Shown here one piece after another: positions 1-32,873 of a stretch of DNA of 32,873 bases (positions within the stretch are counted from its first letter, which is position 1; the number at the start of each line of letters is the position of its first letter). The notes beneath the pieces were generated by a model. The model searched no databases. It was given only the letters and a program-made list of their open reading frames with translations, and was not told the origin of the DNA. Where the stretch lies: positions 1 through 32,873 of the IMG/VR virus record IMGVR_UViG_3300035187_003732, one strand, 5' to 3'. The position numbers and the translations under genes are program-made. Source of the stretch: a virus.

Positions 1-10
1 GTGGCGTAGT
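1..10. repeat. 10-base terminal direct repeat, left end
   Basis: GTGGCGTAGT, identical to 32864-32873. Joined ends would put the small terminase gene about 100 bases after the last iteron-region hairpins. Confidence 0.6.
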
Positions 11-53
11 CTCGACGCCCAACCCCCCCATGTTGCTTCTGGAGGTTTCCATC

Positions 54-656
54 ATGTCGCCCCGACCCTTTGACCCTCGCTGCACCGAGGCGGCCGCTCG
101 CGAGTGGCTGCTCGCTCACCCCGCCGATCCGGCAGGCGCGTGCATCGCTGGACTGGCCCCGGACCTCCAAGGCGGCGAGCGGCGGCGGGCGCACGATGCG
201 ATCGCGCGCTGGCGGCGGATGATGGTGGCTGAGGGCCTCGTCAAGCCGCTACCGTCGGGCCGCCAGCGGAGCGTGATGCCGCCCTCGCAGCCGCCGCCGC
301 CCGATGCAATCGAGCGGGACCTGTTGGCCCTGTCGCCGGCCGAGTCGATCGCGTGGACGATCAGGCGGCTGCGCCGGACGCTCGACGAGGCCGACCCTGG
401 TTCGGCCGCCTACGTCACGGCCGCGGGCCAGATGCAGAAGTGTCTCGACCGGTACCACGAGCTGCGCCGCGCCGAGGAGAAGCCCGCGCCCGGGCCGGCG
501 GACCTGTCCCCGGCCGAGTGGCGCGAGCAGCTCGGAGCGTCGGCCCGCGAGCTGGTCGACGTCGACCTTGAGGTCTACGTCGCCGAGTGGCTCGGGCGGA
601 AGCGGCTGCGGCTGGTGGCCCGGTCGGATGGGACGCTGGTGCTGGAGCGTTCGTGA
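54..656 (+). CDS. Putative terminase small subunit
   Basis: Protein of 200 residues, first gene of the late region, overlapping the large terminase by four bases (GTGA). It would recognise the packaging site on phage DNA and hand it to the large subunit. The N-terminal ~70 residues are basic and helical, rich in Arg and Trp, as expected of a DNA-binding head. The middle (about 95-145) is a helix-forming segment that could oligomerise, and the C-terminus is acidic then mixed. I chose the ATG at 54 over the one at 30 because GGAGG lies at 41-45, 8 bases upstream of 54. No motif proves the function; the call rests on position directly before an unmistakable large terminase, size and composition. 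Confidence 0.6.
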   Translation: MSPRPFDPRCTEAAAREWLLAHPADPAGACIAGLAPDLQGGERRRAHDAIARWRRMMVAEGLVKPLPSGRQRSVMPPSQPPPPDAIERDLLALSPAESIAWTIRRLRRTLDEADPGSAAYVTAAGQMQKCLDRYHELRRAEEKPAPGPADLSPAEWREQLGASARELVDVDLEVYVAEWLGRKRLRLVARSDGTLVLERS

Positions 657-2056
657 TCGACGCCTCAGCCATTGCCGCCCGGGCCGCGGTCCACGGCCGC
701 GCGCCCGCGCACTGGACGAGGCCGCAGCTCGACCTGTTCGACAGCCCCTATCGGCTCACGGTCTGGTGGGGGGCGAACGGCATCGGCAAGTCGGTGGCCT
801 TGGCCGAGGTCACGCGCCGGGCGTTGGGCGGGCTCCTGCCGTGGCAGACCAGCCGGAAGCGGACGGTCATGCTGGTGGGGAACACTTACAAACAGCTCGG
901 CGTGACGCTGGAGTACCTGTTCTCGATGGTCCCGCCGAGCTGGTTCGGGCCGCGCATCCGCTTCAACTCGGGCATGGTGAGGGGCCAGCGGATGCCGGTC
1001 TACGACGTGGTCGGCGGGCCGGGCGCTGGCTCGACGCTGGTCCTCGGTGTGTTCGACGCCGAGAACTTGGCCGGGCCGCGCGCCGAGGTCGTCGTCAGTG
1101 ACGAGCCCCTGCCCGAGCCCGTCCACAACGAGCTGTGGCCCCGTCTGCTCGGGCGCGGGGGCCGGATGTACGTCGGCTTCACCCCGACCCTCGGCACCGC
1201 GGCGGACGTGCAGTACCTCTGGAAGCTCGTCGACGACCCGGCCCTGCCGCATGTCGGCGAGCTGCACACCCCTCTCACCTTGGACGCGGTCACCCCGCGT
1301 GGGGGCCTCGTCGACCTCCCCTGGCTGACCGCGCGCGACATCGCCGAGCACGAGGCCGGGCTGTCGGCGCTGGAGGCGGACATGCGGATGGGCCGCAGCC
1401 GGACCCCTCGGCGCGAGACGGCCTACTTCTCGTCGTGGGGCCCGCACTTGGTCCGCGACGAGGCCCCGCCTGTGGGCGCGGTCGTCGGCGTCGGCATCGA
1501 CCACGGCCCGAAGCCCGGGACCCAGCGGGCGATCCTCGTCGCGTCTGCGCGCCGCGGGCTGCACGCGCACCTCTGGGTCTTGGACGAGTACGCGTCCACG
1601 GACCGGACGACCCCGCGGGGCGCGGCCCGGGGCGTGTTGGACATGTTGGCCCGGTCTGGCCTGGAGCCCGGCGACGTCGACCGGTGGATCGGCGACCGGG
1701 CGCACCACGGCGACCATCGAGGCGGCGCGATGAGCAACCGGGCCTTCTTGGAGGCGATGGCCTCCGAGCTGGGCATCCCGACCGAGCGCCGGGGCTGGAC
1801 CGAGCAGCTACCCGAGGGACTGCGCCGCATCGCGACCCCGCGCAAGTACGAAGGCTCGGTCTGGGAGGGCTCTCTGATGCTGCACCGGCTGATGGTGGAC
1901 GACCCGCCGCGGCTGACGGTGTCGCCGCGCTGCTCGCTCCTGCACGCGGACCTCGCCGGGTGGCAGGGCTCGACGTCGCCCTCGGACCCGCACAAGCACG
2001 GGCTGGATGGGCTGAGGTACATCGCGGTCCCGTTGCTTGAGGGCCGCGCTCGGTGA
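653..2056 (+). CDS. Terminase large subunit (packaging ATPase and nuclease)
   Basis: Protein of 467 residues that powers DNA translocation into the prohead and cuts the concatemer. The ATPase half has a Walker A loop GANGIGKS (Lys46) and a Walker B strand VVVSDE (Asp150, Glu151). The RNase H-like nuclease half shows three acidic positions in the expected order: GVGIDHG (Asp283), IGDRAHHG (Asp348) and HGLDGLRY (Asp452). An ATG at 587 lies in the same frame, but the GTG at 653 overlaps the small subunit stop (GTGA) and has GGAG eight or so bases upstream, so I start there. Length is typical for the family. Confidence 0.9.
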   Translation: MIDASAIAARAAVHGRAPAHWTRPQLDLFDSPYRLTVWWGANGIGKSVALAEVTRRALGGLLPWQTSRKRTVMLVGNTYKQLGVTLEYLFSMVPPSWFGPRIRFNSGMVRGQRMPVYDVVGGPGAGSTLVLGVFDAENLAGPRAEVVVSDEPLPEPVHNELWPRLLGRGGRMYVGFTPTLGTAADVQYLWKLVDDPALPHVGELHTPLTLDAVTPRGGLVDLPWLTARDIAEHEAGLSALEADMRMGRSRTPRRETAYFSSWGPHLVRDEAPPVGAVVGVGIDHGPKPGTQRAILVASARRGLHAHLWVLDEYASTDRTTPRGAARGVLDMLARSGLEPGDVDRWIGDRAHHGDHRGGAMSNRAFLEAMASELGIPTERRGWTEQLPEGLRRIATPRKYEGSVWEGSLMLHRLMVDDPPRLTVSPRCSLLHADLAGWQGSTSPSDPHKHGLDGLRYIAVPLLEGRAR

Positions 2057-2078
2057 TACCTTGCATGTGGGGGCGTCC

Positions 2079-3485
2079 ATGATCTCGGTTCTCGGCTACG
2101 GCTACCAGCCCGCGGTGAAGCGCACCCCCCGCGAGGAGGCCGCGCTCCGCATCCGCATCCTCAAGGGGATGCACGTCGAGGATGTCCGAGTGCGGACGCG
2201 GCAGGAGATGGGCGACCGGGCGCGCGAGCTGGGGCCGGTCGACCTGAGCATGAACCCCCTGCGGAGTTACGTCGAGCGGCGGGGCACGGCGTACCGGACA
2301 CCCCCGGCCGTCTTCGGGCTGCCCGAGGAGCTGGCCCTCGCGCTCGGCGACGCGTCGGCCCGGACGACGGTCGCGCGGTACGCTCGGATCGGGGCGCGGC
2401 CGATGCCGACGCGGATGTCGGCGGTCTCGGCCGAGGCGCTGCGCTACCGGCTGGCGGCGAACTGGGCCGGCACCCTGATCGGCTGGTCGGCCGCGAGCGA
2501 GCGCCCGTTCCTGGAGGCCCTGTCCCCGGAGCACCTCTCGGTGGAGTACCTGAGCGACGACCCGACGGCCCCGACGGTCATCCGGCATCGGCGGCTGCGG
2601 CGGCTCGGCCGCGATCTCGTCGAGGTCGAGGACCTCTACGACCTGTCGGACCTCGATGCGCCGGTCTTCGCGGTGCTGCGCGGCGAGCAGGACGTCACCG
2701 ACGAGGCCCTCGGTGACCTTGCCGCGGACGCTCGCGCCTACCCGTGGCGGTACGCCGACGGCCGGCCCTTCCATCGGATCGTGATCTCGGGCGACCCTCG
2801 CGCGCCCTACGAGGGGATCGAGATCGTCGAGGGCACCCTGCGGACCTGCGCGCTCTACACCCACTGGGGAGCGGCCGTCAGAGATGCGGGCTGGCCTCAG
2901 CGGAACGCGATCGGCCTGGAGCTTGACGGCCTCGACACGCGCAGCGAGACGATGCAGGCTGGGATCTCGGTCGGCCCGGAGTCGGTGCTGCGCTGGCGGC
3001 ACATCGACCCGGAGCGACCCGGGATGCTTCACCAGTTCGGCCCGGGCTTCGACCCCTTGCCCCTGCACACCGCGATCCGGCAGTACGCCGAGCAGCTCGT
3101 CTCGGCGATGGGGCTGCCCGTCTCGATGGCCGCGACGGGCGGCGAGCCCTCGGAGACCGAGCGGCGGGCGCTGGCCGAGGCCGTCGCGGCGACCTACCCG
3201 GACTGCCGCGCGCACGATGGCCTCGTCCTGCGGCGGGTCTCGGCGCTGATCAATCGCGAGACCGGCTCGACACTGCCTGAGCAGGCCTACCCGGTCCTCT
3301 ACGGCTTGGAGGTCGAGCAGGAGTTCGAGGCCGTGGCGGCCGGCGACGGCGCAGCCGAGGACGCGCGGGCCGAGCTGGAGGGGGCCCGGTCTGCGCTGGA
3401 GGATGCGCTGGCCGGCGACGCGAGCCCGGACGTGCTGCGGGCCGCGCTGGAGGCCGTCGTCGAGGCGATGGGAATGCTCGACTAA
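2079..3485 (+). CDS. Portal protein
   Basis: Protein of 468 residues placed directly after the large terminase, where the portal gene normally lies; the dodecameric portal forms the DNA entry vertex. The sequence is a mixed alpha/beta core with a helical, acidic, Ala/Glu-rich C-terminal ~80 residues that looks like a crown or scaffold-contact region. A segment near residues 345-375 (GLPVSMAATGGEPSETE) resembles the helical wing and tunnel-loop area of portals in its arrangement, though this is inference. The ATG at 2079 is preferred; in-frame GTG (2067) and TTG (2061) codons upstream cannot be excluded because no strong ribosome binding site decides. It ends in TAATG with the next gene. Confidence 0.75.
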   Translation: MISVLGYGYQPAVKRTPREEAALRIRILKGMHVEDVRVRTRQEMGDRARELGPVDLSMNPLRSYVERRGTAYRTPPAVFGLPEELALALGDASARTTVARYARIGARPMPTRMSAVSAEALRYRLAANWAGTLIGWSAASERPFLEALSPEHLSVEYLSDDPTAPTVIRHRRLRRLGRDLVEVEDLYDLSDLDAPVFAVLRGEQDVTDEALGDLAADARAYPWRYADGRPFHRIVISGDPRAPYEGIEIVEGTLRTCALYTHWGAAVRDAGWPQRNAIGLELDGLDTRSETMQAGISVGPESVLRWRHIDPERPGMLHQFGPGFDPLPLHTAIRQYAEQLVSAMGLPVSMAATGGEPSETERRALAEAVAATYPDCRAHDGLVLRRVSALINRETGSTLPEQAYPVLYGLEVEQEFEAVAAGDGAAEDARAELEGARSALEDALAGDASPDVLRAALEAVVEAMGMLD

Positions 3486-3865
3486 TGCCGATCCGTCCGC
3501 CGCTTGGTGTCGCCCGGGCCGCGCAGCGGGGGCTCGACGTGCGCGCGGGCAAGCCCCCGTCGCAGCGGGGCGGGACCGCGGTCGGTCTGGCCCGGGCGCG
3601 CGACCTGGCCAACCGGCGCACCCTGAGCCTCGACACGATCTTGCGGATGCTCAGGTACTTCGCGCGCCACTACGTCGATCGCGAGGGCGCGACGTGGGAT
3701 GAGCAGGGCCCCGGCTGGCAAGCGTGGCAGCTCTGGGGCGGCGACCCGGGTGTGCGGTGGGCCCTGTCCGTGGCCCGGCGCGAGGCCCCAGAGTGGTACG
3801 CGCGGTTCGTCCGGTCTCCGACCGGTGGCCGGCTGCTGAGAGAGTTCACTGAGAGAGGAGGGTAG
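3485..3865 (+). CDS. Short conserved phage protein between portal and scaffold
   Basis: Protein of 126 residues whose start overlaps the portal stop by one base (TAATG), implying coupled translation. It carries a recognisable pattern: Lys-Pro-Pro-Ser-Gln-Arg-Gly-Gly-Thr (about 20-28), then ARARDLANRR, RMLRYFARH and a Trp-rich GWQAWQLWGGDPG segment (about 77-89). From memory this pattern recurs in phage proteins, alone or fused to other head-region domains, but I cannot name its function. A prohead protease is often encoded here; I see no Ser/His/Asp or ClpP-like arrangement that would support that. Confidence 0.6.
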   Translation: MPIRPPLGVARAAQRGLDVRAGKPPSQRGGTAVGLARARDLANRRTLSLDTILRMLRYFARHYVDREGATWDEQGPGWQAWQLWGGDPGVRWALSVARREAPEWYARFVRSPTGGRLLREFTERGG

Positions 3866-3868
3866 GTG

Positions 3869-4456
3869 ATGAGTGACGATCTGATCGAGAAGATCAAGGC
3901 GGCGCTGGGCGGTCGGCAGACGACCGAGGACGACGACGACGAGCCCAGCGGCAACAAGGTGCCGGTCGACCGGTTCCGCGCGGTCGTGCGCGAGAAGAAC
4001 GAGATCAAGCGCCAGCTCGCGGACCTTGCGAGCGCGGTGGAGGCCGAGCGCAAGAGCGCGGCAAAGTCGATCGAGGAGGTCAAGGCGGCGGCGGCGCGCG
4101 AGGTTGCCAGCCTTGCGGCGCAGCATCAGGAGCACCTCGCGGCGCGTGACCTCGGCTTCGACGAGGATGGCCTCGTCGCGCTTCGCACGGCCTACCAGCG
4201 ACTGCCCGAGCAGGGACGTCCGAAGTCGGCGGTCGAGTGGTGGCGCTCGGTCTCGGCGGACGACAAGGCGCGCGAGACGCTCCCGAAGACGCTCCAGGCC
4301 TACATCCCGGCAGCGAAAGACGAGGCCCCGGCACCGAAGACCCGCTCGGCAGGTCTCGACACGGGGGCCCGGCCGGCGGGTGTGAAGACCAAGATCGAGG
4401 ACGTCAACGGGGCTAAGAGCATGGCAGACCTTGCCAAGCTCCTCGGCGCACGGTAG
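3869..4456 (+). CDS. Putative scaffolding protein
   Basis: Protein of 195 residues immediately before the major capsid gene. It is highly charged, with an acidic N-terminus (poly-Asp near residues 20-26), a long predicted coiled coil from about 34 to 95 (NEIKRQLADLASAVEAERKS and following), a helical middle and a Pro/Ala-rich linker before a short helical C-terminal tail. This is the usual design of a phage scaffold, which directs capsid shell assembly and then leaves or is cleaved. The ATG at 3869 fits the AGGAGGG at 3856-3862; the GTG at 3866 would sit too close to it. Function is inferred from composition and position. Confidence 0.7.
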   Translation: MSDDLIEKIKAALGGRQTTEDDDDEPSGNKVPVDRFRAVVREKNEIKRQLADLASAVEAERKSAAKSIEEVKAAAAREVASLAAQHQEHLAARDLGFDEDGLVALRTAYQRLPEQGRPKSAVEWWRSVSADDKARETLPKTLQAYIPAAKDEAPAPKTRSAGLDTGARPAGVKTKIEDVNGAKSMADLAKLLGAR

Positions 4457-4532
4457 CATCGGGGTACATTCCAGGCCGCGGGTCGCTCCGGTATCAGCGT
4501 AGGCCACCATCCGAGCTTTCTGGAGGTCTACC

Positions 4533-5462
4533 GTGGGCGATCCGATCCGTACTGGCACTACCCCGATGTCCGACATCCTCGTCGCGGCGATCACCCGGTC
4601 CATCGGGCTGACGCTGGGCGATCGCAGCGGGGGCGGCCTGCTGGCCAACCCCGTCCTCGCCTCGCAGTTCTTGGGTGCGACCCGTCTCGGCGCCGCCCTC
4701 GGGACCAAGATGGTCGACGTCGGCTGGGGCCTCAACAAGTTCACGGCGACGAGCCAGGGTAGCGACTTCACTGTCGAGACCCTCAGCTCGGCGGCCGCGA
4801 CCGTCACCCCGGCGCGCCGCGGCATGGCGCGTCAGGTCTCCGACATGGCCCGCGCGCTGCAATCGATGGACGAGCTGGCCTTCGTCCAGTTCGTCACCGA
4901 TCAGACCATCGCTTGGCAGCAGAGCGTGGTCTCCCTGATCGCCTCCCTGTTCCCGAGCTTCTCGGCGTCGGGCGGCGTGTCCGGCGGCACCGCGACCTGG
5001 GCCTCGATCCTGAGCGCCTACCAGACCCTCGGCATCGCCAACAGCGCCGGCCCCTACGTCCTCGTCCTGCGCCCGAAGGACTGGGCGAACGTCGCCTCGG
5101 ACGCCTTCGCGCTCGGTGGTCGGGTGCAGATGCAGGCCGAGACCGACGGGTACCTCAACACGGTGAACCCGGGCTTCAAGGGGCAATACCTCAACGGCAA
5201 CCTCTGGGTCTACACCTCCAGCGAACTGCCGACCAGCGCAGGCGACACGGTCTGCGGCATGTTCGGGCCCGAAGCCCTCGCTTGGGATGCCTTCATGCCC
5301 GAGCCCAGCCCGGCGACGCAGGTGCTGCTCTGGACCCCGCTCTACGGCGTCGAGATCAACCGCGACAGCCTCAAGAGCGAGGATCAGGTCGTCGGCTCGA
5401 CGCACCTCGGCGCGAGCATCCGGCAGAACGCTGGCGGCATCAAGCTTTTGTTCGCGACCTGA
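4533..5462 (+). CDS. Major capsid protein
   Basis: Protein of 309 residues expected to form the icosahedral shell with an HK97-type fold. After a ~40-residue N-terminal arm comes a central region with a long helix (RRGMARQVSDMARALQSMDE, about 91-110). It continues with the segment YVLVLRPKDWANVASDAFAL, reminiscent of the A-domain spine, and ends in a beta-rich part that closes with LYGVEINRDSLKSEDQVV. It starts at GTG 4533 with GGAGG at 4522-4526. A 76-base spacer separates it from the scaffold gene, the largest gap in the head genes, which could hold a leader or promoter for high expression, although I see no clear promoter boxes. Confidence 0.8.
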   Translation: MGDPIRTGTTPMSDILVAAITRSIGLTLGDRSGGGLLANPVLASQFLGATRLGAALGTKMVDVGWGLNKFTATSQGSDFTVETLSSAAATVTPARRGMARQVSDMARALQSMDELAFVQFVTDQTIAWQQSVVSLIASLFPSFSASGGVSGGTATWASILSAYQTLGIANSAGPYVLVLRPKDWANVASDAFALGGRVQMQAETDGYLNTVNPGFKGQYLNGNLWVYTSSELPTSAGDTVCGMFGPEALAWDAFMPEPSPATQVLLWTPLYGVEINRDSLKSEDQVVGSTHLGASIRQNAGGIKLLFAT

Positions 5463-5482
5463 TCTGATCTGATCCCACCCGG

Positions 5483-5505
5483 TACACGTCGAGGAGGACG
5501 TCATG
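5483..5505 (+). promoter_or_regulatory. Hairpin leader with the ribosome binding site in its loop, copy 1
   Basis: A 23-base block ending in the start codon at 5503 is repeated exactly at 8803-8825. Arms ACGTC (5486-5490) and GACGT (5497-5501) can pair, leaving the loop GAGGAG, which is the Shine-Dalgarno sequence. The block would display the ribosome binding site in a hairpin loop beside the start codon. Confidence 0.55.
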
Positions 5506-6165
5506 CCGATCCCTGGAAAGTCCGCTGCTGCCTCTGGCCCTGTCGCCGCCCCTCTGGGTACCCGTCCTGCATCGTCGCCCGTGACGGTGCTCGGCGGTCT
5601 GCCCGAGGTCGCGCGCGGGGCCGAGTATCCCCCGCTCCCTGAGACCGCGATCTTCGCCTACTTCGCCGACCCCACTTCGGTGACGTTCGTCGACGGTGAA
5701 GCCCTGTATCTGCCGATCAAGGTCGGCTTTGAGGCGGGCATTCAGGGCGTGCGGGATGGGTCGATGCTCGCGGCATCGATCGAGTACGAGCAGCGGACTA
5801 ACCGGCGCATGATGATCCCTCTCGACGTCAAGGTGATGGCCTTTGGTGTCGAGCACGGCGGGTATGTCCAGCGGATCGAGCTGGCCCCCGATCGGCGCGG
5901 CAAGCCGCGGCACCATCACGCCGACGTCTGGACCCGCTACGACGTCGTCGGCGCCGAGGCGATCGCCACCTTCGATCACGACGGGTTCCTCGCCTTCCGC
6001 CGCAGCCTCGTCGATATTTTGGGCCCCGTCCATCCGGGCGTGATCCAGGCCACGCGGTCGAAGACTCTCCAGCTCGCCGAGGCGCATCGCCGCATCGGCC
6101 ACGCGTCCCCGGGGATGGCCCGGATCGCAGACTCCATCGAGGCGCAGCTCGCGCCCCGCACCTGA
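5503..6165 (+). CDS. Head-region structural protein of unknown function
   Basis: Protein of 220 residues between the major capsid and a candidate decoration gene. It opens with a Pro/Ala/Ser-rich stretch (about 1-35), followed by a mixed globular part with a His-rich motif GKPRHHHADVWTRYD (about 130-145). The C-terminus is a helical segment (about 175-215). I do not recognise the family. Its place among virion genes and its own strong hairpin-borne ribosome binding site suggest a protein made in quantity, such as a head accessory or decoration protein. Confidence 0.65.
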   Translation: MPIPGKSAAASGPVAAPLGTRPASSPVTVLGGLPEVARGAEYPPLPETAIFAYFADPTSVTFVDGEALYLPIKVGFEAGIQGVRDGSMLAASIEYEQRTNRRMMIPLDVKVMAFGVEHGGYVQRIELAPDRRGKPRHHHADVWTRYDVVGAEAIATFDHDGFLAFRRSLVDILGPVHPGVIQATRSKTLQLAEAHRRIGHASPGMARIADSIEAQLAPRT

Positions 6166-6192
6166 TCTCGTCCCTCTCTCGGAGAGTGTCCG

Positions 6193-6645
6193 ATGCCCGT
6201 CGCCTCTGCTGCCGTCTATGAAGTCCTGCGCCGCGCTCTCGTCGGCGTCGGCGTCATCATCCGCCCGAGCGGGACCACTGCGCTCACTTCGTCCCCGTCG
6301 ATCACGGCCGGGTCTGGCGCGGCCTCCGAGGCCGAGCCGAACGGCTCGGTCTACCTCCGCACGAACGGCGACCTCGTCCAGCGCATCTCGGGCGCTTGGT
6401 CGGTCGTCCTCTCTGGCGGCCGCGCCGCCCGCGTGACGGCCCCGTTCAAGTCGACGTTGCAGACCGGCACCGGCTCGGCGCAGAACGTGGCGCACGGACT
6501 GGGCGTTACCCCGTCGCTCGTCGTGGTCGTCCCCTACGACCTGACCGGCGGCGCCTACGTCGTCAGCGAGGGCACTCACACCTCGACCAACGTCGTCCTC
6601 ACCGTGACCAACGGCGAGAAGTTCATCGTCCTGGCTTACGCGTGA
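6193..6645 (+). CDS. Putative head decoration or fibre protein
   Basis: Protein of 150 residues, rich in Ser, Thr, Gly and Val and almost without charged helices, so probably beta-structured. The C-terminal half carries AQNVAHGLGVTPSLVVVVPYD (about 96-116 of the protein), a pattern I associate with small beta-sandwich domains on phage capsids or fibres. GGAGAG at 6181-6186 precedes the ATG. The stop overlaps the next start by four bases (GTGA). The exact role is uncertain. Confidence 0.6.
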   Translation: MPVASAAVYEVLRRALVGVGVIIRPSGTTALTSSPSITAGSGAASEAEPNGSVYLRTNGDLVQRISGAWSVVLSGGRAARVTAPFKSTLQTGTGSAQNVAHGLGVTPSLVVVVPYDLTGGAYVVSEGTHTSTNVVLTVTNGEKFIVLAYA

Positions 6646-7382
6646 CCATTCGCGCCGCCACCTACGCCTTCGGGCGGCCGATCCCGTACCTCCTCCAGCG
6701 AGGGGCTACGCAGACGATCGACTGCCCGGTGCGCTACGGGGCCGGCGGCGCGCTCGTCGCCCCGACAGGCGGGACGTACTCCGTCCTGCGCCCCGGGGGC
6801 TCCGCTCTGGTCTCGGCGGCACCGGTTACGCTTTCCTCCTCGATCGCGACCGGGACGGTCACCCCGTCTGCCGCCGAGACTCTCGGCTCGGGCTGGACCG
6901 TCGAGTGGGCCCTGTCGATCGGGGGCCTGAGCTACCCGGTCCGCATCGAGGCCTATCTCTGCGACTGGGTCCCGCTGAACCCGGTCTCGGAGGCCGACCT
7001 GTACCTGCGTCTGCCCGAGCTGCGGCATCGCGTGCCGCAGAGCCAAGGCGAGCGCGGGACCGGCGAGGGCTGGCAGCCGCAGATCGATGCGGCGTGGTAC
7101 GAGCTGGTCAGGAAACTCCTGAGCGACGGCAAGCGCCCGTGGACGATCCGGGGCATCCACGGGTCCTATGACTGGGTCCTGACGCGGGCGCTCCAGCTCT
7201 GCGTCGATGCGATCTCGGTGGGCCTCGACGAGTCGCTCGCCGAGCGCAAGCGGCAACTGCACTTCGACATGAACCGGGTCGCGTCTGACCTGCGGTTCCA
7301 GTTCGACGAGGACGCGGCCGAGCTTCGACGGGGCCACGGCCCGGTCATGCGGCTGGCGCCGGTCGGGCGGCCGACGTGGTAG
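6642..7382 (+). CDS. Putative head-tail connector (adaptor) protein
   Basis: Protein of 246 residues. The N-terminal ~105 residues form a Gly/Ser/Val-rich, Ig-like beta region (Cys29 near the start). The C-terminal part begins with SEADLYLRLPELRHRVPQ and continues as several amphipathic helices (WQPQIDAAWYELVRKLLSDG; then LTRALQLCVDAISVGL), the all-helical arrangement of phage adaptor proteins that bind under the portal. The GTG at 6642 overlaps the previous stop and was chosen over upstream in-frame codons. The combination of an Ig-like part and an adaptor-like part in one chain is worth noting. Function is inferred from fold-like composition and position. Confidence 0.55.
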   Translation: MTIRAATYAFGRPIPYLLQRGATQTIDCPVRYGAGGALVAPTGGTYSVLRPGGSALVSAAPVTLSSSIATGTVTPSAAETLGSGWTVEWALSIGGLSYPVRIEAYLCDWVPLNPVSEADLYLRLPELRHRVPQSQGERGTGEGWQPQIDAAWYELVRKLLSDGKRPWTIRGIHGSYDWVLTRALQLCVDAISVGLDESLAERKRQLHFDMNRVASDLRFQFDEDAAELRRGHGPVMRLAPVGRPTW

Positions 7383-7810
7383 CCCGCGGCGACGGCGCGT
7401 CGCTCGGCGAGTCGACGTGGCTCGCCGCGATCGAGGGCGTGTACCAGCGCATCGAGGGCCTCGACGCGGCCGGCTACCGGTCCTCGGAGTCGGACGGCTG
7501 GACCCGGGCGCGGGGCCCGGTCCCGACGACGCATCTCAGCTTCTGGGTCTTCGCTGGCGACGAGGTCGTCACGGCGGCTGGCGGAACGCTGGTCATGCGC
7601 TCCCGGGTGCTTTTCGCCTGCCGCTACGTCGCCGAGGAGCACCCCGCGCACCTGGCCCGAGCGCACGCGGCGGCCTACGCGGTGCGCTGCGCGCTCCAGT
7701 CGAGACAGGACCCCCGCTGTCTGGTCGGGGGCTGGACCCCGGATTACTCTCTCGTCGAGGCCGGCTGGGTCCTCGTCGATCTCGCCTTCGACCTGCACCT
7801 CCCCTGGTAG
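7376..7810 (+). CDS. Putative tail terminator or tail completion protein
   Basis: Protein of 144 residues whose GTG start overlaps the preceding gene by seven bases. It has an N-terminal helix (residues 13-30, WLAAIEGVYQRIEGLDAAG) and then alternating strands (HLSFWVFAGD, GTLVMRSRVLFACRYVAEEH). A central helix (HAAAYAVRCALQ) and a final strand pair ending in DLAFDLHLPW complete it. This alpha/beta outline and size match the tail terminator family (lambda gpU or phi-type completion proteins), which caps the tail tube at the head side. It lies two genes before the tail tube candidate, as expected. Confidence 0.5.
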   Translation: MVARGDGASLGESTWLAAIEGVYQRIEGLDAAGYRSSESDGWTRARGPVPTTHLSFWVFAGDEVVTAAGGTLVMRSRVLFACRYVAEEHPAHLARAHAAAYAVRCALQSRQDPRCLVGGWTPDYSLVEAGWVLVDLAFDLHLPW

Positions 7811-7819
7811 GAGTCCCCC

Positions 7820-8308
7820 GTGGCCACGTCCCTCGCGTCCCTCGTCTCCATCCGCTCGCTTGCCGAGCTGACCCCCGACTCCCCTCAGACCGGCGCTGTG
7901 AAGGGCGAGATCTCGGTCGACACTCGGACGGCCAACGGCATCGGCTCCGGGCAGGCCGATCGGGCCTACTTTGCTGAGCGTTCGCTGTCCTCGGGCGCGA
8001 CTCACACCTACAACGTGCTGGCAGCCGGCTCGCTGACCGACATGCTCGGGCAGGCGATCGATCTTGACGAGGTCAAGGCCATCACGGTGCAGTGCCTCAC
8101 GGGCGCGATCAAGGTCGAGGGTGGCGCGGCGAACGTGCTGGCGGCCTTCACCGGGGCTAACGAGGGCCTGAACCTCGGCGCCGGGCAGAGCTTCGCGCTG
8201 GACCTTGGCCCGGCCGGTGTGTCGGTCGGCAGCAACGGCACCTTCGTCGTGACCGAGACGGCCGCGAGCACCGCGTCCTACCGCATCCTCATCGTCGGCG
8301 CGCAGTGA
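7820..8308 (+). CDS. Beta-rich virion protein of unknown role
   Basis: Protein of 162 residues starting at GTG 7820 with AGGAG just upstream. After a Ser/Leu-rich N-terminus it is almost entirely predicted strand and turn. The pattern LDEVKAITVQCLTGAIKVEGGAANVLAAF (about 74-102) resembles small beta-sandwich phage proteins that encode a Lys-Ala-Ile strand followed by a Gly-Gly-Ala turn. Position between tail terminator and tail tube candidates suggests a tail or neck component. Confidence 0.6.
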   Translation: MATSLASLVSIRSLAELTPDSPQTGAVKGEISVDTRTANGIGSGQADRAYFAERSLSSGATHTYNVLAAGSLTDMLGQAIDLDEVKAITVQCLTGAIKVEGGAANVLAAFTGANEGLNLGAGQSFALDLGPAGVSVGSNGTFVVTETAASTASYRILIVGAQ

Positions 8309-8315
8309 GGTCCGC

Positions 8316-8795
8316 ATGTCCCTGATCCCCTCCTCATTCAGCGACGGGCAGCTCGTCATCACCGACGACGCGGGTCACTCCGCGACCCTCCAGCTCTCGC
8401 AGGGCGATACCTCGGTGTCGGGCCTGATCCCTGGCGGCCGCACGGTCACCGAGGTGCAGTCCCGCGGCGCGTTCGTCGGGCTGCGGCTCGGGCAGCGCGT
8501 GGCCCCGACGATCACGATCAACGCCGTGCTGTCGTCGCCGACCGATGCCTTCTATCGGCTCGCGATGGGTACCACGAGCGGCTTCGTCTCGACGTCTGCC
8601 GACATCGGGGACGCCCGCACGGTCGATGGCACCTTCAGCTTCAACTACGGCGCCGAGAGCCGCAGCATCACCTTCGACGACGCCTACCTCCAGGCCTTCG
8701 ACGTGAGCGAGGGCGACCCGTCCACGGTTAGCCTCACGCTCGCGATCGTGGGCCCGGTGGAGCTTGACGGCGTGACGCTGATCGCTCAACGCTGA
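8316..8795 (+). CDS. Putative major tail tube protein
   Basis: Protein of 159 residues, beta-rich with one central helix. It begins with strands typical of tube proteins (GQLVITDDAGHSATLQLSQG) and has SRGAFVGLRLGQRVAPTITINAVL (about 49-72) like the inner-sheet strands that stack into the tube. A helix-turn PTDAFYRLAMGT follows, and closing strands end in VSLTLAIVGPVELDGVTLIAQ. It lies directly before the tail assembly chaperone pair, the standard place of the tube gene in siphoviruses. No specific motif proves it. Confidence 0.6.
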   Translation: MSLIPSSFSDGQLVITDDAGHSATLQLSQGDTSVSGLIPGGRTVTEVQSRGAFVGLRLGQRVAPTITINAVLSSPTDAFYRLAMGTTSGFVSTSADIGDARTVDGTFSFNYGAESRSITFDDAYLQAFDVSEGDPSTVSLTLAIVGPVELDGVTLIAQR

Positions 8796-8802
8796 GTCTG
8801 CC

Positions 8803-8825
8803 TACACGTCGAGGAGGACGTCATG
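8803..8825 (+). promoter_or_regulatory. Hairpin leader with the ribosome binding site in its loop, copy 2
   Basis: Exact 23-base repeat of 5483-5505, ending in the start codon of the tail chaperone gene. Arms ACGTC (8806-8810) and GACGT (8817-8821) enclose the loop GAGGAG (8811-8816). Confidence 0.55.
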
Positions 8826-9230
8826 GCCCTGTCTCCTGTCTCTGAGGTGACCGTCGAGGTGAACGGTCACCGAGTCACCCTCCGCAAGCTGGGGGCTACG
8901 GCGCAGGTCGCAGTCGCCTCGGCGCAGCAGCGGGTCGGCGGCGAGCCCGTCGCCGTCCTTGCGCTGGGCGCGGCCGTGCTGGCCCTGTCGTGGCCCGAGG
9001 GCGCGGCCTGGCCGACTCGGTCGCGCCCGCGGCCCTGGCGGCTGACCGATCCGCTCCTTGACTACGGGTCGCGCGTCTTCGACGACCTCGGCGACGCGCT
9101 CGGGCTCGACGAGGCCGCGCGCATCTCGCAAGAGGGGTTCTGGTGGGGGCTGGGCGCGCGGGTCACCGAGGACGAGGTCGTGGCCGCCGAGGGTTTCTCC
9201 GAGGCCCCGGTGGCGGGTACGGACGGCTAA
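8823..9230 (+). CDS. Tail assembly chaperone, upstream part
   Basis: Protein of 135 residues (the lambda gpG-like product). It coats the tape measure during tail assembly. The first 45 residues contain strand-rich VTVEVNGHRVTLRKL and then a helical, Ala-rich region; later parts are helical and acidic (LDYGSRVFDDLGDALGLDEAARI). Six codons before its last ten it carries a perfect -1 slippery heptamer in phase, so a minority of ribosomes should make a 178-residue fusion with the next frame. Its stop forms TAATG with the downstream start. Confidence 0.7.
   Translation: MALSPVSEVTVEVNGHRVTLRKLGATAQVAVASAQQRVGGEPVAVLALGAAVLALSWPEGAAWPTRSRPRPWRLTDPLLDYGSRVFDDLGDALGLDEAARISQEGFWWGLGARVTEDEVVAAEGFSEAPVAGTDG
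9191..9197 (+). other. Programmed -1 ribosomal frameshift site (GGGTTTC)
   Basis: The heptamer fits X-XXY-YYZ with the zero frame read as GAG-GGT-TTC; after slipping, the ribosome would read GGG-TTT and continue with CTC in the -1 frame. That frame is open through to 9358 and gives a 125 + 53 residue fusion. This is the standard arrangement for siphovirus tail chaperone genes. No obvious close downstream pseudoknot was found by eye. Confidence 0.7.
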
Positions 9231-9358
9231 TGCTGGCCGTCTGCCGCGACTGGGGCCAGCCCTTGAGCTGGTGGGCGGCGCTCGATCCGGCGGACCGGGC
9301 CCTCGTCGTGGCTGACTACCGGATGCGCCAGCGCGAGGCCGCCCGTGCCCAGAGGTAA
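9230..9358 (+). CDS. Tail assembly chaperone, downstream frame
   Basis: Encodes the gpT-like extension of the chaperone. If started independently at the ATG of TAATG it gives 42 residues; as the -1 frameshift product it adds 53 residues to the upstream protein. The sequence is a compact helical tail with Trp-rich WGQPLSWWAALDPADRALVVADYRM, the kind of short helical domain that binds tape measure and tube subunits. The -1 frame is open for at least 50 bases upstream of the ATG, past the slippery site. It precedes the tape measure gene by one gene. Confidence 0.6.
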   Translation: MLAVCRDWGQPLSWWAALDPADRALVVADYRMRQREAARAQR

Positions 9359-9905
9359 GACGACCGAGAAGTCGGGCGCAGCCGCGATCGTGGTCGACCA
9401 GACGGCGCTGCTGAAGCTGCTGGATCGGACGGCCGACGGCGCGGCGTCCAACTTCGTGCGCGTCGTGACGGCCGAGCTGGAGGAGCGGCAGGTCGAGGCG
9501 ATCCGCGTCTGGCCCGTGCGCTCGGGCCGGTCGCGTCGTTCTTTCGCGGTTCAGACGCGGATCAAGGAAGACGTGATCGAGGTCGCGATCACGAACGCCG
9601 CCAAGTCCAACTGGGGCTTCTACGCGTACAAGATCCGCAACTCTGTGCGGACGCGCGAGAGTCTGGAGCGCGAGGCTCTCCAGTGGTCGCAGCGCGGGGA
9701 CACTCCCGAGGCCCGGGCCCGGATCTTTGACTTCCGCTGGCGCCAGCTCCGGCGCATCCACGGTGAGGGGGCCCGGTCCGCGGCCGAGGCGGGCAAGAAC
9801 GTCTGGAGCGTCTACGTCCGCAAGCCGGCAGAGCAGCGGCGGGCCGAGATAGTGGCTACCTTGCAGGCGGACCTCGCGAAACTGGCCCAGCCGGTAGGAG
9901 TGTGA
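9345..9905 (+). CDS. Putative minor tail protein (HK97 gp10-like possible)
   Basis: Protein of 186 residues starting at GTG 9345, inside the end of the chaperone frame. It has a helix at 18-55 followed by VWPVRSGRSRRSFAVQTRI (about 58-76) and strands, which recalls the 'helix, then Arg-Thr/Ser-Gly-x-Leu/Arg-Ser' pattern of HK97 gp10-type tail completion proteins. The C-terminal half is helical and basic, so DNA or tube contact is possible. Its place between the chaperone and the tape measure gene is unusual for gp10, so the assignment is weak. Confidence 0.45.
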   Translation: MPRGKTTEKSGAAAIVVDQTALLKLLDRTADGAASNFVRVVTAELEERQVEAIRVWPVRSGRSRRSFAVQTRIKEDVIEVAITNAAKSNWGFYAYKIRNSVRTRESLEREALQWSQRGDTPEARARIFDFRWRQLRRIHGEGARSAAEAGKNVWSVYVRKPAEQRRAEIVATLQADLAKLAQPVGV

Positions 9906-9906
9906 C

Positions 9907-11916
9907 ATGGCCGGCGCTGTCGTCTCGCTGACGTACCAAGCCCAGGTCGACGACCTGCGCAAGAAGCTCTCCTCGATCCCGGACATCACGGCGGCCGAGG
10001 CTCGGAAGGCGGTTCGCGAGCTAGACAAGGCCATCAAGGCGAGCAGCCGGGCGGCCTCGTCGGCGGGCGACGCTGGGGCCAAGGCCGCGAAGTCGGCCGC
10101 GGCGGCGTCCGAGCAGGTGCGGCGCGGGCTGCTCGATCTCGGCGCTGTGGCGGGTCTGCCTGCTGAGCAGATCGGAAAGCTGGGTAACGGCTTCGCGGCC
10201 CTGTCCTCGCCGATCGGCCTCGCGGTCGCGGGCGTGGGCGCGCTGGCCGTCGGGCTGGGGGCGGCGGCTGTCGGCGCCGTCAAGCTCGTGCGCGAGGCCG
10301 CGGCCGTCGGTCCGGCGCTGGAGCCCTTCCGCGAGCTGGCGGGGTTCGGCGGGCTGTCGCCGTCGGCTGTCTCCTCGCTGTCGGCCGCGGGCGCGGCGCT
10401 CGACGCTGTCGCGACGGTCGGTCGGCGGGTCGTCGAGGTCCTCGGCGCCGATCTCGCGCCGACCGTCGAGCGCGCGGCGCTGGTGGTGGTGCAGCTCGGG
10501 CTCGCGCTGGTGGACTCGGCCAACGCGGCAGCAGACGGGCAAGGCATCTTCCGCGCGCTGGCCGATCAGCTCGGCATCGCCTTTGTCCGCTCGGCCTTCC
10601 GGGTGGCCGACGTCCTGACCCGGCTCGTCGGCGGGCTCGGCGACCTGGCCGCGGCCGCGGGGCTCGGCTCGGTGGGCGATGCGCTGCGCTCGGTGCGCTC
10701 CGGCTTCGAGGGGGTCACCGAGTCTGCGGGCCGGGCCCTGTCCTCGGCGGCGCTCGGTGGTTTCGAGGCGACGCTGGAGCGGGTCGAGATCGGAACCGCG
10801 GACTACGCAGATCGAGCCCGCGAGCTGGTGGCGGTTCAGGGGCAGGTCTCGTCATCGGCCGAGAAGCAGGCGACGGCGACCGGAAAGGCGGCGGCGGCGA
10901 CCGACGAGGCCGCGGCCGCAGCGAAGCGGGCGGCGGCCGAGTACCGGGCGGCAGAGGCGGCGCGGCGAGGGCAGATCGCCGTCGAGGGCCTCGCGTTGCA
11001 GGTCATCGAGGAGCAGGCCCGGCTAACCGGGACCGAGGCCGACAAGATCGCGGCGATCGACGCGAGGGCGCAGGCGGAGAAGGCCGCGGTCGACGAGCAG
11101 GTACGCGACCTCACCAAGCTCGGGCAGGGAGAGGAGGCGCGGCGGCTGGCCGATCAGCGGTACGCGCAGATCGCGATCGCCAAGGAGCAGGAGCTTCAGG
11201 GCGTCCAAGCCGAGACTGCGGCGCAGGCAGATCAAGCGCGGCAGAAGGCAAAGGCGGCGACGGCTGCGCTGGTTGCGGACGTCGTCGGCGTCACCTCGGC
11301 GGCGGCGCAGGCTGCCGCGGCGATCGGCGACCTCGCCGCGCAGCGGGCGCAGCGGCAGATCGAGGAGGTCCGCGCGGCCCGCGAGCGTCTCGGCGAGGAC
11401 ATCACCGAGGCCGAGGAGCGCCAACTGGAGAAGCGCGAGAAGGCGGCCGAGAAGGCGGCGCAGCGCGCGTTTCGGATCCAACAGGGCGCGGCAATCGCGA
11501 CGGCGGCGGTGCAGGGCGCGCAGGCTGTGATCTCCGCGCTGGCGACGCTTGGGCCGATCGCGGGTCCGATCGCGGCCGGGCTCCTGAGCACGGCGATCGC
11601 GGCTCAGGTTGCGCTCATCGCGTCGGCGCCGCCCCCGAAGTTTGCGACCGGCGGCATCGTCGAGGCCCAGTCCTACGACGGGCGGCTGATCGAGGCCGAG
11701 CCCGGGGAAGGGGTCCTGACCCGTCGAGGGGTCCGCGCCGTCGGTGGTGAGGCCGGGGTCGCGGCGGCGAACCGCGGCGATGTCTCTGCCGGCGGGACCG
11801 GGCCGCTCGTCGTCGCCTTCCCGTCGATGGCGCGATACCTCGCGGTGGAGGCCGCGCGCCCGTCGGCCTTCGGGCGCGCCGTCCGCGGCCGCACCCCCGC
11901 GACGGGTCGGAGGTAG
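9907..11916 (+). CDS. Tape measure protein
   Basis: Protein of 669 residues, Ala-rich and mostly helical, that sets tail length and travels down the tube at infection. Long coiled-coil stretches lie at about 1-75 and 300-535. Hydrophobic segments occur at about 94-125 (SPIGLAVAGVGALAVGLGAA) and about 530-580 (ISALATLGPIAGPIAAGLLS and following), matching membrane-insertion parts of tape measures. The family rule of roughly 1.5 angstrom per residue predicts a tail near 100 nm. The C-terminus (GGIVEAQSYDGRLIEAEPGEG) resembles the common tape measure end 'ATGG...GEGVLT'. The identification is firm from position, length and composition. Confidence 0.85.
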   Translation: MAGAVVSLTYQAQVDDLRKKLSSIPDITAAEARKAVRELDKAIKASSRAASSAGDAGAKAAKSAAAASEQVRRGLLDLGAVAGLPAEQIGKLGNGFAALSSPIGLAVAGVGALAVGLGAAAVGAVKLVREAAAVGPALEPFRELAGFGGLSPSAVSSLSAAGAALDAVATVGRRVVEVLGADLAPTVERAALVVVQLGLALVDSANAAADGQGIFRALADQLGIAFVRSAFRVADVLTRLVGGLGDLAAAAGLGSVGDALRSVRSGFEGVTESAGRALSSAALGGFEATLERVEIGTADYADRARELVAVQGQVSSSAEKQATATGKAAAATDEAAAAAKRAAAEYRAAEAARRGQIAVEGLALQVIEEQARLTGTEADKIAAIDARAQAEKAAVDEQVRDLTKLGQGEEARRLADQRYAQIAIAKEQELQGVQAETAAQADQARQKAKAATAALVADVVGVTSAAAQAAAAIGDLAAQRAQRQIEEVRAARERLGEDITEAEERQLEKREKAAEKAAQRAFRIQQGAAIATAAVQGAQAVISALATLGPIAGPIAAGLLSTAIAAQVALIASAPPPKFATGGIVEAQSYDGRLIEAEPGEGVLTRRGVRAVGGEAGVAAANRGDVSAGGTGPLVVAFPSMARYLAVEAARPSAFGRAVRGRTPATGRR

Positions 11917-11917
11917 G

Positions 11918-14900
11918 ATGGCGGCGATCACTCGGACCCAGTACCAGGCCCTCGTCGAGCCCTTCGGCTGGGCGGCTGACGCGTCGTCCTTCTGGTCGGC
12001 CGAGTCGACCTACGACGAGGCCGGTGTCGTCGCGGGACAGCCCGTCGCGGCGCAGGCCTCGGCGCTGGTGCTCCGGGCGACGGGCTCGCAGACGGGGACG
12101 GTGCAGGTCCGGGTCCAGACCGGCGGGCACGCGGGGCCCGGTCTCGGCGACTGCTCGCTGGTGCAGCGGCCGGGGACCTCGGGCGCCTACTACGGGTGGG
12201 AAGGCCCGGCGACGGTGTCCGGGATGGACGCGCTCAACTGGGCCACGACGAACAACGTGCAGACGAGCCACATCGCGGGGCTGCCCGGCGGCGGCCTGAT
12301 CGCGGCGGGCTGCGGGGGCAGCACCCCGACCGACGGCGGCACCCTCTGGGCGTGGCACCGGCTGTCCGCTGCGACGACGTGGACGCGTGTCACGGTCTGG
12401 GATGCGACGGCGACCGGGCGCGCGGCCTATGCCCCGTGCGTCGTGGCGATCGACTCGCTGCGGGCGGTGCTGTTCGCCTTCGTGGCCTCGCCGACGACCG
12501 GTCTCGGCGCCGCGACGCGCTACTCGATCTCGTCGTGGGAGACCTCCGACGGCGGGGCGACGTGGACGCAGCGCGGCGAGGGCCTTGCGCCTGAGACCGA
12601 CATGCGGCTCGGCGGTGCGACGACGAGCAGCGGCACCCCTGGGCGCTCTGTGCGGCGGCTCCGAGGGGCCTACCGGGCGGGGCAGATCCTCCTCGTCGCG
12701 CACCTTCGGAGCTTGCTCGTCGACGGTACCTACGATCGTCTCGACGTCCTGCGGCAGTGGGCGTCGGACGACCAGGGCCAGACGTTGACCTCGATCTCGA
12801 CGGGTGACGGTCTGGCCTCGTCGGGCCGCGACGGCGGGTACCACGACATCGCCGTCCTCGGCGGGCAGTTCGTCGTCTTCCGGCTGCGCAGCAACGGGGT
12901 TCCCGCGCTCCAGCGTCTCGGCTCGGCGTTCGCGCCGCTGACCCAGGCGGACGGCTACGGGCTCGGCGCATTGGCCACGTTCGCCGACGACAACGTCACC
13001 ACGGCAACCGCGAGCCACGGCGGGAACGCGGCCGACTACATCACCGACGGCGACACGGCCCTCGTCGCCGACGACTACGGCGGGGGCTGGCTGTTCGTCA
13101 CGCAGGTCGCTGGAACCAACAGACCGACGACGGTCGCGTGGTCCGCCGACTACGGGCAATCGTGGGCGGGGTACGGGCGCAACCCGGCGAACACCGAGGT
13201 CTCGACGGACGCGGCGACGGTCGGGCGGGCGGTCGACACGGGCGACTCTCGGCTCTACCGGCTGAGCGCGGCCCCGTCCCTCGGGCGGATCGTGCTCCTG
13301 GCGCAACCCCTCGTCGACACCGCGACATCGACGCAGGACTCTCTCCTCGCAGCGTTCCTCGGCGGGTGGTCGACGTTGACGATGCCCCCGGTCGGCGACG
13401 CGGGCCGCACCCAGGACCGGGCCTGCTGGGATCAGACTTGGCTCCCGATCGAGCGGCCGGACGACGTGTCGGGCTGGACGACCACGGCGACGGGCACCTC
13501 GTCGTCGACGCTTAGCACGTCCACGGCGCCGTTCCTGACCCTCTCGACGACGGGGATCGGCTCGACGCACTTCTTCGCGCCGACGGCGTCGTTCCTGTCT
13601 CAGACGCACTTGATCGCCGAGTTCAGCGTCGGGTCGATCACCAACGGGGCCAGCGCGACGGCCCTCGTCGCGGTCGAGGCCCGCGTCACGAATGGGACCG
13701 TGACCCGGACCGTGCGCGTCCACCTCGACGCGACGGCCTACCGGCTGGTCGACACCAACGGCGGTACCAACCTCGGCGATGTAACGTCACTCGCGAACGA
13801 GGCCCGGCAGTACCGGCTGGCGCTCGACCGGGCATCCGGGCGGGTGCGAGTCTGGCACCGGACCTATCAGGGGCAGGCGGGCGCCGAGGTCCGCGCGTGG
13901 ACGCTGGGCGCGTCGGGCACCGCGAGCGACTCGGGTGCAGCGACGAACAACACCCACGTCACCTGGGGGCACCTGGTCGCGCCCGCGCTGGCGACGACCG
14001 TCACCTCGGCCTGGGGCCCGGTCCAGCTCTCGCGCGGCCGGCTCGACGAGACGGCGGGCGCCTACGGCAACGCGGGCTCGACGCGGCTCTGGTCCGCGTC
14101 GCTTGCGCCCTCTACGGACGAGCTGTGGGGCCGGCCGGTCGGAGCGCCGGGGGCCCGGTCCTACGTCGGACTCGGCCTGTACCTGTCGGCGGTGGACGGC
14201 CCGGGTCGGCGCACCGAGACGTGGACCTGCTCGACGGCCTCGACGTACCCGGTGCAGCGCATCTTTCCGGGCAGCAACCGATCGCCGCGCCGGCAGTGGC
14301 GCAGCGCGACGGCGACGATCAAGCGGCTGGCAGTTCAGGTCCCGGGCGGCGTTGAGCGGGAGCTGCTCACCGGGTACCTCGCGGTCGTCGTGCGCGGGGC
14401 CAACTGGCGGACGGGGCTCATCGAGCGGCGCTCGGGCGGCGTCTGGTCGACGCTCGCGACGATCGACCTCGCGGCCGGCCGGACTTCGGTCGCGTTCCAG
14501 CGGTACGGCCGCTCGGTGGTGCCCAACGGGACCTCGATCGGGCTCCGCTTCGACGCGCAGGAGCTGGCCGGCTGGACGGTCGACTTCGGGTCGGGCGTGA
14601 CCCGGGCGATGCGCGTGGCCAGCAACCGCGAGGGCGCGTGGACGAACACGGGCGGTGGCCCGCGGGTGGAGTTCGACGTGGTCTCGGATCCGACGGGCGT
14701 CCCGACGACGGGCAACTGCTCGCTGTGGAGCCCGTCCGGCGCGTGGATCATCCCGAGCCCGGGCCGGTGCGAGGGGCTGCGGCTGACGGTGGACGCCCAG
14801 ACCACGGCGGATGGTGACATTCGGCTCGGGCAGGTGATCTTCGGCGCGGCGCACATCCTGCCCGTGCCGCCTAGCTGGGGGCAGTCGCAGCGGCTGGACC

Positions 14901-15301
14901 TCGGCTACGACGTCGAGATCTCTCGCTCGGGCGTCGCGCGGCTGGACCGGGCCGCGCCCCCGGCCCGGGCAGTCGACATCGCGTGGACCGACGGCGTCGA
15001 CATGTCGGCCAGCTCGGATCCGGACTACCTCAACCCCGCGACCTCGGGCACGCCGATGTCGCCGGGGACCCTTCGGGGGCAGGTCCGCTCGCTGGAGGGC
15101 ATTTTGCGGCGCGTCCAAGGGCTGCCCGTCGCGTACCTCCCGCGCGTCGATCCGGTCTCGGGCGTGCAGTTCTTGTCCCTGCGCGAGCAGATCGTGGTCG
15201 GGGCCCTGTCCCGCGAGGTCGGCCGCGATCACATCCTCGGCGACGAGCTGTCGGCTGAGCTGGTGCGCGTGCCGGTGCTGACGCTTCGGGAGGAGCTGTG
15301 A
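11918..15301 (+). CDS. Large tail protein with sialidase-like (Asp-box) repeats
   Basis: Protein of 1127 residues starting at ATG 11918 (GGAGG at 11909-11913). The N-terminal half contains three Asp-box-like motifs of the BNR/sialidase beta-propeller type: SDGGATW (210-216), SDDQGQTL (283-290, last residue not Trp) and SADYGQSW (409-416). The middle (about 500-690) looks like one or two concanavalin/laminin-like beta-sandwiches, Thr/Ser-rich with WHRTYQGQ and similar. The end (about 1050-1127) is a globular region finishing in VRVPVLTLREEL, reminiscent of distal tail proteins. It probably sits at the tail tip and may bind a surface glycan; catalytic residues of a true sialidase cannot be assigned. 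Confidence 0.7.
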   Translation: MAAITRTQYQALVEPFGWAADASSFWSAESTYDEAGVVAGQPVAAQASALVLRATGSQTGTVQVRVQTGGHAGPGLGDCSLVQRPGTSGAYYGWEGPATVSGMDALNWATTNNVQTSHIAGLPGGGLIAAGCGGSTPTDGGTLWAWHRLSAATTWTRVTVWDATATGRAAYAPCVVAIDSLRAVLFAFVASPTTGLGAATRYSISSWETSDGGATWTQRGEGLAPETDMRLGGATTSSGTPGRSVRRLRGAYRAGQILLVAHLRSLLVDGTYDRLDVLRQWASDDQGQTLTSISTGDGLASSGRDGGYHDIAVLGGQFVVFRLRSNGVPALQRLGSAFAPLTQADGYGLGALATFADDNVTTATASHGGNAADYITDGDTALVADDYGGGWLFVTQVAGTNRPTTVAWSADYGQSWAGYGRNPANTEVSTDAATVGRAVDTGDSRLYRLSAAPSLGRIVLLAQPLVDTATSTQDSLLAAFLGGWSTLTMPPVGDAGRTQDRACWDQTWLPIERPDDVSGWTTTATGTSSSTLSTSTAPFLTLSTTGIGSTHFFAPTASFLSQTHLIAEFSVGSITNGASATALVAVEARVTNGTVTRTVRVHLDATAYRLVDTNGGTNLGDVTSLANEARQYRLALDRASGRVRVWHRTYQGQAGAEVRAWTLGASGTASDSGAATNNTHVTWGHLVAPALATTVTSAWGPVQLSRGRLDETAGAYGNAGSTRLWSASLAPSTDELWGRPVGAPGARSYVGLGLYLSAVDGPGRRTETWTCSTASTYPVQRIFPGSNRSPRRQWRSATATIKRLAVQVPGGVERELLTGYLAVVVRGANWRTGLIERRSGGVWSTLATIDLAAGRTSVAFQRYGRSVVPNGTSIGLRFDAQELAGWTVDFGSGVTRAMRVASNREGAWTNTGGGPRVEFDVVSDPTGVPTTGNCSLWSPSGAWIIPSPGRCEGLRLTVDAQTTADGDIRLGQVIFGAAHILPVPPSWGQSQRLDLGYDVEISRSGVARLDRAAPPARAVDIAWTDGVDMSASSDPDYLNPATSGTPMSPGTLRGQVRSLEGILRRVQGLPVAYLPRVDPVSGVQFLSLREQIVVGALSREVGRDHILGDELSAELVRVPVLTLREEL

Positions 15302-16899
15302 TCGCGTCGTGGATCTGGACCCTGTCGGTGGACTGGTACGGCGGGCCCTATCTGCTCGCGTCGGCGGACCTTTCCGGGTACGAGACCGTGCTCGATGCGA
15401 TCGCCTTTGAGGAGCGGCTCGACGTTCTGCCCGATGCGCCCTCAGACCAACAGGTCTCGGTGCGCTTCGACCTCGGAGACCGGCTGCGCACGCTGCTCGC
15501 CGCCGGCTGCGACCCGCGCACCATGACGGGCGTCCTGCGCCTGGTCCCGGTCGACGCCGAGGGCGAGGTGCTCGACGGGGCCCGGCTGGTCGCGCTGGGT
15601 CCGCTGCGGGGCCTGGTCTGGGGCAGCGTCGAGGCGCCGGGCGTCGTCGAGGCCTCGATCGGTGTCGGCGAGCAGGAGGAGACCCCGCTCCTGTCGCCGT
15701 CCGCTGTGATCTCGGCTGAGCTGTGGCCGACGGCGCCCGAGCAGGCGCACGGGGTCGCCTACCCGCTCGTCTTCGGTCGGCCGGGCGACGTCGTCGTCGA
15801 CGACAATCGGCGGCGCCCCGGCAGCCCGGCGACGGTGATCACGACCTCGGGCGGCGGCAGTCCGATCCTCGCGCTGGTGGCCGGACATCCGGTCGACGCG
15901 AGCGACGTGGAGGTCTACAACGCGACGACCGACACTTGGACGTCGGGCGTGGACGTGGCCACGACGGCCGACCTCGCGCGGGAGTGGCGCGAGGCGCTGG
16001 CCGACTCGGGACTCGACTACGCCGTGGCCGAGCAGTTTCAGATCGGCGTTGAGGGCCGCTACGGGGCCGAGCTTGACGGCGCCCTCGGAGGCCTGTCGGT
16101 GATCGACGTTACCGGTCTGGCAGCCGTCGAAGACGAGCTGTTCGTCGCGTGGACGTCGGGCCGGGCCCTGTCCGGCATGGCGACGGCCGGGGACCTCCTG
16201 CGGTACCTCCTGCGCCGCTCGGGCTGGGCGGTGGACGCGGGCCGGACCGAGGCCGTCTGCCGGGCACTGGGACACGACGTCGCGGGCTACGTCGACGATC
16301 CTGGCGTCTCGGTGCAGTCCTACCTCCAAGACGTTGTCCTGCCGCTTCTCCCCGTCGCACTGGCCCGCGGCCCGGCGGGCGTCTACCCGGTGCTGCTCGC
16401 GCCCGAGGCCCTCGACGGGGCCCCGACCTTCGCGCTCGTTGAGGGCGAGGACTGCGAGGCGATCGGTGCGGTCGGCGCCGAGGACCTCGTCGGGCCCCGC
16501 GCGGTCCGGGTGTCCTTCGGGTGGGACGCGAGCAGGGAGCGGTACGAGGGGCAGGCGGCGACCGGGACCCTACCCGGTGCCCAGTACGGGCGGTCGACGA
16601 CGCTGGGCTCGCGGCAGCTCGCCACGCGCGGGAGTGGCCCGGTCGAGGACATCGAGGGCATCATCCTGCGCGACGTGCAGACCGCCCAGCAGGTCGGAGT
16701 CGAGCAGCACCGGCTGCGGAACTTCTCGCCGCTGCAACGGTCCTACGGCTGCCCCGCCGATCGGATCCTTGAGCTGGGCGACGTGGGCCGGGTGACCGAC
16801 GCGGCGGTCGGCTGGTCGTCCAGGCCGGTGCTGTGCATCGGCAGAGAGTGGGACGGGGCCCGCTGGCTCTACCGTCTCGCGGCGTGGTCTGTCCCGTGA
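15298..16899 (+). CDS. Putative tail tip / baseplate hub protein
   Basis: Protein of 533 residues. The GTG start overlaps the preceding stop by four bases and has GGGAGGAG just upstream. It is strand-rich with an early domain (1-125) that reads like a tube-like or distal-tail fold. A central part (about 165-260) contains VEVYNATTDTWTSGVDV, and a later helical segment GMATAGDLLRYLLRRSGWAVD (about 285-305) is followed by mixed alpha/beta. The final LGDVGRVTD...GREWDGARWLYRLAAWSVP is typical of hub proteins, whose last strand pair describes a 'position, then value' fold. Together with the 1127-residue neighbour it likely forms the tail tip. Confidence 0.6.
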   Translation: MIASWIWTLSVDWYGGPYLLASADLSGYETVLDAIAFEERLDVLPDAPSDQQVSVRFDLGDRLRTLLAAGCDPRTMTGVLRLVPVDAEGEVLDGARLVALGPLRGLVWGSVEAPGVVEASIGVGEQEETPLLSPSAVISAELWPTAPEQAHGVAYPLVFGRPGDVVVDDNRRRPGSPATVITTSGGGSPILALVAGHPVDASDVEVYNATTDTWTSGVDVATTADLAREWREALADSGLDYAVAEQFQIGVEGRYGAELDGALGGLSVIDVTGLAAVEDELFVAWTSGRALSGMATAGDLLRYLLRRSGWAVDAGRTEAVCRALGHDVAGYVDDPGVSVQSYLQDVVLPLLPVALARGPAGVYPVLLAPEALDGAPTFALVEGEDCEAIGAVGAEDLVGPRAVRVSFGWDASRERYEGQAATGTLPGAQYGRSTTLGSRQLATRGSGPVEDIEGIILRDVQTAQQVGVEQHRLRNFSPLQRSYGCPADRILELGDVGRVTDAAVGWSSRPVLCIGREWDGARWLYRLAAWSVP

Positions 16900-16921
16900 T
16901 AGCATCCCTTCGGAGGCTCCG

Positions 16922-17236
16922 ATGGCCGATCTGAACCTGGCGGGCGTCGCTGCCCCGTGGACCTGCTCTTTCGTCCCCGGCGCTTCCGGCCGGCTGACCG
17001 TCGACCCGGTCCTCCACGGCGAGATCCACGTCTGGATCCCGAGCGGCATTACGATGGAGTACGGCGTGGCGGCCTCTGACCCGGGCGCCGCGGTGCTGCC
17101 GCTGCCCTCCGAGCAGTACGTCCGCGTCTGGGAGGCCCCGTCTGGCCTCTCGGCGCCCCTGTCGCGGTGCGAGCTGACGTTCGAGGAGTCGGGCGGCACC
17201 TCGGGCATCGTCTACGTTCGCGTGGTCGCCCGATGA
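16922..17236 (+). CDS. Small beta-rich tail protein
   Basis: Protein of 104 residues with CGGAGG just before the ATG. It is almost all strand (SGRLTVDPVLHGEIHVWIPS; then VRVWEAP; then CELTFEESGGTSGIVYVRVV) and has two Cys residues (15 and about 87). The size and all-beta character suggest a small carbohydrate-binding-like or connector domain between the tail tip and the following fibre candidate. I do not recognise the family. Its stop overlaps the next start (ATGA). Confidence 0.6.
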   Translation: MADLNLAGVAAPWTCSFVPGASGRLTVDPVLHGEIHVWIPSGITMEYGVAASDPGAAVLPLPSEQYVRVWEAPSGLSAPLSRCELTFEESGGTSGIVYVRVVAR

Positions 17237-18312
17237 AGCCCCGCCCGTCCAGTCTCTACTCGATGGGCGCGGCCGCGGGTGGCGGCGGTGGGAGCGGTCC
17301 TGACCTGACGGCGCCGATCCCGCCTGTACCGGTGTCGCTCGCGTCGGGCTCGACGTCGCTCGGGTCGACCTCGATCGGGTCGTGGTCGGCCTCTGTGACC
17401 GTCACGGCGACCGTCACGGCCTCCAGCGGGTCACCCCCGACGGCGACCGTCACCGGCTCCGGGGCGGGTCCCTACAGCGTGTCCATCGCGTCCGGCCTGG
17501 CCGATGGGGTGACCTACGCCGTCACTCTGACGGGCACCGGGGCGGATGGCCAGGTGGCGCGGGTCGGGCTCTCTGTGGCCGTCGGCACGGCTGTCCCTGC
17601 CCCGGCTTGGAACACGCTCGTAGAGTACGACCTCACGACCGTGGACACGGCGACGGCGGTCACGGCGACCGGCGGCGACGTGGCCCTTACCGTGGGCGGC
17701 GCGGCGTTCCTGACGCTCAAAACCATCTTCGGCTCCGGGACTGGCAGCCTGACCCCAACCAACGGCTCCGGCGTCATCTTCTCCGGGTCGGCGGGCGGCA
17801 TCCGGGCGGCGTTCGTGAACATCGACTGGGCCACGCTCGGCGCGGTCCTGGACACGGAAACACTGGCAATCCTGATCGAATTTGGCTTCACGAGCATCAT
17901 CTCAGGCGGCACCATCCTCGCCACTGCTGCGACGGTGAACGCCAACGTCAACGCAAACCACAACTTCGGCGGGCGATGGTCGCTCAGCGGAACCACCTAC
18001 GCAATCGCCCCAAGGTATTACAACTCCGCCGCTACCATCGGAACGGCGGTATCGTCGGGAACCACGGCCTTTTCGGGCAACTACTCGGCGGCGATGGTTG
18101 TCGGCCCCGGCGGACAGACGACATACATGCACGCCGGGGCGCTCCCAACGGACCCGTCGGGCTTCGGGCTTGGTCCGCGCAGGTACTCGCAGCCCGTCAG
18201 TACATGGACTTCGGGCAGCCTGACCTACCCGGCCGGGCCGCCCAAACCGGCGTTCTGGGTCGAAGATGCCGTCTGTGTCTGGCGCAAAATCCGCATCATG
18301 CGTTGGAGTTAG
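17233..18312 (+). CDS. Candidate receptor-binding or tail fibre protein
   Basis: Protein of 359 residues with a poly-Gly run (about 16-21) and a Ser/Thr/Gly-rich Ig-like N-terminal section (about 40-120) resembling fibronectin-type or Ig-like repeats in tail fibres. A distinct C-terminal region (about 130-359) has the strand-rich, Trp- and Tyr-containing look of a lectin-like beta-sandwich. Base use changes sharply inside the gene: from about 17820 to 18310 the G+C falls and A/T-ending codons (gaa, aaa, tat, tta) appear that are rare elsewhere. A swapped-in C-terminal domain is consistent with a host-range determinant at the end of the tail module. Confidence 0.5.
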   Translation: MKPRPSSLYSMGAAAGGGGGSGPDLTAPIPPVPVSLASGSTSLGSTSIGSWSASVTVTATVTASSGSPPTATVTGSGAGPYSVSIASGLADGVTYAVTLTGTGADGQVARVGLSVAVGTAVPAPAWNTLVEYDLTTVDTATAVTATGGDVALTVGGAAFLTLKTIFGSGTGSLTPTNGSGVIFSGSAGGIRAAFVNIDWATLGAVLDTETLAILIEFGFTSIISGGTILATAATVNANVNANHNFGGRWSLSGTTYAIAPRYYNSAATIGTAVSSGTTAFSGNYSAAMVVGPGGQTTYMHAGALPTDPSGFGLGPRRYSQPVSTWTSGSLTYPAGPPKPAFWVEDAVCVWRKIRIMRWS

Positions 18313-18315
18313 GCC

Positions 18316-18522
18316 ATGCTTGTCTTCGACATTCAGGACGGCATTTACGACGATTCCGGCGAGGAGCACGTCGAGTATCGGGTGCGTATGACCCGGGCTG
18401 AGGTGGATGCGTTCCGCGCGGCTCGTCGCCCGGGGCAGACCCCCGAGCTGCTCGCCGCGCCCGCGCAGGCCGTGGCCGAGCCGATCGTCGCGGCGCTCGA
18501 CGACGCGCTGAGTGCCCCGTGA
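18316..18522 (+). CDS. Small acidic protein after the fibre gene
   Basis: Protein of 68 residues, acidic, with a strand-rich N-terminus (MLVFDIQDGIYDDSGEEH) and an Ala/Pro-rich helical C-terminus. It follows the fibre candidate by three bases and overlaps the next gene by four (GTGA). It has no membrane segment. The family is not recognised; a fibre-associated or assembly helper role is only a guess from position. Confidence 0.5.
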   Translation: MLVFDIQDGIYDDSGEEHVEYRVRMTRAEVDAFRAARRPGQTPELLAAPAQAVAEPIVAALDDALSAP

Positions 18523-18710
18523 AGCGCCTCAGCCGCACGACCCGCCGCAAGATCGCCCGCTTCCTCGGCCTCGTCGGCGTCTCCCTCGTCGACGGCCGCC
18601 TGACCCCGGCGGAGATCTCAATGCTCGTCGGGTCGGCCGCGCAGGTCTACGAGGCCCTTCGGGCCGAGCGCGACGGCACGGCCCCGGCCGACGAGGCGGA
18701 CGGCGAGTGA
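18519..18710 (+). CDS. Small basic helical protein
   Basis: Protein of 63 residues starting with a basic stretch (MKRLSRTTRRKIARFLG), followed by a moderately hydrophobic helix (LVGVSLVDG) and LTPAEISMLVGSAAQVYEALRAE. The helix is too short and too charged to be a convincing membrane span, so a holin call is not supported. It is coupled by GTGA overlaps to both neighbours and leads into the endolysin. Unknown function, probably within the lysis transcript. Confidence 0.5.
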   Translation: MKRLSRTTRRKIARFLGLVGVSLVDGRLTPAEISMLVGSAAQVYEALRAERDGTAPADEADGE

Positions 18711-19123
18711 CCGGCCCGCGCTACCAGTGGGGGGCCCGGTCCGTGGCTCGCCTCGCGACGGTCCACCCCGCGCTGCGCGAGCTGTTCGAGCGCGTGATCG
18801 CGCGGCCCGACCTGCCCTCCGACCTCACGATCCTGTGCGGGCACCGCGGCGAGGCCGAGCAGGCGGCCGCGGTGTCGTCGGGCGCGTCGAGGCTGAGCTG
18901 GCCCCGCTCCAAGCACAACAAGTTTCCGTCTCTGGCGGTCGACGTGGCCCCCCTCGTCGGCGGGTCCGTGACCTGGGACTGGGCCGCCTACCGGGCGATC
19001 GCCCCGCTCATCAAGTCGGAGTGGGCCGAGATGCAGGCCGAGGGGCGCTATCCGGGCGTGTCCCTGGTGTGGGGCGGCGACTGGGTGCGCTTCCCGGATG
19101 GGCCGCACTGGGAGCTGTCGTGA
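18707..19123 (+). CDS. Endolysin: L-alanyl-D-glutamate peptidase-like (M15 family)
   Basis: Protein of 138 residues, close to the length of T5-type endolysins. It would cut the stem peptide of peptidoglycan at the end of infection. The zinc site of M15/VanY-type peptidases is visible as SKHNKFPSLAVDVAP (His70, Asp79) and the terminal GPHWELS (His134); Arg47 in GHRGEAEQ matches the conserved 'x-Gly-x-Arg-x-x-x-x-Gln' helix. The start is GTG 18707, overlapping the previous stop (GTGA). There is no signal sequence, so release depends on a holin. The long in-frame stretch upstream of 18707 is not used. Confidence 0.85.
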   Translation: MTGPRYQWGARSVARLATVHPALRELFERVIARPDLPSDLTILCGHRGEAEQAAAVSSGASRLSWPRSKHNKFPSLAVDVAPLVGGSVTWDWAAYRAIAPLIKSEWAEMQAEGRYPGVSLVWGGDWVRFPDGPHWELS

Positions 19124-19362
19124 CCACGATCCGGCGCATCATCGAGACGGGCCGCGCAATCGCACCCCCGCCCGACGCCGACGCCGACGTCGTCGCGCTT
19201 TTGGAGCGGTGCCTGCGCGATGCCCGCGCCGGGCACATCACCGGGATCGCGGTCGCGGCGATGCGCTCGGGCGAGCTGGTGACGGCCTACCAGAGCGTGA
19301 CCCGCGCCGAGCTGGCCCTGGCCGGCGTGGCCATGTCCGCCGACGCGTTGGAGGAGCGATGA
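19120..19362 (+). CDS. Small conserved-looking protein in the lysis group
   Basis: Protein of 80 residues. A helical, acidic middle (DADADVVALLERCLRDARAG) leads to HITGIAVAAMRSGELVTAYQ (about 42-61), a strand-turn-strand pattern I have seen in small proteins that phages and bacteria share, without known activity. The GTG start overlaps the endolysin stop and the ATG of the next gene overlaps its own stop. No membrane segment is present. Function unknown. Confidence 0.55.
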   Translation: MTTIRRIIETGRAIAPPPDADADVVALLERCLRDARAGHITGIAVAAMRSGELVTAYQSVTRAELALAGVAMSADALEER

Positions 19363-19709
19363 TCCTCGCCTTTGCCCTCGCCGCCGCGCTCGCGCAGGAC
19401 GCAGCGCCAGCCCCGGCCCCGGCTCCGACGTCGGACCCGTGGACGCTGCTCGGCGTCGGGCTCGGGTCGGCGGTCACTGCTTGGCTCGCCGAGCACATCC
19501 GCTCGCGCCGCAACGTCACCCCCGCCGAGGACCTCTCGCCGCTTCTCGCGCGCTCGGCCGACGGCGGCATCCTCCTGCTCCAGCGCCTACAGCGCATCGA
19601 GGAGTCGGTCCATGATCTCGCGTCCGCACTCGCCGTCCTTGCCCGTGCTGTCTCCGACGACGCATCCATCTCCAGCGTCCGCCGACGGCGCCCGACCGGC
19701 GGGAACTGA
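19359..19709 (+). CDS. Membrane protein, holin or spanin candidate
   Basis: Protein of 116 residues. It has a short hydrophobic N-terminus (MILAFALAAALAQ), an Ala/Pro linker, then a membrane-spanning stretch (WTLLGVGLGSAVTAWLAEHI, about 28-47). An Arg-rich flank (RSRR) and a long charged helix follow (about 65-100) with coiled-coil character. One or two N-terminal membrane segments plus a soluble helical domain fits either a holin or an inner-membrane spanin. It directly follows the endolysin group and carries a second reading frame nested in its 3' end. Confidence 0.5.
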   Translation: MILAFALAAALAQDAAPAPAPAPTSDPWTLLGVGLGSAVTAWLAEHIRSRRNVTPAEDLSPLLARSADGGILLLQRLQRIEESVHDLASALAVLARAVSDDASISSVRRRRPTGGN

Positions 19710-19824
19710 CCCTCGGCCCGCGGTCCGCTCCGCGCTCGTCGAGATCGTCGCCGCGGTGCGCGCGCTCTCGGGCGACGACGCGGGCGATCGGCTGGAGCAC
19801 GCGCTGCGGCTCGTCGGCCCGTAA
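19612..19824 (+). CDS. Possible gene nested in the end of the membrane protein gene
   Basis: A 70-residue frame starts at ATG 19612 (GAGGAG about 7 bases upstream) in a different frame from its host and runs 115 bases past the host stop. The N-terminal 35 residues are Pro/Ser-rich; the last 35 (RPAVRSALVEIVAAVRALSG and following) look like a genuine amphipathic helix. The nested layout recalls Rz/Rz1 spanin pairs, but the protein has no Cys and so no lipobox. The unique tail downstream of 19709 is the best argument that something is translated here. Confidence 0.4.
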   Translation: MISRPHSPSLPVLSPTTHPSPASADGARPAGTDPRPAVRSALVEIVAAVRALSGDDAGDRLEHALRLVGP

Positions 19825-19832
19825 AGTAGGAA

Positions 19833-19860
19833 CCCCCACCCGGACCATTCCGAGTGGGGG
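19833..19860. terminator. Bidirectional hairpin terminator between converging operons
   Basis: Arms CCCCCAC (19833-19839) and GTGGGGG (19854-19860) enclose an inner stem CGGA/TCCG with the loop CCAT, separated by one mismatch. It lies 8 bases after the last + strand stop and about 40 bases beyond the last - strand stop, so it can serve both directions. A T-run is lacking on the + strand and weak on the - strand. Confidence 0.75.
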
Positions 19861-19902
19861 CCTATCGGATGCGGGGCCCGGCGCAGACCACGCGTGAAGA
19901 TG

Positions 19903-20109
19903 CTACCCGGCTGACTGGGCCTCGTCCAGTGTTGCGACGATGCGCTGCGCCGTCTCGATCGCGACCTCGGCAGTGGGCGACTGCGACGAGATCACGACGA
20001 CGTCTTCGCTCGCGCCGCAGAGCGGCGACCACTGGAGAGTCCAGCGCACGCCGTCGACGCGCTGGTGCAGCTCGATCGTGCCCCAGGGGCCGAGGTGGTG
20101 GGTCGTCAT
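19903..20109 (-). CDS. Small protein of unknown function, last gene of the - strand cluster
   Basis: Protein of 68 residues. It has a strand-rich N-terminus with His and Trp (MTTHHLGPWGTIELHQRVDG, then WTLQW), one Cys, and a C-terminal helix (AEVAIETAQRIVATLDEAQ). I start at ATG 20109, overlapping the upstream stop (ATGA), with GGGAG before it; longer in-frame extension upstream is not coding-like. The two-strand plus helix layout could be a small DNA- or protein-binding fold. Not recognised. Confidence 0.5.
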   Translation of the reverse strand: MTTHHLGPWGTIELHQRVDGVRWTLQWSPLCGASEDVVVISSQSPTAEVAIETAQRIVATLDEAQSAG

Positions 20110-20387
20110 GGGGCAGACTCCCGGTGCCGCCCGGCCTCGATGGCGTCCGCGGCCCAGTCGAGGTCGAGGTCGCCGGGGCCGGCCGCCTGCGAGACCTGCG
20201 CCCGCAGCCACGCGACGACAGCCGCGCGCTCTCGGATGCGCTCCGCGCGCAGCTCCCGCCGCGCATCGGCCGCGTCGGCCTCTGCCCGTTCGAGGGCGGC
20301 CTCAAGGTCCGCGGCCCGGCGACGCGTCGCCGCAGCTCGATGGGCGGCCGGTGTGACCGCTGCGTAGGGCACGGCGGGGCGGCTCAC
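20106..20387 (-). CDS. Small coiled-coil protein
   Basis: Protein of 93 residues starting at a GTG that overlaps the MazG-like gene stop (GTGA). The middle (about 15-70) is an uninterrupted Arg/Ala/Glu helix with coiled-coil periodicity (RRRAADLEAALERAEADAAD and following), then WLRAQVSQ and a short tail. Such proteins in early phage regions are often oligomeric adaptors, but no family can be named. Confidence 0.5.
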   Translation of the reverse strand: MSRPAVPYAAVTPAAHRAAATRRRAADLEAALERAEADAADARRELRAERIRERAAVVAWLRAQVSQAAGPGDLDLDWAADAIEAGRHRESAP

Positions 20388-20962
20388 GGCGACACCTTCT
20401 TACGGTGCTCGCCGCGCTCGATCTGATCGGCGGCGATGACGCAGGCCTCCTCGATGACCCCGTCGACGCACGGGCCGCGCAGGTAGGCCACGATCGTCGC
20501 GACCTCGGCCCGGTCCTCTCCCGACCCGCCGATCGTGCCCGTCGCGGCGCGGCGCGCGAGCTTGTCGACGTTCGCCTCCATGACCTCGGCGAGCCCGAGC
20601 CCGTGCCGCCCCGCGATCTCGGCGACGAGGCCGGGCAGCGTCGTCAGGGAGTGCCAGGTCGCGGCCTGCACGAGCTGGAGCATCGACAGCCCGGGCTGCG
20701 GCGCGTGCATCCCGAGGTCGGACATCTTGAGGTCGGACAGCGTCGCGCACGCAGCGACGTACCAGAGCACATCGCCCAGCTCGGCCCGGACGCGGTCCCG
20801 GTCCACGGGCACGCCGTCGCGCACCGACTTTTGGTAGATGGCGGCAAGCTCGCCGATCTCGGCGAGCAGACCGTAGCGGGCGTGGTCCTGGGCCTTGTCG
20901 CCCTCGCGGACCGACGGGCGCGCGAAGCGCCAGGCGGCGAGCTGGTACTGGTCGGGGGTCAT
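20384..20962 (-). CDS. MazG-like nucleoside triphosphate pyrophosphohydrolase
   Basis: Protein of 192 residues with the all-alpha NTP-PPase signature: LLAEIGELA (Glu35, Glu38) followed by ELGDVLWYVA (Glu61, Asp64), the ExxE-x(n)-ExxD magnesium site. A second helical stretch EVMEANVDKLARR (about 130-143) matches the conserved 'Asn-x-x-Lys-Leu-x-x-Arg' end. The enzyme hydrolyses NTPs or dNTPs to monophosphates and pyrophosphate; in phages MazG is thought to adjust nucleotide pools or alarmone levels. The chain is longer than the minimal ~100-residue domain. I start at ATG 20962, which overlaps the upstream gene (ATGA). Confidence 0.75.
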   Translation of the reverse strand: MTPDQYQLAAWRFARPSVREGDKAQDHARYGLLAEIGELAAIYQKSVRDGVPVDRDRVRAELGDVLWYVAACATLSDLKMSDLGMHAPQPGLSMLQLVQAATWHSLTTLPGLVAEIAGRHGLGLAEVMEANVDKLARRAATGTIGGSGEDRAEVATIVAYLRGPCVDGVIEEACVIAADQIERGEHRKKVSP

Positions 20963-21195
20963 TCGGCCAACTCCTCGATGATCAAGAGGCCGAGGGCGGC
21001 GGCGATCGCTTCGTATTCGCCATGACCGGGCCAACCCATCTCCAGCGCCGAGATTGCACGCCGAGCGACAGCATTGTGAGTGAAGGTTTGATTTTCGACC
21101 TTGGTTTTCAGGCGCGCATTGAGCAGTTCTCGCCCGCGAATGATGGAGTCCTGAGTCAGAGGATACACGGGCTTGTCTTTGGGCTTGTCGGTCAT
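20959..21195 (-). CDS. Small protein with lower G+C, unknown function
   Basis: Protein of 78 residues, Lys-rich at the start (MTDKPKDKPVYPLTQDS), then helical (RELLNARLKTKVENQ; NAVARRAISALEMG). Its last part, EYEAIAAALGLLIIEEL, is hydrophobic but Glu-flanked. The DNA is visibly less GC-rich than its neighbours (about 57% by eye), which suggests a later insertion into the cluster. It could be a small regulator, but there is no clear helix-turn-helix. Confidence 0.5.
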   Translation of the reverse strand: MTDKPKDKPVYPLTQDSIIRGRELLNARLKTKVENQTFTHNAVARRAISALEMGWPGHGEYEAIAAALGLLIIEELAE

Positions 21196-21422
21196 TCGGT
21201 CACCTCCAGTCGGAGTCGGGGCAGCACGGTTGCGAGGACGGCCGGCAGGCGCTCAGTGAGGACGCCGTCGCGGATCACGGTGCCGTCGGCGTGGGACACC
21301 TCCCAGGAGCCGAGGCGCCACTGTAGAGCGAGTCTGGGCACCGAGCCCTCGTAGAGCAGATCGAACGGCCCGTGTTTGGTCCAGCGCCAGGGGGCGGGGA
21401 TGGGAGGGAGGTTGGGGTTCAC
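21192..21422 (-). CDS. Small Trp-rich phage protein of unknown function
   Basis: Protein of 76 residues beginning at GTG 21422 with GGAG upstream. The N-terminal pattern Ala-Pro-Trp-Arg-Trp-Thr followed by LLYEG and LALQWRLGSWEVSHADGTVI is the 'PWxW' small protein layout I have seen in the early regions of several phages: a few antiparallel strands and a closing helix (LPAVLATVLPRLRLE). Function unknown. Confidence 0.5.
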   Translation of the reverse strand: MNPNLPPIPAPWRWTKHGPFDLLYEGSVPRLALQWRLGSWEVSHADGTVIRDGVLTERLPAVLATVLPRLRLEVTE

Positions 21423-21979
21423 GGTGCAATCTCCAGGGCGGCGATGCGCCGCGGGTGAGCAAGTGAGGCGAGGGACACGAGGTAGCGGGCGAAGTCGGGC
21501 GGGGTGAGATGGCGGCGCGTCTTTGCCAGGTTCTCAACGAGCCCGGTGGGCTGGGGGCGAAACGCGGGCAGCAGCACCGCTTCACGGGGCACCCCCACGA
21601 GGTACAGCCAGGTCGGCTTGGGCGCCGCGTGACCCCACCACCCCTGCTCAACGTGGATCGTGTAGCCCCCGTGCGCGTCGGGCAGTTCGCCCGGACGGGG
21701 CAGGTCGGCGGCGTCCCAGAGGCGGGAGTGTGCAGGATGCTCCAACACACCACCCCACCGGCGAACCTGCCCCACTGCAATAAGGGCCAGCGTTGCATCC
21801 TGCTCGCATCGGTGGGCGTAGCGCCCCCAGGGACCGCAGGGAGGGTGGGCGATGACGGGCGCCGGGCCGGGGTAGCGGCGGGCGTCACGCTCGACGCCCC
21901 AGCAGTCAAGGCCGAGCGCGAGGTACGGGCCGCGCTTGACGTCGACATAGAGGGCGGCGGGCGGGAGAGGCGAAGTCAT
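21419..21979 (-). CDS. Degenerate cytosine-C5 methyltransferase-like protein
   Basis: Protein of 186 residues. It has AHPPCGPWGR (Pro46-Pro47-Cys48), which resembles the catalytic motif IV PPC, and RRWGGVLEHPAHS (Glu80), resembling motif VI (Glu-Asn-Val). QGWWGHAAPKPTWLYLVGV (about 112-130) resembles motif VIII (Gly-x-Pro-Gln-x-Arg with a following strand). The SAM-binding motif I (Phe-x-Gly-x-Gly) is not recognisable in the short N-terminus. It may therefore be a relic or a different activity on the same fold; similar short proteins occur widely in phages. Start ATG 21979 is uncertain because no strong ribosome binding site is seen. Confidence 0.5.
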   Translation of the reverse strand: MTSPLPPAALYVDVKRGPYLALGLDCWGVERDARRYPGPAPVIAHPPCGPWGRYAHRCEQDATLALIAVGQVRRWGGVLEHPAHSRLWDAADLPRPGELPDAHGGYTIHVEQGWWGHAAPKPTWLYLVGVPREAVLLPAFRPQPTGLVENLAKTRRHLTPPDFARYLVSLASLAHPRRIAALEIAP

Positions 21980-22022
21980 CACACCACCCCAGGCCACCGG
22001 GAGGGGACTTCGACGGGCCCTG

Positions 22023-22172
22023 TCACGCGTCACCCGCGAGGATGGGCGCGATCGAGGCGACGGCCGCAACGGCGAGGGGAGCCCAGAGCGCGTGCCACCC
22101 GGGCAGGCCAGACAGCGAGAAGGCGACAGACAGGGCCATGAAGGCGGCGCAGAGCAGGTATCGGGCGATCAC
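22023..22172 (-). CDS. Small two-segment membrane protein
   Basis: Protein of 49 residues starting at GTG 22172, overlapping the upstream gene's stop by four bases (GTGA). It consists of two hydrophobic stretches, about 4-21 (RYLLCAAFMALSVAFSLS) and about 28-45 (WAPLAVAAVASIAPILAG), joined by a short LPGWHAL turn, and it ends in GDA. The frame is coding-like and in line with the operon. The topology would allow a holin- or antiholin-like role, but its place among recombination genes argues for a membrane-associated early function instead. Confidence 0.55.
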   Translation of the reverse strand: MIARYLLCAAFMALSVAFSLSGLPGWHALWAPLAVAAVASIAPILAGDA

Positions 22173-22336
22173 TTGGACTCCAGACGACGGCAGAGGAGGA
22201 TGCAGCTCATCGCGCTGCGGGGGGCACCGATGGCCGAGACGCGGGCGGCGACCTCGGTCCAGGGCAGCGTGCGGGGCATGGACAGGGCCCGAAGCAGCTC
22301 GATCTGCTCGCGGGTCCAGCGGTGACGGGCGGGCAT
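22169..22336 (-). CDS. Small SANT/Myb-like DNA-binding protein
   Basis: Protein of 55 residues: MPARHRWTREQIELLRALSM, then LPWTEVAARVSAIGAPRSAMSCILLCRRL. The 'Trp-Thr-x-x-Glu' helix, a second helix with WTEVA and a third basic helix carrying Cys and Arg match a single SANT/Myb-like or homeodomain-type three-helix unit. I start at ATG 22336, one base after the preceding stop (TGACATG). A longer protein is not supported. Likely a small DNA-binding regulator; see the similar protein at 24387-24749. Confidence 0.55.
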   Translation of the reverse strand: MPARHRWTREQIELLRALSMPRTLPWTEVAARVSAIGAPRSAMSCILLCRRLESK

Positions 22337-22337
22337 G

Positions 22338-22598
22338 TCAGGCCTCGTCGTCAATGGTGACCGTGATGTACTCGCCGCCACCCTCGAGGAGCCCGCTGTC
22401 CACCTCGCGCAGCCCACTGAGCAGAACCGTGATCGCGTCAAACCGCGCCTGAGTGTCGGGGGTGAAGCCGCGGTTGGGGTCGCCCCCAATGTAGTCGGCG
22501 TCGTAGGTGACGGTCATTTCGTCACCGCCGCAATGGAGGGTGCCGGCGCCGTGAGCGGAGAGGGCGTCGACGAGGGCGCGGATGTCGATCGAGGTCAT
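22338..22598 (-). CDS. Small acidic protein of unknown function
   Basis: Protein of 86 residues, strongly acidic (Asp/Glu-rich), with a strand-rich core (GTLHCGGDEMTVTYDADY) and a helix (DTQARFDAITVLLSGLREVD). A final strand GEYITVTIDDEA closes it. First gene after the 22599-22701 control region, with GGAG ahead of its ATG. Small acidic early phage proteins can mimic DNA or bind host enzymes, but nothing specific is shown here. Confidence 0.5.
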   Translation of the reverse strand: MTSIDIRALVDALSAHGAGTLHCGGDEMTVTYDADYIGGDPNRGFTPDTQARFDAITVLLSGLREVDSGLLEGGGEYITVTIDDEA

Positions 22599-22646
22599 GG
22601 TAGCGGCTCCAGAGCGCCGAGGACTCCATCGCCCCCGGACACTCAG

Positions 22647-22675
22647 AGTCTATGCTGCACCTGTCATGCGTGCAA
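22647..22675 (-). promoter_or_regulatory. Candidate promoter for the 22598-19903 gene group
   Basis: Reading the - strand, TTGCAC (complement of 22670-22675) and TAGACT (complement of 22647-22652) are exactly 17 bases apart, facing the gene that starts at 22598. The match to sigma-70 boxes is moderate. The 103-base gap holds no coding frame, and the -35 box lies inside an inverted repeat. Confidence 0.35.
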
Positions 22676-22689
22676 GGCGTAAACGCATG
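22665..22689. promoter_or_regulatory. Candidate operator: inverted repeat over the -35 box
   Basis: Arms CATGCGT (22665-22671) and ACGCATG (22683-22689) are perfect complements with an 11-base spacer. The repeat covers the -35 box of the candidate promoter. The 9-base word CGCATGACA on the - strand here (22662-22670) recurs on the + strand at 26607-26615 in the other control region. Confidence 0.4.
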
Positions 22690-22701
22690 AAAGTTAGTGC
22701 A

Positions 22702-24384
22702 TCACACCTTCCTGACAACCAGAGCCCCGGCACGCGTCTCCAGTCGCCACCAGGGCGCCGCGATCGAGGGCCATTCACCCGACCAGTCCTGGGCCCGGTC
22801 AATGACGACGGGCACCTCGTCGTACCCGATCGGGCCCCCGGGGTAGCGGGCCGCCGCGAGGGACCGGATCGCAGCTCGCAGCGCAGCATCGGCCGCGACT
22901 TGCCGGCCCGTCGAGGCGATCCACCAGGGCCGCCCGTCGATCGTGACGCGCACCTCGTCGCCGCTCTCCCCGGGCTCCGCGAGCACCACGCCGACGCCGG
23001 ACCCGGCGAGGGCCTCGTCGAGCGCCACGCGGCCGCGGCGGACCAGCTCGGCGGGCGCGCCTCGCACCGCGACGACGAGCTGCGCCACGCGGGCGGCCTC
23101 GGCCTCGGCCGTGTCCACCGAAGCGCGGGCGGCAATGACCGCGGTCTCCATCGCTCGGATGGCAGCGGCGCGGCGGCCTGCGGCGCCCTCGGCCTGTTGG
23201 GCGCGGTCGAGGTAGGCGCGGGCGCCGGCCTCGCGCGCGAAGTCGGGCCGAGCCCCGGCGGGGGCCTCGGGCACCGGTCCAGGGTCGGGCAGTGGAGACG
23301 GGCAAGGGCCGTTCGACTGGGCGGCAATCTCGGCCGCGGCCTCGTCGTCGGCGGGGCCTTGGAGCTGGGCCGCGCGATCGGTCGCTTCGTTGATGCGGGC
23401 CTGGATCTCGGCGCGGGCCTGCACCGCTGCATCGTAGCTAGCGACGTTCGCGGCGTGGCGCTCTGCCGCGGCCGCGGCGTCGGGCAGCGACTGCCCGCAG
23501 GTCGGGCAGTGGTCCTCGACGTGGGCAGGCGGGCGCGCCGGCTGAGGGGACAGGGCCAGCTCAGACAGCAGGGCCTCGACCTCGCGGCGGGCATCGGCGA
23601 GGGCGTTCCGCGCGGTCCGGCCGGGCGGGGCCACGGCGGCGCGCGAGTGCCACTGACGGATGCGCTCTGCGCGCTCGGAGTGCCGCGCCGCGAGTAGCGT
23701 GTGCCGCTCGATCGCGTCGTCGTAGCGGCGGCACGCGTCGATGTCGGCGAGGAGCGCACGCGCGGCCTCGACGTGCGCCGGGTTCGGCGGCGCGGCTTCG
23801 TCGGGGACGGGCATCCGCTCGGCCTGGGCCAGCGCGCCACGGGCCTCGTCGCGGGCGCGATTGGCCGCGGTCTGCCGGGCCTCGGCGCCCTTCACGTCGA
23901 TGAGGTCATCCGCGCGCAGGTCCGCGCTTTCGGCGATGATCGCGGCGAGGTCGCCGGCCGGCAGCACCGACGCGAGCAGGTCGCGCAGCGCGCGGGCCCT
24001 CGGGCTGCGCGCGAGGTCGACCCAGCGCAGAGGCCAGAGGATCGCCTGCGTGATCACCGGATCGAGACCGACGGCGGCCCGGTGCGCTGCCAGGGACGGA
24101 CAGTTGGTGTCGTTGACGCGTGCGATGGCGCGGCCCCCGACGCGGCGAGACCAGGAAAGGGCCACTCCTGCCACGCCGGCCTCGACCGTCGCGCGCTCGC
24201 CGTGGATCGCCTCGTCCTCCTCCGCGCCGTGGGGCGTCGAGCCAGTGAGGGCCAGAGACAGGGCCGACAGCAGCGAGGTCTTGCCCGACTCGGACGGGCC
24301 GGCGACGAGCGCGCAGTCGGGGATGCGGAGGTCGACGGCGCCCGAGTACGCGCCGAGACCGGAGACAAAGAGAGAGACGGGCAT
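22702..24384 (-). CDS. Rad50/SbcC-like SMC-family ATPase
   Basis: Protein of 560 residues that would bind and tether DNA ends in an ATP-driven cycle. Walker A is GPSESGKTS (29-37). Two long coiled-coil arms (about 150-285 and 300-460) meet at a zinc hook, CPTCG (Cys293, Cys296), the Rad50 hallmark. Near the C-terminus STGRQ (491-495) sits where the ABC signature belongs, and VVIDRAQDW (Asp529) sits where Walker B belongs. The Walker B strand lacks the usual catalytic Glu after Asp (Arg here), and no Mre11/SbcD-like nuclease is encoded nearby. The start is ATG 24384. Confidence 0.75.
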   Translation of the reverse strand: MPVSLFVSGLGAYSGAVDLRIPDCALVAGPSESGKTSLLSALSLALTGSTPHGAEEDEAIHGERATVEAGVAGVALSWSRRVGGRAIARVNDTNCPSLAAHRAAVGLDPVITQAILWPLRWVDLARSPRARALRDLLASVLPAGDLAAIIAESADLRADDLIDVKGAEARQTAANRARDEARGALAQAERMPVPDEAAPPNPAHVEAARALLADIDACRRYDDAIERHTLLAARHSERAERIRQWHSRAAVAPPGRTARNALADARREVEALLSELALSPQPARPPAHVEDHCPTCGQSLPDAAAAAERHAANVASYDAAVQARAEIQARINEATDRAAQLQGPADDEAAAEIAAQSNGPCPSPLPDPGPVPEAPAGARPDFAREAGARAYLDRAQQAEGAAGRRAAAIRAMETAVIAARASVDTAEAEAARVAQLVVAVRGAPAELVRRGRVALDEALAGSGVGVVLAEPGESGDEVRVTIDGRPWWIASTGRQVAADAALRAAIRSLAAARYPGGPIGYDEVPVVIDRAQDWSGEWPSIAAPWWRLETRAGALVVRKV

Positions 24385-24386
24385 GG

Positions 24387-24749
24387 TCAATCCTCGAACG
24401 GCTGGAAGTCGACCCGCACGCCGTCGGGTCCAACGTGGACGACGACGCGGCACGGGCCCGCGACATCGAAGGCGATGCAGCGCAGTGACGGGGCCTTGGT
24501 GGTGGGGATGGTGGGCGCCGGGGGCGGGTTCTTGCGCTCGACGAGGTCGGGCCGGCAGAGCTTCCCGTCGTCGCGCGTGCGCCGGGGAGCGCCAGCCGCG
24601 AGCAGCCGCGCTCCGAGGGCTTTGGGCGCGCGTGCGGGGTAGTGCTCGTCGACGAGTGCGTCGCCTACCTCAGTCCATGTCAGGGACGCATCTGCGGCGA
24701 TCTCGCAGGCGCGGCGCAGCTCGTTAGCGGTCCAGGGGTCGTAGGGCAT
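24387..24749 (-). CDS. SANT-like small protein with a C-terminal beta extension
   Basis: Protein of 120 residues. The first 55 residues (YDPWTANELRRACEIA, then LTWTEVGDAL, then RAPKALGARLLAAGAPRRT) form a three-helix pattern like the 55-residue protein at 22169-22336, with the same 'WTEV' helix. A Pro/Lys linker (about 70-90) leads to RCIAFDVAGPCRVVVHVGPDGVRVDFQPFED, a short beta hairpin. It ends two bases before the Rad50-like start and overlaps its upstream gene by one base or more. Probably DNA-binding. Confidence 0.5.
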   Translation of the reverse strand: MPYDPWTANELRRACEIAADASLTWTEVGDALVDEHYPARAPKALGARLLAAGAPRRTRDDGKLCRPDLVERKNPPPAPTIPTTKAPSLRCIAFDVAGPCRVVVHVGPDGVRVDFQPFED

Positions 24750-25048
24750 CAGAACGGCGCCTCGTCGTCGGCGACCAGCGAGATCGGCTCGGGCTGGGGC
24801 AGGATCGGCTCGGGCGTCGTCGTGACCGCTCCGGGGTATCTGCGGCGGCGCGAGGGGGCGGCGATCGGAGTCGGCGCCGGCACCACGACGACCTCCTCGG
24901 GCTCGGTGGCGGGCGCCGGGGCAGTGAGGACCTCGGGCTCGGTCGGGATCTCGGCCCGCATGATAATCTCGTCGAGTTCGTCGAGCAGCACGTCGTAGGC
25001 GCGGGCCTTGACGCGCAGGATCAAGTTTCGGATGTCGTTGGTGTCCAT
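24749..25048 (-). CDS. Small protein with an SSB-like acidic C-terminal tip
   Basis: Protein of 99 residues. It has an N-terminal amphipathic helix (MDTNDIRNLILRVKARAYDV, then LLDELDEIIMRAE), a long Pro/Ala/Glu linker with an Arg-rich patch (APSRRRRYPG), and the C-terminus ISLVADDEAPF. The last residues mimic the SSB tail (Asp-Asp-x-Ile/Ala-Pro-Phe) that recruits many DNA repair and replication proteins. The OB fold that normally precedes this tail is absent. It lies between the probable ssDNA-binding protein and the Rad50-like ATPase. Confidence 0.5.
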   Translation of the reverse strand: MDTNDIRNLILRVKARAYDVLLDELDEIIMRAEIPTEPEVLTAPAPATEPEEVVVVPAPTPIAAPSRRRRYPGAVTTTPEPILPQPEPISLVADDEAPF

Positions 25049-25049
25049 G

Positions 25050-25709
25050 TCACTCTCCGAGGTTGCTGTTCAGAACGTTGATCGCATCGGCGACGAGGCC
25101 CTTCCCCTCGCCCTCCAGCCACTCGATCGCCTTCGCCCGAGCGCGGGCCGGCACCTTTCCGACCGACGGCTTGCCACCCCCCGCGAGCGCGGCCTCGACT
25201 GCCGCGAGCGGGTAGCCCTTCGCCTGGGCCCAGTCCTCGATCGAGACATCCGGCGTGCGCTCGGGCTCAGGCGCCGGCCGGCCGCGCGTCCGCCGCAGAA
25301 CGACCGTCTCGGGCCGCTTGCGGGGGTTCGGCTGGATCGTGATCGTGAGGTCCCGGTCGAGCCACGGCGCGCCCGCAATGCGGATCCCGCCGACTTTGGC
25401 CGATCCGAGGCTCACAGTCGGGTCGTGATAGAGCGTGATCGCCCGGCCGATTGCGTCCCCAATGCGCTCGCCGCAAAGGGCCCGCAAGGTCTTCTTGCTC
25501 GTCGTGTTCAGCAACCAGGGCTTCCAGCCGGCCTCGCGCCAGTGAACGGCCCAGGCCTGCTTGAGCGCGTCATCCCGCCGCGCCTTGTTGTCCCTCACCT
25601 CGACGGGCTCGACGCCCGCGATTGTCAGTGTGACCCCACCATCGGGGATGTCGACGGCCTTCATGTAGGCCCCGATCGTGCTGTCCCAGTCCACGTCTTC
25701 GATCCGCAT
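25050..25709 (-). CDS. Probable ssDNA-binding or annealing recombination protein
   Basis: Protein of 219 residues. The N-terminal ~130 residues contain YMKAVDIPDGGVTLTIAGVE, an Asn-x-Thr-Ser-Lys-Lys-Thr segment (LLNTTSKKTLRALCG) and GRAITLYHDPTVSLGSAKVGG, followed by beta strands with Arg/Lys. This layout occurs in phage proteins next to RecE-like exonucleases and is thought to have an OB-like fold, so ssDNA binding is plausible. The C-terminal ~80 residues are helical and acidic/basic mixed, with linker Pro and Glu-Trp. It starts at ATG 25709 directly after the exonuclease gene. Function inferred from pattern and neighbour. Confidence 0.55.
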   Translation of the reverse strand: MRIEDVDWDSTIGAYMKAVDIPDGGVTLTIAGVEPVEVRDNKARRDDALKQAWAVHWREAGWKPWLLNTTSKKTLRALCGERIGDAIGRAITLYHDPTVSLGSAKVGGIRIAGAPWLDRDLTITIQPNPRKRPETVVLRRTRGRPAPEPERTPDVSIEDWAQAKGYPLAAVEAALAGGGKPSVGKVPARARAKAIEWLEGEGKGLVADAINVLNSNLGE

Positions 25710-25710
25710 C

Positions 25711-26532
25711 TCACACCTCCTCGTCGTAGTCGGCGCCCGCGTCGTCCGTGGCAAGCCCCGGCGCCCAGCGCGGAAGAACAACCTGCACCGGCTCAGGGCA
25801 CGCGCCGTCCCAGCGGCCGGACAGGGCCGCCGATGCGTAGCAGCAGAGACGCTCGGCCCGGTAGACCTCCCCGGCGTAGAGGGCCTCGTCGGCCGGCAGC
25901 TCGAACACTCCGACGTCGTAGGGCGCTCGGGCTTCGTAAGCGATGATCATCGCCCGGACCGTGCGGATGTCGGGCCAGACTGCCCGGACGCCCGCGGCGT
26001 AGTGGGCGAGCTGGCCGTGGTACCCCCGACGCGCGATCTCGACGGCGACGTGCCGCGGGCTCACGCGGGGAACGGCCTTGAGGTCGACGACCGTCGCAGT
26101 GTCGCCGTCCACGATCAGCGCATCGAGGCGCCCCTTCATCGGCCAGACCTGCCCGGCGATGCGCTCGGTCCACTCCAGCGTGACCTCGGCGCGGCCCTGG
26201 CAGTCGGCGAGCAGCGGGCCCGCGGCCGGATGCGATCGAACGGCCTCGACGACGGCACGGATCGCGAGGTCGTCGCGCTCCGTCAGGAGGATGCGATCGC
26301 CCGCGGCAGCCTTGGCCGCGGCCGTCCGCCGACCCTCCGAGACGGTGTAGCGGGCCTCGAACTCGCCGGGCTCCAGCAGGGCGCAGTGGAGCGCCGAGTA
26401 GAGCGGATCGGAGTCGGAGCCCCCCGACAGGGCCGCCCGCTGCGCGAGTGCAGTCGGATGCTTGATCGTGGACCAGTTCAGCGCCTTGATCGCGGCGTAC
26501 TCGTGAAACGGCATGTGCGGGTGATAGGGCAC
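25711..26532 (-). CDS. RecE / exonuclease VIII-like PD-(D/E)XK nuclease
   Basis: Protein of 273 residues, a 5'-3' double-strand exonuclease of the phage recombination type. The catalytic core is GRLDALIVDG (Asp137), then VVDLKAV (Asp150, Lys152), then GYHGQLAHYAAG, where Gln and Tyr follow the active site as in RecB-family exonucleases. The N-terminus HEYAAIKALNWSTIKHPTAL is the usual 'Ile-Ser-x-Ser-x-Leu' helix region. I start at GTG 26532 with GGAGG four bases upstream, although an in-frame ATG at 26553 lies inside an operator-like site. It leads the recombination operon. Confidence 0.75.
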   Translation of the reverse strand: MPYHPHMPFHEYAAIKALNWSTIKHPTALAQRAALSGGSDSDPLYSALHCALLEPGEFEARYTVSEGRRTAAAKAAAGDRILLTERDDLAIRAVVEAVRSHPAAGPLLADCQGRAEVTLEWTERIAGQVWPMKGRLDALIVDGDTATVVDLKAVPRVSPRHVAVEIARRGYHGQLAHYAAGVRAVWPDIRTVRAMIIAYEARAPYDVGVFELPADEALYAGEVYRAERLCCYASAALSGRWDGACPEPVQVVLPRWAPGLATDDAGADYDEEV

Positions 26533-26555
26533 GGTGCCTCCTTGGGTCGACATGT

Positions 26556-26570
26556 GTTTATCGCGCAAAC
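26556..26570. promoter_or_regulatory. Operator-like site 1 (GTTT-N7-AAAC)
   Basis: GTTTATCGCGCAAAC, located between the exonuclease start (26532) and the regulator start (26639). It shares 11 of 15 positions with the perfect palindrome at 26632-26646. Confidence 0.45.
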
Positions 26571-26581
26571 CGTTGTCATAG

Positions 26582-26596
26582 GTCCAGCCCGCAAAC
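26582..26596. promoter_or_regulatory. Operator-like site 2 (partial)
   Basis: GTCCAGCCCGCAAAC keeps the right half GCAAAC, the central C and the initial GT of the motif. The left half is poor. Confidence 0.3.
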
Positions 26597-26631
26597 ACTT
26601 TACAACCGCATGACAAGGCCCCGGGGTAAGT

Positions 26632-26646
26632 GTTTGCCATGCAAAC
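26632..26646. promoter_or_regulatory. Operator-like site 3: perfect palindrome centred on the regulator start
   Basis: GTTTGCCATGCAAAC has perfect arms GTTTGC and GCAAAC around CAT; the ATG start of the regulator lies inside it (26639-26641). A protein bound here would block transcription of, or entry to, the regulator gene, consistent with autoregulation. Confidence 0.5.
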
Positions 26647-26920
26647 GCACCTCTCTCGCGCTCTGGTCGACCTTCGGGGCAATCGCTCACAACGCGAGAT
26701 CGCCGACATGATCGGCATCTCACGCGTGACGCTTGCGAACATCGAGCTGGGCCGCACGCGCCCTTCGCTGCGGCTCTGGGCCGCGCTGCGGGCCGCGCTC
26801 GACGTGCCGCCTGAGCTGGCAGCCGAGCTTGAGGCGCACTGGACTTCTGCGGGGCCCGCATCGGCGGGGACATCGGCTGCTCCGTCCGCCGATGCGGGGC
26901 CTCGTCTGGAGGACCGGTGA
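26639..26920 (+). CDS. XRE-family transcriptional regulator
   Basis: Protein of 93 residues with a Cro/CI-type helix-turn-helix at about 14-55: RSQREIADMIGISRVTLANIELGRTRPSL is the classic scaffold (Gln-x-Glu-x-Ala at helix 2, Ser-x-x-Thr-x-x-x-x-Glu-x-Gly-x-x-x-Pro-Ser at helix 3). The C-terminal ~30 residues are Ala/Ser-rich and look unstructured, with no dimerisation or LexA-like protease domain. I start at ATG 26639; an upstream GTG (26630) is possible. No strong ribosome binding site is seen, so leaderless or weak translation is possible. It is the only recognisable switch gene and stands divergent from the recombination operon. Confidence 0.8.
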   Translation: MQTHLSRALVDLRGNRSQREIADMIGISRVTLANIELGRTRPSLRLWAALRAALDVPPELAAELEAHWTSAGPASAGTSAAPSADAGPRLEDR

Positions 26921-27429
26921 AGGGCCTCGGCTGGGAAGACGTTTGCGGCGACCTTCTCGATCGCTGCGAGCAGCTCGGGCTCCTGGCCTGGCACCGCTTC
27001 TCCGTGCCGGTCAAGCAGCTCGGCAAGCGCGGGCCCGGCGGCCGCTTCGTCGCCGTCTACGCTGCCAAGGCACCGCCCGACCTCCTGATCGTGCTGCGCG
27101 GCACCTTCGGGCAGGCCATCCTCGCGGACTGGAAGGACTGCGCGTCGCCTCCTTGGTCTCTGAGTGCGATCCCAGCGCATCAGGCGAACGCCTTCGAGGC
27201 GATGGTCAAAGCCGGGGGCCGGGGCCTTGTCCTTCTCCGCGTCCACCAGGGCACCGCGGGTCCGCCCGTGATGCTGGCGCTCGACTGGTCTCGGATCCGC
27301 GTCCGATACCGGGACTGGGCCACGGGGAAGTGCTCGGGCAGTCTGACCCTTGTCGAAGCGCGCACTCTCGGTCGCGAGTTCCGCGGCTACGTCGACCTCT
27401 GTAATGCACTGGAGCAGCCGCATGATTGA
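26917..27429 (+). CDS. RecU-like Holliday junction resolvase
   Basis: Protein of 170 residues with a PD-(D/E)XK outline: PPDLLIVL (Asp55), AILADWKDC (Asp71, Lys73) and IPAHQANAF (Gln89), as in RecU-type resolvases where Asp, Asp/Glu-x-Lys and Gln surround the metal. The basic N-terminal half has VPVKQLGKRGPGGRFVAV. It would cut four-way DNA junctions made during recombination-dependent replication, linking this operon with the divergent exonuclease operon. The GTG start overlaps the regulator stop (GTGA) and has TGGAGG upstream. Confidence 0.65.
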   Translation: MKGLGWEDVCGDLLDRCEQLGLLAWHRFSVPVKQLGKRGPGGRFVAVYAAKAPPDLLIVLRGTFGQAILADWKDCASPPWSLSAIPAHQANAFEAMVKAGGRGLVLLRVHQGTAGPPVMLALDWSRIRVRYRDWATGKCSGSLTLVEARTLGREFRGYVDLCNALEQPHD

Positions 27430-27619
27430 CCCCATCGAAGCCGCGATCCGCGCGGCGCTTGTCGCCGGGCACGGGCCTGCCGTGGCGTGGTACCTCCTGC
27501 GCGCGATCGCCGCGATCGCACAGCAGGTCGGCGCGTCCTACGTCGAGGTGGAGGCGGCCCTGGCCCGGGCGTGGGGCGAGGTGGCGCGGCGCGATCAGCG
27601 CCCGGTGGGGGACGCATGA
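27422..27619 (+). CDS. Small helical protein of unknown function
   Basis: Protein of 65 residues, all predicted helix: IEAAIRAALVAGHGPAVAWYLLRAIAAIAQQVG, then VEVEAALARAWGEVARRD. The central helix is hydrophobic enough to associate with membrane or to pack in a bundle. GGAG precedes the ATG, and the gene overlaps both neighbours (8 bases upstream, 4 bases downstream). Confidence 0.5.
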   Translation: MIDPIEAAIRAALVAGHGPAVAWYLLRAIAAIAQQVGASYVEVEAALARAWGEVARRDQRPVGDA

Positions 27620-28191
27620 GCCGCGACGCATCGGACCGCTACTACACCCCCCACGCCCTCGCCCTGGCGCTCTGCCGCATCGTCGACGAGCACCTCGACG
27701 ACGCGCCGCGCAACATCCTTGAGCCCTGCGCCGGGGGCGGCGCGATCACGCGGGCCGCCCGAGAGGTCTGGCCCCGCGCCGGGGTCAAGGAGAACGACCC
27801 GGACCCCGCGGCCGGCCTGCTGTCCGTCCTGACCCTTGCCGACCTCGCCACCGGCATCGAGGGTTGGTACGACGCGATCATCACGAACCCGCCGTTCAGC
27901 GGGTACAAGCAGCACATCGCCGACCTGCGCCGCATCCAGCACCGGACGGGCGCGCACATCCTCGCCGTGATCCTCCGTGAGACGGCGGTCGCGCACCTCC
28001 TTGAGCCCGACCCGCCCCACTACTCCTACCGCACCCCGATCCGGCCGCGGTGGGAGGGCCCGGACGGCGTCCATAACCGGGCCTCGGATACCGTCGGGAC
28101 CGAGATCCTCGTGTGGCGGTACGGCGACAATGGGCTCGGCGAGACCATCATGCGCCGCCTGCCGGACTGGCGGCCGAGGGGGCGCCGATGA
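27616..28191 (+). CDS. Adenine-N6 DNA methyltransferase-like protein
   Basis: Protein of 191 residues with SAM-binding motif I ILEPCAGGGAITRA (about 34-47), motif II-like KENDPDP (about 59-65) and catalytic motif IV TNPPFSGY (Asn91-Phe94). The N-terminus YYTPHALALALCRIV is typical of phage DNA adenine methyltransferases that start with a Tyr-Thr-Pro segment. No target-recognition domain and no linked restriction enzyme are visible, so an orphan phage methylase that protects against host restriction or marks the genome is likely. Confidence 0.7.
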   Translation: MSRDASDRYYTPHALALALCRIVDEHLDDAPRNILEPCAGGGAITRAAREVWPRAGVKENDPDPAAGLLSVLTLADLATGIEGWYDAIITNPPFSGYKQHIADLRRIQHRTGAHILAVILRETAVAHLLEPDPPHYSYRTPIRPRWEGPDGVHNRASDTVGTEILVWRYGDNGLGETIMRRLPDWRPRGRR

Positions 28192-29975
28192 TCCCCCTCG
28201 CCCCCGGCCAGCGTCCTCGCGCTTGGCAGCTCTCCGCGACCGACGCGGCCCGCGCCGCGTTCCGGCAGGGCCTCCAGGCCGTGATCGTCTCCGCGGCGAC
28301 GGGCACGGGCAAGGGCACACTGCTCGCGGCCTGGGCGCGCTTGGCTGCCGCCCGAGGCCCTGTCCTTGTCCTCGTTCATCGCGAGGAGCTGGTGATCGAC
28401 CTTTACGAGCGCATCAAGGCCATCCCGGGGCCGCACTCGGTCGGCGTGGTCTGGGCCGCCAGGAACGAGATCCTCGCCGACATCGTCGTCGCGTCGGTGC
28501 AGTCCCTGCGCGGCCGGCTTGCTCAACTCCGGGGCCCGCACCTCGTCATCACTGACGAGTGCCATCACGCGCCGGCGCCTACCTACCGGGCGATCTACGA
28601 GCGCGTGGCCGAGCTGGTCCCAAAGTGGAAGCACCTCGGCATGACCGCGACCCCGTTTCGGTCGGCCGAGGGCGGCTCGACAACCGGCCTGGGCGACGTC
28701 TTTCAGGCCGTGGTCTACGAGCACGGGATCGGAGACGCGATCGCGGCGGGCGACCTCGTCCCTGTCCGCGGGATCCGCGTCGAGACCCAGCTCGACATCT
28801 CCGAGTGCCGCGTCGGCAAGTCTGGCGACTACGTCGAGGACGACCTCGCGCGCTTGGTCGACGTCGAGGCGCGCAACTCGCTGATCGTCGACTACTACGA
28901 GCGCGAGGGGGGCGCCCGTCCGGCCCTGGTCTTCGCTGCCAGTGTCGAGCACGCGCAGCACCTGGCCGAGACCTTCCAGCGGCGGGGCCATGACTTCGCC
29001 GCGGTCTGGGGCGACATGCCGCGCGCCGACCGGAAGCGCATCGTCGGCGACTACCTCGCGGGGCGCACCTTGGGCCTCGTCTCGCGCGATCTGCTGTTCG
29101 AGGGCTTCGACGCGCCGCGGGCCTCGATCTTGCTCAAGGCCCGGCCGACCAAGTCCCGCGTCGTCTTCGTGCAGATGGTCGGACGGGGGCTGCGCTTGTA
29201 CCCCGGCAAGTCCGAGGCGCTCCTGCTCGACTTCGTCGACAACGGCTGCGACCTCGACCTGTCCTCGATCGCCGACCTCTCGCCGACTGCTGCGACGGCC
29301 GACAAGGCCGCGCGGACCTTCGTCGAGGGCGACCTCGTCGAGCACCGGACCCAGCCTTTCGGGCAGGGCATCGTCGAGGCCGTCGTCGAGGGCCCGCTTT
29401 ACTGGGTGATGTGGTACGAGTCCGGGGACCGGGCCTTGCACGGCCCTGGCGATCTCATGCGGCCGCGCGCGGCCCGGCCCGAGGATAACGTCGACCGGGA
29501 CGGCCTGCGGATCGCGCGCGTCGCCGATTACGAGGTGCTCCTGCTGCCCGGATCCAAGGTGCGGGACGCAGCCGGCTGGTACCACTACTCGGACGTCTGG
29601 ACGGTCGGCGCCCGCGGCGAGGACGGGGCGCAGGCGACGGGCCTCGTCCGCCAGACCGGGCCCGACTGGTCGGCGTGGCTCGTCCGCCGTGGCGACGCCG
29701 AGCAGCTCGGACGCGCACCGACCCGCGAGGCCGCCTGCCTCGCGACCGAGACTGCGCTGCGCGCCCGTGGGCTGCGCTTCGGGCGGGTCGACGCCGAATG
29801 GAAGTCGCAGGCCGCTACCGAGCGTCAGATCGCCGCCCTCCGCGCGTGGCGCATCCGCCGCGACCTCGACACGATCTCCAAGGGAGAGGCGAGCGCCCTC
29901 CTCGACGCGGTGGCGGCCCGGCGGACCGTCGCAGCGGCCATCCGAGACCTGTCCGCCCGTAGAGCAGCCGAATGA
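28188..29975 (+). CDS. SF2 DNA helicase
   Basis: Protein of 595 residues with the superfamily 2 motifs: Walker A TGTGKGT (Lys42), DECH (123-126), the motif III sequence MTATPF (152-157) and motif VI QMVGRGLR (Gln329, Arg333, Arg336). The C-terminal ~230 residues include a Trp-rich beta part (about 390-480) and a final ATERQIAALRAWRIRRDLD (about 544-562), a helical accessory region seen in phage helicases. It would unwind DNA or remodel junctions during replication or recombination. It sits between the methylase and the Prim-Pol gene with 4-base overlaps on both sides. Confidence 0.8.
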   Translation: MIPLAPGQRPRAWQLSATDAARAAFRQGLQAVIVSAATGTGKGTLLAAWARLAAARGPVLVLVHREELVIDLYERIKAIPGPHSVGVVWAARNEILADIVVASVQSLRGRLAQLRGPHLVITDECHHAPAPTYRAIYERVAELVPKWKHLGMTATPFRSAEGGSTTGLGDVFQAVVYEHGIGDAIAAGDLVPVRGIRVETQLDISECRVGKSGDYVEDDLARLVDVEARNSLIVDYYEREGGARPALVFAASVEHAQHLAETFQRRGHDFAAVWGDMPRADRKRIVGDYLAGRTLGLVSRDLLFEGFDAPRASILLKARPTKSRVVFVQMVGRGLRLYPGKSEALLLDFVDNGCDLDLSSIADLSPTAATADKAARTFVEGDLVEHRTQPFGQGIVEAVVEGPLYWVMWYESGDRALHGPGDLMRPRAARPEDNVDRDGLRIARVADYEVLLLPGSKVRDAAGWYHYSDVWTVGARGEDGAQATGLVRQTGPDWSAWLVRRGDAEQLGRAPTREAACLATETALRARGLRFGRVDAEWKSQAATERQIAALRAWRIRRDLDTISKGEASALLDAVAARRTVAAAIRDLSARRAAE

Positions 29976-32488
29976 TGCCGAACCCTCTCCATCGGGCCGC
30001 CCGGCAGTATGCCGATCGCGGCTGGTCCGTCCTGCCCCTGCACTCGTTATCGCTGGACGGGTCCTGCACCTGCTCTCGCGGCGCCGACTGCCCGAGCCCG
30101 GGCAAGCACCCTCGCCTTGAAGACGGCGTCAAGGGCGCCAGCCGTGACCCGGTCGTGATCGACGGGTGGTGGGAGCGATGGCCCGACGCGCACCTCGGCG
30201 TGGCCACTGGCGCGCCTTCGGGCGTCTGGGTCCTCGACGTGGACACGGGCGACGACGTCGACGGCGCCGCCGACCTCGCGCGTCTGGAGGCTGCGCACGG
30301 GGCCCTGTCCGCGCTGCGGGCTCGGACCGGATCGGGCGGGCAGCACTTGTTCTTTGCGATGGACGATCGCGCCACCGAGCTGCGGAACCGGGCGCGGCTC
30401 AAGATCGGCGGGGCGAAGACCGGCCTCGATGTGCGGGCGACCGGCGGGTACGTCGTCGCAGCGCCTTCGGGCCACGTCTCCGGGGGCCGCTACGAGTGGA
30501 TCCAGCGCCAGGCGCCCGAGCCCGCGCCCGGCTGGCTGCTCGATCTCCTGCTCGCGCCCGCGCCGGTCTCGCCGCCCTCTCTGCCTCTCCTTCCCTCGGC
30601 CCCGTCGGACGACCGGCAGGCGAAGTACCTCGCGCGGGTTCTGTCCGATCAGGCCGAGCGCATCCTGTCGGCGCCGGTCGGCGGGCGGCATCCGGCGATC
30701 GTCGCGGCCGCGCACAAGGTCGGGATGTACCTGCACCACTGGCCGACATTCGAGCAGGATGCCGTCGTGCTCGCGCTGATCGACGCTGCCTGCGCGGCTG
30801 GCAAGGACCGGGCCGACGCCGAGCGCGCGGTGCGGCAGATGGTCGCGGTCGGGCAGGGGCATCCAAAGAGCATCGACTGGAAGGCGCCGCCCTCTCGCGA
30901 CGACGACGACGCGCCGCTGCCAGAGGAGCCCCCGCCGTTCGAGCAGGAGGCCCCGCGGCGCCCTCGCATCCTCGTCACCGGTCGACAGCTCCGGGAGGTC
31001 GTCGCGGACGCGTGGCGCGCCCTGGACCGGGCCAACCGACCCACCCCGCGGCTTTACCGGCGCGGCGGTGCCCTCGTCGAGGTCCACCAGACCGAGCAGG
31101 GCCCGCGGATCGTCTCGGTCACGGCGAACGCTCTGCTCGGGCACCTCGCGGGGGCCGCGGACTGGATCAAGACCAGGCGGGCGCACGCTGGCGAGGCCAC
31201 GGCGAGCCCGTTCGTCGAGGTCGACGCCGACCGTCCGCCGCAGGCCGTGGTCGACGTGCTGCTCAGCCAGCCCGACGAGCGCCTGCCCGTGCTGGAGGGC
31301 CTCGTCGCGGGCCCAGTCGTCGACGCGCAGGGCCGGATCGTCGATCGGCCCGGCTACTCCGACTCGGCCCGGGTGCTCTACGTCGGGGCGCCCCTCCAAC
31401 TTGTCGAGGGGCCCGCGCCCGAAGCGGCCCGGCTCCTGCTCGATCACTGGCTCGGCGACTTCCCGTGGGCCAGCGACTCGGATCGGGCTCATGCCCTCGC
31501 TCTGGTGCTGACCCCGTTCCTGCGGCGGCTCATCGCCGGGCCCTGCCCCGGGTTCTTGATCGAGGCCCCGACGCCGGGCTCGGGTAAGTCCCTGCTCGCC
31601 GAGCTGGCTGGGACCGTCGCCCTCGGCGCGGCGCCGCCCCCAACGCCGTTTGCTCGGCAAGAGGAGGAGCGGCGGAAGGCGCTCCTCTCGGCCCTGTCCT
31701 CGGGCCGGCCGATGATCCTGCTCGACAACGTGTCAGGGGCGGTTGCCGACTCCACGCTTGAAGGCATCCTCACAGCCTACCCCGCGTGGACTGACCGTGA
31801 CTTGGGCCGCATCGCCGAGCTGACCGTGCCGGCCCTGTCAGTCTTCGCCCTCACGTCAAACAACGCGACCCTGTCGACCGACATGGCCCGGCGGGTCTGC
31901 CGCATCCGCCTGAACCCGGCCACCGATCGGCCCGGGGAGCGCAGCGGGTTCAGGATGCCCGATATTCGCGCGTGGACGCGCGAGCACCGGGGGCTGCTGG
32001 TGTCGGCCGCCCTGAGCATCATCCGCGCTTGGATGGCCGCAGGGAGGCCCTACGACGGGTCCCGGCTGGGCTCCTTCGAGCGGTTCTCCGAGGTCGTGGG
32101 TGGGTGCCTACAGGTGGCGCAGGTCCCGGGGTTCCTGGGCGACCGGGACGCGCTCTTTCGCGAGTCCGATCGGGAGGGCAGCGAGTGGGCTGAGCTGGTC
32201 GGCCTGTGGTGGACGCGATGCCAGGGGCAGAACGTGTCCTCGGGCGAACTGTTGACCATCGCCGACGACGCCGGTCTGCTGACCTGGGCGACCGGGGACG
32301 GCAGCGACAAGGCCCGGGCGACGAGGCTCGGGCTCGGGCTTCGGAGGATGCGCGACCGAGTCTGGACGCTGCCGGGTGTCGGGCGGGTCACCCTGACCGG
32401 GCCTCATCTCTCGGCGGGTCGCTCGCAGTACCGGCTCCTTGCGCTCGACCTCCAACGGTCCGGGCAGGTGGTGCCGCTCCATGTCTGA
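29972..32488 (+). CDS. Prim-Pol / ATPase fusion replication protein
   Basis: Protein of 838 residues, the largest replication protein here. The N-terminal ~200 residues are a primase-polymerase domain: CTCSRGADCPSPGKHPR zinc-binding-like segment (about 30-46), WVLDVDTG (Asp89, Asp91), TGSGGQHLFFA (about 119-129). A linker (about 300-340) leads to a helicase-type ATPase with Walker A PTPGSGKS (533-540) and Walker B ILLDN (Asp585). Such proteins prime and unwind at an origin in plasmids and phages. Downstream lies the repeat array at 32497-32767, a plausible origin. Start ATG 29972 overlaps the helicase stop (ATGA). Confidence 0.8.
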   Translation: MMPNPLHRAARQYADRGWSVLPLHSLSLDGSCTCSRGADCPSPGKHPRLEDGVKGASRDPVVIDGWWERWPDAHLGVATGAPSGVWVLDVDTGDDVDGAADLARLEAAHGALSALRARTGSGGQHLFFAMDDRATELRNRARLKIGGAKTGLDVRATGGYVVAAPSGHVSGGRYEWIQRQAPEPAPGWLLDLLLAPAPVSPPSLPLLPSAPSDDRQAKYLARVLSDQAERILSAPVGGRHPAIVAAAHKVGMYLHHWPTFEQDAVVLALIDAACAAGKDRADAERAVRQMVAVGQGHPKSIDWKAPPSRDDDDAPLPEEPPPFEQEAPRRPRILVTGRQLREVVADAWRALDRANRPTPRLYRRGGALVEVHQTEQGPRIVSVTANALLGHLAGAADWIKTRRAHAGEATASPFVEVDADRPPQAVVDVLLSQPDERLPVLEGLVAGPVVDAQGRIVDRPGYSDSARVLYVGAPLQLVEGPAPEAARLLLDHWLGDFPWASDSDRAHALALVLTPFLRRLIAGPCPGFLIEAPTPGSGKSLLAELAGTVALGAAPPPTPFARQEEERRKALLSALSSGRPMILLDNVSGAVADSTLEGILTAYPAWTDRDLGRIAELTVPALSVFALTSNNATLSTDMARRVCRIRLNPATDRPGERSGFRMPDIRAWTREHRGLLVSAALSIIRAWMAAGRPYDGSRLGSFERFSEVVGGCLQVAQVPGFLGDRDALFRESDREGSEWAELVGLWWTRCQGQNVSSGELLTIADDAGLLTWATGDGSDKARATRLGLGLRRMRDRVWTLPGVGRVTLTGPHLSAGRSQYRLLALDLQRSGQVVPLHV

Positions 32489-32496
32489 CGCGCGCG

Positions 32497-32767
32497 TGGT
32501 GGACGTGGTGGACGTTGGTGGACGTCTAAAACACACGTCCACCAGACCATTCATCCAGCATCAAACGGTCGTTTCGTCGGCTTGGTGGACGTGGTGGACG
32601 TGCGCCTATCTTTATATGTGTGTGCGTAGTTCTGACACTCCTTCCCATCTACCTCTAAAAACGTCCACCAACGTCCACCAACGTCCTATGAACGTTGGCC
32701 CTGTCAGTGTTCTCGACGAGGCCCAACGTCCACCAGATGCCCGGGCAACGTCCACCAACGTCCACCA
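32497..32767. repeat. Array of eleven 10-base repeats (TGGTGGACGT), candidate replication origin
   Basis: Perfect copies on the + strand start at 32497, 32506, 32516, 32583 and 32592; inverted copies (ACGTCCACCA) start at 32535, 32661, 32671, 32726, 32748 and 32758. Some copies share one base (9-base period), others abut at 10 bases. A degenerate copy follows at 32681. Between 32602 and 32660 is the most AT-rich stretch (TATCTTTATATG and CTCTAAAAA). The layout, next to the Prim-Pol gene, is that of iterons flanking an unwinding element. The region is 385 bases without a credible gene. Confidence 0.55.
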
Positions 32768-32783
32768 GTGCGGCGGGCGTAGC

Positions 32784-32799
32784 GTCTACCTGCGTAGAC
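32784..32799. other. Hairpin in the terminal non-coding region
   Basis: GTCTAC (32784-32789) and GTAGAC (32794-32799) with a 4-base loop CTGC. A second hairpin follows: CCCCT (32801-32805) with AGGGG (32812-32816). Either could be a terminator or part of a packaging signal. Confidence 0.4.
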
Positions 32800-32834
32800 A
32801 CCCCTACCGGCAGGGGCCGGGCATGATGACCCCT

Positions 32835-32858
32835 CCCCCCCGGGGGGCGGGGTACCCC
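32835..32858. other. G/C-tract palindromes near the sequence end, candidate cos region
   Basis: CCCCCC (32835-32840) and GGGGGG (32842-32847) flank a single C, followed by the perfect palindrome GGGGTACCCC (32849-32858). They lie just before the 10-base terminal repeat and the small terminase gene, where cos or pac sites are usually found. Confidence 0.35.
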
Positions 32859-32863
32859 CCGAG

Positions 32864-32873
32864 GTGGCGTAGT
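32864..32873. repeat. 10-base terminal direct repeat, right end
   Basis: GTGGCGTAGT here is identical to bases 1-10. It could be a cohesive-end sequence counted twice, or an assembly overlap of a circular sequence. Confidence 0.6.

Follow-up and report, generated by a model that had tools for sequence, protein, structure and literature searches.

What is the role of the dense repeat array that lies close to the end of the 32,873-base virus record analysed here (the window)? Eleven exact copies of the 10-base word TGGTGGACGT are found within positions 32497-32767 and none elsewhere in the window, against an expected count of 0.06 and a maximum of 1 across 100 dinucleotide shuffles. An earlier note on this DNA had suggested a possible phage origin of plasmid-like layout, with iterons beside a Prim-Pol/ATPase gene whose protein might bind them. 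Our comparisons of sequences lead to a similar reading, namely a theta-type replication origin that would be bound by the putative reader domain at the C-terminus (CTD) of this protein, to which we give a probability of about 0.84. Five results were obtained directly: the array, the presence of a like array with another word in a near relative, the co-divergence of CTD and array, the same layout in homologues from plasmids, chromosomal loci and other viral contigs, and the covariation of word and CTD. A plasmid homologue is also reported to bind its own array; on these grounds the earlier proposal is supported.

The iteron array and the AT-rich block

The first iteron starts 8 bases past the stop codon of the Prim-Pol/ATPase gene. 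Three plus-strand copies (32497-32525; starts 32497, 32506 and 32516) are followed by one minus-strand copy (32535-32544; start 32535) and by two further plus-strand copies (32583-32601; starts 32583 and 32592). Then come the AT-rich block CTATCTTTATATGTGTGTG (32606-32624), which coincides with the AT peak and is the proposed unwinding element, and minus-strand copies at 32661-32680 (two; starts 32661 and 32671), 32726-32735 (one; start 32726) and 32748-32767 (two; starts 32748 and 32758). Both the eleven perfect repeats in two orientations (five plus, six minus) and their split around the AT-rich stretch were as the earlier note had described, with all five plus-strand copies and one of the six minus-strand copies before this stretch and the other five minus-strand copies after it. 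The AT-rich segment itself is present between the iterons but is modest, reaching at most 65% AT per 20 bases (at 32609-32628) in a genome of 72% GC. Similarly, the non-coding region said to span 385 bases after the gene does run for 385 bases to the end of the record, but the intergenic region continues beyond that point.

A search of positions 32000-32873 for RNA elements in Rfam gave no match. Cumulative GC skew around 32.6 kb, which had been suggested as a check, provided no usable origin signal: calculated in 1-kb steps over 1-32000, the curve is confounded by the mostly plus-strand genes and has no clear minimum near the array.

The initiator protein and its C-terminal domain

The gene adjoining the array (29972-32488, plus strand) encodes a protein of 838 residues composed of a Prim-Pol domain (aa 10-188; Pfam Prim-Pol, 2.3e-41), a linker, an SF3/D5-like AAA+ ATPase and the CTD (32195-32485, plus strand; aa 742-838), in agreement with the Prim-Pol/ATPase assignment made previously. 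The CTD is proposed as the iteron reader on the basis of its model, its differences to the near relative and its covariation with the iterons. The model of the ATPase and CTD (pLDDT 82) matched D5/SF3-type primase-helicases, namely AsfvPrimPol, NrS-1 PrimPol, PriRep1, SaPI5 Rep and poxvirus E5, with E values from 7.6e-8 to 2.0e-5 among the matches listed and modest TM-scores; the SaPI5 Rep structure 7ola was a Foldseek match to the ATPase model with an E value of 1.7e-5 and TM-scores of 0.41/0.45. By sequence, no useful match was obtained in the PDB, SaPI Rep included.

The CTD model (pLDDT 77) has the predicted order helix-helix-helix-strand-strand-strand and is winged-helix-like. Foldseek returned no match for this model at E<=0.001, and the best VIA match was weak (Z 5.8); many entries of the VIA list are winged helices. 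The P4 origin-binding domain does not appear among the Foldseek and VIA matches listed, which should not be taken as its absence. The fold is probably a winged helix, likely rather than proven because the VIA matches reach Z 5.8 or less. When the CTD alone was compared with phages by tblastn, no match was found. The structure alignment (A4) comprised the window and 42 loci, without those of the plasmid collection, and a reduced version (A5) kept 39 of the 43 rows, leaving out L094, L101, L102 and L112.

The array in the joined genome

Bases 1-10 of the window are the same as bases 32864-32873, GTGGCGTAGT. Of the 11 relatives of the large terminase (TerL) in viral contigs, one of which is the near relative G001, eight start exactly with GTGGCGTAGTC at the contig end (L015-L018, L020-L022 and L024). 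The G001 record carries a 127-base terminal repeat, and its sequence passes uninterrupted through the corresponding point into the probable gene of the small terminase (TerS). Taken together, the end repeats, the contig starts of the relatives and the read-through in G001 indicate that the physical end (cos) is probably at GTGGCGTAGT, where the cos overhang would be 10 bases long. Because of the same read-through, the array is placed, in the joined form, between the initiator gene and cos together with the probable TerS gene. A 90-base block (32784-32873) that closes the window and ends in the probable cos is identical in G001.

The probable TerS gene (54-656, plus strand) was assigned from its position before a weak TerL match and gave no family hit; its product is a rival candidate for binding the array. 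Compared with G001, 31 of 200 residues differ, and 29 of these 31 lie within residues 6-68. In the window and those 10 relatives whose sequence extends to TerS, the start of this protein is of at least three types; two were defined by protein alignment and the third, in L018-L022, only from tblastn and DNA identity. These types of the N-terminal region (window 54-280; L018-L022) are joined to a nearly constant C-terminal part. In L024, about 1 kb (657-1660) is present between TerS and TerL that is extra relative to the window. The TerL of the window had no tblastn match in 50,697 phage records.

Iteron word and CTD differ together between near-identical phages

The related genomes in which the earlier note had suggested looking for conserved repeats are represented by G001 (viral contig IMGVR_UViG_3300036770_006092), whose initiator is 95% identical to that of the window and which keeps the layout of the array with the word changed to CGGTGGACCT. 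The order and orientation of the sites are those of the window (3+, 1-, 2+, 2-, 1-, 2-), and 10 of the 11 sites are intact, all reading CGGTGGACCT. The fifth site is degenerate, its nearest copy being AAGTGGACCT with 2 mismatches, placed 19 bases before the sixth instead of 9-10. CGGTGGACCT is absent from the window, and TGGTGGACGT is absent from the three pieces of G001 analysed. No close relative was seen that keeps the Prim-Pol gene without the repeats (n=1, G001).

The change of word is accompanied by a change of the CTD. Between the two initiators 38 of 838 residues differ, and 26 of the 38 fall within the last 97 (aa 742-838). They fall in helices 1 and 2, in the first loop, in 4 of the 15 residues of the putative recognition helix, in 6 of the 22 of the wing and in the tail; the second loop and the turn that precedes the wing are free of them. 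At the DNA level, the 42 100-base bins that cover 28001-32200 are 85-99% identical; identity then falls to 58-81% across the next six bins (32201-32800), before the last 90 bases, which are identical. The diverged block (32195-32783) comprises the CTD and the array; within it, the AT-rich block CTATCTTTATATGTGTGTG is unchanged. The dS/dN values were 1.04/0.19 for the CTD, 0.13/0.026 for aa 1-200 and 0.22/0.015 for aa 201-741. Because the synonymous divergence of the CTD is 1.04 compared to 0.13 and 0.22 in the rest of the protein, these values suggest that exchange of the CTD and the array as one cassette is more probable than change through point mutations only.

Elsewhere the two phages are close, with 21 of the 25 proteins compared being more than 95% identical. 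The protein encoded at 17167-18312 of the window aligned to G001 over 225 of 381 residues at 62% identity, its neighbours in the set being 97% and 92% identical, and is a possible variable tail part.

Searches with the Prim-Pol domain, cos and the right end for relatives that would decouple the CTD type from the TerS type returned only G001, and the helicase search returned G001 and four distant relatives with no Prim-Pol match in the fetched stretch. Loci L129-L132 share the helicase (42%) and gave no Prim-Pol match in the fetched stretch (tblastn, E<=1e-3). An 11-copy CGCCAGC array is located just 3' of this helicase, within overlapping ORFs (L129-L132, e.g. L132:7978-8500) that gave no family hits when tested in L132.

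Similar arrays follow the ATPase gene in the wider family

We collected a family of 59 members: the window, G001, 6 loci from the plasmid collection, the archaeal virus L075, 44 loci from genome contigs and 6 viral loci. A first scan of genome contigs for relatives had found none. An array was scored when one 7-mer was present in at least 6 copies within at most 700 bases starting 60 bases before the stop of the ATPase gene. By this measure a dense array lies at the 3' end of the ATPase gene in 54 of the 59 members, and 58 of 59 reach at least 5 copies; the five members below 6 copies are L096, L110, L115, L117 and L121. By comparison, 15 of 868 control windows (1.7%) reach 6 copies and 87 (10%) reach 5, these controls being overlapping windows from the same loci plus three further phage loci (L073, L074 and L077). 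The members are not all independent, since L072 and L091 share the same downstream sequence.

Arrays were present in all 6 plasmid-collection loci fetched out of 21 matching records. Among the loci found by protein alone (44 plus 6), 45 of 50 reach 6 copies, with a search alignment that was itself built from array-bearing plasmids. The further viral contigs with a plasmid-type ATPase all reach at least 6 copies (6 of 6), L122 and L127 only barely, with 6 copies for control maxima of 5. The ATPase matched 125 annotated phage records, and an array was found in one of the four fetched, the archaeal virus L075 counted above. The other three, which are outside the 59, had no array: two are roseophages of 149 kb (L073 and L077) and one is phiAsp2 of 58 kb (L074), with top counts of 3, 3 and 4, respectively.

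The iteron words differ across the family and include GCAGGGA, CGGGTAG, AAACCCGG, AAACCCGC, AACCCCG, AACACCGC and GTGGGAAC, among others. Genes for ParA (PF13614) were found in none of 8 records; an integrase (PF00589) was found in 4 of 8 and TerL by phrog_2 in 3 of 8, neither being detected in the window or in G001. The phrog_2 search is insensitive, since it missed the TerL of the window despite a weak match in another search. One of the loci, L070 (NZ_CP108372.1, 34 kb), is a Streptomyces 'plasmid' with a large-terminase match (phrog_2, 2.2e-13), which makes it a possible phage-plasmid that uses an origin of this kind.

Some other repeats were observed in the course of these searches. In L099 and L100, one 7-mer is present 8 and 10 times, respectively, in control windows outside the main array and may mark a second repeat region. 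Arrays with a GGTGGAC core, of 4-12 copies in 450 bases, occur in unrelated viral contigs (L035, L045, L046/L053, L050 and L033/L049/L062): where initiator genes of the AAA_25 type end (3' end) in L035, L045 and L046, inside a predicted ORF in L050, and after the terminase gene in L033 (the same gene in L049).

The iteron word covaries with the CTD

The CTD can be aligned across family members, and its distances correlate with those of the iteron words over 51 members (r = 0.67). These 51 were taken from 53 after dropping L110 (no word at 5 copies) and L113 (frame ending before the CTD), and do not comprise the later finds L122-L127. In a Mantel analysis, the partial correlation of iteron and CTD given the ATPase was 0.486, matched by none of 2000 permutations, and that of iteron and ATPase given the CTD was -0.09 (p 0.86), both p values being indicative only because the members are related by descent. 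Near-identical CTDs mostly share their iteron word. L068 and L069 differ in the word chosen automatically, yet GTGGGAAC is present in both; the word taken for L068, CGGTTAC, is tied with GTGGGAA at 6 copies, which worsens the apparent pairing of these two loci.

Alternative readings of the array

In one alternative, also raised in the earlier note, the array belongs to the packaging site and the repeats are cosB-like TerS binding sites, with the probable cos end some 110 bases away. The array does adjoin the probable cos and TerS, and the TerS differences between window and G001 are concentrated where its DNA-binding domain is expected. The identity of the 90-base block beside cos in the two phages fits this view too, since a type-specific TerS site must then lie elsewhere; such a site could nevertheless be part of the TerS gene, within its diverged first portion. 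Moreover, similar arrays follow the ATPase gene on plasmids, and 4 of 5 whole plasmids, including pWTY27 and pCM32, have no phrog_2 or PF03354 match, a weak test given that phrog_2 missed the TerL of the window and that the fifth plasmid, L070, has a terminase. The packaging reading is weakened by these plasmid arrays and by the covariation of the iteron word with the initiator CTD, and we consider it unlikely, the divergence of the TerS N-terminal region being what speaks for it. The terminase on the fifth plasmid makes it slightly more probable, and the origin reading slightly less so.

A second alternative, which we regard as similarly improbable, is that the initiator reads not the 10-base words as such but a long stem-loop into which the inverted copies would fold. 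The single-stranded fold of 32489-32782 is far below that of shuffled sequences (z -6.8), the origin of pRN1, 3' of orf904, is described as a stem-loop of non-conserved sequence (PMC4234260), and the authors of the pWTY27 study suggest a folded IR2 (PMC3583192). However, such a fold score follows from one word being present in both orientations, the lopsided arrays of several members (7:1, 6:1, 5:1 and 6:1 in L089, L090, L106 and L108) do not fit, and it is the identity of the word that tracks the CTD.

The third suggestion, a regulator array through which a repressor or activator would control the terminase/late operon, agrees with the position of the repeats upstream of TerS and with the HTH_3 protein encoded at 26630-26920, but is very improbable because this protein is 96.9% identical in G001 despite the changed iteron word and because no promoter-like site or terminator was detected near the array (32300-32873, promoters of the sigma-70 type only).

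Proposed mechanism and significance

We therefore retain the reading of the array as a replication origin recognised by the CTD. In such an origin, the CTD would bind the 10-base words that flank the AT-rich block and the SF3/D5-like AAA+ ATPase would assemble as rings at the array. These rings could then open the AT-rich DNA at 32606-32624, and the Prim-Pol domain would prime synthesis once the genome has circularised, the priming, the direction of replication and the circularisation being presumed. The window would in this case contain an initiator/iteron origin of plasmid type placed in a probably cos-ended phage.

In our opinion the interesting part is that word and domain have switched together in two phages that are otherwise near-identical. 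This amounts to a natural experiment, in which the origin word and the final 97 initiator residues are different while the layout of the sites is nearly the same. With 51 initiator/iteron pairs at hand, a DNA-recognition code of the CTD becomes directly testable, as does origin exchange as an escape from incompatibility or parasitism, of the kind reported for PLEs. As a tentative extension, for which we would claim perhaps one chance in a few, the CTD, the iterons and the TerS N-terminal stretch might together form a single 'identity cassette' that surrounds a constant cos and can be exchanged, swapped to reset replication and packaging specificity together and giving independence of co-infecting relatives or satellites, with the CTD/word pairs of the family as a readable recognition code.

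Comparison with known systems

A literature search on Prim-Pol and iteron origins in phages returned no title on this phage group among the matches listed. Origins of mycobacterial extrachromosomal prophages are described as RepA-like or RNA-based.

The closest likeness is to the Streptomyces theta plasmid pWTY27. Its minimal locus is reported to consist of repAB and the iteron, and its RepA gave gel shifts and footprints on the GTGGGAAC array in both orientations (PMC3583192). This RepA is a homologue of the ATPase and CTD of the window (tblastn 6e-41, 32% identity over aa 359-765), and its 8-base words likewise occur on both strands and follow the gene at once. By contrast, RepB (Prim-Pol) and RepA are separate genes in pWTY27 and are fused in the window, and the words differ (GTGGGAAC versus TGGTGGACGT). 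The window has two of the elements of the pWTY27 type: an ATPase homologue with the same CTD and, directly 3' of it, an 11-copy bidirectional array.

In SaPI Rep and SCCmec Cch2, the CTD is described as binding iterons directly downstream of the gene, and SaPI5 Rep is also a primase-helicase (PMC7581432). The SaPI system resembles the window in its initiator helicase, whose C-terminal origin-binding domain would have a counterpart in the CTD, and in the iterons just 3' of its gene; however, it belongs to a satellite island and not to a phage, its iteron is different and it gave no sequence match in the PDB searches. A primase, an SF3 helicase and a C-terminal winged helix, the last of these only probable in the window, are combined in pRN1 ORF904, whose origin is 3' of the Prim-Pol-helicase gene, and in P4 alpha, which is reported to bind origin repeats through its winged helix (PMC4234260). 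The differences are that the stem-loop origin of pRN1 has no iterons and that the primase of P4 alpha is of the bacterial type.

Finally, in the PLEs of Vibrio cholerae the DNA-binding domain of the initiator and the origin covary and are exchanged, module swaps having been proposed by the authors (PMC8263062); here the initiator is of the RepA_N family and the origin has three semi-palindromic repeats of about 30 bp. This kind of origin is already known from pWTY27, SaPI and P4-like elements, with modular swaps in PLEs, and the array of the window is probably a real and functional origin of this known kind.
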